Origin: Fimbriimonadaceae bacterium
GTDB lineage: Bacteria > Armatimonadota > Fimbriimonadia > Fimbriimonadales > Fimbriimonadaceae
Direction: 5' to 3'
Length of the DNA: 64,000 nt
NCBI GenBank assembly: GCA_019454105.1
Contig: CP075364.1
Coordinates: 623,362 to 687,361, forward strand
The notes below the pieces were generated by a model, which was given only the letters and a program-made list of their open reading frames with translations, ran no database searches and was not told the DNA's origin. Below are positions 1-64,000 of the stretch, in pieces. How positions within the stretch are numbered: position 1 is the first letter of the stretch; every line of letters begins with the position of its first letter. A program made the translations under genes and the position numbers.

Positions 1-126
1 TCAAGCTTCATCGAGCCGTCGACCCGAGAAGTGAGGGCCCGGCTCCTCTTCCGCGCGACCGGCCCCGTGACCACCCCGGTCTGGAGGGCGAAGATCGATC
101 TGGTCCGCTGGACGGTGACGAACTGA
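1..126 (+). CDS. C-terminal end of a secreted protein (5' truncated by window edge)
   Basis: An open frame runs from the first base to a TGA and gives 41 residues, ending in IDLVRWTVTN. The stretch FRATGPVTTPVW followed by ID and a W near the end matches the last 40 or so residues of three other large exported proteins in this window: FRRTGPVATSTY...IDRSVW, VRNTGPTASPTW...VDRLNW and the LVNWTVNP ending. The visible part is therefore most likely the end of the same C-terminal domain, and the missing part lies to the left. The N-terminal architecture cannot be known from here. Assignment as coding is fairly sure; the function is unknown. Confidence 0.6.
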   Translation, partial: SSFIEPSTREVRARLLFRATGPVTTPVWRAKIDLVRWTVTN

Positions 127-133
127 GCCCCGG

Positions 134-2080
134 CTAGCTCGAACGGAACGAGACTCCGGGCACATGCCCAGCGACGCCCTGCATGGCCCGGAGATCTTCC
201 AGCTTCAGCGTCTGTTCTTCCCATGCGCTGAAGCTGGCCGCCACTTCTTCGATCAGTTCTTGGTGCCGCCGCGTGAGTTCGATAATGTCCTGCGAAGGGG
301 AAACATTGGCGAGTTGTGCCTCAACGTCCTTGAGAGCGGCCTCGCTGGCTGCGACTTGACCTTCCAATTCCTCGACCAGCCGTTCCACTCGGCCGATCTC
401 TTTGCTGAGTTCTCGTGGCGATAAGCCAGGCCGCTTCTCCGGAGGGGCATTTCCAGCCCGAGGCTTTTCAGAGGGCTCAGGAGCTTGAGTCCCTGCCCGG
501 TAGTCGGCAAACGAGCCCATGTAGACGATCGGCCCAGTGCGACGCACGTCCAGCACCCGGTCAGTGACCTGCTCAAGGAGCCAGCGGTCGTGGGAGACCA
601 GCACGAGCGTGCCTGTGTACTGACGGAGCACCTCCGCGAGCGCCTCCCGTGAGTCCATATCGAGGTGGTTGGTCGGTTCGTCAAGGACCAGCAAGTTGGG
701 ATCGAGCTGGGTGAGGCTTGCCAGCACGAGCTTGTTCTTCTCGCCCCCGCTCAAAGTCCGTACAGGGCGCATCTGTTCGTCACCGGAGAAGAGGAACCGA
801 CCAAGGAGGTCCCGCGCCGCACCGGCGTCCATCCCGCAGTTCCAGACCAAGTATTCGAGCGGGGACACGTCCGGATCGAGTTCGGTGACGTCCTGATGAA
901 AGTAAGCCAGTTGCACATTGCTGCCGATCTTGACTTGGCCGCCAAGGGCGTCGGTCTCACCGAGACAGGTCTTGATCAGCGACGATTTGCCCGCCCCGTT
1001 TTCGCCGACCACTCCCCACCGCTCTCCCCAACGCACCGTCCAATCGAGCCCATCGATCAAGACGACGTCGTCGTCCTCGGCCCTGAACCCGACCCGGAGC
1101 CCTTGACAAGCGATGACGCTGTCGCCGCTGCGCTTCGTAGGCTTGAATCCCGCCGCCATCGATCGCTCCCGTTCCGGTAAGGCGACCCGCTGGTCTTCGA
1201 GCTTCTCCATCTGCTTGAGCCGCCCCCGGGCTTGGGCCGTTCGTTGAGAGTTCATGAAGCGCCGGACATACTCGTCCAGCTTGGCGATCTGGGCGTCTTG
1301 CCTCTTGGCCGTTTCCCGCAGCCGGGCGTCTTCCTCAGCCCGGAGTCTGAGAAATTGACGGAAGTCGCCGGGAAATTGCTTTGTCGTGGCGCCGCGGATT
1401 TCGATCACTGACTCCACGGTGTTCTCCAAGAACGTACGGTCGTGGCTGACGATCAACACGGCCCCATGGTAGGCCCGGATCCATCGCTCGAGCCATTCCG
1501 TCGCCTGGAGGTCCAAGTGGTTGGTCGGCTCATCCAGGATCAAGAGGTCAGGTTCCTCCAGCAATAACCGGGCGATGGCCAAGCGCGTCCTCTCGCCGCC
1601 GCTCAGGACTTCGGTGGGCTTGTCGAACTCGTCTTCCGTGAACCCCATCCGCTGGAGCACCGTCCTGACGTCCGACTCAAGCGAGTACCCTTCGGCCTCC
1701 AAAAAGTGCTCATGGAGCAAGGCGTACTCCTCCAAGTCCTGCGGGGTGGCGCCACCCTCCATAGAGCGTTCGAGCTCTTCCAGCCGGGACTTGAGGGCGA
1801 TCCGGTCGGCCTGGGCCGACTCGGCTTCCTCCAAAACGGTGCGCCCTTCGCCCACGGAGTGCTCCTGCCTCAGGTACCCGACCTTCGCTCCTCGGGCGAG
1901 TTGCACCGTGCCAGAGTCCGGCTCATACTGGCCTGTGATGATCCTGAGCAAGGTCGTCTTGCCCGTGCCGTTGCGGCCCACCAAAGCGACCTTTTGGCGA
2001 GCTTCCACACGAAAGCCCGCTTTCTCAAGTACGACGTCGATCCCGAACGCCTTGCTGACCTCATTGACCAACAGGAGCAC
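134..2080 (-). CDS. ABC-F family ATP-binding protein (Uup/EttA-like)
   Basis: The 648-residue protein has two ABC ATPase domains and no membrane segments, which defines the ABC-F family of ribosome-associated ATPases. The first Walker A is GRNGTGKT at residues 35-42, followed by LSGGERTRLA and LLILDEPTNHLDL. The second half repeats the set with GENGAGKSS, LSGGEKNKL and LLVLDEPTNHLDM. Between the domains lies the arginine- and glutamine-rich linker typical of the P-site tRNA interaction motif. The last 90 residues are charged and probably form a coiled coil, as in Uup. Family members act on the ribosomal E site or on branched DNA structures; which applies here cannot be told from sequence. Its 3' end lies 8 bases after the stop of the convergent truncated gene. 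Confidence 0.93.
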   Translation of the reverse strand: MLLLVNEVSKAFGIDVVLEKAGFRVEARQKVALVGRNGTGKTTLLRIITGQYEPDSGTVQLARGAKVGYLRQEHSVGEGRTVLEEAESAQADRIALKSRLEELERSMEGGATPQDLEEYALLHEHFLEAEGYSLESDVRTVLQRMGFTEDEFDKPTEVLSGGERTRLAIARLLLEEPDLLILDEPTNHLDLQATEWLERWIRAYHGAVLIVSHDRTFLENTVESVIEIRGATTKQFPGDFRQFLRLRAEEDARLRETAKRQDAQIAKLDEYVRRFMNSQRTAQARGRLKQMEKLEDQRVALPERERSMAAGFKPTKRSGDSVIACQGLRVGFRAEDDDVVLIDGLDWTVRWGERWGVVGENGAGKSSLIKTCLGETDALGGQVKIGSNVQLAYFHQDVTELDPDVSPLEYLVWNCGMDAGAARDLLGRFLFSGDEQMRPVRTLSGGEKNKLVLASLTQLDPNLLVLDEPTNHLDMDSREALAEVLRQYTGTLVLVSHDRWLLEQVTDRVLDVRRTGPIVYMGSFADYRAGTQAPEPSEKPRAGNAPPEKRPGLSPRELSKEIGRVERLVEELEGQVAASEAALKDVEAQLANVSPSQDIIELTRRHQELIEEVAASFSAWEEQTLKLEDLRAMQGVAGHVPGVSFRSS

Positions 2081-2109
2081 GGCGCGAGTGTACGGGGTTG
2101 GCGGCTCTG

Positions 2110-2820
2110 TTACCGGGGCTTCAGCTTGCGGATCGAGCCTGAACCGTTGACATCCGACGAGACCTTCGGGTCTCCCTGGTAGAGGATCTGTCCGGATCCG
2201 GAGATGTTCGCTTCCAACTGCTTGGTCTCTCCAACTGTGATCAGTCCTGATCCTGACATTCTGGAAGTGACCGTCTCTGCTTCAAGCCCGGCAGCCTTCA
2301 CTTGCCCCGAGCCTGTCACATCGATGCTTAGTCCCGGGGCGGATCCCACAGCTGTGATCACCCCGCTTCCGCTCACGACAATTCCGACAGGCTTCCCCTC
2401 CAGACCGATCGCCTCGATGGAACCCGACCCCGACGTGTGGAACGAGTTGGGCTGTGGCCCAGTCACCTCGACTCTGACTCCGCTTGAGCTTCGAGAGGAA
2501 GAATTTGACACGACGAGCGTCGATCCCCGAAGCTGGGCTTTTACCCGGCTCGAACTGCGACTCGGCCCGGTGATCTTAACGGATGTCGTTGGGCCTTCAG
2601 CCGGCGACCAGACCAAATCGAGTGAACCAGCGATCTCGATCGATTCGACCCCCTCGAACTCCTGCGAGACGGCAGCCAAATCTTCCGGCTCAGAATTCGT
2701 CTGGGTGTTGATCGTGACCGATCGCTTGGAAGCCATTCCCACCAGTCCGATGGGCAAGGCAAAAATGGCGACCAACACGGAGACCATGAACAGCAGTGCG
2801 AGCATCCGGCCGATCTTCAT
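2110..2820 (-). CDS. Exported DUF2807 (GIN-type) beta-repeat protein
   Basis: I chose the internal ATG that gives MKIGRMLALLF because the longer frame overlaps the upstream gene and starts with an arginine-rich run. From here the 236 residues begin with a clear signal or anchor segment (about residues 5-28) ending near GLVGMASKR. The rest is a repeating beta pattern with recurrent SGSG turns (FHTSGSGSIEA, VSGSGVITA, VTGSGQVKA, MSGSGLITV, ISGSGQIL, VNGSGSIRK). This is the signature of the DUF2807 putative auto-transporter adhesin head (GIN) domain. The protein is probably in the periplasm or outer envelope. The upstream flavoprotein gene ends 34 bases away, so the two may be cotranscribed. Function unknown. 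Confidence 0.8.
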   Translation of the reverse strand: MKIGRMLALLFMVSVLVAIFALPIGLVGMASKRSVTINTQTNSEPEDLAAVSQEFEGVESIEIAGSLDLVWSPAEGPTTSVKITGPSRSSSRVKAQLRGSTLVVSNSSSRSSSGVRVEVTGPQPNSFHTSGSGSIEAIGLEGKPVGIVVSGSGVITAVGSAPGLSIDVTGSGQVKAAGLEAETVTSRMSGSGLITVGETKQLEANISGSGQILYQGDPKVSSDVNGSGSIRKLKPR

Positions 2821-2854
2821 ATGCTTGGGATACCTGATTGGCGAAGGAAAGGTT

Positions 2855-4108
2855 TCACGACGCGTCCTGCGCGGCCGATTCGCCCGCGACGAACCCAGTC
2901 GCAAAGGCCGCCTGAAGGTTGTATCCGCCCACCGGGCCGGCCACGTCCAGAACTTCGCCGCAAAGGTAGAGCCCGGGGCAAACGCGCGACCGCATCGAGT
3001 GAGGATCGACTTCGTCCAGGCTGACCCCTCCCGCCACCACCTCGCCTTTCTCCAAGACCACCTCGCCCACAGCCCCTATCGAGAGGCCCTTGAGGGCCTC
3101 GGCGATCCGGTTTCTCTCCTTCTTGCTCAGATCGCGCGCCCTTTGGGCCGGATCGATCCCGATCTCGCCAAGCACGGTTTCGACCAGCGACTCCGGGACA
3201 TACTCGCCGAGCAGACTGGAAGAGGTCTTGCGCGGGTTGGTCGCACACCAGGCGGCGATCTCGGCTTGGACGGTCTCGAAAGCGCTGTCGGGCACCAGGT
3301 CGGCGTTCAGCGTCACCCCGCCCTCGTTCTCCCGTTCAGCGATGGCCCGGCTGACGCCCAGCACAGTCGGGCCGCTCACCCCCCGGTGGGTGAAGAGAAG
3401 GTCATCCCTCCACCGGGCCACTTCCTTTCCCTGGGCCCGAGCCTTCAAGACGACGTCCCGAAGGGCCACCCCCGGCTTCCATCGTGGCCCATTGATCGCC
3501 AGTTCGATGGGGGCCAGGGCCGCTCGGATCGGCACGATCGTATGGCCCAGTTCGCGGGCCCAATCCCAACCGTCTCCTGTCGTCCCGCTCTTGGGATAAC
3601 TCGAGCCTCCCACGGCAAGGACGACGTGCTGGCTTTCCACGGTCCCGACGTCGGTCTCGACGCCGGCGACGCCAGCCGAGTCCATCAAGATCCGGCGAAC
3701 CGGCGTCTGAAACCGGATCTTCACGCCCGCCTCCCGCAGGTAGGACGCCAAAATCTGGACCACGTCTTTGGCAGTCTGGTGAACAGGGAAGACGCGGCCG
3801 TCGTCGCGCGTGTAGACCTGGAGTCCCCGGGTGGTGAACAAGCGGACGATCTCGGTGTTGGGTAACCGATAGCAGGCGGGTCTGATGAAAACGGCCTCGT
3901 TCGGACGGAACGCTTTGATCACGCTCTCGAGGGGTCCATCATGGGCCAAGTTGCATTTGCCACCGCCTGAAATGAGGATCTTGGTGCCGAGCCGGTCCGT
4001 CTTCTCGATCAACGTGACCCTGGCTCCGTGACGGGCCGCGTTCCAAGCGGCGAAGATCCCGGCCGCCCCGGCACCGACAACGACCACTTCCGGGCGAGCC
4101 TGCTCCAC
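2855..4108 (-). CDS. NAD(P)/FAD-dependent oxidoreductase, YhiN/HI0933 family
   Basis: The 417-residue protein begins with a Rossmann dinucleotide motif VVVGAGAAGIFAAW at residues 9-22, followed by the family-typical LISGGGKCNLAH near residue 47. The C-terminal LYLCGEVLDVAGPVGGYNLQ (about residues 384-403) is the second FAD-contact motif of the HI0933/YhiN flavoproteins. The length is typical. Members are cytoplasmic and some are named aminoacetone oxidase or BaiN, but substrates differ and cannot be assigned here. The gene is divergent from the PafA/Dop-family gene, with only 56 bases between the starts. Confidence 0.88.
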   Translation of the reverse strand: MEQARPEVVVVGAGAAGIFAAWNAARHGARVTLIEKTDRLGTKILISGGGKCNLAHDGPLESVIKAFRPNEAVFIRPACYRLPNTEIVRLFTTRGLQVYTRDDGRVFPVHQTAKDVVQILASYLREAGVKIRFQTPVRRILMDSAGVAGVETDVGTVESQHVVLAVGGSSYPKSGTTGDGWDWARELGHTIVPIRAALAPIELAINGPRWKPGVALRDVVLKARAQGKEVARWRDDLLFTHRGVSGPTVLGVSRAIAERENEGGVTLNADLVPDSAFETVQAEIAAWCATNPRKTSSSLLGEYVPESLVETVLGEIGIDPAQRARDLSKKERNRIAEALKGLSIGAVGEVVLEKGEVVAGGVSLDEVDPHSMRSRVCPGLYLCGEVLDVAGPVGGYNLQAAFATGFVAGESAAQDAS

Positions 4109-4152
4109 GCCACCGATTCTAATCCACCACGCAACCGAGCCCTGTCACGACG

Positions 4153-4158
4153 TAGAAT
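4153..4158 (+). promoter_or_regulatory. TAGAAT -10 box, predicted leaderless start
   Basis: TAGAAT ends six bases before the ATG of the PafA/Dop-family gene and no Shine-Dalgarno sequence is present. Transcription starting about seven bases downstream of a -10 box would begin at the A of the start codon. There is no convincing -35 element. The same hexamer lies 10 to 12 bases before two other starts in this window. Confidence 0.5.
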
Positions 4159-4164
4159 CAGCAG

Positions 4165-5616
4165 ATGCCTCCGCGGACACCAGGAGAGCGGATCTTTGGG
4201 ATCGAGACCGAGTTCGGCACGCTCGTGGCAGACGACGAGGGGTCTCCCGAAGAGGTCGTAGAGGCGATCAAAGACCACGTCTTTTACGAGCAACGCCTGG
4301 GCTGCATCGACCTTCATGCTCGGGACGAGGTCTTCGAACCGGCCGAGTCTGGCGGTTTCCTATTGAACGGGGCGCGCCTGTACATCGACGCCGTCGGCTC
4401 CCACCTGGAGTACGCCACCGCCGAGTGCCGCAAACTCAAAGACCTTTTGGCGAACGATCGGGCTGGACACCGGGTCATCGTGCGCGCGATCCGCGAGTTG
4501 GGGCTCCAAGACCGGGTGGACGTCTACAACAACTCGATCGACCATTACCATGGCCACACCTGGGGGTGCCATGAGAACTATCTCGTCGAAATGTCGGAGG
4601 ACTTCTTCAGCAACAAAGCTCCTTGGCTCTATGCCTTCCTCGTGACGCGACAGATTTTTGCCGGGGTCGGTCGGGTTGGCGGCCATATCCTGGCAGCCGG
4701 GGGAAGGCCCGAACTCCATGAAGTCTCGCAGAACCCCATCGACTACATCTGGGTCTCGCAGATCTACAACGTCTATGAAGACGAGGGCATCGAGTTCCAG
4801 CTCAGCCAGCGGGCCGACCACATCATCAAGACCATCGCCTCCCGGGTTCGCTTCAACCGGGCGATCATCAACCCGAAGTGGGAGCACTTCTATTCGCACG
4901 AGGGGATGCACCGGCTCCACGTCTTGTTCGGTGAATCGAACCAGAGCGAGTACGCATTCGCCCTCAAGGTCGGGTCCACGTGCTTGGCCCTGCGGTTGGT
5001 AGAAGAAGGCCTCGTGCCGGAACGCCTTGTCTTGGCCGAACCGCTCATCGCCCTCCGTGAGGTGAGCCGCGACCCGGAGTTCAAGTGGCCTGTCGCCCTC
5101 GCCGATGGGACGGTGACGACCGCCATCGAGGTCCAAAGGGAGTATCTGCGTCTTGCCGAATCTTACGCGGGCCAAGGACAGGACGTCGATTGGGTCTTGA
5201 CCGAGTGGCGAACGGTGCTCGACCGTTTGGAAGAGGATCCTTTGTCGCTGGAAGACTGCTTGGACTGGCCGAGGAAGCGCCGCCTTGTGTTCGATTACCG
5301 GCGCGAGCACGGCTTGGAAGCCAACCATCCCGCCTTGCACACCCTCGACCTCGAGTACCACAACATTGACCCCGATAAGTCGCTCTACTACCCAGATCCT
5401 TGCCGCCGTTTTCTTGAAGAGATCGACATTCTCGACGCGATGACCGATCCGCCGACTGACACTCGCGCCCTGGGCCGCTCAAGGCTGGTCGCCAAACTGC
5501 TCTCCCACCGATCGCCGCAGATCTATGCCTTCGATTGGTCAGGTGTCGCACTTGGTCGGGGACGCTACATCGAGATGTCCGATCCGTTCGAGACCTATGA
5601 GGAGTGCGCGACTTGA
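4165..5616 (+). CDS. Pup ligase/depupylase (PafA/Dop) family protein
   Basis: The 483-residue protein matches the carboxylate-amine ligase family that attaches (PafA) or deamidates and removes (Dop) prokaryotic ubiquitin-like protein. Visible hallmarks are FGIETEFG at residues 11-18, the beta-strand with the metal/ATP-binding glutamates; NGARLYID followed by GSHLEYATAEC at 68-88, with Asp75 in the catalytic-base position; then YNNSIDHY, GCHENYLV, FLVTRQIFAG and RLHVLFGESNQSEYAF. GIETEFG resembles PafA, while FQLSQRADHI resembles Dop, so the subfamily is unclear. A segment between GRVGG and FQLSQRAD is longer than in either. No Pup/UBact-like small gene, proteasome subunit or second paralogue is adjacent. 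The 3' end overlaps the convergent amidase gene by 22 bases. Confidence 0.88.
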   Translation: MPPRTPGERIFGIETEFGTLVADDEGSPEEVVEAIKDHVFYEQRLGCIDLHARDEVFEPAESGGFLLNGARLYIDAVGSHLEYATAECRKLKDLLANDRAGHRVIVRAIRELGLQDRVDVYNNSIDHYHGHTWGCHENYLVEMSEDFFSNKAPWLYAFLVTRQIFAGVGRVGGHILAAGGRPELHEVSQNPIDYIWVSQIYNVYEDEGIEFQLSQRADHIIKTIASRVRFNRAIINPKWEHFYSHEGMHRLHVLFGESNQSEYAFALKVGSTCLALRLVEEGLVPERLVLAEPLIALREVSRDPEFKWPVALADGTVTTAIEVQREYLRLAESYAGQGQDVDWVLTEWRTVLDRLEEDPLSLEDCLDWPRKRRLVFDYRREHGLEANHPALHTLDLEYHNIDPDKSLYYPDPCRRFLEEIDILDAMTDPPTDTRALGRSRLVAKLLSHRSPQIYAFDWSGVALGRGRYIEMSDPFETYEECAT

Positions 5617-7226
5617 GGCATCTGTCGATGGAACTCGGCCGTCTCTTGGAGCGATTGGGCGACTGTCAAGAGGGCGGCCTCTCCGTCCATCCTGCCAAAG
5701 AACGACACCGACCTTGGTCCACCCCTTGAGTCCGTCCCCCATGGGATCACAACCTGCGGGTGGCCGGTGCCGTTTGTCGTGATCAATTGGTTGCTCCCAG
5801 AACCTTCGGCGACCAACACGTCGAACTCGGCGGTCTCTCTGGCGTAGACGGACATCATTTGGGCCCTGGCTTGCTGGGCTCGCAAATACTCGACGGCGGG
5901 GTAGTACCGGGCAGCCAAGAACTCCGGCGGCCAAAGTTTCCCAATCTGATCGATCCTGGAATCGCGGATCAGGGGCTCGAACGCCGACGCCGCTTCGACC
6001 GTCAGCACTGCGAGATACTCCATCGGTGGGGGCGTCAACTTGACGGGCGAGACGCTTCCGACAAGTCGTTCGAGCTTTGGCCGCCAGTCCTGATCCATGT
6101 CCTCCGCGAGGACACCGACCTTCAGCCCTTTGAGGCTCGCGCCGGGTCGCCAGTCGAACGGCCGGTCCACGGACGTAGGATCCAAAGGGTCGCGACCGTG
6201 AATCGCGGCAAAGACGATCCCGCAGTCTTCCGCGCTCCGACAGATCGGGCCGACCTTGTCCATCGTCCAGCTGAGGACCATGCCCCCGTGGCGGCTGACC
6301 CGGCCGTAACTAGGGCGGAGCCCGGTCGTCCGACAACGCACCGACGGCGAGACGATCGAACCCAGCGTCTCCGTGCCGATCGTGAAGCCCACCAGTCCGG
6401 CCGCCATCGCGCTGGCCGACCCGGCTGACGACCCACTGGAGCCCTGGGACAGGTTCCAGGGGTTCTTGGTCTGTCCTCCGAACCAAACGTCGTCGTAGGC
6501 CAGGGCCCCGCACGAGAGCTTGGCGCACAAGACGGCCCCGGCCGAACGGAGCCTTTCGACCACCGTGGCGTCCAGATCGACGACTTGGTCTTTGAAAGCC
6601 TCGGCCCCCCAGGTCGTTCGATAACCCTTGACCGCGAAGAGGTCCTTGACACCATAGGGGATGCCATGCAGCAGGCCCCGCGACTTTCCGGAGGCCAGTT
6701 CTTGGTCGGCGCGCGCTGCTTCGGCGAGGGCGAGCTCCTCGGTAAGCGTCACCACGCAGTTGAGTCGAGCCCCGACCGTCCGGAGTCGTGTCAGAGCGAG
6801 CCGTGTCAGTTCGGTCGAACTGACCTTCTTGCTCCGCAGCAAGCTTGCCAGCTGCCGGACTGGAAGGTCGAGGAGTCGGTCTGGCGGTGCGTCACGGGTC
6901 GACCGAAGGGGGGAAGCAGCCAAGTCTCGGCCTTTTTTTGAGTCACCGCCCGGTCGGGGCGTGAAGACGAGCGGAGGTTCAATGGAGTTAGCGAGATCTC
7001 GGTCGCGAAGCTGCCGGATGGCTCTCCGAGTCTGGGCGACTGAACGACCGGCCAACTCCCTCTGCTGGGGCGTGAACTCAAGCCCGACGAGCCGTTCGTA
7101 GGCCTCCATGTCGGCCGATGTCGGATCCGACTGAGTCTCTTGCGCCGGAATCGAAGGGCAGAGGCTCCAGGCCGCGACAGCGGCCAAGAAGTCCTTGCGG
7201 GTCAACAGGGAGGGATCGACGCCCAT
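5595..7226 (-). CDS. Exported amidase, amidase-signature (GatA-like) family
   Basis: The 543-residue protein carries the amidase-signature core: the catalytic lysine in GIPYGVKDLF (Lys194), the cis-serine in the glycine/serine loop QGSSGSSAGS (261-270) and the nucleophile serine in GTETLGSIVSPS (Ser290). These residues hydrolyse an amide bond in this family. Unlike GatA, it starts with MGVDPSLLTRKDFLAAVAAW, a basic and hydrophobic segment that looks like a signal peptide ending near SIPAQ, so it probably works outside the cytoplasm. About 130 residues precede the core. No gatB or gatC is nearby, which also argues against transamidation. The substrate is unknown. Confidence 0.88.
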   Translation of the reverse strand: MGVDPSLLTRKDFLAAVAAWSLCPSIPAQETQSDPTSADMEAYERLVGLEFTPQQRELAGRSVAQTRRAIRQLRDRDLANSIEPPLVFTPRPGGDSKKGRDLAASPLRSTRDAPPDRLLDLPVRQLASLLRSKKVSSTELTRLALTRLRTVGARLNCVVTLTEELALAEAARADQELASGKSRGLLHGIPYGVKDLFAVKGYRTTWGAEAFKDQVVDLDATVVERLRSAGAVLCAKLSCGALAYDDVWFGGQTKNPWNLSQGSSGSSAGSASAMAAGLVGFTIGTETLGSIVSPSVRCRTTGLRPSYGRVSRHGGMVLSWTMDKVGPICRSAEDCGIVFAAIHGRDPLDPTSVDRPFDWRPGASLKGLKVGVLAEDMDQDWRPKLERLVGSVSPVKLTPPPMEYLAVLTVEAASAFEPLIRDSRIDQIGKLWPPEFLAARYYPAVEYLRAQQARAQMMSVYARETAEFDVLVAEGSGSNQLITTNGTGHPQVVIPWGTDSRGGPRSVSFFGRMDGEAALLTVAQSLQETAEFHRQMPQVAHSS

Positions 7227-7242
7227 CCTGGGATTGTAGTCG

Positions 7243-7914
7243 CTAGTTTTTGCCGACTGTCTCGGGTTCTCTCTCTTCGACCATCGCCGCCGCCCGTGCC
7301 GCCCGGATTTCAGCGGACTTCCTCATGGCCTTCGCCTTGCGGACCCGCACCGCCCATGGATGCACGTCCTCGCGGGTTGTGTACCGGCCGGTGACGATGT
7401 CGTAGATTGGGATCACCACGTTGAAGTTGCGGTCGTCAGACTCGTGATGGATGAAGTGCCGCTTGTCGAACCACCGGAACAACTGCAAAGTTGGGGGGAA
7501 CGCGTGGTACCAGCGAGGCTTTCCGTCGGGCCGCGGGAAGTGCATGTGCCAGTGGAGGAACTCATACATCACGTAATAGAGCGTGAACGTGATCGGAACC
7601 GCAAGCCCGGCCGCGGGGCCGAGCCAAAGCCAAACGCCGATGGTGATCGGCGAGGTGACGATCATCGTCGCCGGCCACATGAACGGCCCGAGACTGATCG
7701 GGGCTTCCTCTTCCGGTGCCGGTCGGTGATACTCCTCTCCTCGATAGGCCGGGTGGTGCTCCACCGCGTGGGCGACATAGGAGCGCTCCAAGACTCCGCC
7801 CAAGAGGCGTTTCTGAGGCGTGTGCAGGATGAACTGGTGGAAGAGCCCTTCGAGCACGCTGGCAAAGGCGACGCAAGCGAAAACGACCAGAACGACGGTC
7901 AGGACTTGTTCCAT
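7243..7914 (-). CDS. Fatty acid hydroxylase/sterol desaturase superfamily membrane protein
   Basis: The 223-residue protein has the histidine clusters of the di-iron membrane hydroxylase superfamily: HQFILH near residue 27, HAVEHH near 49, HWHMHF near 125 and KRHFIHH near 150, interleaved with three or four membrane segments (VVLVVFACVAFASVL, a pair in the middle and a short one before HWHMH). The last 40 residues are a basic and alanine-rich cytoplasmic tail. Such enzymes hydroxylate or desaturate lipids using O2. The start lies just upstream of VLTVVLVVFACV. The gene follows the direction of the amidase gene with a 16-base gap. The lipid substrate cannot be inferred. Confidence 0.82.
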   Translation of the reverse strand: MEQVLTVVLVVFACVAFASVLEGLFHQFILHTPQKRLLGGVLERSYVAHAVEHHPAYRGEEYHRPAPEEEAPISLGPFMWPATMIVTSPITIGVWLWLGPAAGLAVPITFTLYYVMYEFLHWHMHFPRPDGKPRWYHAFPPTLQLFRWFDKRHFIHHESDDRNFNVVIPIYDIVTGRYTTREDVHPWAVRVRKAKAMRKSAEIRAARAAAMVEEREPETVGKN

Positions 7915-8062
7915 GGATCTTCCTTGATGACGGACCGCACTCCGTTACCGATGCAGTTTAGCCCACACTTTGGGTACGTCTCGCAGTACGTCAAGGCCTT
8001 TTGGCCGTCTTCCAAGAGGGCCCATGAAACGATGCCCGGTGACCGACAAGTAACCGTGGACG

Positions 8063-8734
8063 ATGATAACGATTCCTGCGTTGTTCTTGGCGGCCAGCGT
8101 CCTTGTTGGCCCTGACAAGATCGTCCTCCCCCAACCGGCGCCGAAAGTCGGGCAGTCCGCAGCCTACGCGCTGGCTATCGAGTTTGAGGCCATGGGGCAG
8201 AAGGGAGCCTACAGCGGCAACGTCAAGCGCACCGTGTTGACCGTTGGCACCGACGGCTCGACCGAGGTTGAGAGCGCGACTGAGGGTCAAAAGATCTCGA
8301 TCGGAGGCGGGGACCAAGACCTCCCCGATTCAAATGAGACGGTCAAGACGGACCCAGACGGCCACATTCTCGCCCGCGACCCGTTCGAGAACTCCTTGAG
8401 CGAGTGTCTCGCCGCCTTTGTCCGCGTCCGGCTCCCCAAGGATGGGGCGGAAGTCGGCCATACCTGGAAGTTCGACATGAAGGGCGACGATCGGTTCGGC
8501 GAACTGACCGCCACGCTCGAAGGAAAGCAGGAGTTCGCAGGCCGCGAGTGCGTCGCCATCAAGGTCGCTTACACGACCAAGTCTGGAAACTTGGCCAAGG
8601 GCAGCACCTACTTCTTGGCGTCCAACGGTGTCCTCGCCGGCCTGACGATGAGCTTCGACGATCTTGAAATGGGCCCGGGCCTGGCAGTGCCTGGCACAGC
8701 CAAGATGACCCTGACGAGCCTCGAAGGGTTCTAA
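8063..8734 (+). CDS. Exported hypothetical protein
   Basis: The 223-residue product starts MITIPALFLAASVLVG, a short signal-peptide-like segment. The remainder is soluble with a repetitive beta pattern and many Asp, Glu and Gly residues; I do not recognise a family. Codon use matches neighbouring genes, with strong G/C at third positions. It has about 150 bases of non-coding sequence upstream from the divergent hydroxylase gene and precedes the fpg-like gene by 43 bases. It may be a periplasmic substrate or sensor protein, but nothing in the sequence shows this. Confidence 0.65.
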   Translation: MITIPALFLAASVLVGPDKIVLPQPAPKVGQSAAYALAIEFEAMGQKGAYSGNVKRTVLTVGTDGSTEVESATEGQKISIGGGDQDLPDSNETVKTDPDGHILARDPFENSLSECLAAFVRVRLPKDGAEVGHTWKFDMKGDDRFGELTATLEGKQEFAGRECVAIKVAYTTKSGNLAKGSTYFLASNGVLAGLTMSFDDLEMGPGLAVPGTAKMTLTSLEGF

Positions 8735-8777
8735 GGGCCGCTCGGGCTTCCTAACATCGGGACAAAATCGGGCTCAC

Positions 8778-9641
8778 ATGCCTGAACTGGCCGAAGTCGA
8801 GACGGTGAGGCGCCTCCTGGAGAGGCGCCTCTTGTCAAGGGCGATCGTCGAAGCGGAGGTCGCCCCGGACGAGATCGTTCTCCAGGGGCGCGACCCTGCC
8901 GAAGTCCGCGCGTCCCTGGTGGGCGCCCATGTCTCTGGAGTCGGTCGAAAGGGCAAGACTTGGTGGGTCGAGCTCGACCGCCGCCCTTGGCTGTTCGGCC
9001 ACCTAGGCATGGGCGGGTGGATCCGCGACGTCACTGGCATGAAGCCCGGTGAGGTTCGCGACGAGACCCGGCTGAAGGAGCATGGGAGCGCGCCACTCGA
9101 CGATCACGAAGGCCGCCCTCGGTTCCTCAAGCTCATGCTCACGACCGAAGACGGGGGAAGGGTCGCCATGACCGACGGTCGGAGACTCGCCCGACTCTGG
9201 CTCGCCAACAGTCCGGAAGAAGACCCAAAAGTCGCCGCACTTGGACCGGACGTTTGGCTCGAGCCTTGGCTGGTGGAACAACTGGCGACCCGCCTGTCCG
9301 GGCGATCCGCCCCGATCAAGTCCTTGATGCTGGACCAGAAGCTCTTCGCGGGCGTCGGAAACTGGTTGGCCGATGAGGCCCTCTATCAAGCCGGTGTCCG
9401 ACCGGATCGAGCCGCAGGCTCACTGGCCGTTGAAGAACTTCAAAAGATCCTCGCCTCCTTGAACGAGGTTCTCCGCGTGGCGATCGAGGCCGAGGCCGAC
9501 GAGCGCCGGTATCCGCCCCATTGGCTGTTCAACTACCGATGGGGTGGCCGCCGGGGACACGACGAGATCGAGGGTCACCCGATCGTCCGGATTCAAGTAG
9601 GGGGCCGCACCACCGCTTGGGTGCCCGGCAGACAACAGTAA
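8778..9641 (+). CDS. mutM: Formamidopyrimidine-DNA glycosylase (Fpg/MutM) with zincless finger
   Basis: Fpg removes oxidised purines such as 8-oxoguanine and cleaves the resulting abasic site. The 287-residue protein begins MPELAEVETV, giving the catalytic Pro after initiator removal and the catalytic Glu. The lysine in GRKGKTWWVEL is in the position of the DNA-binding Lys57, and AGVGNWLADEALYQAG near residue 193 is the helix-two-turn-helix motif. The usual four-cysteine C-terminal zinc finger is absent: the end reads GHPIVRIQVGGRTTAW with no cysteine, although the IVRIQVGGRTT hairpin shape is kept. This resembles the zincless fingers of plant Fpg and NEIL1-type enzymes. A perfect terminator hairpin follows directly. 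Confidence 0.93.
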   Translation: MPELAEVETVRRLLERRLLSRAIVEAEVAPDEIVLQGRDPAEVRASLVGAHVSGVGRKGKTWWVELDRRPWLFGHLGMGGWIRDVTGMKPGEVRDETRLKEHGSAPLDDHEGRPRFLKLMLTTEDGGRVAMTDGRRLARLWLANSPEEDPKVAALGPDVWLEPWLVEQLATRLSGRSAPIKSLMLDQKLFAGVGNWLADEALYQAGVRPDRAAGSLAVEELQKILASLNEVLRVAIEAEADERRYPPHWLFNYRWGGRRGHDEIEGHPIVRIQVGGRTTAWVPGRQQ

Positions 9642-9644
9642 GAA

Positions 9645-9675
9645 GGCCCCGCCTGGAGAAGAAGCAGGCGGGGCC
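9645..9675. terminator. Bidirectional hairpin terminator
   Basis: A perfect 11-bp GC-rich stem (GGCCCCGCCTG with CAGGCGGGGCC) and a 9-base loop lie between the convergent fpg and globin-like genes. There is no strong T-tract, so its strength is uncertain, but its position between two stops supports a shared terminator. Confidence 0.7.
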
Positions 9676-9687
9676 AGACCCGGCCGG

Positions 9688-10554
9688 TTATCGGCCGACG
9701 ATGTCGCCCTTGGTGCTGGCGATCACGGCGAAGATCTCGCCTTGTTCCTTGGCAGGAACCTTGAAATCGTCCAGAACGCGCTTCAGGATAGCGGCGGTCG
9801 CGTCCCACTCCTTTTCGGAGATCATCAAGCCCTGATGGGAGGCCAACATTGACCGGCCCGTGTACTTGAACGGCCCGCCAGCCGCCTCGGCCAGCTGCTC
9901 GATAAGAAGGACCGAGATGCCCTCGGCCGTCACGCGGCCACTCGCCAGGGCCGCGACCACGCGCTCGTTGCCAGTGACAATAGGATCAGCCGCCAATTGT
10001 TTGACAAACTCTTCGACCACGGCGCTGATCGCTCCGACGCCGCCCAGCCTCGCATAGAGCGAGTCCTTTTTGGCGAACTTCTCCATCGTCTGCGGGGCCA
10101 TTGGTTTGGCCATCTTGGTGGCCTTCTCCAGCCAAGACCTCAGTTCCATTTGAGCCGACTTTGGGACCCCCGCCCGGTCCATCGCCTTCATGCGGTGCAT
10201 CCAAGCCCGGTTCGACTCCTCCTGGCTGAGGGCGAGCCATGCTTGAACTTGGGGGAGGCTTGGCGTCTGCTTGTTCTGCATCCCGCCTGTCTCGGCGGCG
10301 ATGGACTCGGTCACCAAGAACCGAAGGGCAGGGCGGCTGGCCGGGTTGAAGAGAGCCTTGAACCGGGGGTTCTTCATCAGCATCTCGTCGTTGGCCTCCA
10401 TCTCTTCGGCGTCCGCCACGAACGCCGCGATCTTGTGGATCCCACCAAGCCTGTCGAAAAGGGTGTCGTTCGCCTTCTCTTTCATGCCCGCGCCCATCTG
10501 GGCGAGGCCTGCCGAAGCGAGCATGGCGGTCAGGAAGAGTGATGTCGGTTTCAT
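9688..10554 (-). CDS. Exported tandem truncated-hemoglobin-like protein
   Basis: The 288-residue protein starts MKPTSLFLTAMLASAGLAQ, a signal peptide with a likely cleavage after AGLAQ. Residues 165-288 match group I truncated hemoglobin: SLYARLGGVGAISAVVEEF, then FKYTGRSMLASHQGL with the proximal histidine at 240, and a final helix ending KGDIV. Residues 31-150 repeat the same shape (TLFDRLGGIHKIAAFVADA, then a helix around SLPQVQAWLALSQ), but the proximal histidine is replaced, so this half probably binds no heme. The usual B10 tyrosine is Val184 in the second domain. Export and two unequal domains are unusual for this family. Heme binding in the second half is inferred, not shown. Confidence 0.72.
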   Translation of the reverse strand: MKPTSLFLTAMLASAGLAQMGAGMKEKANDTLFDRLGGIHKIAAFVADAEEMEANDEMLMKNPRFKALFNPASRPALRFLVTESIAAETGGMQNKQTPSLPQVQAWLALSQEESNRAWMHRMKAMDRAGVPKSAQMELRSWLEKATKMAKPMAPQTMEKFAKKDSLYARLGGVGAISAVVEEFVKQLAADPIVTGNERVVAALASGRVTAEGISVLLIEQLAEAAGGPFKYTGRSMLASHQGLMISEKEWDATAAILKRVLDDFKVPAKEQGEIFAVIASTKGDIVGR

Positions 10555-10634
10555 AGTTCTGTCTCGTCGACACGTCCATGAAACCGTTCTGGAATGAACG
10601 CTAAGGCACTCGAAACTTAACCGAAAGTGAACAT

Positions 10635-11705
10635 TCAGACCATCTTGGCCACGATGGCGTCGCCCATCTCGGAGGTCGAGACCAATCGAGTGTGGGCCTC
10701 AAAGATGTCTGCCGTCCTCAGGCCTTCGCTGAGAGCCGACTCGACCGCGCACTCGATCCGGTCGGCTTGCTCCTCTTCTCCAAACGAGAACCGAAGCATC
10801 ATCGCAGCGCTGAGGATCGCAGCAAGCGGGTTCGCCTTGCCTTGCCCGGCGATGTCGGGCGCGCTTCCATGAACCGGCTCATAAAGACCGAAGACGCGGC
10901 CGGACTTGGGCTCTCCGAGCGAAGCGCTTGGCAACAGTCCGAGCGACCCTGTGATCATGGAGGCCTCGTCGCTCAAGATGTCGCCGAACATGTTCTCGGT
11001 GAGGATCACGTCGAACTGTCCGGGATCGCGAATGAGCTGCATCGCGCAGTTGTCGACCAACATATGGTGGACGCTGATGTCGGGATTCTTGGTCGACAGT
11101 TCGTCGACGACCTCACGCCACAGCCGGGAAGTCTCCAGCACGTTGGCCTTGTCGACATGGGTGACGAAGCTCCGCCGCTTGCGGGCGATCTCAAAGGCCC
11201 GCAACGTGATCCTTTCGATCTCAGCCCTCGTGTAGACGCAACTGTCGACAGCGCGAGATCCGTCGGCGGCTCGATGGCGAGGCTCGCCAAAATAGATGCC
11301 TCCCGTGAGTTCCCGCACGACGACCAGGTCCATCATGTTACGTCCTTCCTTCAGCGGACTTGCATGGATCAGGGGCCGCAACGTCTTGGCGGGACGGATG
11401 TTGGCGTAAAGGCCCAGCTCGCGCCGGATCGCGAGCAGTCCGCCGATCTCGGGTCGCATAGAGGCGGGCTCGATCTTGTCCCACTTCGGGCCTCCGACTG
11501 CCCCCATCAAGACGGCGTCCGCGTCGTGGCAGGTCTCAACGGTCTCGGCAGGTAGCGGCGTTCCGACCTCGTCATAAGCAGATCCGCCGAGCAAGCCATG
11601 CTCGAACTCAATTTCCGATCCGCTCGCTTTCAGGACTTTGACCGCTTCGTCGATGACCTCGGGCCCAATTCCGTCACCCGGAAGCACCGCGACCTTGTAA
11701 GGCAT
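10635..11705 (-). CDS. leuB: 3-isopropylmalate dehydrogenase
   Basis: LeuB oxidises and decarboxylates (2R,3S)-3-isopropylmalate in leucine synthesis. I start it at [17 protein letters not shown], which gives 356 residues, the normal family length; the longer frame has about 95 non-homologous residues and would overlap the divergent HAD gene. Conserved motifs are [10 protein letters not shown] at the N-terminus, LRRE-type contacts in [28 protein letters not shown], the catalytic YTRAEIER region, [14 protein letters not shown] for the metal aspartates and [18 protein letters not shown] for NAD binding. CATAAT lies seven bases before the start. No other leu genes are adjacent. Confidence 0.95.
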
Positions 11706-11756
11706 GGGCGGAATTATGGCCAAGGGCATCAAACCGGTGCGGTTATCATGGGATCG

Positions 11757-12380
11757 ATGTCCGCCTTGTTGCTGGATCTTGACGGCACTCTGATCGATTC
11801 TGAGCCTTGGTACAAGAGGGTCGAACTCGAAACGCTCCACAGCCTCGGGGTCCCAGTCACACTCGAAGAAATGATGGGCTACACGGGAACTGTGCTGGAC
11901 TTTTGGTTGGCGGCCGTGAACGAGAGGCACGGCTCTTCCCTGGGCAAAGAGGACTTTTTGGAACCATACAGGCCCAAGATGGTGCGGCACCTCGAAGAGG
12001 ACGTCGAGATGTTTCCCGACGCCCAGCGGCTGCTCGATAGAATCAGCGGCCCAATGGCCATCGTCACATCCTCCCTTGACTGGTATGTCGACGTAGCCCT
12101 CCGCCGGTTTCCGGTTCTGAAGGAAAAGTCACAGGCGATCGTTTGCGCTGCCGACGTTCAAAGAGGCAAGCCCGATCCCGAGCCCTATTTGGTGGCAGCG
12201 GCAAGGCTCGCGACCGACCCTTCAACCTGCACCGTTGTCGAAGACTCGCAGAACGGCGTCCTGAGCGGGCTCGCGGCAGGCTGTCGCGTCGTGGCGATCA
12301 CCCGCCATGGCACACCGCCAAGCGGCGCGCATGACGTTCTGGGGAATCTTGACGACTTAGCCACGCCCGCCACGGTGTGA
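11757..12380 (+). CDS. HAD-superfamily phosphatase (phosphoglycolate phosphatase/beta-PGM-like)
   Basis: The protein begins [20 protein letters not shown], containing HAD motif I with the nucleophile and acid aspartates. An in-frame ATG three codons upstream is possible, but TATCAT (-10-like) overlaps that ATG and ends seven bases before the start chosen here, in line with the leaderless pattern of neighbouring genes. Motif II is VTSSL, motif III is the lysine in RGKPDPEPY and motif IV is [16 protein letters not shown]. The helical cap (residues 20-85) places it in the class IA group with beta-phosphoglucomutase and Gph. The substrate is a small phosphomonoester that cannot be specified. The next gene begins 4 bases after the stop. 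Confidence 0.88.
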
Positions 12381-12384
12381 AACG

Positions 12385-12795
12385 ATGAGAGCCCATACCG
12401 AATACCTCTGGTTCGAAACCTCGAAGAGGGAAGAGTACGTCCGTATCACGGACGAGGTCGCTGCCATTGTTGAGCGGTCAGGTGTCGTGGACGGCTTTGT
12501 CCTCGTCAGCGCCATGCACATCACCGCCGCCGTTTACGTCAACGACTGGGAAGGCGGGCTCATCGCGGACATTCAAGAGTGGCTCGAGGGACTGGCCCCG
12601 AAAAAAAACTACCGGCATCACCGAACCGGCGAGGACAACGGAGAGGCCCACCTGAAGAACTTCGTGATCCATCACCAGGTGCTGCTTCCAATCACTGATG
12701 GCACGCTCGACCTCGGGCCCTGGCAACAGGTCTTTTATGCGGAGTTCGACGGTCGAAGAAGGAAGCGGGTGGTCGTCAAAGTTCTGGGTGTTTGA
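12385..12795 (+). CDS. YjbQ/UPF0047 family protein
   Basis: The 136-residue protein matches the YjbQ/UPF0047 family throughout. Conserved pieces are [10 protein letters not shown] near residue 50, the [19 protein letters not shown] segment with the family histidines around residues 80-97, [20 protein letters not shown], and [16 protein letters not shown] at the end. YjbQ has a weak thiamine-phosphate-synthase activity in E. coli, so many entries are called secondary thiamine-phosphate synthase; the physiological role is unsettled. It is probably cotranscribed with the HAD phosphatase gene just upstream. About 240 bases of A/T-richer non-coding sequence follow before the next start. Confidence 0.92.
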
Positions 12796-13038
12796 CTCCG
12801 ACTCGCTAAGCATCATTCGTCAATGCGCCTCATAGAAATACCGGTTCTTCATTGCAATGTATCATTGAGCGGCGCCATTGATGTACATTAGTTTTGTCGA
12901 AAGCAGTGGAGGGCCAGGACTGGCGCCTCCCAATCAGGCCTTTGATCTTCAATTCGGAAGTCCAAGTGGAGCTGCCACCTGAGCGGGGTGACAGCTCCAA
13001 TTTTGCCGAGAGGCGGACGCTCGGTCAGAATAGTCCCC

Positions 13039-14412
13039 GTGAACCGGTGGTCGCTCTGGGGGCTTGGCGTCCTGGCCGTTTGCGTGGCGATCCTGATGAG
13101 CCGATCTGGCCACCCGGGCATGCTGGCCGACTCGGACACCGCCGTACTGCTCGATGCGATCAAAGACAGGTCGCAGCCTCTGTCTTGGTTTGGCGGCGAT
13201 TGGCCCTTGGGCAACCACTTCTATCGGCCTGTCTCGACCCTGTTGTTCGAGCTTGATGCGGCCCTATACAAAGGCCAAGCCTGGGGTTTTGGCCTCACAA
13301 ACGCCCTTTTGGCTGCGGGCTGTGTAGCCAGCCTCTTCTGGTTTGTCAAGGAGTGGACGGAACTTCCTTGGGCAGCCGGGCTCTCGGCTATCCTTTTCGG
13401 CCTTTGGCATTTGGTCCCGCCTGGTCTGTGGTGGGTCGGAGCGTTGGCCGCCGTGATCACGGTGCTGCCACTGCTCGGTTTGCTCCGGTGGAAGAAGCGG
13501 CCATGGGGAAGAGTGACGGTCGCTTTCGTTGGGGCAGTCTTCGTGGCTTCGCAGGTCGAATCGGTGGTGCCGCTCGGGGGGCGGATCGTAGGTTGGCTGC
13601 CAGGCCGCACGGCCTCGTCCATGACTCTTTTCGCGTTGATCGCCCTGGCGGCCTATGCGCGCTTTCTCCGGCAATCCTCGCCGCTTGCGCCCCCTTCAGC
13701 GCCGACAGCTTTGGACGTGCCGCTCACCAAGTCTGCGCCGCGAGCGCGTCCCGCTTCGAGTCCCTCTTGGTACTGGTTAGGGTTGAGCCTCGCCGCGACC
13801 TCTCTGGCGCTGGGTTGCTATGAGCAGGCGGTGATGCTGCCCTTGTTGCTCGCGTGTGTCCATGGCTCCCTCTGGTTTCGGGGCCTTCGGCACCCTGTGG
13901 CGCCCGTCATTGCGTTCTTCGGCCTTCTGGGCGCTTACGCAGTATTGCGCTTGGCCCTGGTTCCTGTGGAGGCTTCCGGCTATCAGCTGCAACAGTTCCG
14001 CGATGGTCCAGGCGTGATCCTGTCCTTGTCCGACTACGTCCTCCCGGCTGGAGGCTGGATCTATCGATTCGCCATCATCGCCTCGGTCGGCTGGGAGGCC
14101 GTCTTCGTCCCTGAGTTCTGGTGGATCCTTGTCCTGGTGGCTGGCAACGGCGTCATGGCGTGGACAGCGGTGAAGTCGAATCGCGCCAGTTGGATGGTCG
14201 GCGCATGGGCGATGTCGTGCTTAGCCTTCCTCCCGATGGCTTGGCTTAAGAGGTTCGAACACTATCACTACTGGCCCGAAGTCCTTCGGGCTGTGCTCGT
14301 GGTGCTGCTTGTTGCAGAGGCCTTGCGCCTCGCGGCTACCGCAGTTTCCCCCCCAGTGCTTCAAGCGCCGCCACGGCCAAATCCCGCACCTGGTTCGCTT
14401 CCTCGTCCGTGA
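13039..14412 (+). CDS. Polytopic membrane protein, GT-C-glycosyltransferase-like
   Basis: About ten hydrophobic segments span the protein, starting with WGLGVLAVCVAILM. After a loop with SDTAV and FYRPVSTLLFELD comes GFGLTNALLAAGCVASLFW. The order RP..tL.f.lD followed by G..LTN.LL is typical of bacterial GT-C-fold membrane glycosyltransferase-like proteins that use polyprenyl-phosphate sugars. I use the GTG start because CAGAAT lies seven bases before it and the 17 residues of the longer ATG form look non-conserved. The last 25 codons are Pro-rich and overlap the 3' end of pheT on the other strand. The sugar and acceptor are unknown. Confidence 0.7.
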   Translation: MNRWSLWGLGVLAVCVAILMSRSGHPGMLADSDTAVLLDAIKDRSQPLSWFGGDWPLGNHFYRPVSTLLFELDAALYKGQAWGFGLTNALLAAGCVASLFWFVKEWTELPWAAGLSAILFGLWHLVPPGLWWVGALAAVITVLPLLGLLRWKKRPWGRVTVAFVGAVFVASQVESVVPLGGRIVGWLPGRTASSMTLFALIALAAYARFLRQSSPLAPPSAPTALDVPLTKSAPRARPASSPSWYWLGLSLAATSLALGCYEQAVMLPLLLACVHGSLWFRGLRHPVAPVIAFFGLLGAYAVLRLALVPVEASGYQLQQFRDGPGVILSLSDYVLPAGGWIYRFAIIASVGWEAVFVPEFWWILVLVAGNGVMAWTAVKSNRASWMVGAWAMSCLAFLPMAWLKRFEHYHYWPEVLRAVLVVLLVAEALRLAATAVSPPVLQAPPRPNPAPGSLPRP

Positions 14413-16354
14413 AGTTGCCCGCCTTGCGAAACTGGAGGGCGATCGCCAAGCTGTGATGACCCTCGGGAACGCCCGTCCCGGTGTAGACGTCGAAGAGCCA
14501 AAGCCGCTCCAGGGCCGGCCCGCAGGCCTGCACGATGGCTTCTTCGACCCTCGAGAAGGGAACCGACGTATCGATGATCACTGCGATGTCGCGGCGCGCG
14601 GGCGGATGCCTGTGGATCGGTCGGTAGAGGCCCTCAGTGCTCTTGACAGCCACGAGGTCAGTGATGTCGATTTCTGCGATGAATGTCTCGGCGTCAAGTC
14701 CCAGTTGGGAGGCCGCGTTGGGATGGATCTGCCCCATCACACCCAGGCCCCGGATGGCGGCGGAGCGGGTCGGATGGAGCCGCGAGTCGGGAGACTGCAA
14801 CGGGCCGAACTCCGGATGGACGCCCACACTTCGGAGCGCAGCCTCGATCATGCCCTTGAGAGTGAAAAAGTCTGAGCTCTCCCGTGCTCCCGCTGACCAG
14901 TGGAGCGCGTCGAGGAATCCCGACGTGAGAATTCCAAGAGACTGTCGCTCACCCAGTTGGGTGAACACTCGACCTGTCTCGAAGAAATGAAGGTTGTGAG
15001 CCCCGTTTCGAAGGGCCGCGTCAACCAGCCCGGGGAGGTGGCTGTTCTTGAGATAGGCCATCTCAGGCGAAGCGGGGTTGCGGACGAGCGTTCTCTCGCC
15101 CCATGAGTCCAGCGGGTGCACATCGATGAGCGAGTGGCTGATGATCTGATCGAGCCCGACACGATAGAGCTCTTCTCGCAACCGGTCGATGAGAAGGTCG
15201 TTGCCCCTCGGCCCGCCGACGGGCGTGCTGCCGATCGGGAGGAACTCAGGGATCTTCTCATAGCCAAACACGCGCCCAACCTCTTCGACCAAGTCCTCTT
15301 CGCGCTGGAGGTCGATGCGCCAAGTCGGTGGAACGGCCCAGAACTCGTCGCCCTCCCGCCGTACCTTGAGGCCGAGGCGGGCGAGGATCGCCTCGATCTC
15401 GTCTGTGGGCACGTCCGTCCCGAGGAGCCGCGCTGTTCGGGTCGGCCGGATTCGAACTGGTTCCCGGGTCGGCGGAGCCGGGTACTCGTCGATGACCCCG
15501 GGTACCGGCATGACGCCTGTCGCCTGTTCGAGCAGATCGGCAAACCGGTCGAGCGCCCGAACGACGCCCTCTGGATCAGCGTAGCGCTCGAACCGATAGC
15601 TGGCGTCCGTCTGCAGGCCAAGCTGCTTGCGGGTGCGCCGAACGGACTGATGGTCAAAATGGGCGGACTCAAGGAGGCACCGAGTCGTGCCGGGGCCGAC
15701 TTCGGTATCGGCCCCGCCCATGACTCCGGCGACCGCGACCGGTCTCTCTGTGTCGCAGATCATGAGTTGTCCTGGTTGGAGCTCGTGGTGGGTCCCGTCG
15801 AGGGTCGTGAGCCGCTCGCCCAATTTTGCCGACCTCACGACGATGCCTGGTCCGGCGAGTTTGTCCAGGTCAAAAGCGTGAAGAGGTTGCCCGGTCTCGA
15901 TCATCACGTAGTTCGTCAGATCGACCAAGAGCGAGATGGGCCGCTGTCCAAGTTTGGTCAGCCGATCTTGTACCCAACCAGGGGATTCGCCATGGGTCAG
16001 GCCTTCGAAGACCCGACAGGCGTAGCGCGTGCAGTCAGGCGCCTCGATCAGGACAGAGGCCTTCGATCGGACATCGGCTTCATTGTGGTCTGGACGAGAC
16101 CAACTTTCGGTCACAGTCTTGTACAAATCTGTCGGATTTGAGGTGGGATCCTTGGCGAGGATCTCGCGGGCAATGCCCAGGGCCGAGGCACCGTCGCCTC
16201 GATTGGCCATGATGTTGACGTCCAGAACCTTCTCGCCGTCGACCTCAAGGATCTCTTCAATCTCAAACCCGGTCATCGTGAGCAGGTCGCCGATCTCTTC
16301 CGCAGACAGGGTGGTCGTCACCAGGTCGCGCACCATCGACTCGGTCAGCTTCAT
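14336..16354 (-). CDS. pheT: Phenylalanine--tRNA ligase beta subunit lacking the EMAP/tRNA-binding domain
   Basis: PheT pairs with PheS to charge tRNA-Phe; the beta subunit holds editing and anticodon-binding functions. This copy has 672 residues instead of the usual 780-800. The N-terminal strand and helix (MKLTESMVRDLV ... LLTMTGFEIEEI) pass directly to VLDVNIMANRGDGASALGIA at about residue 43, so the inserted EMAP/OB-fold domain normally between residues 40 and 150 is missing. The B3/B4 editing region (ISLLVDLTNYVMIETGQPLHAFD), B5 and catalytic-like core, and the C-terminal FDX-ACB domain (YRPIHRHPPARRDIAVII to the end) are present. The start overlaps pheS by four bases (ATGA). Confidence 0.95.
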   Translation of the reverse strand: MKLTESMVRDLVTTTLSAEEIGDLLTMTGFEIEEILEVDGEKVLDVNIMANRGDGASALGIAREILAKDPTSNPTDLYKTVTESWSRPDHNEADVRSKASVLIEAPDCTRYACRVFEGLTHGESPGWVQDRLTKLGQRPISLLVDLTNYVMIETGQPLHAFDLDKLAGPGIVVRSAKLGERLTTLDGTHHELQPGQLMICDTERPVAVAGVMGGADTEVGPGTTRCLLESAHFDHQSVRRTRKQLGLQTDASYRFERYADPEGVVRALDRFADLLEQATGVMPVPGVIDEYPAPPTREPVRIRPTRTARLLGTDVPTDEIEAILARLGLKVRREGDEFWAVPPTWRIDLQREEDLVEEVGRVFGYEKIPEFLPIGSTPVGGPRGNDLLIDRLREELYRVGLDQIISHSLIDVHPLDSWGERTLVRNPASPEMAYLKNSHLPGLVDAALRNGAHNLHFFETGRVFTQLGERQSLGILTSGFLDALHWSAGARESSDFFTLKGMIEAALRSVGVHPEFGPLQSPDSRLHPTRSAAIRGLGVMGQIHPNAASQLGLDAETFIAEIDITDLVAVKSTEGLYRPIHRHPPARRDIAVIIDTSVPFSRVEEAIVQACGPALERLWLFDVYTGTGVPEGHHSLAIALQFRKAGNFTDEEANQVRDLAVAALEALGGKLR

Positions 16355-17346
16355 CGGAACTGCTCCAGGAACCTCACGTCGTTTTCAAGAAAGTGCCTGA
16401 GGTCGTCGATCCCGTGGGCCATCATGGGAATCCTTTCGACACCAAGCCCAAATGCGAACCCCGAGTACCTCTCCGTGTCGATTCCGTATCGCTCCAGAAT
16501 GTTCGGATGGATGAGCCCAGCCCCGCCGAGCTCGACCCAGCGTCCTCCAAACAGCTTGGGAGTTGAGATCGCGTAGTCCACCCCCGGTTCAACGAACGGA
16601 AAGAAGTCGGGCCGGAACCGAACTTTCGCGTCCCCCCCGAACATCTCGCGCGCGAAGACCCGCAGGGTGCCCTTGAGGTGCGCCATCGAGATGCCCTCGT
16701 CGACCATGAAGACATCGATCTGGTGGAAGGTGTGAGAGTGAGTCCGGTCGACAGCCTCGTTGCGGAAGGTCCGCCCGACCGTGAAAGCCCGGAACGGAGG
16801 GGCCACTGTCTCGAAGACCCGCCCTTGAAGGGCCGTGCACTGCGTGCGCAAGACGAGGTCGTCCGAAACGTAAAAGGTGTCCTGGGCGTCCATCGCCGGG
16901 TGATCCGGAGGGTAGTTCAGCGCGTCAAAGTTGTATTTGAAAAGTTCAAGTTCGGGCGATTCATAATAAACAAAACCCATCGAACCAATCACTCGTTTGA
17001 TCTTGTCTATGGTCTGCTGCAGCACGTGCGTCCGTCCAGCGCGAGGCCTTCGTCCTGGCAAGGTCAAGTCGATCTTCTCGTTTTCAAACTGGACGGCTAG
17101 CTCTGCACCACGCAACGCCGACGTGAGCTGGTCAAGCAGGGACTGGAGACGTCCTTTGGCCTCGTTGACTGCAGCTCCGAAGGCTGGACGCTCGTCGGCC
17201 GAGAGCTTACCGATCCCGCGCATGAGCCCAGTTACAAGACCGCTCTTGCCCAGAAACCGGATCTCAAGTTCCCGAAGTTCGGCCGTCGTCGTCGCGCCGC
17301 GGAACGCCTTGGCCGCCTGCTCTTCTAACTCGGCGATCTCATCCAT
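16351..17346 (-). CDS. pheS: Phenylalanine--tRNA ligase alpha subunit
   Basis: PheS is the catalytic subunit of the (alpha-beta)2 enzyme and forms Phe-AMP and Phe-tRNA. The 331-residue length is normal. The N-terminal coiled coil (residues 1-90) precedes the class II core with motif 1 around GFVYYESPELELFKYNFDAL, motif 2 in HTFHQIDVFMVDEGI and motif 3 GFAFGLGVERIPMMAHGIDD close to the end. RTQCTALQGR and NEAVDRTHSHTFHQ are family hallmarks. It is the first gene of the pheST operon; the start lies about 35 bases from the convergently placed end of the aminotransferase gene upstream. Confidence 0.97.
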   Translation of the reverse strand: MDEIAELEEQAAKAFRGATTTAELRELEIRFLGKSGLVTGLMRGIGKLSADERPAFGAAVNEAKGRLQSLLDQLTSALRGAELAVQFENEKIDLTLPGRRPRAGRTHVLQQTIDKIKRVIGSMGFVYYESPELELFKYNFDALNYPPDHPAMDAQDTFYVSDDLVLRTQCTALQGRVFETVAPPFRAFTVGRTFRNEAVDRTHSHTFHQIDVFMVDEGISMAHLKGTLRVFAREMFGGDAKVRFRPDFFPFVEPGVDYAISTPKLFGGRWVELGGAGLIHPNILERYGIDTERYSGFAFGLGVERIPMMAHGIDDLRHFLENDVRFLEQFR

Positions 17347-17382
17347 GACCTGCGAATTGTAGTCGCCGAGCCACTTCCCGGC

Positions 17383-18666
17383 CTAGGCTGGAGTCAAGCT
17401 GGCCAGGCTGGCACCGACCCGATGGATCACCTCGTCGATCTGATCCTCCGCGATCACGATCGGAGGCGTGAACCTAAAGGTTCGGTGGCGGGTCTCCTTG
17501 GTCAGCACGCCGTGATGGAGCAACTGGTGCGACAGCTCGTAGCTGTCCACGTGCTCCATGACTTCCATGCCGATCAAGAGGCCCCGGTGGCGCACTTCGC
17601 GAACATGAGGAGAGTCCAAATCCAGGAGGCCCTTGGCCAATCGGTCACCGAGCCGCGAAGCCCTCCCTGCAAAGTCTTCGATCTCCATTTCGGCCAGGGC
17701 CGTCAAGGCGACCACAGAACCAAGCGGGTTGCCACCGAAGGTCGAACCATGGTCGCCGGGCTTGAACACCTCAACCACTTCGCGCCGGCCGACGGCTGCC
17801 GAGACCGGCATGACGCCGCCTCCCAACGGCTTGCCGACAGCCATGAGGTCAGGTTCTGCATCCTCGTATTGCCAAGCGAATCGGCGACCGGTGCGGCAGA
17901 ACCCAGTTTGAACCTCGTCCCAAATCAAGAGAACATTGGAATTGTTACAGATAGAGCGGATTTCTTGCAAATATCCGTCATCTGGAATGATGATCCCACC
18001 CTCGGCTTGGATGGGCTCGGCCAGGAACGCGGCCGTGTTAGGGGTGACGGCCCGCCTCAAGGCGTCAGCGTCGCCAAACGGAATCGATTTGAATCCGGGA
18101 GTGAAGGGTCCGAAGTGCTCCTTGTAGCCTGGCTCCGAGGAGAACCCCACGATCGTTGTGGTCCTCCCATGAAAGTTGCCGTCGCAGACGATGATCTCGG
18201 CCTGATTCTCGGGCACGCCTTTGACCGTGTACGCCCATTTTCGGGCTAGCTTGATGCACGTCTCAACAGCCTCGGCCCCGGTGTTCATGGGGCAAACCAT
18301 GTCCGTGCCGCAGTATTCGGCAAGGCCTTTCAAAAAGAGAGCCACCTCGCTTGTATAAAAAGCCCGGCTCGTGAGGCTCAGTCGGTCGACCTGGTCTTTC
18401 ACCGCCTCGACCACCCTCTCGCTCAGGTGCCCGTGGGCCATCGCCGAATAAGCTCCGACGCAGTCCAAGTACTGCTTGCCGGCCCCGTCCCAAGCGACCG
18501 CCCCGTCGCCTCGGACGATGTTCACCGGCAGGGGCTTGTAGTTGTGGGCTCCGTACCGCTCCGTCATCTGGACGGCTTCAGCGTCGCTCAGTTCTCGGGT
18601 CAGTGCCCCGACTCCTGAGCGGGCGATGGCTTCCCAGAGGGTCGATGGTGGAGTGGCGGGCTTCAT
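17383..18666 (-). CDS. rocD: Ornithine--oxo-acid aminotransferase
   Basis: This class III PLP aminotransferase moves the delta-amino group of ornithine to 2-oxoglutarate, linking arginine and proline metabolism. YGAHNYKPLPVNIVRGDG near the N-terminus is specific to ornithine aminotransferases, as is the following CVGAYSAMAHGH. LLIWDEVQTGFCRTGR supplies the PLP-ring aspartate, and the Schiff-base lysine is in AVGKPLGGGVMPVSA. TFGGNPLGSVVALTAL completes the dimer-interface phosphate loop. I start at MKPATPPST, 17 codons into the longer frame, giving 427 residues. The gene is not next to other arginine or proline genes. Confidence 0.9.
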   Translation of the reverse strand: MKPATPPSTLWEAIARSGVGALTRELSDAEAVQMTERYGAHNYKPLPVNIVRGDGAVAWDGAGKQYLDCVGAYSAMAHGHLSERVVEAVKDQVDRLSLTSRAFYTSEVALFLKGLAEYCGTDMVCPMNTGAEAVETCIKLARKWAYTVKGVPENQAEIIVCDGNFHGRTTTIVGFSSEPGYKEHFGPFTPGFKSIPFGDADALRRAVTPNTAAFLAEPIQAEGGIIIPDDGYLQEIRSICNNSNVLLIWDEVQTGFCRTGRRFAWQYEDAEPDLMAVGKPLGGGVMPVSAAVGRREVVEVFKPGDHGSTFGGNPLGSVVALTALAEMEIEDFAGRASRLGDRLAKGLLDLDSPHVREVRHRGLLIGMEVMEHVDSYELSHQLLHHGVLTKETRHRTFRFTPPIVIAEDQIDEVIHRVGASLASLTPA

Positions 18667-18776
18667 GGCCTCAGTGTGAAGTAAGTGTCGGTCGCTTGTG
18701 AACCCCAGCCCAGCCAAAGACCCGGTTTGTGTGAATTCAGGGCCAAAACACGGAACAACAGATTGGAGGTTGGAGG

Positions 18777-19361
18777 ATGTCTGAAGCGGCGGAAGGAAAG
18801 AAGAAGAAGGGCGGCAAGTTGCCGCTGATCATTGCCCTGGTAGCAGTGCTTGGGGGAGGCGGGTTCTTCATGATGAAGGGCAAAGAGGGGCCCAAGGAGA
18901 AGCCACAGATTGAGCTGGGCGAGATCGTGTCCCTGGGCGAGTTCCTTGTGAACCTGGCCGACGGAGGGGCCTATTTGCGGACCGAGATCTCGGTCCATGT
19001 CGGCAAAGACATGCACCTCGACGACGGCAAGGGCGGCGACGGGCACGGAAAGAAGGCTGATCCTCCGGCTCCGGTCAGGGACGCTGTGATCGAGGTGCTC
19101 TCAAGCCGGTCGATGAAGCAGATCAGCACGCCTGACGGCCGGGCAAAGCTCCGGAAAGACATTGCTGCCGCCATCAACAAGGCCGTCCCCCACCACGAAG
19201 AGGAACAGGACAAAGGGAAGGACAAAGACGGCAAGAAGAAGAAGAAAGAGAAGTCAGACGAGGACCATCATGAGAAGGACGAGATCGTCGACGAGTCGTG
19301 GGACAACCAGCACGGCCCAGTCCTCAAGGTCTACTTCACGAACTTCGCGACCCAGCAGTAA
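18777..19361 (+). CDS. FliL-like flagellar basal-body-associated protein
   Basis: The 194-residue protein has the FliL layout: a short basic cytoplasmic tail (MSEAAEGKKKKGGK), one membrane segment (LPLIIALVAVLGGGGFF, residues 15-31), and a periplasmic domain with LGEFLVNLADGGAYLRTEISV and a C-terminal VYFTNFATQQ strand typical of FliL. The first strand is followed by a Gly/His/Asp loop, and a Lys/Glu/His-rich run of about 40 residues (roughly 140-180) interrupts the domain before the last strand; this is unusual. FliL stabilises stators around the flagellar motor. No flagellar gene is adjacent, so it may serve a different machine. A good GGAGG site lies before the ATG. Confidence 0.8.
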   Translation: MSEAAEGKKKKGGKLPLIIALVAVLGGGGFFMMKGKEGPKEKPQIELGEIVSLGEFLVNLADGGAYLRTEISVHVGKDMHLDDGKGGDGHGKKADPPAPVRDAVIEVLSSRSMKQISTPDGRAKLRKDIAAAINKAVPHHEEEQDKGKDKDGKKKKKEKSDEDHHEKDEIVDESWDNQHGPVLKVYFTNFATQQ

Positions 19362-20649
19362 GCCGACTGGCCAGGGCAACCCAAGGTCCAATACCGATCA
19401 TCAGTAAGAACGGCACGACCGGGTACGCGAACCGGGGGTTGCCAAAGAACAAGCTGACCAGCCCGGCGGTGACCAACAGCACGCCAAGAGGGGTCGCAGG
19501 AAGGGTCGGGGCACCCAAGACCAACCTGACCAGTCCCAGGATCGCGCCGCTTGCGGACAAAACGAGGAGCATCGTCGGAACCTCCTTCGATACCGACGAG
19601 AACCAGAGGAACAAGGGCCTTTGGCTGTCCATGCCAGGGACGATGAGCTCCCTGGGTTTCGTCTGGAACGCCCAGTAGGGAGCGTCGGTTCCAGACAAGA
19701 ACGTCGCCTTTAGCTTCGGGCCAATAAGCCGCAGCGATCGGGCCGGATCGGCCCGGATGGCTTCTATCGCCTTCTGGCGCGAAGCTTTGTCCCTTTCGAT
19801 CTCCCTCATCCCATCGATCTCAGGGGCCAGCTTGGTCGGCGAGGCGTACTTGCCAAACGACGCAGGATGGTGGCCGATCAGGAGGTTGTCCCCCCCATTG
19901 GTGCTGACGAAGACAAAGTGACCGAAGCTCTCAAAGTTCCGGACCGTCCAGGGGACGAGTGTGACGGCCAGGGCCCCATAAACCCAAAGGGCCGCTTTCC
20001 AAGCCGAACCTCGAAACACCTCGCGCTGGTCGTACCATGCCAGGCAAAGCAGCACGACAGCGGGCAGGACGACCGCTTGGGGGCGAACCAAGGTAGCCAG
20101 CCCGAAGACGGCCCCCGCCGATCCTAGCCAAAGCCACTGCCGCGGACGGTAAGCCAAAAGCAAAGCGGTCCCACCCAAGGTCAAGACCGTGAACAGAGGC
20201 TCTGAAGCCAAAATCGAGGAGTAAGCGACCCAAGAAGGGTAGAGAGCCAGCCCCAGGGCGGTCAAGTGAGCGGCCCAAGGATTTGGGAACAGCCTCCGCG
20301 CCACCAGCCAAGAAATCCAGACCGACACGACGGTCAATCCGAGGTTCAGGGTCTTGGCCAGCCAAAGGGAAGGGCCGAACAGAGAGAAGAACACGGCCAA
20401 AAAACCCGGGTAGCCGACCGGCCAATAGGCCGTGGGCGCGCCATCGACGTGATAGCCCTCGCCCGCCGCCAGCGACACGGCCCGGTCGAAATACCAGGCG
20501 AAGTCCGTGACAGGCTGGGTGTCGACCGTGGCGACCCACCAGACTCGGACGGCCACTGCGACCCCGAGGGCGAGAGCGAGCGGCCACAAGCCCCAGATGC
20601 GGCGTAAGCGAGGTTCTTCCGGTGCTGTCTTGCTTCTCAACCGACCCAA
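19336..20649 (-). CDS. ArnT/PMT-like glycosyltransferase family 39 membrane protein
   Basis: The 437-residue protein has about eleven hydrophobic segments. After the first (LWPLALALGVAVAVRVWWV) comes a periplasmic loop with DFAWYFDRA and then YWPVGYPGFLAVFFSLFG, the arrangement of GT39/GT83 (ArnT-like) lipid-linked sugar transferases, in which the loop carries catalytic aspartates. A second hallmark is ATLVRPQAVVLPAVVLL near the middle. The substrate is not predictable. The 3' end overlaps the convergent FliL-like gene by 26 bases. It is divergent from ubiX with 59 bases between. Confidence 0.82.
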   Translation of the reverse strand: MGRLRSKTAPEEPRLRRIWGLWPLALALGVAVAVRVWWVATVDTQPVTDFAWYFDRAVSLAAGEGYHVDGAPTAYWPVGYPGFLAVFFSLFGPSLWLAKTLNLGLTVVSVWISWLVARRLFPNPWAAHLTALGLALYPSWVAYSSILASEPLFTVLTLGGTALLLAYRPRQWLWLGSAGAVFGLATLVRPQAVVLPAVVLLCLAWYDQREVFRGSAWKAALWVYGALAVTLVPWTVRNFESFGHFVFVSTNGGDNLLIGHHPASFGKYASPTKLAPEIDGMREIERDKASRQKAIEAIRADPARSLRLIGPKLKATFLSGTDAPYWAFQTKPRELIVPGMDSQRPLFLWFSSVSKEVPTMLLVLSASGAILGLVRLVLGAPTLPATPLGVLLVTAGLVSLFFGNPRFAYPVVPFLLMIGIGPWVALASRLTAGSRSS

Positions 20650-20708
20650 GCATAGACCTTGGGGCCTGGTGAGGCGCCCGGGCTTCAGCCATCGTAGATA
20701 GGAGGAGC

Positions 20709-21314
20709 ATGGGCACAGGCAAACTGGTCGTAGGAGTGACAGGAGCGAGCGGAGCGATCTACGCCCAGCGGTTCTTGATCCATGCCGCTGAGCAGTTCGA
20801 CCAGGTCTATCTCACCCTGAGTCCCCAGGCGATCGATGTCGCCATGACTGAACTCGGACGTGCCCCTTCGAAAGCGAACTTCGACACGCTGGAGTGGCTC
20901 GGGGAGAGATTCTCGAACATTCACCTGCTTGACGACCGGGACTTTTTCACGCCTCCGGCGAGCGGCTCGTTCCGGCACGACGGCATGGTCATTGTCCCTT
21001 GTTCGATGGGGACAGCGGGAAGGATCGCCAACGGGATCAGCAACGACCTTCTCACTCGCGCCGCCGACGTGTGCCTCAAGGAGCGGCGCCCGTTGGTCAT
21101 TGTCCCAAGAGAAATGCCCTGGAACCTGATCCACTTGCGCAATATGACCGCCCTGGCTGAAGCAGGGGCCACCGTGCTACCGGCGAGTCCGGCATGGTAT
21201 TCCAGGCCCAAGTCCTTCGAAGACTTGGCCGACACCGTCGTAGCCCGGATCCTCCAGTGCCTGGGCGTCGAGCAGAAGATCGTCCGTCAGTGGATGGCCG
21301 AAGACTCGGTCTAA
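20709..21314 (+). CDS. ubiX: Flavin prenyltransferase UbiX
   Basis: UbiX prenylates FMN with dimethylallyl phosphate to make the cofactor of UbiD-family decarboxylases. The 201 residues show the flavin-binding start VVGVTGASGAIYAQR, VPCSMGTAGRIANGISNDLLTRAADV with the family-typical serine and RPLVIVPREMPWNLIHLRNM, all diagnostic of UbiX/Pad1. TAGATA and GGAGG lie just upstream of the ATG. No ubiD is nearby. It opens a run of genes on the same strand with short gaps, so it may be cotranscribed with the membrane cassette that follows 25 bases downstream. Confidence 0.95.
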   Translation: MGTGKLVVGVTGASGAIYAQRFLIHAAEQFDQVYLTLSPQAIDVAMTELGRAPSKANFDTLEWLGERFSNIHLLDDRDFFTPPASGSFRHDGMVIVPCSMGTAGRIANGISNDLLTRAADVCLKERRPLVIVPREMPWNLIHLRNMTALAEAGATVLPASPAWYSRPKSFEDLADTVVARILQCLGVEQKIVRQWMAEDSV

Positions 21315-21339
21315 CGACTTCAGGTAGAACCACGATCGG

Positions 21340-21774
21340 ATGGAGCCGCTCGAATGGGAAGTCCGCATGTGGGAAAGGGTTCCCGGAAAGCGGCCGATCC
21401 TTTTGTCCGTCGCGCTGGCCGTGGCGCTGATCGGTCAGTGGTACACCAAGAGTTGGCTTGTGGGCCTTGCCGCCTTCATGGCGATCGTCGCAACGACGGC
21501 GGAGATGTGGTTCCCTCTGAAGTACCGCCTCGATGAGAACGAAGCCCGCGTCCGGTGTGGACTGAGCGTCACCGCGATCCGTTGGGCCAATATCAAGCGT
21601 CTGATAGAAGTCGAGGGTGGGATCAGGCTCTCGCCTCTGGATCGCGCGAGCCGATTGGACGCTTTTCGTGGAGTCCATTTGCGGTTTGCGGGCAACGAGG
21701 AGACGGTATTGGGCAAAATACGCGCACTTTGGCAACGACATGTTCGGGTTCTGGGAGAAAGAGCTGACGCCTGA
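21340..21774 (+). CDS. Small membrane protein with PH-like C-terminal half
   Basis: The 144 residues contain a basic N-terminus, two hydrophobic segments (ILLSVALAVALIGQWY and LVGLAAFMAIVATTAEMWF) and a soluble C-terminal half with strands such as YRLDENEARVRCGL and TAIRWANIKRLIEV. That pattern resembles bacterial PH-like membrane proteins (YdbT/DUF2244-type), but the match is loose. TAGAAC ends nine bases before the ATG. The last 35 bases overlap the next gene in another frame. Its place directly before the four-gene membrane cassette suggests it belongs to the same operon. Confidence 0.7.
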   Translation: MEPLEWEVRMWERVPGKRPILLSVALAVALIGQWYTKSWLVGLAAFMAIVATTAEMWFPLKYRLDENEARVRCGLSVTAIRWANIKRLIEVEGGIRLSPLDRASRLDAFRGVHLRFAGNEETVLGKIRALWQRHVRVLGERADA

Positions 21775-22030
21775 AGAGGAGGACCAGTTGATCGAGCGCG
21801 CCGCCTCGGCGATCGCCAAGCGCGGGCTCGAAGCACCGGCCATCCTCTTCTTTGAAATGCACAGGCCATTGGCCAATGTTGGTGGTCATCTGATGGTCGC
21901 GAGTTCGGCCTTCCTCGTCCCGTTCTTTGGGCGTGACCAGGTGGACGACTACAGCCGACTCTTGTCGAAGCCGGCGTCCGTAGACCGGTTGATCCAGCGC
22001 TTGGAGTCTCAAGCGCAAGGAGCTACCTAG
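21740..22030 (+). CDS. Small soluble protein of unknown function
   Basis: The ATG chosen gives MFGFWEKELTPEEEDQLIER and 96 residues; the longer frame upstream lies inside the previous gene. The sequence is helical and charged at the start, then has the mostly hydrophobic stretch APAILFFEMHRPLANVGGHL and ASSAFLVPFFG, and a charged C-terminal helix (VDRLIQRLESQAQ). No family is recognised by eye. It overlaps the preceding gene by 35 bases and is followed after 7 bases by the first cassette gene, so translation is probably coupled and it may be a soluble accessory of the membrane complex. Confidence 0.6.
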   Translation: MFGFWEKELTPEEEDQLIERAASAIAKRGLEAPAILFFEMHRPLANVGGHLMVASSAFLVPFFGRDQVDDYSRLLSKPASVDRLIQRLESQAQGAT

Positions 22031-22037
22031 ACCTCAC

Positions 22038-23072
22038 ATGCAATATCTCGACACAGGGTGGTTCGGGGTCGCGTTCGTGGCGCTCCTCGTCTTCTTCCTC
22101 CTCTTCAACATCATTCGAGCCGACAGAGGCGGCAAGCAGCTCTACATCCGCCGGATCCCGGGCTTGAACGCCATTGACGACGCGATCGGGCGCGCGACTG
22201 AAATGGGAAGGCCGGTGTTCATGGTGCCCGGCATCGGCGACCTCAACGCGATTTCGGTCCAGGCGATCAACGTCTTTGCTCATGTCAGCAAACTCGCGTC
22301 TCAGTTCGGCACCCCGATCCGGATCTGTATCGCCAACGCCGCCGTCTATACGGTCGCCCAAGAAGTCATCCGCGACGTGTACCAAAAGCAGGGCATGATC
22401 GACCGCTACGACGTGGACTCGGTGCGGTTCGTCAGCGACCGTCAGTTCGCCTTCGCCGCCGGCGTCAGCGGCCTGCTGATCCGCGAGAAGGCCGCGGCGA
22501 CGTTCCTTCTCGGAGAGTTCTTTGCCGAGTCGTTGATCTTCGCCGAGACGGCCAATTCGCTCGGTGCGATCCAAGTCGCGGGTTCGACCCAGACGTCGCA
22601 GACGCCGTTCTTCGTCGCCGCCTGCGACTATGTCTTGCTCGGCGACGAGTTCTATGCCGCCAGCGCCTATCTGACCCGCCAGCCGATCTTGGTCGGTTCG
22701 CTCGTCGGACAGGACTGGTGCAAGATCTTAGTGGCCGGATTCGTCTTGGTCGGGGCACTGGCGAACAGTGCCGAACGGACGCAGGTGGCGACCGTCACCA
22801 GAGCCGGATATCTCGACACGATCAGTCCCGAACAGATCGCCAGCGAAGCCGAAGCCTTGGGGGTTACCGAGTCGATCTACAGAGCCAGAGTGGCCAGCGC
22901 CCAAGTCGAAGTGCCGGTCAAGGAAGAGAGGGCTTCGAACCCGAAGCTCAACAAGAAGGCGCGCAATGAAACAAGCTTCTTCCGCTTGTTCAGTCCGATG
23001 ATCTCGAAGGAAAGCCTAACGATCGTAAGGCCTCAAAAACCGACAGTCGAACCCGAAGGAGAAGGCGAATGA
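22038..23072 (+). CDS. DUF6754-like membrane protein, cassette gene A
   Basis: The 344-residue protein has one N-terminal membrane segment (GVAFVALLVFFLLFNII, residues 10-26), then a soluble domain beginning FMVPGIGDLNAISVQAINVF and continuing through IRICIANAAVYTVAQEVI and SGLLIREKAAATFLLGEFFA, a second hydrophobic stretch near residues 210-240 (ILVGSLVGQDWCKILVAGFV) and a basic C-terminal tail. I recall this type as DUF6754, whose function is unknown; that name is from memory and needs a profile search. Its stop overlaps the next start by four bases (ATGA), so translation of genes A to D is coupled. Confidence 0.75.
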   Translation: MQYLDTGWFGVAFVALLVFFLLFNIIRADRGGKQLYIRRIPGLNAIDDAIGRATEMGRPVFMVPGIGDLNAISVQAINVFAHVSKLASQFGTPIRICIANAAVYTVAQEVIRDVYQKQGMIDRYDVDSVRFVSDRQFAFAAGVSGLLIREKAAATFLLGEFFAESLIFAETANSLGAIQVAGSTQTSQTPFFVAACDYVLLGDEFYAASAYLTRQPILVGSLVGQDWCKILVAGFVLVGALANSAERTQVATVTRAGYLDTISPEQIASEAEALGVTESIYRARVASAQVEVPVKEERASNPKLNKKARNETSFFRLFSPMISKESLTIVRPQKPTVEPEGEGE

Positions 23073-23998
23073 TGCCCTGGCTCGCTCAAGCAGACCCGCG
23101 CCTGAACATGTGGGCGTTGCCGCCCTACAGCCCCCAGCTCTGGATCGCAGTGATCGCGACAGTCTTGGTCGGCATCCTGCTCGTTTTTGGGCTGACATTC
23201 CTTCCGACGAACCTGAGGCGGCCGATCGTCACCGTGATGACGTTCCTGGCCGGATCGTTCTACGTTGGGCTGTGGCTGTGGCCACAGCCGGTCGCTAAAG
23301 TCGAGACCGACCTTCCCCGAGACATGGTCGAATCGGTCGGCTTCTGGTTTCAGGACGCACAGCAGGCTCTCGCCAACGTCGCGAACATCCTGACCGCATT
23401 CCTCTTGCTGCTGGGGATGTACTCGCTTCTCAGGATCCACCTGGGCCGCATCAGCAAGAAGCACCCAGACCGGGCCTTTAGCGTCGTCCTGATCATCTCG
23501 ATGTTCTTGATCGTGATCTTCGGATACGCGGACTGGCGGATGAGGACCTTCCTTGACCCGCAGAACCTGCTGGAGCTGAAGACCAACTGGACTATCTGGA
23601 ACCACGGGCGAGACATTCTGTTCGACGGGTTGCTCATGCAAATGGACGCGGCGATGTTCTCTCTGATCGCGTTCTTCATCCTGTCGGCCGCGTTCAGGGC
23701 GTTCCGAATCCGCTCGGTCGAAGCGACCGTTATGATGGTCAGCGCCTTGATCTTGATCATCAGTCTGATGCCGCTGGTCATCTACCAATCCGAAATGCTG
23801 ATCAAGGCATGGTTCCCGAACCCGTCACCTGGCTCCTTCAATCCGGAGAACTACAAGATCGGGACGATCGCCGGTTGGGTCAAGTCGAACCTGCAGACAC
23901 CGAGCCTGCGAGCCGTGGAGTTCGGAGTCGGGCTAGGGGCCCTGGCGATGGGGTTGCGGCTCTGGCTCGGGCTTGAAAAGGGAGGCGTCAGCGTATGA
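23069..23998 (+). CDS. Polytopic membrane protein, cassette gene B
   Basis: The 309 residues carry about seven hydrophobic helices: LWIAVIATVLVGILLVFGL, PIVTVMTFLAGSFYVGLW, ANILTAFLLLLGMYSLL, FSVVLIISMFLIVIFGY, MFSLIAFFILSAAFRAF, VMMVSALILIISLMPLV and a weaker C-terminal one around FGVGLGALAMGLRLWLGL. Loops are short and there is no domain that I recognise. The start ATG overlaps the stop of gene A and the stop overlaps the start of gene C, both as ATGA. The gene probably makes the integral core of a complex with A, C and D. Function unknown. Confidence 0.75.
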   Translation: MMPWLAQADPRLNMWALPPYSPQLWIAVIATVLVGILLVFGLTFLPTNLRRPIVTVMTFLAGSFYVGLWLWPQPVAKVETDLPRDMVESVGFWFQDAQQALANVANILTAFLLLLGMYSLLRIHLGRISKKHPDRAFSVVLIISMFLIVIFGYADWRMRTFLDPQNLLELKTNWTIWNHGRDILFDGLLMQMDAAMFSLIAFFILSAAFRAFRIRSVEATVMMVSALILIISLMPLVIYQSEMLIKAWFPNPSPGSFNPENYKIGTIAGWVKSNLQTPSLRAVEFGVGLGALAMGLRLWLGLEKGGVSV

Positions 23999-24963
23999 GG
24001 CGGAAACAGAACTTCTGGGACGAGATCCAATTCATTGACAGACGATGGCTCTACCTTGTGTTGGGCGTGTTCCTCGTGCTCGGCCTGAACCTGAAGTGCG
24101 CCGTCAGCAACGTATGCGCCGAAGAGGGCAAAGACTTCTACGCGACCGTGATGAAGGTTCCAGAGGGCGGCACCGTCTTGATTCAGTCCGACTGGACGAC
24201 CTCGACCCGCGGCGAGAGCCAGGGGCACCTGGAGTCGTTGCTCCGGATCCTGATGACGAAAAGGGTCAAGTTCCTGATCTACACATTTGCCGACCCTCAG
24301 GCCCCCCAGGTCTGGCGCAACGTGATCCGGGTGATCAACGAGGAGCGCGAGAGCCAAAATCTGCCGGTCTATCGGCCATGGGTCGACTACATCGACGTCG
24401 GGTACTTCGCGAACGCTGAAGGCTCGAGCATCGCCGTCCGGAACGACATCCGACGGTTCTTCAGCCGTCAAGTCAAGGACGACAAGGGGATCAACAGGAG
24501 CATCTTTGAGTCGCCGGTGATGACCAAGATCAACAAAGTCGGCGACGCCGACCTCTTCGTCATCGTCACGGCGTCGGCCACCCTCGATGTGGCGGTGCAA
24601 AGACTTTCAGACCGAGTCAACATGGCCGCAATGGTGACGGGCGTCATCGGTCCGACGGCACTGACGTTCTACCAGTCCGGGCAGCTCAAAGGCGTCGCCA
24701 TCGGGCTGAAGGGCGTCTACGACACAGAGTACATGATGGCAAACGGGCTCAACACCCCTGGCCCGGACGGAAAGATCGTCGTCGAATATGACAGGTCCGA
24801 AGCACCCGTCCCCAAGATCACGGAAGGGAAGACCCTTGCCAGGGGAGCCAGCTATATCGTGGCCCTCCACTTTGCGTTGGGCTTAGTCATCTTTGCCGTC
24901 GTGGTCGGAAACATCGCTATGTTCGCAAGCCGCGCGGCGAACAAGGGAGGCAAGCGACGATGA
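23995..24963 (+). CDS. Bitopic membrane protein with large soluble domain, cassette gene C
   Basis: The 322-residue protein is anchored at both ends: WLYLVLGVFLVLGLNLKCAV near residues 16-35 and ALHFALGLVIFAVVVGNIA near 295-313. Between them lies a soluble domain of about 250 residues with LESLLRILMTKRVKFLIYTF, NVIRVINEERESQNLPVY and VYDTEYMMANGLN. It has alternating strands and helices, suggesting a Rossmann-like alpha/beta fold, but no nucleotide motif is visible. A single cysteine pair sits just after the first anchor (KCAVSNVC). It shares ATGA overlaps with genes B and D. Function unknown; it may be the extracytoplasmic or cytoplasmic effector part of the complex. Confidence 0.75.
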   Translation: MRRKQNFWDEIQFIDRRWLYLVLGVFLVLGLNLKCAVSNVCAEEGKDFYATVMKVPEGGTVLIQSDWTTSTRGESQGHLESLLRILMTKRVKFLIYTFADPQAPQVWRNVIRVINEERESQNLPVYRPWVDYIDVGYFANAEGSSIAVRNDIRRFFSRQVKDDKGINRSIFESPVMTKINKVGDADLFVIVTASATLDVAVQRLSDRVNMAAMVTGVIGPTALTFYQSGQLKGVAIGLKGVYDTEYMMANGLNTPGPDGKIVVEYDRSEAPVPKITEGKTLARGASYIVALHFALGLVIFAVVVGNIAMFASRAANKGGKRR

Positions 24964-25712
24964 ATCTGGTGACCATCGACTTCATCAAACTGACGCTGGG
25001 CGTCCTGGCGACGATCGGCCTCTATTCGGTCCTTTACCAAGAGACGAAGATCTACCGCTTCTTCGAGCACGTCTTCCTCGGTTTGGCCGCTGGTTATGCG
25101 CTCGTGGCCGTTTGGACCGAGACGCTCTATGTCAACTGGTGGAGCCGCATGTTCGGCTCGTTCGCCGAAGACGGTACCACCATGGCCGAACCTGGAAGAT
25201 GGGCTTATGCGATCCTCTTGCCGATCGGCCTCATGGCTTACTTCGTCTTCAGCAAGAAGAACAACTGGATGAGCCGGATCCCGATCGGCATCATCCTAGG
25301 CATGTGGGCTGGGCAGCAAGTCTTCATCTGGTGGAACACCTACGGGCCCCAGATCAACGCGACGATGCAGCCGCTCGTCCCGACGACCTGGGACACCTGG
25401 TTCGTGCCTTATATGGTCGGTATGGAACCGGCCCAAGCCGCCGAGATTCGGGCCAATATCCACCTGAGCCAGGCCATCACGAACTTCATCTTCCTCCTGA
25501 CCTTCCTTTCCGCCTTCAGCTACTTCCTCTTCAGCTTTGAGCTCAAGGGCAAGTTCATGCTCGGCTTCAATCGCATGGGCCGTTGGTTCCTGATGATTGG
25601 CTTTGGCGCTATCTTCGGCAGCACAGTCATGGCCCGGTTCGCGTTGGCCATTGACCGGTTGTCCTTCATCTTTGTCGAATGGGCCCAGGCGGCTAGCCGG
25701 TTCTTCGGTTAA
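24960..25712 (+). CDS. Polytopic membrane protein, cassette gene D
   Basis: The 250 residues have about six membrane helices: FIKLTLGVLATIGLYSVLY, VFLGLAAGYALVAVWTETL, WAYAILLPIGLMAYFVF, IPIGIILGMWAGQQVFIWW, AITNFIFLLTFLSAFSYFLF and FLMIGFGAIFGSTVMARFAL. Charged residues cluster on short loops. No enzyme motif is visible. The start overlaps gene C by ATGA and the next gene, recO, begins three bases after the stop, so recO could be translated from the same message. The pattern of three strict ATGA junctions in A to D points to a fixed-ratio complex. Confidence 0.75.
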   Translation: MNLVTIDFIKLTLGVLATIGLYSVLYQETKIYRFFEHVFLGLAAGYALVAVWTETLYVNWWSRMFGSFAEDGTTMAEPGRWAYAILLPIGLMAYFVFSKKNNWMSRIPIGIILGMWAGQQVFIWWNTYGPQINATMQPLVPTTWDTWFVPYMVGMEPAQAAEIRANIHLSQAITNFIFLLTFLSAFSYFLFSFELKGKFMLGFNRMGRWFLMIGFGAIFGSTVMARFALAIDRLSFIFVEWAQAASRFFG

Positions 25713-25715
25713 TCC

Positions 25716-26477
25716 GTGTCAGAGGTCACGGCGAAGGCGGTCGTGCTTCGGCGGTCGGACTCAGGTGAGTCCGACCGCCGACTGGTCGTTTTGACCCGCG
25801 AGTTTGGCAAGATCGATCTGATCGCGAAGGGGGCCAGGAAGAGCGGATCGCGGTTGACTGGATCGAGCGAGCCCCTCACCTTGGCGACGTTCACTTGGGC
25901 GGCAGGGAAGGTGCGCCGGTTCGTGACCCAAGTGCAACCCGTTACGTCGTATCCACATATCCGCCAAGACTACGGCAGGCTGCTCGCTGCGGGCGCCGTC
26001 GTCGAGCTAGCCAATAGCAGTCTGCCCTTCGAAAGTCCTCTGCCCTCAGTCTTCGACCAAGTCGTTGAGTCGTTGCGTCTCTTGGACGAACCGAGGCCTT
26101 GGGCTCCCATCTTGGTTTGGACCCTGGAAAGGCTGCTCGGAGAAGAAGGACAAGGACAGTCGTGGACCGTTTGCGCCCTCACTGGGGTCAAGATCCTGTC
26201 GAACCCCGCTTGGTGCTCGCCAGGTTCCGGAGGCTACGTCGCCGATCCCGAGTCCGCGCCACGTGGCTTCTGGGTCTCGGCCGAGGCTCTCATGGCTCTT
26301 GGAAAAGTCGGATCGCTCCCGGAGCCTCCGGCCACCATCAAGCGGGCCCAAGAGTGCCTTCGTGTTCTCGTCAGGGTGTGGCAACACGTCTTGGAGACCC
26401 GGTGCCCGGCCTGTGAGTCGGCCCTTGACGCGCTTGAGCAGGAACGGGCCCCGAACCAGACTCTGGATACCGACTAG
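25716..26477 (+). CDS. recO: DNA repair protein RecO
   Basis: RecO helps load RecA on single-stranded DNA with RecR. The 253-residue protein starts at a GTG and opens with VTAKAVVLRRSDSGESDRR, LVVLTREFGKIDLIAKGARK, the OB-fold signature of RecO. The C-terminal part is helical with the reduced cysteine motif WCSPGSGGYVAD and ETRCPACESAL; the full four-cysteine zinc site of some RecO proteins is not evident. Spacing of three bases from the membrane cassette suggests cotranscription. Confidence 0.88.
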   Translation: MSEVTAKAVVLRRSDSGESDRRLVVLTREFGKIDLIAKGARKSGSRLTGSSEPLTLATFTWAAGKVRRFVTQVQPVTSYPHIRQDYGRLLAAGAVVELANSSLPFESPLPSVFDQVVESLRLLDEPRPWAPILVWTLERLLGEEGQGQSWTVCALTGVKILSNPAWCSPGSGGYVADPESAPRGFWVSAEALMALGKVGSLPEPPATIKRAQECLRVLVRVWQHVLETRCPACESALDALEQERAPNQTLDTD

Positions 26478-26480
26478 AAT
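26475..26480 (+). promoter_or_regulatory. TAGAAT -10 box before the binding-protein gene
   Basis: TAGAAT overlaps the stop codon of recO and ends ten bases before the next ATG, with no Shine-Dalgarno sequence between. It predicts a transcript starting three to four bases before the start codon, so the binding-protein gene can be expressed apart from recO. Confidence 0.5.
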
Positions 26481-26490
26481 CGGTTCATTC

Positions 26491-28122
26491 ATGAGACCGA
26501 ACGCCTTTGTTTGGATTCTGGCGGCCCTGCTCGTCGGTTGCTCTCCGGGTCGGTTCTCCGAGACCAGCGCCAGCAAGCCGCAAGACACATTCCGCTATCC
26601 CATCGTCACCAACCCGACCACCATGGATCCTCACCTCGTTCAAGACGGGGACACGATCGACCTACTGCAACAAGTGCATGAGGGGCTCGTCGGCTGGAAC
26701 GAGAAGAGTGAGCCGGAAGGAAAGCTGGCCGAGCGATGGGAGGTTTCCCAAGACGGGACTCGCTATAAGTTCATCCTTCGGGCAGGAGCCAAGTTCCACA
26801 ATGGACGGCCCGTCACCGCAGAGGACGTGAAGTGGAGCCTTGAGCGGGTCACGAGCCCCAAGCTCGCGTCTCCGGTCGCAGACGCTTACCTGGGCGACAT
26901 CCAGGGCGTCTCCGACAAACTCGCGGGCCGGGCGAGCGAAGTCTCTGGCGTCAAGGTCATCGACCCGAAGACGGTCGAGATCACCCTTGTCAGGCCCACG
27001 CCCTACTTCCTTGGGAAGCTCACCTACCTGACAGCGGCCGTGCTCCCCAAGGGGATCGCGCCTGAAGCCCCGGCCGTGTCGGGCGGCGGACAGTCAGACG
27101 GAGCTGCCGGCCCCATCCCAACGATGATCGGCGCCGGCCCGTTCAAGCTCAAGGAGTACCGGCCCCAACAGCTGATCGTGCTGGAGTCGTTCGCCGACTA
27201 CCATGGCGGGGAACCGAAACTCAAGTACATCGAGCGTCCTGTGATCGGCGACGCCGTCACGAGGCTCTTCAAGTACAAGAACGGCGAGGTCGATCTCGTG
27301 ATGCTCGAACGGCAAGACGTCGCCGCACTCCAGAAAGACGAGAAACTGAAAGACCACCTGAGGTTCTTTCCGAGGCCGGCGATCTGGTACGTCGGGCTGA
27401 ACCAGCTCATGTTTCCCCCCTTCAAAGACCGCCGCGTGCGGCAGGCCATCGCTATGGCGATCGACAAAGAAAAGATCGTCGACGAACTGCTCGGGGGCGT
27501 CAACCAAGTCGCCAACAGCATCGTCCCTCCCGGAGTCCCCGGGGGCGACCGGCCCGACGCCAAAAGCTTCAAGCACGACCCCGAGGGTGCCAAGAGGCTC
27601 TTGGCCGAGAGCGGCTTCCCGAACGCGATCGGCCTCCCCGCCCTGACTCTGACTTTCCGCGAGGACAGGCCCGACATCAAGATCGTCGCCGAAGCCGTCG
27701 CAAGCCAACTCAAAGCGACCCTCAACATGGACGTCAAACTCCAGTCCATGGAGTGGGGCGCCTACCTCGAGAAGTTCAACCGCAAGGAGCAGACCTTCTA
27801 TCACATGCGGTGGGCCGCCGACTACCTGGATCCGCAGAACTTTCTCAGCCACATGCTCGCCACCTGGGGGCCCGAGAACAAACTGGGCTATGCGAGCCCC
27901 GAGTTCGACAGGTACTGTCGAGAAGCCGACTCGCTGCTGCAGATGGAGATGCGGTTGCCGCTCTATGCGCGGGCAGAAGACACGGTGCTGCAGGACGCGG
28001 TCTGGATTCCGATCTACTTTCAGCGGGACGCCGAATTGATCCATCCCAGGGTCAAGGGACTCAGGGAGTCGCTTTTCGGCCACTTGCCGCATACGACCGT
28101 GAGCGTCGGCACGTCTCCATAA
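26491..28122 (+). CDS. Oligopeptide-type ABC transporter substrate-binding lipoprotein (SBP family 5)
   Basis: I start at MRPNAFVWILAALLVGCSPG, where LVGC is a lipobox and Cys17 would be lipidated; the longer frame runs back into recO. The 543-residue protein has the OppA/DppA-family layout: NPTTMDPHLV near the N-terminus, LAERWEVSQDGTRYKFILR, FHNGRPVTAEDVKWSLER, a central VRQAIAMAIDKEKIVDELL and YLDPQNFLSHMLATWGP. It would bind peptides or similar ligands outside the inner membrane. No permease or ATPase genes are adjacent; the next gene is an AraC-type regulator that could sense the same ligand or control transporters elsewhere. Confidence 0.9.
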   Translation: MRPNAFVWILAALLVGCSPGRFSETSASKPQDTFRYPIVTNPTTMDPHLVQDGDTIDLLQQVHEGLVGWNEKSEPEGKLAERWEVSQDGTRYKFILRAGAKFHNGRPVTAEDVKWSLERVTSPKLASPVADAYLGDIQGVSDKLAGRASEVSGVKVIDPKTVEITLVRPTPYFLGKLTYLTAAVLPKGIAPEAPAVSGGGQSDGAAGPIPTMIGAGPFKLKEYRPQQLIVLESFADYHGGEPKLKYIERPVIGDAVTRLFKYKNGEVDLVMLERQDVAALQKDEKLKDHLRFFPRPAIWYVGLNQLMFPPFKDRRVRQAIAMAIDKEKIVDELLGGVNQVANSIVPPGVPGGDRPDAKSFKHDPEGAKRLLAESGFPNAIGLPALTLTFREDRPDIKIVAEAVASQLKATLNMDVKLQSMEWGAYLEKFNRKEQTFYHMRWAADYLDPQNFLSHMLATWGPENKLGYASPEFDRYCREADSLLQMEMRLPLYARAEDTVLQDAVWIPIYFQRDAELIHPRVKGLRESLFGHLPHTTVSVGTSP

Positions 28123-28123
28123 G

Positions 28124-29347
28124 GTGATGGAGACGACGCGCGTCGTCGCCCCGATCCCCAGGAACCCTGTCGCTCCCGAGTGGGTCGGGCCTGGAGACTG
28201 GAAGGGCCTCACGCTCGAAGGCGGGCGCGGATGGCAAAGCAACGGCGGTGTGGGCCGACTCCACCCTGACCGAGGTTTGCCGTTCTCGCTTGAACTTGCC
28301 GTCCCGTCAGGCCGGTTGCTCCGGATCCACATGGTCGGAGTGTTCGCATGGCACGTCGATCCTCGTCACGAGCCAGGAGGTTCGATCGGAGCTGCCGTCG
28401 TCTTGCAAAAGGGCAGCGAGGTCGTCCATCGAACAGACCTCGTCGCTGGCAGGCACTATGGCAACGCGCGCGAACCATTGCCGGTCTTCCGTCTCAATGG
28501 CGACGGCACGAGCCTGGAAACAGTCGGTCAGTGCGAGGTCGCCGGTGTGGCCGCCCGAGTCGACATCTTGACGCTGGACGTTCCCGGTGGGACTCGGGCC
28601 GAGCGACTGGTCTTCCGATCTTTCGCCACCCCCGCCAGCTTCGTGATCTTCGACATCGTGTTCGAGATCGAAGAGACCCAGGAGTGCCCGTTTCGGGGGC
28701 ACGGCGACCGGATCGCCCTCAGCGAGCTCACAACGATCATCCGCACGCGAGACCGGATCCGGTTTGACCGGGCTCTCGATCAAGCGATGGACGCACTCGA
28801 ACGGGCCGACGACCTGGACGAAGCACGGGGGCTGACTTTGATGTTCTTGGCTGTCGTCTCGGCCGCCATGCTCGATATGGGGGCGCCAAGGGAGTTCCAC
28901 AGGATCCATCTGGATCTGGCCAAGGAAGTCACGGCCGCCTCGAACCGAGAGAACCTAGCCTCGATCCTTCTTCGAAGAGCCAAAGAACTGACCGAGACGG
29001 TCATGCCATCCTTGTCCGCCACAGGCCAACCGTCGCTCGACAGGGCCTTGGCCTATATTCAGCGCCACTTTGCCAGCGACCTTCAGGACGCCAAAGTCGC
29101 CGAGCAGGTGGGCTTGAGCACCTCCCACTTTCGGCACCTGTTCCGCCAGGCGATGCGGCAGCCTTTCCATCGATATGTCGTGGGCTTAAGGCTCGAAAAG
29201 GCCAGGGAGCTTCTCTCTCAGACCGATCTCAGCGTCTCGGAAGTGGCCCAGACAGTGGGGTTCGCCAGCCCGGCCCACTTCAGCCGGGTCTTTGCCAAGA
29301 GGTTCAAGACCGCCCCCTCGTCCCTTCGACAGGCTCGCCAATCCTAG
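28124..29347 (+). CDS. AraC-family transcriptional regulator with large N-terminal domain
   Basis: The start is either GTG or the ATG right after it, one base past the upstream stop. The first 250 residues form a beta-rich domain (FSLELAVPSGRLLRIHMVGVF and later VPGGTRAERLVFRSF) unlike the usual AraC cupin, perhaps a jelly-roll ligand-binding fold. The last 100 residues hold both helix-turn-helix motifs of the AraC domain: LQDAKVAEQVGLSTSHFRHLF and SVSEVAQTVGFASPAHFSRVF. Its close link to the binding-lipoprotein gene suggests joint function in uptake, but targets are unknown. Confidence 0.85.
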   Translation: MMETTRVVAPIPRNPVAPEWVGPGDWKGLTLEGGRGWQSNGGVGRLHPDRGLPFSLELAVPSGRLLRIHMVGVFAWHVDPRHEPGGSIGAAVVLQKGSEVVHRTDLVAGRHYGNAREPLPVFRLNGDGTSLETVGQCEVAGVAARVDILTLDVPGGTRAERLVFRSFATPASFVIFDIVFEIEETQECPFRGHGDRIALSELTTIIRTRDRIRFDRALDQAMDALERADDLDEARGLTLMFLAVVSAAMLDMGAPREFHRIHLDLAKEVTAASNRENLASILLRRAKELTETVMPSLSATGQPSLDRALAYIQRHFASDLQDAKVAEQVGLSTSHFRHLFRQAMRQPFHRYVVGLRLEKARELLSQTDLSVSEVAQTVGFASPAHFSRVFAKRFKTAPSSLRQARQS

Positions 29348-29821
29348 CAAGGACCTCGGGCCCTTGTCAAATTCTGGCGCTTTCACCCGGGAACAAGCCA
29401 GTGGATTTTCAGTCTCTTGTAGTCCAGAAGCGCTCCAATAATGGATGTGTGCTTTTGGCAGCAACACTCGTCGGGTACGTCCTTGCGGCGACAGGGTTCT
29501 ACACTCTCTGTACCAAGACGGCCGTCCTTGCGGAAGAAGAAACCGCAGGCTGGCCGGTTCCGGCCCGGTTGACCGTCGTAGAAGGCGGCCCCAACCAGGC
29601 TCAGGACGTTCGACAGGCGGCCTAAACGCCGGCTTAGGCCCGGGTTCCCGAGGGGAACCTCCGGGCCACGACGGTTCGAATAGCAAACGGAAGACCCTGG
29701 CGACTGCAGCGCCGGGGTCTCGTCGTTTGTGCCGGCCCATCATCGGCCGAAGGGGTCGGTCGGACACGGGCGGCGCGACTCGATTCCGACTTTCTGAGGC
29801 TGGTATCCTCTCGCCGTCACC
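29348..29821 (+). other. 474-base non-coding stretch with several hairpins
   Basis: No convincing gene lies here. A GTG-started 74-codon frame exists but has poor coding character after its hydrophobic part. The sequence instead contains a chain of potential stems: CCTTGCGG with CCGCAGG at about 29,530-29,555, GGCCTAA with TTAGGCC (29619-29640), a GGCCCGGGTTCC/GGAACCTCCGGGCC stem with one bulge to 29667 and AGACCCTGGCG with CGCCGGGGTCT (29692-29720). A TATCCT box lies 12 bases before the next gene's ATG. The region may hold a structured RNA or only terminators; it does not match RNase P, tmRNA, SRP or 6S RNA motifs that I know. Confidence 0.4.
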
Positions 29822-30421
29822 ATGGACGTGAGGAACCAACTCGACACGATTGTCGCCGATAAGAACCTGCTGAACCACCCGTTCTATCAAGCATGGAGTG
29901 CCGGGACCCTGCCCGAGGCCGCGCTGGCCACTTACGCCGCCGAATGGGGCCCGTTCGTGGCGCTCGTGCCCAAAGGGTGGGAGGCTCACGGGGACACAGG
30001 AATCGCCGACGAAGAGCGCACCCACGTCGAGCTCTGGGCTCGGTTCGCCGATGGTCTTTCGACTCGAGTGTTGAACGTGCCCACACTTGACGCCACCCGT
30101 CGGCTGGCTGAGTCGACTGACCGATTGTTCAGCGATCCGGTGACCTCCCTCGGGTCGCTCTTCGCTTTCGAGGCGCAACAGCCGCACACCTCGACAAGCA
30201 AGCTGGACGGGCTCCGTAAGCACTACTCCGTCGGCGAACGGGCCGAGGAGTACTTTGCCGTGCACTGCGACGACGTGCACGAGATGGAGATCCTGGCCCA
30301 GCGGATCGAGGCGCTCTCGCCAGAAGACCAAGAGAGAGCCATTGCCGCGTGCAAGGAAACCGCCGCCGCCCTCTGGGACGCCCTCACTGGCATCCACGAG
30401 AAGCACTGCGCGGCCGCCTGA
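29822..30421 (+). CDS. TenA/PqqC-fold, heme-oxygenase-like di-iron oxidase family protein
   Basis: The 199-residue helical protein starts LLNHPFYQAWSAGTLPEAALATYAAEW, typical of the TenA/PqqC heme-oxygenase-like superfamily. Candidate metal or cofactor ligands are His19 in NHPFYQAW, the DEERTHVELW motif near residue 64, FEAQQPHTS near 118 and HCDDVHEMEI near 148, a set matching members annotated as iron-containing redox enzymes (HDO type). Such proteins oxidise small or protein-bound substrates with O2. It is a single gene, followed by a strong terminator; the partners are not evident. TATCCT lies 12 bases before the ATG. Confidence 0.75.
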   Translation: MDVRNQLDTIVADKNLLNHPFYQAWSAGTLPEAALATYAAEWGPFVALVPKGWEAHGDTGIADEERTHVELWARFADGLSTRVLNVPTLDATRRLAESTDRLFSDPVTSLGSLFAFEAQQPHTSTSKLDGLRKHYSVGERAEEYFAVHCDDVHEMEILAQRIEALSPEDQERAIAACKETAAALWDALTGIHEKHCAAA

Positions 30422-30441
30422 TCGGGCGAGAAAACGAACTG

Positions 30442-30473
30442 GAGGGCCCCTGCTAAGAACCGCAGGGGCCCTT
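30442..30473 (+). terminator. Hairpin terminator
   Basis: An 11-bp perfect stem (AGGGCCCCTGC with GCAGGGGCCCT) and 8-base loop lie 20 bases after the TenA-like gene stop. The T-run after it is short. Confidence 0.75.
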
Positions 30474-30555
30474 CATGGTGTCTGGCCGCTTCCAGAAAGC
30501 ACGGCCCACCAACCTTGGCTGATCAAACATATCTTCAAAAATTACTGCATTAGCC

Positions 30556-30585
30556 TTGACGTGAATTGTCTAGACAAAGTATATA
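30556..30585 (+). promoter_or_regulatory. Sigma70-type promoter with internal palindrome
   Basis: TTGACG and TATATA are 18 bases apart. The spacer contains the perfect 12-base palindrome TTGTCTAGACAA (30566-30577), a likely operator for a dimeric repressor. The predicted start would leave a leader of about 15 bases with GGAGG four bases before the ATG of the PEP-CTERM gene. This is the only intergenic region here with both canonical boxes apart from the rRNA promoter. Confidence 0.65.
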
Positions 30586-30607
30586 GGCGGTGTCTATTGG
30601 AGGTTAC

Positions 30608-31441
30608 ATGCAGAGTTATTGGAGGACACCACTGAGAACTTCCTCGGTCGTCGGGGCACTGCTTGTCTCTGCCTGCTCGATGGCCCTCTACGGCATCACG
30701 TGGGAGACCGGGGCCTTGTACTCGATCGATCCTAACAACGCGGCCCTGACCAAAGTCGGGGACACCAACGTCAAGTATATGGCCGACATCCAGATGGGGG
30801 CCGACGGCTATCTGTATGGGTTCACGACCGGTTTGGCGGCCAAGACCTACAAGATCGACCCATCCGACGGGAAAGCCACCGAGCTGAAGCCCGTGGCCCT
30901 GGACGAAGGCACATTCGTTTTTGAAGGGGCGATGGCCGAGTCCAACGGTGACGTCTACTGGTGCTCGGCCGGTATGGACGCCGGTCACGCCAAGTTCTTT
31001 GAGATGAACGTGAAGACAGGAGAGATCCTCGACTCGTTCACGGTCGAAGGGGCGTTCGACATCAACGGATGGGTGCGCGCCTACACAGACGGAGACGAAC
31101 TATACGGGCTCGACCGCGAGTCCATGTCGATCGTCGTCATCGACCTCATGAACCGCACGTCTTACACCGCTCTCGGCTGGCCCGGCGACGTCGGCGAGGT
31201 CGGCGGCATGACCTACTATGGAAACGATGTCTACATCGCCACTGGAGGAACCGGATCCGTGATCCCCGGCAGCAACAAGCTGTTCCGAGCCCAGATCGCG
31301 GGAACGTTCACCACGCCGGTCGAAGTCGGCACATTTTCCGGAATCGGTGACTACGGTTTCAGCGGCATCGCCGCTCCCGAACCCTCGATCCTGTTAGCGG
31401 CGGGAATGGCCGCCCTTGTCCTCAGGAGAAAGCGCAAGTGA
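30608..31441 (+). CDS. PEP-CTERM sorting-domain secreted protein
   Basis: I use the ATG preceded by GGAGG (four-base spacing), not the upstream in-frame GTG. The 277 residues start with a signal peptide (TSSVVGALLVSACSMALYG), followed by a beta-rich part with repeated DGYLYGFTTG and DGDELYGLD blades, like a small propeller. It ends GIAAPEPSILLAAGMAALVLRRKRK in two runs: PEP motif, hydrophobic helix and basic tail, the PEP-CTERM tag recognised by exosortase. The stop overlaps the GTG start of the next, propeller-type gene by four bases (GTGA), so the two are probably made together. Confidence 0.85.
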   Translation: MQSYWRTPLRTSSVVGALLVSACSMALYGITWETGALYSIDPNNAALTKVGDTNVKYMADIQMGADGYLYGFTTGLAAKTYKIDPSDGKATELKPVALDEGTFVFEGAMAESNGDVYWCSAGMDAGHAKFFEMNVKTGEILDSFTVEGAFDINGWVRAYTDGDELYGLDRESMSIVVIDLMNRTSYTALGWPGDVGEVGGMTYYGNDVYIATGGTGSVIPGSNKLFRAQIAGTFTTPVEVGTFSGIGDYGFSGIAAPEPSILLAAGMAALVLRRKRK

Positions 31442-33927
31442 AAAGAGAAGTGAAAAATTGGCTCCTGGTCGGCACAGCCGGCCTTGTCGTCGTCGGGGTG
31501 GCCTTTGTCGGCCTCATGGGCGCTGGCGGCGAAACACCTTCGAGAGTCAGAGCCGAAAGTGACTCGCTCGACCCCAGTGCCATCGGCTATTGGCTGGCCC
31601 TCCGGTCGAGCCCGGAAAGGCCCATCGACTATGGGCGGTACCTCGACGAGTGGCGCCGTTTGCAAGGGCCCAAGCCCGCCCGTTTCATGGCTCAGCCGCA
31701 AGCGGGGCCCTGGACGTTCGCTGGGCCGAAGAACCTCGATATTCCTTCTCGAAACTTCTATGGCACGAAGCCCATCGTCGGGCGGGTGAACGCCGTCGCC
31801 GTGGAGCCGGGGGCGACCCCCAAGGTCTATCTCGGCGGGCCGTTCGGCGGCGTGTGGCGCGGCTCGAACACGACAGCTTGGACGCCAATTTCCGACCAGC
31901 TCTTCCCGCTGATCATGATCGGCGCGCTCGCCAACAAGGACGGCAAGGTCTATGCCGGGTCGGGCGACGCCCATCTCGCCTACCTGGGAGCCCAAGGCAA
32001 GACCCTGGGGACGTCCGCCGTATGGATCTATGACAAGACCTCCAGCACATGGGAACAAACGGGGAACGACGAGTTAGGAACCCTGACGAACCGTGGCGAG
32101 ACCATCCGCCACGGGGCCCACATCAACTCGATCGTCCCGATCCATGAGGTCAAGGACTCCATGCTCGTCGCCGCTTGCCATGGCGACGCGCTGGCCAGCG
32201 GCAAGAACCCGAACGGGCTCTGGAAATACGACGGCAAGACCAAGAAGTGGTCCCGGGCGGTCGCGGACGAAGAGAACTTCTTCGACCTTGCTTTTGGGGC
32301 CTTGAGCCAGGCGACGGGACGGCGGTACTACTATGCCGTCTCGCTCGACTCGACCGACCTTCGACGCTCGGGTGATGACGGCAAGACTTGGGTCAAGCTC
32401 GCGACGCCTGCCAGGGTCTCTAATCCCAAAGCGATCCAGGTCGCGGCTTCACCGATAGAGCCCAACACAGTCTATTTGATGTCTTACGTCAGCAAGAAGA
32501 TCTGGCGGAGCAAGAACGCAGGCCAGACCTTGGGCGGCTGGGAGGACATCACCGGCGACATCGATGGCCTGGTCTGGAGTCAGGAGGATTACAACTGGCT
32601 TCTCGAAGTGGGTTCCGTGAAGGGCGACGACGGGAAGGACAAAGACGTCGTTGTGGCGGGTGGCGTCCGCGTCTGTGTCCTCAGCGACCCCGTCGCCAAG
32701 AAGTGGACCGAGTTCTCGGGCGACCAGACGGCCGACAGCGTGATCCACCGGGACTTCCAGAGCATCGCCTTCTCGCCTGACAGGAAGAACGAGGCTTACA
32801 TCGGTACCGATGGCGGCGTCTATCGCGTCACGTTCGACAAGGACTTCAAGGCGACGGTCGAGAACTACATGACTCGGGAGGCCGATCCACAGTTCGGGAT
32901 CACCCAGTTCTACTACATCGCCGCGTCTGGGAACGACCACGGCTCGATCTTGGGGGGGGCGCAAGACAATTGCACCCCGTTCGCGACGGGCGCCAGTATG
33001 GGAGCCAATAAGAACTGGACGAACCCGTGCTCGCTCGGCGACGGCGGCGCTTCGGACGTCTCCCCAGTCGATGGCAAGCGGTGGATCCAGGGAGGATACG
33101 TGGACAGAAGATCGATGAGCTTCTTCTACACCGAAGACGACTGGAAGGAGGCTCCCCGACTGAACAAGGATTGCCCGGTGCCCGGCGACGAGCGTGCCCG
33201 CCTCTTCTTCCCGCCCGTCATCATGGACGCCCAATCCAGCGACTATGCGTTCACCGCGTTCCAAAGGCTCCATATCTTCTCGTTCGTAACAGCGGATTGG
33301 AAGAAGGCCCAGAAAGCCGGAAACGTAGACGGCGTCGAGCTTGGGAACGACTATGTGGTCTGTCTCGCTCACGCGCCAGGCAACGCCGACTACATCTACA
33401 GCGGATCCAACGACGGTCAGGTTTGGCTGAGCCTGTTCGAAAACCTCTCGATCATTCTCAAAGACCAAACGAGGGTCGACACGGGCACCCCCGGGATCAA
33501 CAACCCGGCGGGCGACCCGATCACGTCGATCTCGGTCGATCCCGCCGATCCGAAGAGGATCGTCGTCGGTATTGGCGGCGACGACCGCGACAAGGTCGGG
33601 GCCCGCATCTGGGTCTGCGACGACGTCACCAAAGCGGTCGGCGCCCGAAAATGGGAGGACAAGACCGGCACCGGACTTCCCAAGATCCCGGTGAACTCGG
33701 TCAGGTTCTGGCACTCTGACCCGAAGGAGTGGTGGGTGACCAACGACCTCGGCGTGTTCTACACCCAGGACAATGGCGTGACCTATAAGTCGGCCAACAA
33801 GAATCTGCCCTCCACCGTCGTCAACGACCTCAAGATCGTCGCGGGCAGCCCGATGATCACGGTCGGCACGTTCGGACGGGGCGCTTGGCAGGCCCGTCGG
33901 GCCGACCTCATCGCTCCGGGGCCGTAG
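31438..33927 (+). CDS. Large exported BNR/VPS10-like beta-propeller protein
   Basis: The 829-residue protein begins with a signal anchor (WLLVGTAGLVVVGVAFVGL). After GPWTFAGPKNLDIPSRNF comes a series of blades with Asp-box-like turns, such as RSGDDGKTWVKL, IWRSKNAGQTLGGWEDI and VFYTQDNGVTYKSANK. The sequence VGRVNAVAVEPGATPKVYLG parallels VTGRVNSVRHDPASPN in the larger propeller protein near the right end of the window, so the two are paralogues. It lacks that protein's Ig-like repeats and C-terminal domain. Start is a GTG inside the preceding PEP-CTERM gene's stop. The ligand is unknown; VPS10/sortilin-type propellers often bind proteins or glycans. Confidence 0.8.
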   Translation: MKREVKNWLLVGTAGLVVVGVAFVGLMGAGGETPSRVRAESDSLDPSAIGYWLALRSSPERPIDYGRYLDEWRRLQGPKPARFMAQPQAGPWTFAGPKNLDIPSRNFYGTKPIVGRVNAVAVEPGATPKVYLGGPFGGVWRGSNTTAWTPISDQLFPLIMIGALANKDGKVYAGSGDAHLAYLGAQGKTLGTSAVWIYDKTSSTWEQTGNDELGTLTNRGETIRHGAHINSIVPIHEVKDSMLVAACHGDALASGKNPNGLWKYDGKTKKWSRAVADEENFFDLAFGALSQATGRRYYYAVSLDSTDLRRSGDDGKTWVKLATPARVSNPKAIQVAASPIEPNTVYLMSYVSKKIWRSKNAGQTLGGWEDITGDIDGLVWSQEDYNWLLEVGSVKGDDGKDKDVVVAGGVRVCVLSDPVAKKWTEFSGDQTADSVIHRDFQSIAFSPDRKNEAYIGTDGGVYRVTFDKDFKATVENYMTREADPQFGITQFYYIAASGNDHGSILGGAQDNCTPFATGASMGANKNWTNPCSLGDGGASDVSPVDGKRWIQGGYVDRRSMSFFYTEDDWKEAPRLNKDCPVPGDERARLFFPPVIMDAQSSDYAFTAFQRLHIFSFVTADWKKAQKAGNVDGVELGNDYVVCLAHAPGNADYIYSGSNDGQVWLSLFENLSIILKDQTRVDTGTPGINNPAGDPITSISVDPADPKRIVVGIGGDDRDKVGARIWVCDDVTKAVGARKWEDKTGTGLPKIPVNSVRFWHSDPKEWWVTNDLGVFYTQDNGVTYKSANKNLPSTVVNDLKIVAGSPMITVGTFGRGAWQARRADLIAPGP

Positions 33928-33936
33928 GTCAGGTCA

Positions 33937-33964
33937 AGGCCCTCCGCAAAGTCGCGGAGGGCCT
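33937..33964. terminator. Bidirectional hairpin terminator
   Basis: An 11-bp perfect stem (AGGCCCTCCGC with GCGGAGGGCCT) separates the stop of the propeller gene and the stop of the convergent clpB gene; the 3' arm touches the clpB stop codon. Confidence 0.75.
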
Positions 33965-36579
33965 CAGCCAGCTGTCAATGCGGACGAAGGGCTCGATTCG
34001 AAGCTGAACCTTCCGTCACGGAAGTCCACTGTGACGAGGTCGCCGTCTCGGACCTCGCCCGCCAAGAGGCGGCTCGCCAACGGGTTCATCACCTGAGTCT
34101 GGATCGCCCTCTTCAACGGTCGCGCCCCATAGACCGGGTCGTAGCCCACCGTAGCGAGCTCCGTCAGGGCCTCCTCGCTGAGCCGCAGTTCGATCCGCCG
34201 ATCTTGGAGCCGCTCCGCCAGGCGCTCCACTTGGATCCGGACGATCTTCTTGATCTCGCCAGCACCAAGGGCGCGGAAGACGACAATGTCGTCCAACCGG
34301 TTGATGAACTCCGGGCGGAAGTGGTGCCGCAGTTCGCTGAGGACCTTCTCTTTGATAGATTCCCAGGCCTGACCATCGATGAACCCCTCGCCGTAGTGGT
34401 GCGACCCAATGTTCGATGTCATGAGGATCACGGTGTTCTTGAAGTCGACCGTCCGACCCTGGCCGTCCGTCAGTCGCCCGTCATCAAGCACCTGCAAGAG
34501 CACGTTGAAGACCTCTGGGTGCGCTTTCTCGACCTCGTCGAGCAAGACCACCGAATAGGGCCGCCGCCGTACGGCCTCGGTGAGTTGTCCGCCTTCGTCG
34601 TATCCAACATATCCAGGAGGCGCTCCGATCAGCCGCGACACCGAGTGCTTTTCCCCATACTCGCTCATGTCGATCCGGACCATCGCCCGCTCGTCGTTGA
34701 AGAGCAGTTCGGCCAGGGCCTTGGCCGTCTCGGTCTTGCCGACGCCGGTCGGCCCCAGGAATAGGAACGACCCGACCGGTCGGTTGGGGTCGGCGATACC
34801 CGACCTTGACCGGCGTATGGCGTCGCTGAGGAGGGTCAAGGCCTCGTCCTGTCCAACGACCCGGGCCCGTAACTGCTCCTCCATCGTCAGGAGCTTCTGC
34901 ATCTCCCCGCTTAAGAGCTTGCTGACCGGCACGCCCGTCCACTTGCTCACCACTTCGGCGATGTCTTCAGACTCGACCTCTTCTCGGAGGAGCTTGGCAC
35001 CTTTGTGGGTCTCTTCCAACTCGACCATCTTCGCCTGGAGCTGCTTTTCGAGGGCCGGAATCTTGCCGTGCTGGATCTCGGCGGCCCGGCCATAGTCGAA
35101 GTCCCTTTCCGCGTGGGCAAGCTCGTTTCGGAGGATCTCGACCTGGGCTTTCACGGACCGGACCTCTTCGATCTTCTCCTTTTCGCTTTGCCAACGGGCA
35201 CGCAGCGCCTTGGCCCCCTCGGCGAGTTCGGCCAACTTCTTCTCAGTCTCGGCCAAGCGCTGACGACTGGCGGCGTCCTCCTCCTTCGAGAGGGCTGCCT
35301 TGTCGATCTCGAGCTGCCGGATTTGCCTTTCGACCGCGTCAAGCTCTTCGGGAAGGCTGTCGATCTCGATCTTGATCCGGCTGGCCGCCTCGTCGACAAG
35401 GTCGATCGCCTTGTCAGGAAGGAACCGATCGCTGATGTACCGGTCGCTGAGCGTGGCCGCGGCGACGATCGCACCGTCGCTGATCCGCACGCCATGGTGG
35501 ATCTCATAGCGCTCCTTGAGACCTCGGAGAATTGAGATCGTCTCGCTGACGCTGGGTTCTCCGACGTATACGGTCTGGAACCGCCGCTCAAGGGCCTTGT
35601 CCTTCTCCACGTGCTGCCGATACTCGTTCAGAGTCGTCGCGCCGATGCAGCGGAGTTCGCCGCGGGCCAGCAAGGGCTTGAGCATGTTGGCCGCGTCAAG
35701 CGACCCCTCGGCTTTTCCGGCCCCGACCAATGTGTGCAACTCGTCGATGAAAAGGATGATCTGGCCGTCGCTTTTCTTGATCTCCTCGAGCACGGCCTTG
35801 AGCCGTTCTTCGAACTCGCCACGGTACTTGGCGCCGGCGACCATCGCCCCCAGATCGAGCGCGACCACGCTCTTGTTTCGGAGCCCCTCAGGCACATCGC
35901 CCGTCACGATCCGTTGGGCCAATCCTTCGACGACGGCCGTCTTCCCGACTCCGGGTTCGCCGATGAGGACGGGATTGTTCTTGGTCCTCCTGCTCAGCAC
36001 TTGGACGCACCGACGGATCTCCTCGTCGCGGCCGATGACCGGGTCGAGCTTGCCCTCTCGGGCTTTCGCGGTCAAGTCTTGGCCGTACTTCTCGAGCGAG
36101 TCGTAAGTCGCCTCGGCGTTCGGGTCGGTCACGCGCTTGCCGCCTCGAACCGCTTCGACGGATGATTCCAGGATCGCCTTGGTGGCCCCGTTGGACTTCA
36201 AGGCCCGTCCCGCACCGCCGGTGTCCTCGGTGAGGGCCAGGAGCACGTGCTCGGTGCTCACATAGTCGTCTCCCGACTTCTCAGCGAGGGTGAAGGCATT
36301 GTTCATCGCCGTCGTGAGTCGGTTTCCGACCGTCGAGCCATGGGTCGCGGCCCCGCTGACCTTTGGCCCTTTGGCGGCCTCTTCCCGGGCGGCCCGGGCC
36401 ACATTGTCCGCCTTGACCCCGGCTTTCTCAAGCACGGACCTCGCGACTCCGTCCGCGGGTGCTAGGAGCGCCAGAAGCATGTGCTCGGGTTCGATGGCCT
36501 GACTTTGGTGTTCGGCGGCCACCTTCTGGGCTTCCTGGAAGGCTTCCTGGGTGCGGATGGTCAGTTTGTCAAAGCGCAT
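33964..36579 (-). CDS. clpB: ATP-dependent disaggregase ClpB
   Basis: ClpB rescues aggregated proteins with DnaK. The 871-residue protein has the N-domain ([19 protein letters not shown] and a second copy around [13 protein letters not shown]), NBD1 with [13 protein letters not shown] near residue 203 and the Walker [16 protein letters not shown], a coiled-coil middle domain of about 120 residues (about 400-525), NBD2 with [17 protein letters not shown], and the C-terminal small domain. Length and order are normal. A HAIR-like inverted repeat lies 26-43 bases before the start, matching control by an HspR-type repressor. The gene stands alone. Confidence 0.97.
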
Positions 36580-36604
36580 AGTGAGTCTCTAATAGTCAAA
36601 CGAC

Positions 36605-36621
36605 TTGAGTATCTTACTCAA
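36605..36621 (-). promoter_or_regulatory. HAIR-like inverted repeat upstream of clpB
   Basis: TTGAGT, a five-base spacer and ACTCAA form a perfect inverted repeat that extends to TTGAGTA/TACTCAA. HspR-binding HAIR sites have the half-sites CTTGAGT and ACTCAAG, normally spaced by seven bases; here the spacing is five. The position just upstream of a chaperone start codon supports a heat-shock operator. No hspR gene is in the window. Confidence 0.5.
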
Positions 36622-36862
36622 CACCTGTGGCGCGAGGTTGGTTTCATGGCCACTCGTCGATGGGACGATCGGGACACGAGTGCGAGCCTTCACCGCCTTT
36701 CTGGCCCACCAAACGAAAGTTCGTACACGACAAGGTTCAGCACACACAATAGACGAAGCTGGCCAGTAGAAATACGAGTTTTATAGAAGGAATCTTGCGC
36801 TCTCTTGCAAGTATTATGTAGTATTCTTCCTGAAGATTGTCCGGCAATCTTCGTGGAGTGGA

Positions 36863-37498
36863 ATGATTATGAAGACCTCTAGGGCCATTCTTCTTGGCTC
36901 GCTTGCCTCTATGTCCGTCGGAACCTTCGCGTTCGTTAACCCGGGTTTCGAGACGGGAGACCTGACCGGCTGGAACATCAGTTTCACGCCGAACGGCAGA
37001 ACCGCCATCCAGGACGTGATCCGCTACGATATTGACGGCCCGGGGCCAAAGGGAGAGAGCCTTGCCGGCCGGTTTGCTGTCGGACAAGTGAACTTCCAGG
37101 CGGGAGTCCAGGAAGGGATGTTCCTGACTCAGAACCTGAACCTGACCGGAGGCACGAACTACGTGATCGGTTACGACTGGTCCGCGTACCGCGACCCCGG
37201 AACTGGGGACAACTCCCAAGGCGGGGTGTTCTCAGTCGTGATCAACGGGTCTCTCTTTGGTACGCAGGCAGCCGGATCGACTGGTCCGAACACGCCGAAG
37301 TACGGTTCGATCTTGGTGAACTTCACGCCGACCACAAGCGGCGTGTACACCATCGGGGCCAGCATCACGCGACCCTTCACAGTGCCGACAGGGCTGTATC
37401 AGGTCGTCGACAACTTCAGTGTCGTGCCCGAACCTGGCACGTTGCTGGCCTTGGGAGCTGGCCTGGCCGCGTTGATAGCGCGCCGACGAGCCAAGTAG
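36863..37498 (+). CDS. PEP-CTERM sorting-domain secreted protein
   Basis: The 211 residues start with a signal peptide (AILLGSLASMSVGTFA), then FVNPGFETGDLTGWN, the beginning of the carbohydrate-binding-module-like fold frequent in PEP-CTERM proteins. The C-terminus VVPEPGTLLALGAGLAALIA with a basic tail is a PEP-CTERM tag. An eight-bp hairpin (GAAGATTG with CAATCTTC, 36832-36852) sits in the leader immediately before GGAG and the ATG, so ribosome access might be affected. About 280 A/T-rich bases separate it from divergent clpB. A bidirectional terminator follows. Confidence 0.85.
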   Translation: MIMKTSRAILLGSLASMSVGTFAFVNPGFETGDLTGWNISFTPNGRTAIQDVIRYDIDGPGPKGESLAGRFAVGQVNFQAGVQEGMFLTQNLNLTGGTNYVIGYDWSAYRDPGTGDNSQGGVFSVVINGSLFGTQAAGSTGPNTPKYGSILVNFTPTTSGVYTIGASITRPFTVPTGLYQVVDNFSVVPEPGTLLALGAGLAALIARRRAK

Positions 37499-37520
37499 GC
37501 GGCGGCTCTTCTCTAGCGAC

Positions 37521-37558
37521 ACGGGCGCGGCCACCACGTGGCCCGCGCCCGTTATTTT
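37521..37558. terminator. Bidirectional hairpin terminator
   Basis: A 14-bp stem (ACGGGCGCGGCCAC with GTGGC(C)CGCGCCCGT, one bulged C) is followed by TATTTTCC on the plus strand. It separates the PEP-CTERM gene and the convergent mnmE gene. Confidence 0.8.
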
Positions 37559-38853
37559 CCGATGCAGAAGTCTCGGAAGACACGCTCAATCACGTCTGGG
37601 GGGGTCGTCTCGCCTGTCACCTCGCCCAGAAGCCGGACGGCTTGGCGCAGGGCGACCGCAGCGAGGTCGTGAGGCACAGGCTGAAAGAGCGTGTCGCGAG
37701 CGTGCCGCGCCGCCTCTGACGCTTGTTCGAGCAAGGAAACGTGGCGCTCGTTCACGAGCCCGCCGTCCGTCTCTCCGATCCACCCGCTGAGGGCCTCGCG
37801 AACCGCGTCGAGCCCTTGGCCAGTCTTGGCTGACACGGCGACCGAACGTTCGATCGAAAGTGCCCGAGGCAAGTCGGACTTGTTGGCCACCAAGAGCCAC
37901 GGCCTGCCGTGGGAACCCGCCTCGAGCCTCTCTTGCTCCGTCCAAGGACACGTCGCATCGACGACATAGAGGACAGCGTCGGCAGCCGCCATGCTACCGA
38001 GAGCCCTCTCGATCCCGAGCTGCTCGATCTCGTCATCGGAAGCCCGAAGACCGGCTGTGTCGATCAAGCGGACGGGAACGCCGTCGACCTCGATCTCTTC
38101 CTCGACAGTGTCTCGCGTCGTGCCGGGAATGTCCGACACGATCGCCCGATCGGCTCTCACCAAGGCGTTGAGAAGCGAGGACTTGCCCGCGTTCGGCCTC
38201 CCCGCGATCACGACATGGATGCCGTGCCTGACGAGCCTGGATGTCCGGGCGCCTCGCAGGGCTTCTTCGATGATGACGAGGGCCGATTCGATGCGGCGAG
38301 TAAGGCCCGCGACGTCGACCTCCCCGACCTCTTCGGAGAAATCAGTGGAGGCCTCCACCGCCGCAAGAGCCCCGACGAGGGCGTCCCGGGCCGGAGAGAG
38401 CAGGTCTCGGACGCCGCCCTCCCGCAAGAGGGCCGCTCTTCGAAGCTGGGCTTCGGTGCGGGCTGCGACGAGATCGCGGACCCCCTCGGCCTGGGTCAAG
38501 TCCATTCGGCCGTTCATGAAGGCTCTCAGGGTGAACTCTCCTGGCTCCGCCATTCGCGCTCCGGCCCGGAGGCACGCCTCGACCAAGCTGCGCACCGAGG
38601 CAGGCGACCCATGGACGCTGATCTCGACCGACTCCTCGCCCGTGTAGCTTGACCCAGTGGCGAAGGGGAGCGCGAGCCCGTCCTCCCCGGTCACTGCTCT
38701 GCCGTAAGTGGCGCGTCTCGGTTCGACTGCTTCTGGCCAGGGCTGAAAGACTTTGGCAGCGACTCGCCAAGCCTCCGGCCCGGACAAGCGCACCAGGGCC
38801 ACGGCCCCGCCGACCGCGGTGATCGGTGCGACGATGGTGTCGTGAAGAGCCAC
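37552..38853 (-). CDS. mnmE: tRNA uridine-5-carboxymethylaminomethyl modification GTPase MnmE
   Basis: MnmE with MnmG adds the carboxymethylaminomethyl group to wobble U34. The 433 residues include the N-terminal tetrahydrofolate-binding domain (MALHDTIVAPITAVGGAVAL), the helical domain, and an inserted G domain with GRPNAGKSSLLNAL, DIPGTTRDTVEE, DTAGL and NKSDLP. It ends RVFRDFCIGK, the conserved C-(I/L)-G-K motif with the catalytic cysteine. Length is slightly below the usual 450. It is convergent with the PEP-CTERM gene. Confidence 0.97.
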   Translation of the reverse strand: MALHDTIVAPITAVGGAVALVRLSGPEAWRVAAKVFQPWPEAVEPRRATYGRAVTGEDGLALPFATGSSYTGEESVEISVHGSPASVRSLVEACLRAGARMAEPGEFTLRAFMNGRMDLTQAEGVRDLVAARTEAQLRRAALLREGGVRDLLSPARDALVGALAAVEASTDFSEEVGEVDVAGLTRRIESALVIIEEALRGARTSRLVRHGIHVVIAGRPNAGKSSLLNALVRADRAIVSDIPGTTRDTVEEEIEVDGVPVRLIDTAGLRASDDEIEQLGIERALGSMAAADAVLYVVDATCPWTEQERLEAGSHGRPWLLVANKSDLPRALSIERSVAVSAKTGQGLDAVREALSGWIGETDGGLVNERHVSLLEQASEAARHARDTLFQPVPHDLAAVALRQAVRLLGEVTGETTPPDVIERVFRDFCIGK

Positions 38854-38928
38854 CGCTTCAGGGTACCGGGCCGAAGAGCGCCGGGGCCCCGTCCGAAAGG
38901 ACGCAACACCTGAGATCCCGTTGTCGAG

Positions 38929-39708
38929 TCAAGCTCGGTATTCGATCGATGCGACCTCGGCCTCGAAGAACTCTGCTTCGGGATCAAGGCTGTCACCTTG
39001 GACGCCCCATCCTGCCCGGATCCGGCTCGGGACTCGAAGGCCCCCGAAGTCTCCTTCGGACTCAGTCTTGACAATGAACGTCTCGATCTTGTTGGAGTCC
39101 GAACGGTAACGCTGGAGACTCACCCTGAGCAAGCTCCCTTCGGGGCCGATCGTCAAGGCGGCTGCGACCGGACCGGAGCGCGTTGCGACCGTGGCGACGA
39201 CTTCATCCTCGGTGAGCGACCATTCGACTGCGGCGGTCAAGAACGCGGTGGGGATCCAAACAAGCTCGCCCACGAACCGGGCCAGGGCGCTTTGGCTCAC
39301 AGCATCGCCTCGGGCTCTGGCGACCGGGAGAAGGCCGAAGATGCGCCAGTCCATCTGACCGACGCCGCCAAGAGACTCATCAAACCCAGTGACCGGGAGC
39401 CCGCCCATGCTGGTTTTGGCCGCCCACACAAAGCCGAGGGGCCAACATATGACCTCTTCTGCGTGGTAGGGGCACCAGTCCTTGAGCTTGAGCCGACCCT
39501 TCATCGTGATCCATGCCGCCTGATGAAGCGGCTGTCCCGCCGGCACTGCCCTGGAAAGGTATCGGGCGACCGGGTCGGGTAGGTGTCGCAGCATGTCATG
39601 ACCGAAGCGTCCCTGCGCCGTTTCCGCACGTTCCCAGAGCGACTCCAACTTTTTCGAAAGTGAAAGGGGAAGGGATGAAGTGCGCCGCACGTCAAACATT
39701 GTGTCCAC
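38929..39708 (-). CDS. DUF6544-like protein
   Basis: The 259 residues contain HLPDPVARYLSRAVPAGQP, WITMKGRLKLKDW, PYHAEEVICWPLGFVWAA and LGGVGQMDWRIFGLLPVARA, an order I recall from DUF6544 (DUF6920) proteins, whose function is unknown. A variable N-terminal 35 residues and no signal peptide are seen. It lies between divergent mnmE and the transaldolase gene with short gaps; no operon link is evident. An alternative start at MFDVRR is three codons inside. Confidence 0.65.
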   Translation of the reverse strand: MDTMFDVRRTSSLPLSLSKKLESLWERAETAQGRFGHDMLRHLPDPVARYLSRAVPAGQPLHQAAWITMKGRLKLKDWCPYHAEEVICWPLGFVWAAKTSMGGLPVTGFDESLGGVGQMDWRIFGLLPVARARGDAVSQSALARFVGELVWIPTAFLTAAVEWSLTEDEVVATVATRSGPVAAALTIGPEGSLLRVSLQRYRSDSNKIETFIVKTESEGDFGGLRVPSRIRAGWGVQGDSLDPEAEFFEAEVASIEYRA

Positions 39709-39763
39709 TGAAGACGGCCGTTGCCCACTTTATCGCGGACTCGGAGTGTAAAGTCAAACAGAG

Positions 39764-40438
39764 ATGAAGCTTTTCCTCGACACCGGTGACGTCGAAGAGG
39801 TGCGTCGGGCCGCCGGCTGGGGCGTCATCGACGGCGTGACCACCAACCCCACCCTCATCGCAAAGACCGGCAGGGGGTTTCGAGAAACCGTGCTGGCGAT
39901 TTGTGAGGCCTGCCCCGGCGGCGCAATCAGCGCCGAAGTCGTGGCGACGGAGTTTGACGCGATGCTCAAAGAGGCCCTTGAGATCGCGAGCTGGCACGAG
40001 CAGATCGTCGTGAAAGTGCCGATGATCGAGCCTGGAATTAGGCTGGTCGCCCAACTCACCGACCGAGGGATCCGCACCAACGTCACGCTTGTGTTCTCGG
40101 TGAGCCAGGCGTTGCTCGCGGCTAAGGCAGGGGCGACCTACATCAGCAATTTCGTCGGGCGGGTCGACGATTTCAGCGGGGACGGGATGGAAGCGGTCGC
40201 TTCCACAGTGGAGATGGTGGAGGCGCACGGGTTCGAGAGCGAAGTCTTGGTCGCGAGCGTCCGACACCCCCAGCACGTCGTCCAGGCGCTGGCTTGTCGG
40301 GCGCATGTGGCGACCATGCCGTACGCGGTGCTCGCCCAACTCTTCAAGCACCCGCTGACCGACATCGGACTGGAGCGCTTCCTCAAGGATTGGGAGGGAG
40401 CCGGCCTTTCGATCTTTCCACCCAAGGTGACGGCATGA
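39764..40438 (+). CDS. Transaldolase/fructose-6-phosphate aldolase-like (small TalC family)
   Basis: The 224-residue protein is the short single-domain transaldolase type: MKLFLDTGDVEEVRRAAGW, DGVTTNPTLIAKTGR, the Schiff-base lysine in IVVKVPMIEPG near residue 83 and TNVTLVFSVSQALLAAKAGA, ISNFVGRVDD and ASVRHPQHV. Small family members act as transaldolase or as F6P aldolase; a tyrosine/phenylalanine difference decides, which I cannot place reliably by eye. TAAAGT lies nine bases before the ATG. The lipoprotein gene overlaps its stop by ATGA. Confidence 0.9.
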   Translation: MKLFLDTGDVEEVRRAAGWGVIDGVTTNPTLIAKTGRGFRETVLAICEACPGGAISAEVVATEFDAMLKEALEIASWHEQIVVKVPMIEPGIRLVAQLTDRGIRTNVTLVFSVSQALLAAKAGATYISNFVGRVDDFSGDGMEAVASTVEMVEAHGFESEVLVASVRHPQHVVQALACRAHVATMPYAVLAQLFKHPLTDIGLERFLKDWEGAGLSIFPPKVTA

Positions 40439-41043
40439 GGCAGTTCCTCTTGGTCGCAGCCGCCATCTTGGCGTTCGGCTGCTCGAACGATCCTGGAGTG
40501 GTGCGTTCGGAAACAAAGGATGGTACCGACATCGCAAGGGCGACAGAGCCCATCGACTCGGGCGCGGCGAAGCCGCCGGTCGGCGAAAGCGTGCCGACCC
40601 GACCTGCAGAGCCAGGCCCGGACAAGAAGACGGAGCCGCAGGCCCCAGGAAGGATTGATCCGAGAGTCGTGGGAACTTATAGGCTTGAGCTTTCTTCGGA
40701 GCAGAAAGCGCAGATCGAAGAAAGTCTGGCCCAGCTGCGGCGCCAGGCCAAGACGGGAGACAGCCGTTCCCAGCAATTGCTTTCCGTGGCAGAGACGGCG
40801 GCCAAAGCGGCGGAGAACATGACGTTCAGCCTGACCGCCGACGGAAGGTTCAGTTCGGAGGTCGCGACCGGCCCGTCGAAGGGGAAGTTCACGATGAGCG
40901 GAACCACCCTCACGCTGATGCCAGATGAGGCCCCGGCGGACCCCTCGATCAAGAACGCGATGGAGTTCGAGTTCGATCCGGCGGCCAAGACATTGACGGC
41001 TGAACAAAACGGGCAAAAGACGGTCTTTCGCCGAGTGAGATAG
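40435..41043 (+). CDS. Lipoprotein of unknown function
   Basis: The ATG within the transaldolase stop gives MRQFLLVAAAILAFGCSNDPG, with the lipobox AFGC (Cys16), and 202 residues. A linker rich in Pro, Glu and Thr follows to about residue 75, then a compact domain with VVGTYRLELSSEQKAQIEES, MTFSLTADGRFSSEV and GTTLTLMPDEAPA that resembles lipocalin-like or DUF4488-type beta-barrel folds; the match is weak. A possible cell-envelope role is inferred from lipidation only. The following gene starts one base after the stop. Confidence 0.7.
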   Translation: MRQFLLVAAAILAFGCSNDPGVVRSETKDGTDIARATEPIDSGAAKPPVGESVPTRPAEPGPDKKTEPQAPGRIDPRVVGTYRLELSSEQKAQIEESLAQLRRQAKTGDSRSQQLLSVAETAAKAAENMTFSLTADGRFSSEVATGPSKGKFTMSGTTLTLMPDEAPADPSIKNAMEFEFDPAAKTLTAEQNGQKTVFRRVR

Positions 41044-41044
41044 C

Positions 41045-41512
41045 GTGCGGTTCCAAGACCAAGTCATCAAGGTGACCCAAAAGGCCGTGGCGGACTTGGT
41101 TCGCGCTGTCGAGTCCCTGCCGACCGACCGTCTGGACTGGAGCCCGGGTGGAGCCCGAAGCGCCGTCGACCAGCTTCGCGAGGTAGCCGCCGTTCCGGAA
41201 GCCCTTATCGGACTTCTTGAGGGCGACGCCCGAACCATGGAAGGACATGCCGAGCGCATGAGGGCGCAAGCGAAAGGGCCGGCCAACCTGGCCGAACTCT
41301 CTGAGACTGTCCTGACTGAGACAGCTCGGCTTTGCGCCGTCATCGCTTCCTTTCCGGACTCGAGGCTGGAAGAGGAGGTCACGCTCCCGATGGGGGGCGG
41401 CACGACTTGGACGCGGGCCGACCTCCTAATGCACCATTACTGGAACGCGACCTATCATTTGGGCCAAGTCAACTACATTCAAACGATCTTGGGCGACCAA
41501 GAAATGCACTGA
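41045..41512 (+). CDS. DinB-like four-helix-bundle protein
   Basis: Starting at a GTG immediately after the previous stop, the 155 residues form four predicted helices. AVESLPTDRLDWSPGGA near the N-terminus and HHYWNATYHLGQVNYIQTIL near the C-terminus are typical of the DinB/YfiT superfamily, in which His residues bind a metal. One helix histidine is missing, so metal binding may be altered. The family includes thiol-dependent enzymes and many of unknown function. It seems to form a three-gene operon with the transaldolase and lipoprotein genes. Confidence 0.75.
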   Translation: MRFQDQVIKVTQKAVADLVRAVESLPTDRLDWSPGGARSAVDQLREVAAVPEALIGLLEGDARTMEGHAERMRAQAKGPANLAELSETVLTETARLCAVIASFPDSRLEEEVTLPMGGGTTWTRADLLMHHYWNATYHLGQVNYIQTILGDQEMH

Positions 41513-41594
41513 CCCGTCAACTTGACCAGTGCGCCAGCTAGGTCTTTTGCTGTAGACTCAAACAGGGCATAAGACCCGGATCGAGGCCAAACCC

Positions 41595-43751
41595 ATGATC
41601 AAGACCTCACGCCATCTTCTCGCTTTGTCGTTCGCCACGCTTGTCACCAGCTCGTTCGGGACTGGGCCAAAGATCGACCCCGCCCTCGCCGGGCAGATGG
41701 GGACGCAGGGTCAGACACGCGTGATCGTCTTCTTGTCTCGCCAACATGTGGCAGAGGCGGCCAAGACGATCGCCCCCCTCTACCGGCCAAGGATCGACGC
41801 GGCGGCAGAACGGCTCAGGCTCGAGGCGGTCAGGTTGCGCAACATGCCGACCCTCAGCCCAGCGGAAAAGGAACAGGCCCTCGCGACCGGGAGGTACCTC
41901 GTCAACCCGGTCCAACTGGCGCCCTTTGCCCGAGAGGTCGATTTCTTGCGAACTGAGTACTACGATGAAGCGGTCCGAATGGCAAGGGCGAACTCCGTTT
42001 GGGACTTTGCCGCGGTCGAAGGGGCGATCGGCCGCTTGGGAGGGCGGACGACCGGAGGAACCTTGGCCATCAGCACGCTCTTCGCAGTGGTGCCAGGAAC
42101 AAAGATCGGACAGCTGGCCGACCATCCGATGATCGCCTTGGTCGCGGCCGACAATCCCGGCTATCCCGAACTTGACACCTCGGCCGCCTCGCTCGGGGCG
42201 ACTGTCCTCTGGGGCCAAGGCACGACGGGCGGCGTCTTTGACTGCGGGGTGCTCGATACCGGCGTGCTCCAGTCGCACGCCGCGTTCGCTGGCAAGAGGT
42301 TCGAGAGCGGGGCTGGAACGGGCGACAGCAACGGCCACGGCACCCACGTCGCCGGGATCATGGCCTCGGGCAACGCCACCTATCGCGGCATGGCTTGGGG
42401 CCTGGACACGATCAGCGTCGCGGCGGCCGGCGGCGACAGCCAGTCGATGACTGGAATGAACTATCTCATGACCGTGGTCACGGAAAGGGCCGAGGCCGTG
42501 AACTACTCCTTCGGTAATGGCACCGCGAACTCCCAGGACTACGCCCCGATCGACCGGTTCTTCGACGGCGTCATCGACACCTTTGATACGATCGTCAGCA
42601 AGTCCACCGGCAACGGCGGGTTCAGCTCAGGGGCTCCGACCATCACCCACCCGGCTCCGGCCTTCAACCTTTTGGCCTGCGCGAGCCTCTTCGACCAAGG
42701 CAACACCAACCGCAACGACGACAGGATCTCTTCCTTCAGTTCCACCGGCCCGACGGTCAGCGGCCGCAAAAAACCCGACATCGCCGGACACGGCGAGGCG
42801 ATCATGTCGACGTACAACAACGGCGGGTATACCTCGCTTTCGGGAACTTCCATGGCCGCTCCCCACATCGGCGGCTCGGTGGTGCTCATGAACCAGCTTG
42901 GGGCGGCAAGTCCTCTCGCGGCGAAGGCCGTCCTCCTGAACACGACCGACGCGATGGACTCGAAAGGCACCTCATCGACGGCCGACGACACATTCGTGAA
43001 CGGGAGTTTCTGGGACCGGCGTTACGGTTGGGGCTACGCCAACCTCGTTCGCGCCGGCATGCACGCTCCGGACGTCTTCGTGGACACGATCGCAGCCCCG
43101 ACCGCGCAGAACAAGTCGCTTCAGTTCTATGGCGGGTCGCTCAGCAACCATGCCAAGTTGACCCTGGTCTGGAACAGGCGCGTGGCCTATAACGGGGCCA
43201 GCTATCCCGGCGTGGTTCGACAGTTGAGCAATCTTGACCTCGCCGCCTACCGAGCCAATGGCGCGTTCGACCTTCTTGGAATCAGTGCTTCCACGATCGA
43301 CAACGTCGAGCAACTTTCCGTCGGGGCCAGCGCTGTGGACGTGATCGCCAAAGTTTCCACGACTGGCCTGTTCGACCCGGCTTTGAGCCAAGACCGCTAC
43401 GCGCTTGCTACCCAGGAGAACTGGACGAGGCTCTCGCCCCCCAACGCGACCGCGCAGTTCGTGCGTTCGCTGGGATCGGCCTATCTGGCTCCGTTCAACC
43501 TGGAAGTCAGGGTCACGAACACAGGCCAAGTGCCGATCGTGGACGGCCGGGTGGAGCTGGCCGCGCCCTTGGACATCCTGAACGGGGCCAATCCGCAGCC
43601 GGTCGGAACGATCCAGCCTGGCCAAACAGTGACCGCGGTCTGGCAAGTCCGCCGAAGGCTCAATCCAGGTTCTCAGCCGACCCAGGCACGGGTGCGATCG
43701 ACCGGTTTTGGCGAGAACTGGGAATGGGTCATCACAGACCCGAACGGCTAG
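41595..43751 (+). CDS. Secreted subtilisin-like serine protease (S8)
   Basis: The 718-residue protein starts with a signal peptide (HLLALSFATLVTSSFG). Residues up to about 195 form a propeptide-like region (TRVIVFLSRQHVAEAAKTIA). The catalytic core has the Asp in CGVLDTGVLQ, the His in NGHGTHVAGIM and the Ser in LSGTSMAAPHIGGS, with the oxyanion Asn in SKSTGNGGFS. A C-terminal beta-domain of about 200 residues follows (SLQFYGGSLSNHAKLTLVW and later a CARDB-like block around VRVTNTGQVPIVDGRVEL). It lacks the C-terminal domain shared by other exported proteins. TAGACT lies upstream with a leader of about 30 bases. Confidence 0.93.
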   Translation: MIKTSRHLLALSFATLVTSSFGTGPKIDPALAGQMGTQGQTRVIVFLSRQHVAEAAKTIAPLYRPRIDAAAERLRLEAVRLRNMPTLSPAEKEQALATGRYLVNPVQLAPFAREVDFLRTEYYDEAVRMARANSVWDFAAVEGAIGRLGGRTTGGTLAISTLFAVVPGTKIGQLADHPMIALVAADNPGYPELDTSAASLGATVLWGQGTTGGVFDCGVLDTGVLQSHAAFAGKRFESGAGTGDSNGHGTHVAGIMASGNATYRGMAWGLDTISVAAAGGDSQSMTGMNYLMTVVTERAEAVNYSFGNGTANSQDYAPIDRFFDGVIDTFDTIVSKSTGNGGFSSGAPTITHPAPAFNLLACASLFDQGNTNRNDDRISSFSSTGPTVSGRKKPDIAGHGEAIMSTYNNGGYTSLSGTSMAAPHIGGSVVLMNQLGAASPLAAKAVLLNTTDAMDSKGTSSTADDTFVNGSFWDRRYGWGYANLVRAGMHAPDVFVDTIAAPTAQNKSLQFYGGSLSNHAKLTLVWNRRVAYNGASYPGVVRQLSNLDLAAYRANGAFDLLGISASTIDNVEQLSVGASAVDVIAKVSTTGLFDPALSQDRYALATQENWTRLSPPNATAQFVRSLGSAYLAPFNLEVRVTNTGQVPIVDGRVELAAPLDILNGANPQPVGTIQPGQTVTAVWQVRRRLNPGSQPTQARVRSTGFGENWEWVITDPNG

Positions 43752-43866
43752 GCCCGCTCAGGCTGGTAACGCGGGCTCCAGGCTCAAAGTCTGGGGCCCG
43801 TACCTTTGCCTGGACCGGGTGTTCGTGAGGCCGAGGGCCCAATCTTTCCAAATCCCTTGTGGAACC

Positions 43867-43895
43867 TTGACTTGGGTGGGGCCGTCTGGTATGAT
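43867..43895 (+). promoter_or_regulatory. rRNA promoter (TTGACT-17-TATGAT)
   Basis: TTGACT and TATGAT are exactly 17 bases apart, 130 bases before the 23S rRNA. This is the best sigma70-type promoter in the window and indicates that the 23S-5S unit is transcribed on its own. It lies after the subtilase stop, which is followed by a weak GCCCGC/GCGGGC hairpin. Confidence 0.8.
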
Positions 43896-43902
43896 TCGCC
43901 TT

Positions 43903-43963
43903 CGCCACTGGCCTTCGAGCGAGTGGCGCGCCTGGCTGAAAAGCATGGCGGAGCTCTTTGAAA
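43903..43963 (+). promoter_or_regulatory. boxB-like hairpin and boxA-like antitermination site
   Basis: Directly after the start, CGCCACT pairs with AGTGGCG (43903-43928), and AGCTCTTTGAAA (43952-43963) matches bacterial rrn boxA sequences such as TGTTCTTTGAAA. Together they resemble the NusB/NusE-dependent rRNA antitermination leader. Confidence 0.55.
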
Positions 43964-44012
43964 GCCGCATAGAGTGTTGATGACGCGCATTAAAGGCACC
44001 GAGCGAAAGCGA
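43956..44012 (+). other. 5' arm of the 23S processing stem
   Basis: This leader segment is complementary to the trailer at 46925-46980 over about 45 of 57 positions, beginning CTTTGAAAGCCGCA on this arm. The stem would loop out the mature 23S rRNA for RNase III-type cleavage. It overlaps the boxA-like site. Confidence 0.7.
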
Positions 44013-44025
44013 ACGCTTTGAAAAA

Positions 44026-46918
<2,893 letters not shown>

Positions 46919-46924
46919 AGAAGC

Positions 46925-46980
46925 TCGCTTAGCCCGGTGCTTTTAATGGGCGTCATCGACACAAAGTGCGGCTTTCAAAG
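46925..46980 (+). other. 3' arm of the 23S processing stem
   Basis: Complementary to the leader arm at 43956-44012. Its last bases (GCGGCTTTCAAAG) pair with the first part of that arm. The 5S rRNA follows about 33 bases later. Confidence 0.7.
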
Positions 46981-47013
46981 CGTTTCGCCACAGGCGACAA
47001 CCGCATACAGTTT

Positions 47014-47137
<124 letters not shown>

Positions 47138-47147
47138 AAGATTTCAA

Positions 47148-47190
47148 GAAGAAGCCCCTTGGCATAAGCCAAGGGGCTTCTTCGTTCGTA
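47148..47190 (+). terminator. Intrinsic terminator of the 23S-5S unit
   Basis: A perfect 16-bp stem (GAAGAAGCCCCTTGGC and its complement) with an ATAA loop, followed by TTCGTTCG, lies 11 bases after 5S. Confidence 0.9.
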
Positions 47191-48003
47191 ACAAGTGTGG
47201 TCGGCTGCCGGTCGAACCAGCCACGGCTGCACCCAACGAAGCGCGGAGCTTCACGTGCGAAGACGCGATGGGGCCCAGCGAGACACGACCTCTACCCTCG
47301 AACACGTTCACAACTCCTTCGCCCGAAGTGATGGATCCGAAGAGAGACTTTGTCGATCGTTCGACCGGGTAGTTCATCAATGTGGGTCGAGCGACTGCCG
47401 GCCGCCCGTCGCCCACTCCCCGCTCGTCCGCCGAACCAAGGATCTGTACCGGACCAAGAATGCCCATGATAGCGCGGTCATGGCCTCGTCGGATGTGGCC
47501 GGGACCTGGATCTCGCCGTCAGCACCTCAATCGACCTTGTGGTCCAGCACAAGCGTCTTCCCGGAAAGCCCCAGCTCGCAAAAGCCATCAAAGAGGTTTC
47601 GAGCATCAGAACCCCGGTACCGGTGCACGTTGGACGGAAGGTGTTTTCGCCAGACATGGCTGCCTTGAAGATCCCGCGGATCCAAGGGGTCTACGACCCC
47701 ATTTGAACTGGGCCACGCATGGTGCGCAGCACCGCAGACTCCGTCCGGACCAGTTTGTTGTTCAACTGGACTTCCACACAGTTCACAGCTTCTCGGTTTT
47801 GAATCGTGTAGGTTGCCATCAGCTGAGACAAGGCTGTCGGCCAGCACGACCGACGGACTCCTCAACCTACCTGCCCAGCAACTCGGGGATCCAATGCCCC
47901 GTTAGAATCACCTGTTTGATCGTAATTTGCTTGTGAATTCGTATTCTTGTAAGACAGAATCTGTCTAGCCCCCACCGGGCCTGCCTTCTCGAGGCTAGTA
48001 ACC
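47191..48003. other. About 800 bases without an intact gene; possible decayed coding stretch
   Basis: No full gene with a start, ribosome site and coding bias is present. Plus-strand codons look coding in one frame up to about 47,490 (..YRTKNAHDSAVMASSDVAG) and then in another from 47,473 to a TGA at 47,706 (..AVSTSIDLVVQHKRLPGKP, ..TPVPVHVGRKVFSPDMAAL). That pattern fits a frameshifted remnant whose family I cannot name. The region also holds an AGACAG/CTGTCT hairpin (47952-47966) in the leader of the following PEP-CTERM gene. I see no repeat or RNA that I can name. Confidence 0.35.
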
Positions 48004-48927
48004 ATGCTCATCAACCGCTTGTGCATCTTGTCCTTGGGCATCATTGTCGGCTCCGCCGCCATGGCCCAATCCATCGACGGCTCTCGTGACGCTAGCTACA
48101 GCTCGTTCCTCCGGGCCACTCAGCGCACCAACACTGGCTTCGGCGACAACTTCTCGGAACTCAACAATGCCTATGCCTACACTGACGGAACCAACCTGAA
48201 CGTCTTCATCGGTGGCAACCTCGAAGGCAACGGCAACACGTTCGAGATGTTCCTTGACAGTGCAGCCGGTGGACAAAACTCGCTCACCGGCCAGAACCAG
48301 GTCGTGGATCCGGGCGGAGCCAACGATGCGGGCGGTGCCCTCGGCGCGAACCGCATGCAGGGCCTCACGTTCAGCACCGGCTTCGAGGCCGACTACTACT
48401 TCACCATGCGCCGTAACGGCAACACCTTGTCCGCCTTTTGGGGCGTCATCGGTGGCAGCGGCAACGGTGTGACCCTGGACAACAACGAGCTCGGTATCAA
48501 GTACGGCTACGACAATTCGAACACTGGCGGCGTCGGAGGATTCAGCGCCAACACGCCGCTCCTTCCCCCGAACGATCCGGGCGTCGCCGGCGTCAGCACC
48601 GGGCTCGAGATCCAGATCCCACTTGCTCAGATTTCCGCCACCATCGGCGGCAACGTTCTCGTCACCGCGTTCGTGAACGGCGGCCAGCACGACTACGCCA
48701 GCAATCAGTTCCTCGCCGATAACCCGCAGGGTGGCCTCCCTGGAGACTCGAACGGGTTCATGCGCGGCAACCTCGGCGGCGATGGAAACGGGAACTATAT
48801 TGGTGGCCGCGTCAACTTCACGATTCCGGACAGCACCTACTTCACTGTCAACGTCGTGCCGGAGCCGGCCACGATGCTGGCGATGGGTGCCGGACTCCTC
48901 GCCTTGGCCCGACGACGCAAGAAGTAA
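48004..48927 (+). CDS. PEP-CTERM sorting-domain secreted protein
   Basis: The 307 residues start with a signal peptide (CILSLGIIVGSAAMAQS). The mature part is Gly- and Asn-rich with repeats such as TDGTNLNVFIGGNLEGNGN and DNNELGIKYGYDNSNTGG, predicted as beta-sheet. The C-terminus VNVVPEPATMLAMGAGLL followed by ALARRRKK is a PEP-CTERM tag. It is probably an exported surface or matrix protein; no function is recognisable. A hairpin terminator follows. A six-bp hairpin lies 40 bases before the start. Confidence 0.85.
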   Translation: MLINRLCILSLGIIVGSAAMAQSIDGSRDASYSSFLRATQRTNTGFGDNFSELNNAYAYTDGTNLNVFIGGNLEGNGNTFEMFLDSAAGGQNSLTGQNQVVDPGGANDAGGALGANRMQGLTFSTGFEADYYFTMRRNGNTLSAFWGVIGGSGNGVTLDNNELGIKYGYDNSNTGGVGGFSANTPLLPPNDPGVAGVSTGLEIQIPLAQISATIGGNVLVTAFVNGGQHDYASNQFLADNPQGGLPGDSNGFMRGNLGGDGNGNYIGGRVNFTIPDSTYFTVNVVPEPATMLAMGAGLLALARRRKK

Positions 48928-48952
48928 CCCTCCGGTCTGGTTCGAATCGACC

Positions 48953-48988
48953 GCGCCCTCGCTCGAGGATCGTCTCGAGGGAGGGCGC
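48953..48988 (+). terminator. Hairpin terminator
   Basis: GCGCCCTC with GAGGGCGC and, inside, CTCGAG with CTCGAG form a 14-bp stem with one G-G mismatch, followed by a T-rich stretch (TTCGTTGGTTTTC). Confidence 0.75.
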
Positions 48989-49042
48989 TTCGTTGGTTTT
49001 CAAAAGGTGCCCGACGGCCAGAACCGCTAAGCACAGTTCAGG

Positions 49043-49111
49043 TCAGGAGCAGCCGGTCAAGACGACGGCCAAAATTCCAAGCAGTCCGAAAAGCAGCGCA
49101 AGTTTGCCCAT
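49043..49111 (-). CDS. 22-residue lipobox-only peptide
   Basis: The tiny frame reads MGKLALLFGLLGILAVVLTG followed by Cys, Ser and stop. It has a lysine, a hydrophobic core and a lipobox (LTGC) whose cysteine is next to last. GGAGG lies eight bases before the ATG, the best Shine-Dalgarno spacing seen in this window. An in-frame ATG seven codons upstream lacks such a site. After signal peptidase II cleavage only a lipidated Cys-Ser would remain and an 18-20-residue hydrophobic peptide would be released. It could be an entericidin-like toxin, a small lipoprotein remnant or a signal-peptide-derived messenger; none is proven. It lies between the PEP-CTERM and ROK genes. Confidence 0.55.
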   Translation of the reverse strand: MGKLALLFGLLGILAVVLTGCS

Positions 49112-49210
49112 GGCGTTCACCTCCGCTCCCATGGTACGGTCTGCGGTCACAGAAAGCGCCTCTTCCTTAAGAAAGCTTAATCGATAGTTTTCCAGACCTT
49201 GTCACCATGC

Positions 49211-50128
49211 TCAGTGTCCGACCGTCAAAAGGGCGGCACCGAAAACTCCGGCACTGTCCCCCAGTTCTGGACGGACCAAGGGAGTGACGAAGTCGGGCCC
49301 GAAGATGTTGGCCTGCAAGTCCTGAAGCCCCCAAGTGAGGAGCTGGGGCGTCTGGCCGGCCCCTCCCCCCAGCACGATCACGTCAGGATCCAGGACGTTA
49401 ACGACGCTGGCGAGAGCCCGTCCAAAGCCCTCGCAGAACTGGCGGACAATGGAAGCGCACTTCATGTCAGACTCGGCCCGAGAAGCGATTTCCGCAAGAC
49501 TCAACCGTTCGCTTGTCTCTGCCTCATAACGTGCCTCGACAGCTGGGCCAGAGATGTACCGTTCGACGCACCCGGCCCGGCCGCAGTAACAAGGCTCGCC
49601 GTTCGGTACAAGCGTCGTGTGGCCCCATTCGCCGGCCAAGCCATTGGGCCCCGTCAGAAGACGACCCTCCACGACGAGCCCGCCTCCGACGCCGGTTCCC
49701 ATGATCACTCCGAACACTGTCCTAGACCCGCGGCCGGCCCCGTGCCTCGCCTCTGCCAGCGCGAAGCAGTCAGCATCGTTGGCCAGGACCACCTCTGTGC
49801 CCAGAGCCGACGATAGGTCTTCGTCAAGTCGGCGCCCGTTCAGGCTGGTCGTGTTGCAGTTCTTCATCGTCCCGTCTGGACGCCGAGCACCAGGGCTCCC
49901 GACGCCGATGAGTCTGGGGCGGGTCGACCCGGTCGCTTGCTCCAGTCTGGCGACCACCTCTGACACTCGGTCGACGATCGCTTCATAGCCACGCTCGGCC
50001 TGCGTGGGAACTCGCAAGCGCGCCAATGCCGCGAGACCGTCCGGGCCCTGAACGGCCGCGCAGCCTTCGATCTTCGTGCCACCGAGGTCGATCCCCCAGA
50101 GGGGGCCAGCATAGGGAAGGCTTGCCAC
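49211..50128 (-). CDS. ROK-family sugar kinase
   Basis: ROK kinases phosphorylate glucose, fructose, N-acetylglucosamine or N-acetylmannosamine with ATP. The 305 residues show the first phosphate loop LWGIDLGGTKIEGCAAV, the sugar-binding block VLANDADCFALAEARHGAG with the catalytic Asp, IMGTGVGGGLVVEGRLLTG and the zinc motif GHTTLVPNGEPCYCGRAGC, followed by VERYISGPA. ExGH is present as GEWGH. Substrate is not set by sequence; the closest look is to NagK/glucokinase types. It is on the minus strand and could share a transcript with the following propeller gene, whose stop is 19 bases upstream. Confidence 0.9.
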   Translation of the reverse strand: MASLPYAGPLWGIDLGGTKIEGCAAVQGPDGLAALARLRVPTQAERGYEAIVDRVSEVVARLEQATGSTRPRLIGVGSPGARRPDGTMKNCNTTSLNGRRLDEDLSSALGTEVVLANDADCFALAEARHGAGRGSRTVFGVIMGTGVGGGLVVEGRLLTGPNGLAGEWGHTTLVPNGEPCYCGRAGCVERYISGPAVEARYEAETSERLSLAEIASRAESDMKCASIVRQFCEGFGRALASVVNVLDPDVIVLGGGAGQTPQLLTWGLQDLQANIFGPDFVTPLVRPELGDSAGVFGAALLTVGH

Positions 50129-50147
50129 CTTCCCGATGATAGCCCGG

Positions 50148-51827
50148 CTATTGGCTGGCCCAGACGGATCGGTCGATGGAGCCGCTATAGGTCGAGGTAG
50201 CCACAGGGCCAGTCCGTCGGAACTGGATTTGGGCCCGGATCGCCCGAGTCACTGCTTGCAGGTAGGGTCCAGGGGAAGCAGCGGTGGCGGTCACCGTCTG
50301 GTCGATAAGTGAGGCCGCACGGGCGTCGACGAGATCGAACTGCGACCTCGTCCAGTTCCAGAACAGGACTTCTTGAGTCAGCCCCGTAGTCGACACGCTG
50401 GCTTCGAGCGTCAGGCTCAGTGCGGCCGGGTTCGCCGATTGCGCGACCGACTCGAGAGTCACAGCGATCGGCGGTTCTGACGGATTGGCGACGATGCCAT
50501 TGCGGACGATAAGCTTGTCGTCTTCTGACCTCAAAAGGCTCGCCAGACCTCCGCTTTGGCGGACACCACGGAAGATCGAGAAGCTCAGTGGAAGGGTCGG
50601 CGCCCCTGGATCTCGATAGGCTCGGATGTTGTTCCCTGTGCCGCACACGATCAAGGTCCCGTCCTTGGCCAACACCGGGCCGCCCACATTGACGTTCGTC
50701 ACCGCTTCTTGCCACTGAAGGTTGAGGTTGGAGTCGAAGGCGAAGAGCGCTCCATTTGAAAACGCTCCGTTCGTCAGGTACACCCGTCCGCCAAAGTCCA
50801 CCGCGATCCTGGGTTGGAAGAAGTCGCTTGGGAGGCTCGGCGAGGTCGCCAAAACCGATCCCGTGGCCGGGTCAAGCTTCACCAGTGTTGGCGGCGTCGT
50901 CCGAGCGTAGGTGTAGGGCGATCCGTCTGGGCCGACGGCGTGGGAGGCGAAGGGTGTATAGCCCATGGGGTAGCGCCACTTTTCGACGAAGGACGAACCA
51001 GCGTCGGTCAGTGCCACGAAGAAGTCCGTGACTGGGTTGTTCTGAGTCCTCGGGGCGTAAACGGTGCCGTCTGGGCCGACCATGAGACCGAGCTGCTGAA
51101 CCAAGCCCCCAGAGATCGCTGGGCTCCGGTGGGCGGCCAGACCGGTGGTCAGGTTTAGGGCGACGACCCGGGGACCGTTCGACGTCGCTTCCCAGGTGTA
51201 GCCTCGGTCGCCGAAGACGGCCACGTTCGAGCCGTCGCTCGAAGGCGCGGCGCGGCTAAAGGTCCAGGCCGTCGTCCCGTCAGAGGCTCGGATCCTTCGG
51301 ACGTTCGTGAAGCTGCCAGCGATGATGTCGCCGTTCTCGGCAAAACTGATCGACTCTGTCGAAGTCTCGTCGATCGTGTCTTGCGACTTCCAGAGGACGG
51401 TTCCGTCAGTGGCCCGCAGGGCATAAAGGAAGCTTGCGTTCGTGTTACCGGCCCTCGTGGCGTAGACGACTCCGTTACGGACAGCCGTCACTTTGTTGCG
51501 CCAATCAGTCGAAGGGAAGTCGACCGGAAGGGACGTGCGCCACAGCTCCTGGCCGGTGTCCACGTCGTAAGAGAGGATCGAGGTGCCTTGCAGGACGTCG
51601 CTGATGTTGAACATCCTGGCTACGACAAATCGCGGGCCCTCGGCGGCGCCTTGCTGGGAGACGACGGCGCCCAAGCCACCCGTCCAAAGAAGGTTGCGCG
51701 CCGACGGCCCGTCGAAGATCGACCGTCCCGAACGACTCGGGTTGCCTCCCACGGCGACTGGCCAATCAAAGGACTGGGCCGACGCGAAAACGGGCAGCAG
51801 GAGAAAGGGGACGATTGTTCGGCGCAT
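50148..51827 (-). CDS. Exported PQQ-like beta-propeller protein with shared C-terminal domain
   Basis: The 559 residues start with a signal peptide (TIVPFLLLPVFASAQSF). A series of PQQ/BamB-like blades follows: LSYDVDTGQELWRTSLPV, YALRATDGTVLWKSQD, RIRASDGTTAWTFSR, VALNLTTGLAAH and LDPATGSVLATSPSLP, each with the Asp-x-Thr-Gly turn. From about residue 410 a different domain begins (RGVRQSGGLASLLRSEDDKL, VSTTGLTQEVLFWNWTRSQF) and ends FRRTGPVATSTY...IDRSVW. That end matches three other proteins of this window. The protein is probably secreted or periplasmic. Function is unknown. Confidence 0.8.
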   Translation of the reverse strand: MRRTIVPFLLLPVFASAQSFDWPVAVGGNPSRSGRSIFDGPSARNLLWTGGLGAVVSQQGAAEGPRFVVARMFNISDVLQGTSILSYDVDTGQELWRTSLPVDFPSTDWRNKVTAVRNGVVYATRAGNTNASFLYALRATDGTVLWKSQDTIDETSTESISFAENGDIIAGSFTNVRRIRASDGTTAWTFSRAAPSSDGSNVAVFGDRGYTWEATSNGPRVVALNLTTGLAAHRSPAISGGLVQQLGLMVGPDGTVYAPRTQNNPVTDFFVALTDAGSSFVEKWRYPMGYTPFASHAVGPDGSPYTYARTTPPTLVKLDPATGSVLATSPSLPSDFFQPRIAVDFGGRVYLTNGAFSNGALFAFDSNLNLQWQEAVTNVNVGGPVLAKDGTLIVCGTGNNIRAYRDPGAPTLPLSFSIFRGVRQSGGLASLLRSEDDKLIVRNGIVANPSEPPIAVTLESVAQSANPAALSLTLEASVSTTGLTQEVLFWNWTRSQFDLVDARAASLIDQTVTATAASPGPYLQAVTRAIRAQIQFRRTGPVATSTYSGSIDRSVWASQ

Positions 51828-52007
51828 CTCCTATGAGTACCCTATTCGCAGCATCGTTCGGCTCCAGTGAAAGCGCCGGTTCCAGATGGGGCCAAAGACT
51901 CGAACTCCGAGAACGCTTACCAGGCTTAATGACCGGATAACGAGCCCACGGTAACCCTGGCGAGGAACAAGCTCAAACGGGCTCGTTCCAGGAGAGGAAC
52001 CAACCCA

Positions 52008-53246
52008 ATGCGCAACCTGACATTGCTTTCCGCCGCGCTGATGTTCGCGGCGGCCTTCGGCCAGACGCCCGTCAGCGGCTTCGACTTCGATGGCACGCTC
52101 AACCCGTACCTTGACAACAATCCGCCGAACGTCTTCCCGCTCGAGCACCGCACCGGCGGCAGCCCGACGGCGCCGTTCGGCCCGACCGTCTTTGTGAGCG
52201 ACACGGTCGGCACCACGACCAAGCAGGTCGCCAAGTTCGACGCTCCCCAGTTCTTCCGAGTCCTCCATGGCATGAAGTCGAACGGCGGTGGCGACTACGT
52301 GAACCTCTACACGCTCGTTATCGACGTCAAGTTCGTCAATCCGGCCATCGGGTCGTTCTCCAGCCTCTATAACTCCAACGACGACAACCGCAACGATGGC
52401 GACACGTTCATCCGGTGGGATGACAACGGATTCGGCAGCCCGATCGGCAAGATCGGCATCTCGGGTCAGTACAACGGGGAGATCCAGCCGAACGTTTGGA
52501 ACCGGATCGTCCTCACCTACGACGCCACCATCGGAACCTTCATTTACTACGTGAACGGAACTGTCGCCCAGACGGTGACAGGGGCCGGAGTCGTCGACGG
52601 ACGCTGGGCCCTTTACGGATACGAGGACTTGGATGTCTACGACCACTATGACCTCTTCGGCGACAACGACGGCGACAATGGGAGCGGGTTCGTCAGCCTT
52701 CTCGTCAATTACGACACCGTTCTCACCGCCGCCCAAGTGGCCGCTCTCGGCCCGGTCGGCACCCGCATCGGTGGCGCGACCTCCGAGACCATCGCTCCGG
52801 ACGCCCTGACCCTTCAGCGCGGCCAGATCGTCTCGGGCACCATCGCCAACCTTGCTGTCGAAGACAACGTCGCCCTCCGCCTGAAGAAGTTCTTTGTGGC
52901 GAACCCGGTCGAGCCGTTCGTTTGGGGCACGCTCCAGGGCACGACTTCGATCCTGAACCCAAGCTCCGTCACCTTCCGCGTCAAGAGCCGCATGGTCACC
53001 GGCGGCCAGTTCTCCCAAGAGATCGAGCAGTTCAACTGGAGCACGAGCCTCTGGGAGAACAAGACCGAGACCAACCCGTTCAACACCATCTATGGCACCC
53101 GGGAATCGGTCGCCAACCCCGCCACCAACAAGGTCAACGGTAGCGGTCGCCTCCAGGCCCGCATCCGCACCTTCCCGCGCGGGATCTCGGCGAATCCGTT
53201 GCCTGAGACCGACTGGGATCTCGTCAACTGGACCGTCAACCCGTAA
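52008..53246 (+). CDS. Exported LamG-type jelly-roll protein with shared C-terminal domain
   Basis: The 412 residues start with a signal peptide (LTLLSAALMFAAAFGQTPV). Residues 25-260 form a LamG/concanavalin-like fold with FDFDGTLNPYLDNNPPNVF, YVNLYTLVIDVKFVNPA, PNVWNRIVLTYDATIGTFIY and GRWALYGYEDLDVYD. The last 150 residues are the C-terminal domain shared with other exported proteins here: LTLQRGQIVSGTIANLAVED, SRMVTGGQFSQEIEQFNWST and RIRTFPRGI..LPETDWDLVNWTV. No membrane anchor is seen, so the C-terminal domain may serve surface attachment or secretion. An Asp-rich run (about residues 205-225) suggests calcium binding. Confidence 0.8.
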   Translation: MRNLTLLSAALMFAAAFGQTPVSGFDFDGTLNPYLDNNPPNVFPLEHRTGGSPTAPFGPTVFVSDTVGTTTKQVAKFDAPQFFRVLHGMKSNGGGDYVNLYTLVIDVKFVNPAIGSFSSLYNSNDDNRNDGDTFIRWDDNGFGSPIGKIGISGQYNGEIQPNVWNRIVLTYDATIGTFIYYVNGTVAQTVTGAGVVDGRWALYGYEDLDVYDHYDLFGDNDGDNGSGFVSLLVNYDTVLTAAQVAALGPVGTRIGGATSETIAPDALTLQRGQIVSGTIANLAVEDNVALRLKKFFVANPVEPFVWGTLQGTTSILNPSSVTFRVKSRMVTGGQFSQEIEQFNWSTSLWENKTETNPFNTIYGTRESVANPATNKVNGSGRLQARIRTFPRGISANPLPETDWDLVNWTVNP

Positions 53247-53256
53247 GGGCGTGCGC

Positions 53257-53274
53257 GGCGGACTTCAGTCCGCC
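53257..53274. repeat. GGCGGACT palindrome
   Basis: A perfect eight-bp stem (GGCGGACT with AGTCCGCC) 11 bases after the LamG gene stop; it may act as a terminator. The unit GCGGACTTCAGTCCGC is of a type that recurs between genes in many GC-rich genomes. Confidence 0.5.
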
Positions 53275-53286
53275 CCCACCCCCTGC

Positions 53287-53311
53287 CCCCTCCCCCGTAA
53301 CGGGGGAGGGG
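53287..53311. repeat. CCCCTCCCCCG hairpin repeat, copy 1
   Basis: An 11-bp perfect stem with a TAA loop, in a longer C-rich and then G-rich stretch. A near-identical element with loop TGA lies at 60770-60796. A looser relative (TCCCTCCTGACAACGGGAG) follows at about 53,333. They look like dispersed intergenic repeats. Confidence 0.65.
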
Positions 53312-53509
53312 AGGGGGGATTCGTCCTGTCGCTCCCTCCTGACAACGGGAGAGGGGGTTCCGACCTTTTCTCGCTCCCCTTTTCGTCTCCCCAAATGCTG
53401 GGGAACGCTTATTGTCGTTCTTTCTCTGAAGCGAAAAGGTGCCGCGGGTCCAGTGGTGGCCGCTGCGAGCGCATTCGGGGCCAGGGCCAGCGTCTGCGGC
53501 TCGAGTGAG

Positions 53510-53515
53510 TAGAAT
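53510..53515 (+). promoter_or_regulatory. TAGAAT -10 box before the SARP-like gene
   Basis: TAGAAT ends 12 bases before the ATG, with no Shine-Dalgarno sequence between, predicting a leader of about six bases. Confidence 0.45.
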
Positions 53516-53527
53516 TCGGCACAATCG

Positions 53528-56374
53528 ATGGATCCCCACCCTCGCCTAAGGCTGAAGCTGCTCGGTGGGTTCCAGGCGGTTCGGATCGAAGACGGCGCGG
53601 CGGTCAAGTTTGCCAACCGCAAGGTGGCCCAGTTGCTTGCTTACCTCGTGCGAAGCCCTGGCGATCGACACGATCGGAATCGGGTCGCGAAGGCAGTTTG
53701 GCCCGACGCGGCCTCGGAAGCGGCCCTGTCTAGCCTTCGTAACGCCCTCACCCTCCTGCGCAAGGATCTCGATCAGCACGGCATTCCAGCGGACGAAGTG
53801 CTTCACGCCGACCGAGTGTCCCTGACCGTGGTGCCAGGCACAATTGAGACCGACCTGGATGAGTTGACAAAGGGGCGAGCAGGTGAAGCTCTGGCCATCT
53901 ATACCGGGCCGCTGGCGCCAGAGTGGGACACGGGCTGGGCAGCGGAGGCTCGGGCCCGGGCTCGGGCCCACGTTCGGGCCGAAGCGTGTCATGCCGACGC
54001 CGATGAGGTCGTCGCCGCCCACAGCCGGGATCCTGAAGACGAGCCGCTCTTCCAGGCTGCTGTCTCCGCACTTTTGGAGGAGGGTCAGGCGGCGCGGGCA
54101 GTCGACATCGTCCGTCGTTTCTCACGGTCGCTGCGAAAACGGGCCGGACACGCCCCGTCAGAGACCACGGCCGCCTTGGCTCGCAAGGCCCGGATCATGG
54201 CCCGAGCTAAGAGTGCGCGGCCAGAGTCGAATGTGCCACGGCCCCAGACGCCTCTTTTTGGCAGGGACACCGAACTGGAGGAGGTCACGCAAGCTCTGGC
54301 GACTCCTGGTGTTAGGGTCGTTACACTTGTCGGAACTGGAGGCGTCGGCAAGACCAGGCTGGCGCTCGATGTGGCCTGGCGGGCCAAGGACACGCTTCGG
54401 GGGGCCGTCTGGGTCGTCGACCTCGCCGCATCGACGGACCCGGCCCAAGTGCCGCGCAGCGTCCTCTCGACGGTCGCGCCTGACAGTGACGCGTCTGACG
54501 CGCGAGCCGCGCTCGTCGAGGTGCTCGCCTTTGTCCCATCGTTACTTGTGCTCGACAACCTTGAGCAGTTCGGCCCTGGCTTGCGTTCCGTGATCGACGA
54601 CCTGGCAGAGGTCCTGCCGCTCACCCAGTTCCTCGCGACCAGCCGCACAGACCCAAGGATCGAAGGGAGCCGGGTCGTCCGGCTCGAGCATCTCGCCCTG
54701 CCGAGCTTGATTGGCGACCCGCTCGACTGTCCGAGCGTCGCGCTCTATGTCGAGCGTGCACGGGCTGTGGCCCCGGGCTTTGTTCTCGACGATCCGCTTG
54801 TGCTTGGCGAACTCGCCAAAAGGCTCGAAGGGCTTCCGCTCGCGATTTGCCTCGCCGCGGCCCAGGCCGACGTCCTCTCTCCCGCCGAGACTCTCCGACA
54901 ACTCGACGACCGGTTCGCTCTTCTCCAGACCGAGACATTGCCCTGGCCCGACCGACACCGACGACTGTGGGCCTGCCTGGATTGGAGTCACCGCCTCGTG
55001 CCCGAGTCACATCGGCTCCTCGCTCGCCTCACGCCGTTCCGGGGAGGATGGACGGTGGAGACCGCCACGCCTCTCTGCCCCGACGAGCCGGTCCCTTCCA
55101 GGCTTCAGGGGCTGCTCCGGACCTGCCTGATTGCGGAGTCCTCTCGAGCAGGGCAAGTGCGCTTCGACATGGCTGAGTCGGTTCGAGAGTTTATCGAAGC
55201 CCAAATGAGCCCAGAGGAACGCGAGCAGGCGAGCGCGGGGCATGCCACGGCCATGCTCGCGTGGCTGCAGCACCCAAGCCGGACGCAGCAAACCTTCAAC
55301 GCCGGCTATCTCCGAGACCGAACGTTGGAGTACGAGAACTTGCGAGCCGCATTCGACTGGTGCCTGGAGTTCGATCCATCGGGAGCCCTGCAGGTGGTCA
55401 ACGCCCTTGCCTACTACTGGCTCAGCCGCGAGATGGCGAGGGAAGGGCTCGAGTGGATCGACCGGGCTCTGGCGCGGCCCGAGGGTCTCGAACCTGTATC
55501 GGTGGCGATGGCCCACCGGGCTCGGTCCACGATGCTTATTGGTCTCTCCCGGTTCCACGAAGCGGTTGACGCCCTTGAACAGGCTCTCAAAATCCTGCCC
55601 GACGGTACCGATCCCCTGACTCAGGCCAGAACGCTCAACTCGCTAGGCAATGCTTTGATGAGGGTCGAGCGGTTCGACGAAGCCCTTGCCAGCTTTGAGC
55701 GTGCCCAAGGTCTGTGCGAGGTCTCCGGGGCGGCAGCGGTCGGCCTGTCGATGCAGGGGAACGCAGGGCTGTGCTTGTATCTGGCTGGCCGACTGGTGGA
55801 GGCGCGGAAGACCACCGAGTCCGTCGTCGACGCACTTCGCGATGGCGACAATCACGACTGGCTGTCCTACTTTCTCCACAACCTGGGGCTCATCGCCCGA
55901 GCGGAGGGCGATGACTTCGAAGCCTTACAGTGTTTTGCCGAGGCCCGCGACGTCGCCGAGTCAGTTGGAAACGATCCAGCGGGCCGGGGGTGGCTGGCCG
56001 ATGCCGCTGTCTCTGCCGTACGGACTGGGGATCTGGACCGGGCGCGGGCCTGGATCCACCAGGGAGCACGGGCTGTCCGCCTGACGAAGGGATCGGAGCA
56101 GTACGCCGAGTGCGTCGAGGCGGCTGCGGTTCTCTTCGAGTCCGAGGGTGAACTCGATGAGGCGGCGGCTTTGCTCGCGGCCCTGGTAGAGAGCGGCCTT
56201 TCGCCGCAACGGTCGCAGGCCGATCGCTCGCCCCGGCCGGCCGAGCGGCTCGAGCGTTTGCGCCAACGACTGGGGCCAGCTTTCACCCTGGCCGCGGGCC
56301 GTTACCGCGGCTTGGCTTTCGTCGAGCTTCTTGAAGAGGTCGCGGATGCGACCGCTTCCTCAGATTCCCTGTAG
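53528..56374 (+). CDS. SARP-type regulator with BTAD, NB-ARC-like ATPase and TPR domains
   Basis: The 948-residue protein starts with a winged-helix DNA-binding domain (LKLLGGFQAVRIEDG, NRVAKAVWPDAASEAALSS, residues 8-80), then a bacterial transcriptional activation (BTAD) helical repeat to about 225. An ATPase domain follows with the P-loop LVGTGGVGKTRLAL (267-280) and Walker B SLLVLDNLEQ (Asp343), then a winged-helix region and TPR-like repeats (ARTLNSLGNALMRVERFDEA, and others) to the end. This is the AfsR-like SARP layout: an ATP-driven switch that activates transcription. Its neighbours are large exported proteins, so it may control one of them, but no binding sites are known. Confidence 0.88.
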   Translation: MDPHPRLRLKLLGGFQAVRIEDGAAVKFANRKVAQLLAYLVRSPGDRHDRNRVAKAVWPDAASEAALSSLRNALTLLRKDLDQHGIPADEVLHADRVSLTVVPGTIETDLDELTKGRAGEALAIYTGPLAPEWDTGWAAEARARARAHVRAEACHADADEVVAAHSRDPEDEPLFQAAVSALLEEGQAARAVDIVRRFSRSLRKRAGHAPSETTAALARKARIMARAKSARPESNVPRPQTPLFGRDTELEEVTQALATPGVRVVTLVGTGGVGKTRLALDVAWRAKDTLRGAVWVVDLAASTDPAQVPRSVLSTVAPDSDASDARAALVEVLAFVPSLLVLDNLEQFGPGLRSVIDDLAEVLPLTQFLATSRTDPRIEGSRVVRLEHLALPSLIGDPLDCPSVALYVERARAVAPGFVLDDPLVLGELAKRLEGLPLAICLAAAQADVLSPAETLRQLDDRFALLQTETLPWPDRHRRLWACLDWSHRLVPESHRLLARLTPFRGGWTVETATPLCPDEPVPSRLQGLLRTCLIAESSRAGQVRFDMAESVREFIEAQMSPEEREQASAGHATAMLAWLQHPSRTQQTFNAGYLRDRTLEYENLRAAFDWCLEFDPSGALQVVNALAYYWLSREMAREGLEWIDRALARPEGLEPVSVAMAHRARSTMLIGLSRFHEAVDALEQALKILPDGTDPLTQARTLNSLGNALMRVERFDEALASFERAQGLCEVSGAAAVGLSMQGNAGLCLYLAGRLVEARKTTESVVDALRDGDNHDWLSYFLHNLGLIARAEGDDFEALQCFAEARDVAESVGNDPAGRGWLADAAVSAVRTGDLDRARAWIHQGARAVRLTKGSEQYAECVEAAAVLFESEGELDEAAALLAALVESGLSPQRSQADRSPRPAERLERLRQRLGPAFTLAAGRYRGLAFVELLEEVADATASSDSL

Positions 56375-56609
56375 GCTTGAGCCAAGGCTCCTTCGGGGCT
56401 CCGGCTCAGGAGGTTGGCCCTTCTGCGTCGAATGGCGTCGTCCCTGAGTGACAGAAATGCCGGTCTTGATGCTCTTGCAAAGCGCTTTGCGCTGGATTCG
56501 CGGTATGGCTCGCCACGATGACGCTGGGCCGATTCTGGCCGAGGCAAGCCATGTCCAATGCGACCATCATACAAGTCACTTCGTTCCGAAACCAGCGAGG
56601 CGCGGTTCG

Positions 56610-59600
56610 ATGATCCTCAATTCATATTGCCTGAGCGTCGCAATCAGCTGGGCGACGCTCGTCTCGACCGAGCAGGAGCTGCGCCGAGATGTCGATCTTT
56701 GGTCACGCGCAAGCGTCGAGCGGGCCGAAAAGGCGACGAGAGACCACTTGGTCGCGAAACGGGCGTTGGGACTACTGAAATCAGGTGAAGAAAAGGCCCT
56801 CAAAAAGCAAACCTCCTACTACCAGTTGCGGGCCCAGCTCCTCAGGACGAGGGCTTGGCCGGAGGACCGCATTGATGTCTCCCGCTATCAGAAAGCCATG
56901 GAACACAAGCGTCAAATGCCCGAGGCGTCCAACAGCGACTACATCGGGTCGGGCTGGACTTTCTTCGGCCCCCGCAACATGTCGGCGGGCAGCGCGGCTA
57001 TGGGCACAAGCCCGGTCACAGGGCGAGTCAACTCTGTCAGGCATGATCCTGCGTCGCCGAACACCTGGTGGGTCGGCGGGGCTACGGGCGGAGTGAGCAA
57101 GACCACGAACAACGGGGCAGGCTTTTCCATCCTCGCAGACAAGTGGGACTACATGTATGTGAGCGACATCGAGGTCGACCCTTCCAACAGCAACCGTGTC
57201 GCGGTCGCGACCGGGGACTTCCCAGGTTGGTGGGGGTACGGCATGGGCATCATGATCACTACCAACGGCGGCTCGACGTGGACGAACCGATTGCGGACCG
57301 AACTCGGGGGAACGGAGGCGTCGGACATTTCGTTCGATCCAGACACCCCCGGTGTGATGCTCGTGACCGCAGGTCGAGGGTCGGGCAACACGGGGAACGG
57401 AGTGTGGCGGTCGACAGACAACGGAACGACCTGGACGAGGGCGCTCAACACGACCGACGGGTTCACAAAGATCTCTCACTCCCTCCGTTCGAGCAACATC
57501 CGGAACATTTATGTAGGAACTGAAATCGGCGGAGGCGTTTATCGGAGCCGAGACGGCGGGGTCACCTGGCAAGCGGTCCACCTCCCGAACAACTTGGGAC
57601 TCGTGACCCTGGCCACTTCGACGACGGCGCGCGACACGGTCTACGCCTATTCCTCGGCGGGCAACGTTTATCGAAGCACAAACGCGGGCAACTCCTGGAC
57701 GTCGATCAGCGGGAACATTTCGAGCGTCCTCGGCGGGTTTGACGACACGTGGAAGCAAACAGCCTACAACTATTTGTTCGGAGTCGTGAACAGCCTGACG
57801 GACGGGTCTGGTACCGATGTGCTCGTGCTCGGCATGGTCGACATCTTCGTCACGACGAACCCCGGGTCGGCGAGCCCGAGCTGGACAGTTCCGTTCCGGA
57901 ACGGCAGCGCGCGCACGATCCACTCCGATGCCCATGGGTTCTCACAACACCCAACCGCTAAGAACCGAGCCCTCGTCGGCACCGACGGAGGCGTGTGGGA
58001 AATCTCGTATTTTCCCGCGCCCATAGGCTGGGTTGTCGCGAACAGGAACGAGTCGCTGCGCCTTACGGAGCACCTCCATCTTTCCGCCCACCCGAATGCC
58101 AGCGCCCAGCCCGACTATGTGCTCACCGGCATGTGGCACAACGGGGCCACGACTTCGAACAATGACCCCTGGAACTGGCAGGGACTCCACGGGGCCGACG
58201 GCATGTATACGGCGATCGACGACGTGAATCCCAATATCCAGTTCTCAAGCATTCAAAACCTCGGCCAGGGCGGCACCGGTGAGGTCGAGATCATTGCTAC
58301 CATGAACGGATGGACTTCGGGCGCGACCTACAAACGTTCGACGAACGAGGTCTTCCCATTCATCACACCATGGACCGAGGTGCCCGGGGAGAGCGGCTCG
58401 CTCTATTTTGCCGCTCGTCGACTTTGGAAGTCCCGGCTGACCAGTGGAGTCATGACGTGGAACACCGATGTCACGGGTTCGACGGTAACTCCCATCAACA
58501 CCGAAGTGACGGCCATTGCCGCGGCCTCAGCATCAACGGTCTTCCTTGGTAACGACATCGGGGAGGTCAGGGGCGCACTGAACGTCGTGACGGGTGGCAT
58601 GCCCGTCCTGGCGGATCTGACAGGAGTGATCACTTCGATCGCGGTCGGATCGACCGACCCCGACGACTTGCTTGTAACGACCGGCAACGGGCGTTTCCCT
58701 GGGGGCAACGGCGCGGTCTGGGAGATCCTCGACGCGACAGATTCGATCAACAGGCAGATTGTCAACCGCAGCGGGTCGGGTACCACGGCTCTCCCGGGCA
58801 TCGGGGCGAACTGGATCGTTCGCGACCCGTACCAGCCAGTAACTACATGGTACGCCGCGACAGACCTCGGGGTCTTTTACACTCAGGATCGCGGGGCCAA
58901 TTGGTACAACGCCACCGAGCCCCTCGGACTCCCGAACGCCTTGATCTATCACCTCGCCGTCAGCGACGGCTACCTCTATGCGGGAACGTTTGGCCGGGGG
59001 GTCTGGCGGATGCAACTCAGGCAGTCCGCTCCCGACGTGACCGGATTCACGTTCGCCGGCGCCGACGTCACGGGCGGCAACCTCGCCGACGGCACCGTGA
59101 CTCTGGCAAGTCCGACCCCGCCTGCCGGTCTGAACGTGCTCTTCACGTCAAACAACCAGTCAGCAGTTCCGGCACAAGCTGTGTTCGTGCCAGGAGGGAG
59201 GACGGTGTCTAATGTCCAATTGAGAACGAACATCGTCGGTGCCCACACAACGGTCAGCGTCACTGCGCTCTCGGGCAACGGACAAGCCAGCGACTCAATC
59301 ATCGTCCGGGAGTGCTCCGTGATCGGGGTCAGCGTCCCGAATGTCACGGGCGGCAACTCGGTGCAAGGCACAGTGACGCTCGACCGCGCAGCGCCAGATG
59401 GCGGCCTGCCTGTGTCGCTGGCTGACAACGATGCGGGAACGACCGTCCCTGCCCAGATCACAGTCCCGGAGGGGGCCACGGTCGGAACCTTCAACGTCCA
59501 AACTCAACTCACACCCATCGACCGGACGGTCAGTGTCCAGGCAAGCGGCCCAGGAAGCGGGGCTCAAGGCTCGTTCACGCGGCTGGGCGTTTCGCTCACC

Positions 59601-60650
59601 TCGGCCGTCGTCACGCCCGACCCGGTCTGGAACACCCAGCCGTCGGGAATCCGGCTCACTCTGAACAGAGCCGCCCCGACGAGCGGCTTCCCAGTGACGA
59701 TCGTCAGCGGGAACCCGGCGGTGGCAAGCGCGCCGGCCAACTTCAGCGTCCCCAATGGGGCGACGACGTCTGTCGCGCCGATTGATACCTTTTGGGTCGC
59801 GGCCGACACGGTCTGCGGTTTTCGAGTGACGGACCCCTACCAGGGATTCATCGAGGACACCCTCCTCGTCCGCAATCTGAGCGTCACCGGCCTTGGGTTC
59901 ACGCCAAACCCGGTTGTGGGTGGGGAACAGGTCACTGGCACAGCGACCCTGAACAAAAGCGTCGGTTCGACTCCAGTCACATTGAGCATCACGAACAGCA
60001 ACCCGGCTTTGCTCCAAGTGCCGACCCAAGTTACCGTCCTTGCGAACCAGTCGTCGGCCAACTTCGTCGGTATCACGAACCCGCCAGGTTCGATCTCGAC
60101 AGCGGACGTCGAGGTGCAGTTAGGGTCCCGTCGTGACCCCGGAGCCTTCGCCGAGACGAGACTGACGGTCCTTCCGAACGTGATCACCGTGGTGCCGTCG
60201 AGCATCACGGTGAATCTCGGCCGCATCGATGCTGGGACTGTCGCGAGCTTGGCCGCGATCGACGGCGACGTGCTCCGCGTTTGCCGGTTCGTCGTTCCCA
60301 ATCAGACGGTCGCGCCTGTCACGGTCCAGGTCAACGGCAACGCACCGATCGGATCGGCTTCGGCCCTCGAGGTCCACGTCCGATCGCGGATGAGTGTCAC
60401 CGGGCAGTTCACACAGAACCTTGAAATGTTCAACTGGGTGACCAACAACTGGGACGCGGTAGATACCCGAACAGACAACTCGAACACGACATTTGCTGAC
60501 CGGGTGCTAATCGGATCGGGCGACTTGACACGCCTTCTCCGTTCAGACGGGTCGCTCAGGGTGCGGTATCGGGTTCGGAACACAGGCCCGACCGCCTCGC
60601 CGACCTGGTGTCACGAGGTCGACCGGCTCAACTGGATACTCAGGCCTTAA
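56610..60650 (+). CDS. Giant exported BNR/VPS10-like propeller with Ig-like repeats and shared C-terminal domain
   Basis: I start at MILNSYCLSVAISWATLVST, a signal peptide with GAGG nine bases before the ATG, giving 1,346 residues; the longer frame begins with unlikely sequence. The first 800 residues form a large propeller with Asp-box turns (ITTNGGSTWTNRL, WRSTDNGTTWTRAL, YRSRDGGVTWQAV, FYTQDRGANWYNA). Four Ig-like repeats of about 90 residues follow, each with GGNLADGTVTLA-type strands. The last 155 residues are the domain shared with three other proteins (VHVRSRMSVTGQFTQNLEMF, VRNTGPTASPTWCHEVDRLNW). Paralogous to the 829-residue propeller. The gene follows the SARP-like regulator by 235 bases. 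Confidence 0.85.
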   Translation: MILNSYCLSVAISWATLVSTEQELRRDVDLWSRASVERAEKATRDHLVAKRALGLLKSGEEKALKKQTSYYQLRAQLLRTRAWPEDRIDVSRYQKAMEHKRQMPEASNSDYIGSGWTFFGPRNMSAGSAAMGTSPVTGRVNSVRHDPASPNTWWVGGATGGVSKTTNNGAGFSILADKWDYMYVSDIEVDPSNSNRVAVATGDFPGWWGYGMGIMITTNGGSTWTNRLRTELGGTEASDISFDPDTPGVMLVTAGRGSGNTGNGVWRSTDNGTTWTRALNTTDGFTKISHSLRSSNIRNIYVGTEIGGGVYRSRDGGVTWQAVHLPNNLGLVTLATSTTARDTVYAYSSAGNVYRSTNAGNSWTSISGNISSVLGGFDDTWKQTAYNYLFGVVNSLTDGSGTDVLVLGMVDIFVTTNPGSASPSWTVPFRNGSARTIHSDAHGFSQHPTAKNRALVGTDGGVWEISYFPAPIGWVVANRNESLRLTEHLHLSAHPNASAQPDYVLTGMWHNGATTSNNDPWNWQGLHGADGMYTAIDDVNPNIQFSSIQNLGQGGTGEVEIIATMNGWTSGATYKRSTNEVFPFITPWTEVPGESGSLYFAARRLWKSRLTSGVMTWNTDVTGSTVTPINTEVTAIAAASASTVFLGNDIGEVRGALNVVTGGMPVLADLTGVITSIAVGSTDPDDLLVTTGNGRFPGGNGAVWEILDATDSINRQIVNRSGSGTTALPGIGANWIVRDPYQPVTTWYAATDLGVFYTQDRGANWYNATEPLGLPNALIYHLAVSDGYLYAGTFGRGVWRMQLRQSAPDVTGFTFAGADVTGGNLADGTVTLASPTPPAGLNVLFTSNNQSAVPAQAVFVPGGRTVSNVQLRTNIVGAHTTVSVTALSGNGQASDSIIVRECSVIGVSVPNVTGGNSVQGTVTLDRAAPDGGLPVSLADNDAGTTVPAQITVPEGATVGTFNVQTQLTPIDRTVSVQASGPGSGAQGSFTRLGVSLTSAVVTPDPVWNTQPSGIRLTLNRAAPTSGFPVTIVSGNPAVASAPANFSVPNGATTSVAPIDTFWVAADTVCGFRVTDPYQGFIEDTLLVRNLSVTGLGFTPNPVVGGEQVTGTATLNKSVGSTPVTLSITNSNPALLQVPTQVTVLANQSSANFVGITNPPGSISTADVEVQLGSRRDPGAFAETRLTVLPNVITVVPSSITVNLGRIDAGTVASLAAIDGDVLRVCRFVVPNQTVAPVTVQVNGNAPIGSASALEVHVRSRMSVTGQFTQNLEMFNWVTNNWDAVDTRTDNSNTTFADRVLIGSGDLTRLLRSDGSLRVRYRVRNTGPTASPTWCHEVDRLNWILRP

Positions 60651-60657
60651 CTCGCCG

Positions 60658-60697
60658 GAGCAGGGAACACGGGCCAAGCGCCCGGGTTCCCTGCTCA
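60658..60697 (+). terminator. Hairpin terminator
   Basis: GAGCAGGGAAC pairs with GTTCCCTGCTC, with an inner GGGC/GCCC pair. It starts eight bases after the propeller gene stop. Confidence 0.75.
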
Positions 60698-60769
60698 CTT
60701 GACCGACGGAGAGGGACAGAGGCGACACTGTGACCCGATCCCCCTTTGGAAGCAAGTGCCTTCCCCCAC

Positions 60770-60796
60770 CCCCCTCCCCCGTGACGGGGGAGGGGG
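60770..60796. repeat. CCCCCTCCCCCG hairpin repeat, copy 2
   Basis: A 12-bp perfect stem with a TGA loop, nearly identical to the element at 53287-53311. It sits between convergent genes. Confidence 0.65.
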
Positions 60797-60870
60797 TTTA
60801 TCCCCCTTCTGAGGCCTCGGTCTCCCTGCGGAGAAGACGGACTGCACGGCAAGGGTGACGGTCTCGTTCC

Positions 60871-62016
60871 CTAATGCGGCACCGATTCGATCACGTCGTA
60901 TCCAGAAGACGACGTGTCCACGTTCGCGCTGCCCTGACTCACCATCCAGAAGAACCCGCCGATGATGAGCAGTCCGAGCAGGACGGCGAGGGCGACTTTC
61001 CAGAAGCTGACAGGCGCCTCGCCGCGGACTTCCCCTGTTTGGCCGTTCACCAAGAAGTTCCAGGATCGGCCCCGATATCGATAGGCGCCTGACCAAATCG
61101 GCAACAGCAGGTGCTTGAAGGTGACGTCGTTGTATTGGGTCGACTTCGAAGTGATCTGCTGCCGGTCGCCACCGATGTCGGCCCGGATCGCCATGTCGAT
61201 CGTTGGCTGCATCTTGACCGTGGCCGTCTCCCATCCGGAAGCAAGGTCGGTGTCATAGCGCATCGCACGGAAACCTGAGAGAAAGTCTGCCTGATAGGGC
61301 ACGAGGCCGCCGAGCTTCCAAGAGTCCATCGCGTCCGCGTACTTCGGAGGAAGGTGGGTGCTCGCCAGGACGAGCACGTCGTCAAAGGCCACTTGCACCA
61401 CCCCCGCCGCTGGATACCAATGGGTCTTGGTGACCGTCCGCGACTGCCGGTTGCCGTTGGCGTCGGTGTAGTACTGGGTTTCGGTGTAATCGATCCCCTT
61501 CATGCCGGTATAGCGGGTGACAGTGTCGGAGTCGTACGTCCAGTAGGGGACGTAGACCCCCTCGATGGCATGGTGGCGCAGGGCCAAGCGCTTCAAGTCG
61601 TTCGGGGCCCAGAAACGGCTCGTCACCCACTTTTGATAGAGCTCCTTGGCTTGCCTTTCCTTGACCTGGAAGGGAAGGAGCGAACCTGGCACGATCCGCA
61701 CCTCCGGCTTGGCGGGAACGACCACGTCCGACCCGCAGAACGGGCACCGCCCTGCCTCTTGGTTGGCAGGCAGGGTGAACTCGGCCCCACAGCTGTTGCA
61801 GTGGACGGCAGCATCGGTCTCGAGCTCGGTGTTCAGACGGGCCTTGTCGAGATAGGAGTTGAAATCGAGCTCCCGGATCTCCTCCTGGGGGGCCGTCTCG
61901 ATCGTTTGGGCGTGGCCACAATAGGGACAGACCAGCGAGGTCGTTCCCGGGGCGAACTCCAGCTTCGCCCCGCACTGGGCGCACGGGTAGCGCAGAACCT
62001 GGCTCATGGTCTCCAC
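60871..62016 (-). CDS. Zinc-ribbon membrane protein, YdjG-like
   Basis: The 381 residues open with two zinc ribbons: RYPCAQCGAKLEF...LVCPYCGHAQ and VHCNSCGAEFTLP...CPFCGSDVVVP. A domain of about 200 residues follows with VPYWTYDSDTVTRYTGMKG, TKTHWYPAAGVVQVAFDDVL and YRYRGRSWNFLVNGQTGEVR, then one membrane segment (VALAVLLGLLIIGGFFWMV) near the C-terminus. The layout resembles Bacillus YdjG, a membrane protein of the PspA-associated ydjFGHI operon; this parallel is from memory. The start may be three codons later at MSQV. It follows the SPFH gene by 37 bases on the same strand, so the two are probably cotranscribed. Confidence 0.8.
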   Translation of the reverse strand: METMSQVLRYPCAQCGAKLEFAPGTTSLVCPYCGHAQTIETAPQEEIRELDFNSYLDKARLNTELETDAAVHCNSCGAEFTLPANQEAGRCPFCGSDVVVPAKPEVRIVPGSLLPFQVKERQAKELYQKWVTSRFWAPNDLKRLALRHHAIEGVYVPYWTYDSDTVTRYTGMKGIDYTETQYYTDANGNRQSRTVTKTHWYPAAGVVQVAFDDVLVLASTHLPPKYADAMDSWKLGGLVPYQADFLSGFRAMRYDTDLASGWETATVKMQPTIDMAIRADIGGDRQQITSKSTQYNDVTFKHLLLPIWSGAYRYRGRSWNFLVNGQTGEVRGEAPVSFWKVALAVLLGLLIIGGFFWMVSQGSANVDTSSSGYDVIESVPH

Positions 62017-62053
62017 GGGCCGGATCTGTCAAGCCTGCGCGACAGGCCCATCC

Positions 62054-63151
62054 TTACTGGCCAGGGATCGGCGGCGGCACGTTGGCGAGCAAGGCCGCCA
62101 CTTCGGGCACGTCTTTCGCCGCCGTCCATGTGGCCATTCCCGCCGACCAGACCAGCGTCTCGCCCGTGAGCCTCCCCTCGCCCACCATCTGCTGGAGCGC
62201 GCTCATCGCGAACGGTCCGGTTTGCTGACCGTTGACCGCCACATGGAACTGCTTCTCCTGCGGCATGGGCGGGGGTGTTGGCGCGCCCTGGGGCTGCTGC
62301 ATCGATTGTTGGGCCATCTGGGCCGCGATCTGGCCCGCCGCCATCTGGGCCCCGAGGCCGCCCATGCCGCCCGGGTTCTCCGCTCCCTTCACCATCGCCT
62401 CGCCCGCCTGCATCTGCATGTACTCCGTCATCACGCCGCCCATCGCACCGATCTTCGAGCGCGTGTCGATCGCCTGCTCGACCTCCGGCGGGACGCTCAC
62501 GTTCTCGATCAGTAGGTTGATCAGCTCCAGGCCGTGCTCGTTGAACTTGGACTGGATCTTATCGGTCAGGAACTGGCCCATCTCGCCGTATTTGGAGTAG
62601 AGGTCCAGCACCGGCATCTTCGTCTCGGCGAAAGCGTCGGCGAGGGCGCTCACGATGAAGTTGCGCAGTTGCTCGCTGATCTGGTCGGTGGTGAACTCCC
62701 AGTTCGTGCCGACCACCTCGCGCAGGAACTGGGCCGCGTCCTTGACCCGCGTCGAGTAAGTGCCGAACGCCCGCACCCGCACCATGCCGAAGTCGGCGTC
62801 GCGCATCATGATCGGGTTCATCGTGCCCCACTTCAGGTCGGTGAACCGCTTCGTGTTGACGAAGTAGACCTCCGCTTTGAACGGGCTGTTGAATCCGTAC
62901 TTCCAGCCCTTGAGGGTCGAAAGGATGGGGAGGTTGGCCGTTTCCAGCGTGTACATCCCGGGCTGGAAAACGTCGGCGATCCGCCCCTCGTCGACGAACA
63001 CCGCCACCTGGCTCTCGCGGACCGTGAGCTTGGCCCCGTTCTTGATCTCGTTGCCGTGCCGCTCAAAGCGGTAGACCATCGTGTCGGTCGACGAGTCTGT
63101 CCACTCGATGATGTCGATGAACTCGCCGCGGAGCTTGTCGAAGATCCCCAT
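62054..63151 (-). CDS. SPFH-domain protein with C-terminal GYF-type domain, YdjI-like
   Basis: I start at MGIFDKLRGEFIDIIEW, preceded by GGCGGCAAG; the longer frame adds 40 unrelated residues. The 365-residue protein has an SPFH (virion-core-like) domain to about residue 215 (RVRAFGTYSTRVKDAAQFLR, LYSKYGEMGQFLTDKIQSKF), then an Ala-, Gly- and Met-rich linker with QMAAGQIAAQMAQQSMQQ, and a GYF_2-type domain with FHVAVNGQQTGPFAMSAL and VWSAGMATWTAAKDVPEV. YdjI of Bacillus has a related SPFH layout and pairs with YdjG, here the next gene. The function is likely scaffolding of a membrane microdomain; no PspA homologue is in the window. Confidence 0.82.
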   Translation of the reverse strand: MGIFDKLRGEFIDIIEWTDSSTDTMVYRFERHGNEIKNGAKLTVRESQVAVFVDEGRIADVFQPGMYTLETANLPILSTLKGWKYGFNSPFKAEVYFVNTKRFTDLKWGTMNPIMMRDADFGMVRVRAFGTYSTRVKDAAQFLREVVGTNWEFTTDQISEQLRNFIVSALADAFAETKMPVLDLYSKYGEMGQFLTDKIQSKFNEHGLELINLLIENVSVPPEVEQAIDTRSKIGAMGGVMTEYMQMQAGEAMVKGAENPGGMGGLGAQMAAGQIAAQMAQQSMQQPQGAPTPPPMPQEKQFHVAVNGQQTGPFAMSALQQMVGEGRLTGETLVWSAGMATWTAAKDVPEVAALLANVPPPIPGQ

Positions 63152-63225
63152 CTTGCCGCCAAGTATACGCCCAGACAGGCTCGCTGGGTTGCGAGGCTTG
63201 GTGTCGGGCGCGCCCCCTAGCTGGT

Positions 63226-63990
63226 CTAGGGCGACTGGGAGGCAATGTCTTCGAATGTAAAGCCGACCCAACGCTCGAGCGGGGAGCCCGAGCCAGACAG
63301 TGTAGTGACGTGGAAACTGACGAACACACGTCGGCCAGAAGAGCCGGACGACACCTGGAACTTCGATAACTCCTTCAGTGCATCAGCGGGTTGCTTTTCG
63401 TCCGCCACGGTCCCGAGCTGCTTCATGTGCCCCTTAACCTGTTTCGCAAGCAAGTGTTGAACAGCCTTCGGCAATTGGTCGAAGAATACATCGGATCCCT
63501 CGATCAAGTTTCTGCCTGCACCGCTCGGGAAGAGGAGCTGAAACTCGCTTTCGATCATCCCCTTGAGCTTGAGCATCCGATCTTTGCGCCTCTCCTCAAT
63601 ACGATCCTGAACGAAGTCGACGAACCCGTTGAACTCCGATGGAGGCAAAGGGCGGGAATTGCTGACTGAGAACCCTTCGGTCATCAATCCGTAAAGTTGG
63701 GGCCGGTCGAGCGGGTTCGGCCGAGGCTCCCTGTCCTGTGAGGTCGTCGGCTTTCCTGGGCTTGCAATTTGGTCAGAGAGGCCCGAGTATCCGAACACAG
63801 GGTCAGGCTCCGCCGTCGGGTTGGCAAAGGCCCAAGCGAGCTTCTCGGCGGGAACGGGAATCTTGACGACCACGTCGCCACGACGAAAGGTCAGTTCGAC
63901 CTCCCGATCCACGGAAACTTGCTTCATCGTGCTTGCCCGCATCTGCGAGCCCAACTCGCCCCCGACCTGTGTCGACCGCAAGAATCGCAA
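63226..63990 (-). CDS. Hypothetical protein (start uncertain, may run past the window)
   Basis: The open frame of 254 codons may start at a TTG near the window edge, at MRAST or MKQVSVDRE downstream, or outside the window, since no stop precedes it. The sequence is soluble and charged with EVELTFRRGDVVVKIPVPAE near the N-terminus and the helix FVDFVQDRIEERRKDRML in the middle. It ends VGFTFEDIASQSP. I do not recognise a family. Codon use is less G/C-rich in places than in its neighbours. It is followed by the SPFH gene after 75 bases on the same strand. Confidence 0.55.
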   Translation of the reverse strand: MRFLRSTQVGGELGSQMRASTMKQVSVDREVELTFRRGDVVVKIPVPAEKLAWAFANPTAEPDPVFGYSGLSDQIASPGKPTTSQDREPRPNPLDRPQLYGLMTEGFSVSNSRPLPPSEFNGFVDFVQDRIEERRKDRMLKLKGMIESEFQLLFPSGAGRNLIEGSDVFFDQLPKAVQHLLAKQVKGHMKQLGTVADEKQPADALKELSKFQVSSGSSGRRVFVSFHVTTLSGSGSPLERWVGFTFEDIASQSP

Positions 63991-64000
63991 GAGTTGCGGT

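Follow-up and report, generated by a model that had tools for sequence, protein, structure and literature searches.

A putatively exported tandem truncated globin from a Fimbriimonadaceae bacterium with one probably heme-competent domain and one that lacks the proximal histidine

A tandem globin gene with an export-type start

The window analysed here, a stretch of 64,000 nucleotides from a Fimbriimonadaceae bacterium, carries on its minus strand an ATG-initiated reading frame for a two-domain protein, with its halves referred to below as D1 and D2 (Table 1). Long open reading frames that overlap the gene in other frames or on the opposite strand were set aside in favour of this one, which is conserved across 12 genes. 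The N-terminus, MKPTSLFLTAMLASAGLA followed by QMGAG, contains a single Lys, an apolar segment and candidate AxA-type sites. An apolar export-type start was found in all 12 tandem proteins; these export calls were made by simple N-terminal rules, the same for every protein, and not by a dedicated signal-peptide predictor. On this basis the signal peptide claimed by the earlier, sequence-only reading is borne out as a signal-peptide-like start, and the mature protein is probably located in the periplasm.

Pfam returned Bac_globin as the sole family on the window protein, plus one sub-threshold Anticodon_1 row, and the window protein is the one PF01152 match in this genome. The AlphaFold model of the whole chain reached a pLDDT of 88.7 and a pTM of 0.84. 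Both truncated-globin-like halves of the earlier reading were recovered, D2 by Pfam and D1 by its score against a D2 profile together with its predicted fold.

Table 1. Features of the tandem globin gene (positions in the window)
Feature	Position	Strand	Basis
Whole gene, putatively exported tandem truncated globin, 288 aa	9688..10554	-	Frame conserved in 12 genes
Signal-peptide-like N-terminus, residues 1-18, cleavage point approximate	10501..10554	-	Simple rules; low pLDDT at residues 1-25
D1, residues 31-152, predicted globin fold without proximal His	10099..10464	-	Fold model, D2 profile, alignment
Glu53, B13 of D1, in Glu/Trp/Arg set	10396..10398	-	Alignment
Gln104, proximal (F8) position of D1	10243..10245	-	Alignment
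Trp118, G9 of D1 (label assumed), in Glu/Trp/Arg set	10201..10203	-	Alignment
Arg121, G12 of D1 (label assumed), in Glu/Trp/Arg set	10192..10194	-	Alignment
Linker, residues 153-164	10063..10098	-	Sits between two predicted domains
D2, probably heme-competent globin domain, residues 165-288	9691..10062	-	Pfam; structure match Z 18.6
Val184, B10 of D2	10003..10005	-	Alignment
Glu197, CD1 of D2, where an aromatic is usual	9964..9966	-	Alignment to S. benthica Tyr34
His240, proximal (F8) His of D2	9835..9837	-	His in 12/12 D2 domains

The second half has an apolar heme pocket

The Bac_globin match (PF01152) covers residues 165-285 (E = 4.2e-13) and scores 50 bits, above the cut-off of 21. When predicted models were aligned to PDB entries with VIA-align, TrHbN of Shewanella benthica, a TrHbN-2 globin (8ugz, 8tls, 8uzu), was the best structure match for both D1 and D2, the D2 model superposing on the heme-bound 8tls with Z 18.6 and an rmsd of 1.5 Å over 116 residues. 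Mycobacterium tuberculosis HbN (TrHbN-1), which carries Tyr at B10 and Gln at E11 (both also named in the titles of its mutants), shares the fold, the GG motifs and the proximal His with the window protein; D2 has Val and Leu at these two positions (the M. tuberculosis numbering and the G-helix labels are assumed). Elsewhere positions are named after the alignment to S. benthica TrHbN and the labels given in the available text of PMC11904497.

Along the pocket D2 has Phe183 at B9, Val184 at B10, Leu187 at B13, Glu197 at CD1, Ile213 at E7, Leu216 at E10, Leu217 at E11, Gln220 at E14, His240 at F8 and Thr253 at G8, and the alignment thereby agrees with the proximal His and the B10 Val first read from the letters. 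His at F8, Gln at E14 and Leu at B13 occur in all 12 D2 domains; CD1 is Pro in five, Lys in five, Glu in one and Ser in one, and never aromatic. With His240 and a predicted truncated-globin fold both in place, the second half is not without a heme pocket and is probably heme-competent through this His.

As far as the consulted parts of PMC11904497 (section 4) and PMC4720485 describe it, TrHbN-2 globins have apolar residues at B10, E7 and E11, and low O2 affinity is expected of this pattern. D2 shows it in full (Val184, Ile213, Leu217), in common with S. benthica TrHbN, and by its pocket it appears to stand near TrHbN-2; a low O2 affinity is likewise probable. Val at B10, first taken as a departure, is thus a real substitution but an ordinary one, because apolar B10, E7 and E11 are the published TrHbN-2 pattern (PMC11904497, in the part available). 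The B10 Tyr described as usual for the family is so for the TrHbN-1 type, with Tyr in 8/8 Armatimonadota TrHbN-1 domains compared, but not for the single-domain relatives of the window protein (1/72). D2 departs from the TrHbN-2 preference for Phe at CD1, a preference that is not strict, S. benthica TrHbN having Tyr there. Judged from the alignment, the missing CD1 aromatic seems a more unusual trait of D2 than Val at B10, and together with the absence of a basic E10 it could weaken the hold on heme.

The first half has a predicted globin fold without the heme ligand

On its own, D1 gave no Pfam match at E ≤ 10. Against a profile derived solely from the 12 D2 domains it nevertheless scores 41.3 bits, compared with 3.7 for the best of 200 shuffles, and two GG motifs (G37-G38, G90-G91) can be read in the sequence. 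Structure prediction, the check proposed with the earlier reading, also points to a globin-like first half: predicted alone, D1 folds as a truncated globin (pLDDT 89.0, pTM 0.82) and aligns with the truncated hemoglobin 8uzu at Z 14.8 and an rmsd of 2.5 Å over 115 residues.

At the pocket positions D1 has Ala49 (B9), Glu50 (B10), Glu53 (B13), Pro63 (CD1), Leu77 (E7), Leu80 (E10), Val81 (E11), Ser84 (E14), Gln104 (F8) and Ala117 (G8), confirming that the proximal His is lost. With a predicted 2/2 fold and no F8 His, D1 would be classed as a globin-fold pseudoglobin and not as a hemoglobin. Glu at B13, Trp at G9 and Arg at G12, at positions that were formerly apolar, occur together in 6/7 His-less D1 domains (the exception is G045) and in 0/97 comparison domains, namely 5 His-keeping D1, 12 D2, 72 single-domain relatives and 8 TrHbN-1 domains. 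Since B13, G9 and G12 line the distal side of the globin pocket, one may reasonably guess that Glu53 and Arg121 form a buried contact and that Trp118 occupies the former cavity.

The tandem form among truncated globins

Within the class, the window protein was matched in 22/113 genomes, 11 of which hold the tandem form (12 genes in total, all with two domains). Of the other 11, G002 has an unrelated frame of 381 aa and the rest have one short globin frame each. In the phylum 33/291 genomes match, and beyond the 11 tandem genomes the longest matching frame has 236 aa (G211) and one domain. A pattern-based scan of a collection of 84,980 species genomes gave 106 pattern matches, of which 86 were confirmed and 80 loci kept. 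Among these 80 are at least 8 tandem loci, all 8 in Armatimonadota, and at least 72 single-domain loci in Planctomycetota, Verrucomicrobiota, Acidobacteriota, Ignavibacteriota, Bacteroidota and others. Tandem forms may occur outside Armatimonadota as well.

Most single-domain relatives begin directly before the globin domain. Export is less special than the earlier reading supposed, since other export-type truncated globins exist. Four relatives from Ignavibacteria and Bacteroidota (L067, L073, L084, L099) have a signal-peptide-like start and the same pocket type as the window protein, from which they differ in having one domain, with the proximal His kept; six more (L120, L122, L126, L128, L131, L134) look lipoprotein-like by eye. 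Among the 72 single-domain relatives listed, B10 is Ile in 59, Val in 9, Tyr in 1 and another residue in 3, and CD1 is Pro in 59, Arg in 4, Phe in 4, Ser in 2, His in 1 and a gap in 2. The same set (L065-L136) has Phe at E7 in 58/72 and at G8 in 56/72. None of the 72 is among the 26 PDB sequences matched with the window protein as query.

The two tandem copies in genome G109 (L058, L059) are 87% identical in D1 and 96% in D2; each is close to the end of a contig and is followed by a similar gene, and they represent either a segment duplication or an assembly effect.

Loss of heme ligation and remodelling of D1

Comparison of domain counts and ligands across related genomes, as the earlier reading had suggested, showed that the proximal His of D2 is present in all 12 tandem genes and that of D1 in five (G008, both G109 copies, G040 and G041). 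In the other seven D1 domains F8 is Asp (3), Glu (2), Gln (1) or Cys (1, in G034). Scores of D1 against the D2 profile range from 158 down to 17 bits, the five His-keepers having the five highest.

A 67-domain tree unites the 12 D1 domains in one group (98/93), and D2 as one group is weak (80/52); the tree was built without published TrHbN-2 sequences and with L136 and L041, which are S. benthica TrHbN-like by eye. The branching order of G109, then G008, is repeated in D1 and D2, with long D1 branches flagged, and this fits one early duplication. In a full-length tree, whose alignment includes the trait columns, the seven proteins without the D1 His cluster together (96/97), consistent with a single loss of that His; in a D2-only tree a single loss is neither shown nor rejected (p-AU 0.353).

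D1 evolves faster than D2. Its identity is lower in 21/21 His-less pairs (means 39 versus 64%) and in 6/6 His-keeping pairs (44 versus 63%, one G109 copy used), and part of D1 may be drifting, given the His-less pairs. Six pairs were tried for dN/dS (NG86). For D1 the values were 0.12 (G109 copies), 0.16 (G018/G032, His-less, dS 1.6), 0.32 (G040/G041) and 0.14 (G000/G034, saturated at dS 4.0), and two further pairs gave no value; for D2 they were 0.03, 0.08, 0.12 and 0.22 in the same order, and 0.10 and 0.24 in the two pairs without a D1 value. Where measurable, the low values place D1 under purifying selection; dS itself was either high (1.6) or saturated in these pairs.

These data bear on whether D1 has become a functionless, decaying remnant of the duplication, leaving D2 as the only half that matters. 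Its lower conservation in every pair compared and the varying residue at F8 would suit such decay. However, the reading frame and fold of D1 persist, all 12 genes retain two domains, the Glu, Trp and Arg are fixed together in 6/7 His-less D1, and dN/dS is 0.16 in the sole His-less pair with a usable dS. We consider a relic unlikely; D1 looks like a maintained, remodelled pseudoglobin.

Genomic context of the tandem genes

In the window the gene is flanked by MutM and isopropylmalate dehydrogenase, to which there is no clear link; no heme-uptake gene adjoins it, nor does any neighbour at this genome's locus support a gas or redox role. The suggestion that the protein is a heme carrier found nothing in its favour beyond the export-type start.

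Four of the 12 tandem genes, in G018, G019 and G032 of one genus and in G045 of another, are directly preceded by a PAS-GAF histidine kinase and an OmpR-type regulator. The sensor role proposed earlier gains a weak hint from this arrangement, which is not found in this genome. A specific version would have D2 bind gas outside the cytoplasm and D1 convey the resulting state to a partner in the membrane, coupled to the kinase and regulator. The upstream pairs in two genera agree with such a chain, and heme-free globin domains do signal in Bacillus RsbR (PMC4976288, in the part available). Yet the link is absent from 8/12 genes, including that of this genome, where the orthologous pair lies ~665 kb away; three of the four linked genes come from one genus; and no start-to-end route across the membrane is seen. 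Such a chain is improbable, and a two-component link as the main function was rejected, since the four cases fall in two genera and could reflect an inherited link. The orthologue of the globin-linked kinase in this genome (L143, G000:C1:1298369-1300411, followed by the OmpR-type regulator) has a frame that gives two partial-length matches to the query.

A proposed exported one-heme globin with a heme-free partner domain

We favour an exported one-heme, apolar-pocket gas or redox globin with a heme-free partner domain, at a probability of roughly 0.6. In this reading His240 of D2 would ligate heme, and none of B10, E7 and E11 in the distal pocket offers a hydrogen-bond donor; lacking one, D2 should hold O2 weakly, and it would meet NO, CO, O2 and peroxide outside the cytoplasm. 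D1 would stem from the same kind of domain, duplicated in tandem early in the ancestry of the class, when both halves were presumably heme-competent. In one lineage the proximal His of D1 would then have disappeared and the core of D1 been remodelled with polar side chains and a Trp, leaving a heme-free domain that may pack on D2 or dock another protein. The earlier idea of the first half as a structural or binding partner is thus supported and sharpened, with heme ligation lost within the family and new residues fixed; the partner role itself is a probable one.

More tentatively, D1 could be a 2/2 globin that has taken on a regulatory or ligand-sensing role. Its emptied pocket, which Glu53, Trp118 and Arg121 would close or line, would then bind a non-heme ligand or relay the ligand state of the heme-bearing sister domain to an extracytoplasmic partner. 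The relatives would record the successive stages, from two heme-competent halves through a drifting D1 with its His kept and the loss of that His to a remodelled core.

We regard as very unlikely a two-heme protein, a carrier or scavenger of exported heme in which D1 binds heme by another ligand or an open site; the kept fold of D1, Cys at F8 in G034, the D1 His of five relatives and the export-type start would allow it, but F8 is Asp, Glu or Gln in 6/7 His-less D1, B13 Glu lies inside the old pocket in 6/7, and a heme-uptake gene was not found beside the window gene.

D1 is also rich in Met. Pooled over the 12 proteins, D1 plus linker contains 118 Met in 1614 residues and D2 34 in 1491 (Fisher p 3e-11, from related sequences that are not independent); the window protein has 11/134 and 2/124, and its ten neighbouring ORFs 73/3720. 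That D1 serves as a periplasmic oxidant or copper sink beside a reactive D2 heme nevertheless seems very unlikely, as the Met positions are mostly not conserved, with one Met among the columns common to at least 6/7 His-less D1, and Met content does not follow heme loss. Met richness as a cause of that loss was rejected, the His-keeping D1 of G040 and G041 being equally Met-rich.

The favoured one-heme globin with its heme-free partner resembles several known systems in part. S. benthica TrHbN is a single domain with Tyr at CD1, where the second half of the window protein has Glu197. RsbR belongs to the sensor-globin (3/3) lineage. In Bacillus it is a cytoplasmic stressosome protein fused to STAS, with no heme-keeping sister domain in the chain, and in these respects it differs from the window protein; D1 shows no STAS match in Pfam. 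The non-heme globin domains of Bacillus RsbR, like D1, kept the fold after losing the heme-binding residues, whereas Vibrio RsbR, a relative, keeps heme (PMC4976288, as far as its available text goes); D1 may work like an RsbR-type non-heme globin without being one. The accessible description of S. benthica TrHbN mentions no signal sequence, and the window protein has a signal-peptide-like start. The available part of PMC11976967 describes exported proteins in which one or two truncated globin domains flank a multiheme cytochrome domain; the window protein lacks such a cytochrome part. A literature search on tandem or two-domain, Armatimonadetes, TrHbN-2 and exported or periplasmic truncated hemoglobins found no stand-alone exported tandem, a weak negative given mainly open-access coverage.

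Heme-less globins are already known; here a heme-keeping sister shares the chain and intermediates exist in relatives, so that the steps from heme domain to heme-free partner become testable one by one. The family also adds a broad set of truncated globins without Tyr at B10 and mostly without an aromatic at CD1, positions used for function prediction.

Neighbours of the single-domain relatives

A MOSC-family ORF adjoins the single-domain globin on the same strand in 14/80 loci (4 Acidobacteriota, 10 Verrucomicrobiota: L083, L085, L100, L101, L103, L105, L108, L109, L114, L116, L118, L121, L123, L127), directly downstream in 13 and directly upstream in 1. The one that was scanned, at L121, has MOSC_N and MOSC domains. 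We take these neighbours to be of the amidoxime-reducing type, and they may mark a nitrite or NO link of the single-domain relatives. For the window protein an NO link by this route was set aside, as no match to that MOSC protein was found in this genome, a weak negative.

In 6/80 loci, in Planctomycetota (L066, L068, L076, L081, L093, L104), the globin is preceded by an Rrf2-type regulator, at 27-91 bases in five and 881 in one. In the one Rrf2 protein read, that of L081, the usual three-Cys motif was absent by eye, and the neighbour was rejected as an NO sensor. In 14/80 loci, all from Verrucomicrobia (L083, L091, L100, L103, L106, L108, L113-L118, L123, L129), a SnoaL-like ORF lies 46-75 bases upstream of the globin.

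Follow-up and report, generated by a model that had tools for sequence, protein, structure and literature searches.

Carbohydrate-binding modules (CBMs) sit at either end of a protein or inside it, and they are found mostly on carbohydrate-active enzymes. PEP-CTERM tails (PF07589) are much smaller elements of about 24 residues, with a PEP motif, a membrane helix and a basic tail, while type I dockerins (PF00404) are built on a duplicated calcium-binding motif. PEP-CTERM was recognised by its strict C-terminal position, by the signal peptides and diversity of its passengers and by its multiple copies per genome (PMC1569441). The T9SS signal, too, is C-terminal, a beta-sandwich that serves as an export signal (PMC4804311); the CTD of the Porphyromonas gingivalis RgpB type is Ig-like, with 7 strands in about 80 aa. 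Surface placement of proteins is poorly known in diderm phyla other than Bacteroidota and Proteobacteria.

Here we describe a domain of a Fimbriimonadaceae bacterium that probably serves as a so far undescribed tag for sorting to, or anchoring at, the cell surface. It is established that the domain is shared by different proteins, is strictly C-terminal, interchanges with PEP-CTERM and dockerin-like tails and has moved recently. The window, that is, the whole stretch of DNA that was analysed, has 64,000 nt (assembly GCA_019454105.1, CP075364.1 positions 623,362-687,361, forward strand) and belongs to a genome of one contig and 2.74 Mb (G000, hereafter the own genome).

Results

Four genes of the window carry the domain. 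The PQQ/BamB-like propeller protein h22 (50148..51827, minus strand; 559 aa, PF13360 E=3.2e-13) has a signal-peptide-like N-terminus and ends in a domain copy at 50151..50606 on the same strand (profile match E=5.8e-49, G000:C1:673512-673967). The LamG-like protein h08 (52008..53246, plus strand; 412 aa) also starts with a signal peptide, its Laminin_G_3 match is below the cut-off (E=6.5e-4), and its domain at 52773..53243 (plus strand, E=1.8e-52) is of a 'LTLQRGQ' subtype that has spread within the own genome. The VPS10/BNR-like propeller protein h01 (56448..60650, plus strand; PF15902 E=2.2e-15) is up to 1400 aa long, although its true start may be near 56610, where a signal-peptide-like start lies at residue 55; its domain is at 60177..60647 (plus strand, E=5.7e-58). 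The fourth carrier, h18, is a VPS10-like frame of 923 aa that begins upstream of the window, so only the last 41 residues of its domain fall at 1..126 (plus strand), the full copy being at G000:C1:623011-623481 (profile E=1.7e-54). At this left edge (G000:C1:620210-623481) h18 stands in tandem with another VPS10-like carrier, h32, and the two passengers are 37% identical. An AfsR/SARP-like ATPase with TPR repeats, a possible regulator, lies at 53528-56374 between the LamG and VPS10-like carriers.

A sequence-only reading of the window had claimed that the last 40-150 residues of four otherwise unrelated proteins form a common domain. When the C-terminal 149 aa of the VPS10-like protein were used as a single-sequence query against the own genome, the LamG protein (E=2.8e-18), the PQQ protein (E=9.9e-11) and the gene ending at window position 126 (E=1.9e-15; copy at G000:C1:623053-623478) were recovered with scores far above chance, and chance similarity, which that reading had named as its own possible undoing, can be set aside. 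The domain is complete in the PQQ, LamG and VPS10-like proteins, and a fourth copy is represented by its end, the stub at 1-126, as had been supposed; the range of lengths reflects the visible part, since every complete copy has about 150 aa. While the PQQ, LamG and VPS10-like passengers are indeed unrelated to each other, the passengers of h18 and of the VPS10-like protein are homologous (24.6% over 828 aa, E=4e-26), so 'four otherwise unrelated' does not hold. The same query finds 33 copies in the own genome at E<1e-3, and the genome-wide profile count that had been suggested, made with a profile built from 28 copies, gives 42, every one C-terminal.

No Pfam or NCBIfam family covers any of the window copies, and for this reason we take the similarity as real and the domain as something other than a simple known one. 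Scans of whole proteins and of domains with Pfam and NCBIfam gave PF14741 (GH114_assoc) as the sole recurrent match and no model of the domain's own; a profile search of PDB sequences returned nothing significant (best E 0.11), and no description of the domain was found in literature searches. The structure of the PQQ protein's copy (50151..50606) was predicted with AlphaFold2 from 17 sequences (pLDDT 94.9, pTM 0.89), and the predicted fold is a CBM4/22-like jelly roll. The top fold match of this predicted model, with Z 14.1, is a domain from a baseplate protein of phage phi812, followed by a mannanase CBM (Z 11.7), CBM4-2 (11.5) and CBM22, CBM29 and CBM32 (about 10); no T9SS CTD structure is among the fold matches listed, which excludes nothing. 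Though the predicted model resembles CBM4, CBM22 and CBM29 in fold (Z about 10-11.7), sequence identity to them is low, and the domain is neither tied to a consistent enzyme class nor ever internal. Among 105 copies conservation reaches 86-98% at each of the residues G13, G18, L23, D27, Q77, W139, D144 and W148 (model numbering); at position 83 (same numbering) 99% of copies have N or D. These residues make up one shared near-invariant set, as expected with one common partner; their role may be structural.

The family link to PF14741 is weak. Only one of 28 own copies exceeds the curated cut-off of 22 bits (33.2), with h26 (20.7), h32 (16.2) and h31 (13.2) below it, and among relatives 10/63 copies match at E<0.01 (best 6.3e-5). 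The likeness is limited to a few own copies, mostly matching weakly, while most copies are without a match, and PF14741 is described as N-terminal and, by its name, associated with GH114, whereas the domain here is always C-terminal. The sequence-only reading would have fallen with membership in a known CBM or Ig-like Pfam family; a CBM-like fold and a few copies touching PF14741 graze this point but do not reach it.

The position of the domain was determined with six-frame searches, which have no bias towards C-termini. In the own genome 42/42 copies are C-terminal (one weak partial match aligns to 20 residues short of the end), all 67 sampled copies in relatives end 0-4 residues before the stop, and 18/18 copies in a Planctomycetaceae MAG end within 2 residues of the terminus. 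The domain is always single and last in its carriers, which usually end in ..D(Q/L)V.W.V.P, and is never internal in any copy examined. A signal-peptide-like N-terminus is present in 31/33 own carriers, as judged by a simple hydrophobicity heuristic, not by SignalP. In Pfam the carriers match propellers and proteases for the most part, with subtilases and Porphyromonas-type peptidylarginine-deiminases among the passengers.

At E<=1e-3 the domain is present in 73/113 genomes of the class and is rare in the remainder of the phylum. Some genera have 10-60 copies and others 0-5, genera with just 1-5 copies being common. A scan of named genomes, with a two-sequence alignment as the query and organism names as in public records, placed the domain in Armatimonadetes and Fimbriimonadaceae MAGs and in the Planctomycetaceae MAG Ww544, which has 36 matches; a single-sequence query in the same scan gave no match.

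Passengers of the domain occur with other C-terminal tags as well. Three own carriers, h10, h11 and h15, have passengers 50%, 41% and 38% identical, respectively, to PEP-CTERM proteins of the same genome. The partner of h15 is in the window (48004..48927, plus strand; 38% over 264 aa, E=2.6e-28; PEP-CTERM match at 48856-48921). For h10 and h11 the homology to their partners reaches '..NTRFRGL', after which one protein proceeds to VPEPGT..RRRRK and the other to the domain. Three more carriers, from other genomes, match PEP-CTERM proteins of the own genome. Another window protein, with a PEP-CTERM tail at 37424..37489 (plus strand), has a passenger that matches the domain carrier L121 of genome G004 (46% over 149 aa, E=1e-35). 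Across the genomes of the family, the h10 passenger family is found with the domain in G000, G009, G091 and G022, with PEP-CTERM in G000, G009, G091 and G067, and with a dockerin-like tail in G002, G034, G005 and G098. In the last four genomes another shared C-terminal region lies ahead of the dockerin-like tails in which the homologous passengers (L180, L181, L183 and L185) end, and these genomes may have a further large C-terminal module family.

Like PEP-CTERM, the domain is strictly C-terminal, reaches tens of copies per genome and sits on diverse signal-peptide proteins, including homologous ones. Unlike it, the domain is a folded unit of 150 residues with no PEP motif, membrane helix or basic tail, and its abundance does not go with that of PEP-CTERM. 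Since PEP-CTERM is present in 105/113 genomes of the class whether the domain is abundant or not, PEP-CTERM machinery does not track the domain, and a dependence of the domain on PEP-CTERM was rejected on the same 113 genomes. Five large, nearly complete genomes of genus g19 (G062, G073, G075, G076 and G078) have zero PEP-CTERM matches while other members of the genus have many; the exosortase tag system has apparently been lost in these five.

Type I dockerins resemble the domain in that they take the C-terminal place on homologous passengers of related genera, but the domain has no duplicated calcium-binding motif, and dockerins are abundant in other genera. The own genome has 0 dockerins (PF00404), and no domain copy matches PF00404. 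Ten or more dockerins occur in 0/16 genera that have 10 or more domain copies versus 11/31 other genera (Fisher exact test, P-value = 0.0085, uncorrected for phylogeny); this exclusion may partly follow phylogeny.

Six carriers (h09, h10, h11, h12, h15 and h16) bear a module of about 470 nt with 95-98% DNA identity on different passengers, of which h10 and h11 are 35% identical and no other pair matches; the module has therefore moved recently. DNA identity among the six falls off at the domain start, and in h09, h10 and h16 the shared DNA runs about 100 nt beyond the stop codon. Relatives of h08, h09, h10, h11 and h15 in G009 or G091 retain passengers 50-67% identical with domains of 28-41% (67% and 41% for the LamG protein and its G009 relative), and this conservation of the passenger with divergence of the domain indicates that modules are being replaced within the own genome. 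For the VPS10-like h01 and its G091 counterpart, domain (88%) and passenger (80%) are about equally conserved.

Discussion

Because the domain has the same hallmarks that led to the recognition of PEP-CTERM and interchanges with two other C-terminal tags, we favour, with somewhat better than even confidence, a large folded C-terminal module for surface localisation, used as a substitute for PEP-CTERM or dockerin. A passenger would cross the inner membrane via its signal peptide, and the jelly roll of about 150 residues, CBM-like by prediction and the last element of many kinds of Sec-exported proteins, would then keep it on the cell surface through one shared partner, which would be either a docking protein or a surface glycan. 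What we infer from this arrangement is the location at the surface, the partner and the non-covalent mode of binding, and the predicted fold class enters into it as well. Given the CBM-like fold and the interchange with dockerin, we prefer docking to a surface partner to a signal purely for translocation. A point against anchoring is that a strict C-terminal position is not required of a non-covalent anchor. The sequence-only reading had seen here a sorting, anchoring or export module used alongside PEP-CTERM; C-terminal position, signal peptides and tag swaps support a sorting or anchoring role well, and either an export signal or a binding anchor would fit them. If surface localisation is correct, many proteins that are at present labelled hypothetical would gain a location. 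The domain with its swaps provides a defined set of cargos, together with natural tag-swap pairs, for a direct test of surface placement. A broader proposal, which we put forward tentatively and consider possible but doubtful, is an undescribed sorting system of diderm Armatimonadota and Planctomycetota, in which a C-terminal jelly roll is the signal, has a putative outer-membrane receptor or translocon of its own, replaces dockerin or PEP-CTERM and is redistributed by recent transfer of 3'-end modules.

The export-signal option draws on the T9SS CTD, itself a folded C-terminal beta-sandwich that acts as an export signal on many exported cargos (PMC4804311). The domain, also last on Sec-exported proteins and with many copies per genome, might likewise be an outer-membrane translocation signal, with a dedicated translocon that recognises the folded sandwich, carries the protein out and perhaps also cuts off the domain. 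Strict position, signal peptides and tens of unrelated cargos per genome would all follow, and the subtilase and Porphyromonas-type peptidylarginine-deiminase passengers are cargo of T9SS type. We nevertheless think it rather unlikely: a jelly roll of about 150 aa is not an Ig-like CTD of about 80 aa, the commonness of genera with 1-5 copies is unlike a dedicated system, and the dedicated processing or secretion gene that the earlier reading had hoped to see tracking with the domain was not found. T9SS CTD family models had no match to the domain in the Pfam or NCBIfam scans. T9SS itself is unlikely in the own genome, where the PorU sortase model NF033707 has no match; in the 113 class genomes no match exceeds its cut-off, and SprA (PF14349) is found in 0/113, a model for which control genomes gave no match either. 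Genome G038 and the order-level families f2 and f5 show weak PorU-model matches, mostly to its C-terminal tail, with one match to the peptidase C25 region (E=1.1e-17); T9SS-like tails may exist in this order outside Bacteroidota.

An ordinary carbohydrate-binding module, directing secreted proteins to a polysaccharide of the environment and taking no part in sorting, would account for the predicted CBM4/22/29-like fold and for the weak GH114_assoc link. It is improbable for a domain that is always single and last, whose carriers match mainly propellers and proteases in Pfam, and which takes the place of dockerin-like and PEP-CTERM tails where passengers are homologous. That the strict position is a by-product of spread by recombinational copying of gene 3' ends, with little functional meaning, has in its favour the six near-identical modules, three of them sharing about 100 nt past the stop codon, and a palindromic repeat 3' of several carriers, but is very improbable given C-terminal placement also in copies of about 25-30% identity and in another phylum, near-invariant key residues and a VPS10-like domain as conserved as its passenger.

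The palindrome, CCCCTCCCCCGT..ACGGGGGAGGGG, has just two copies in the window, at 53287 and 60771, both just 3' of domain-carrying genes. In 300 kb of the genome, a sample biased towards carrier genes, 10/18 copies are within 250 nt 3' of a carrier, and the repeat may be a terminator or a vehicle of module spread.
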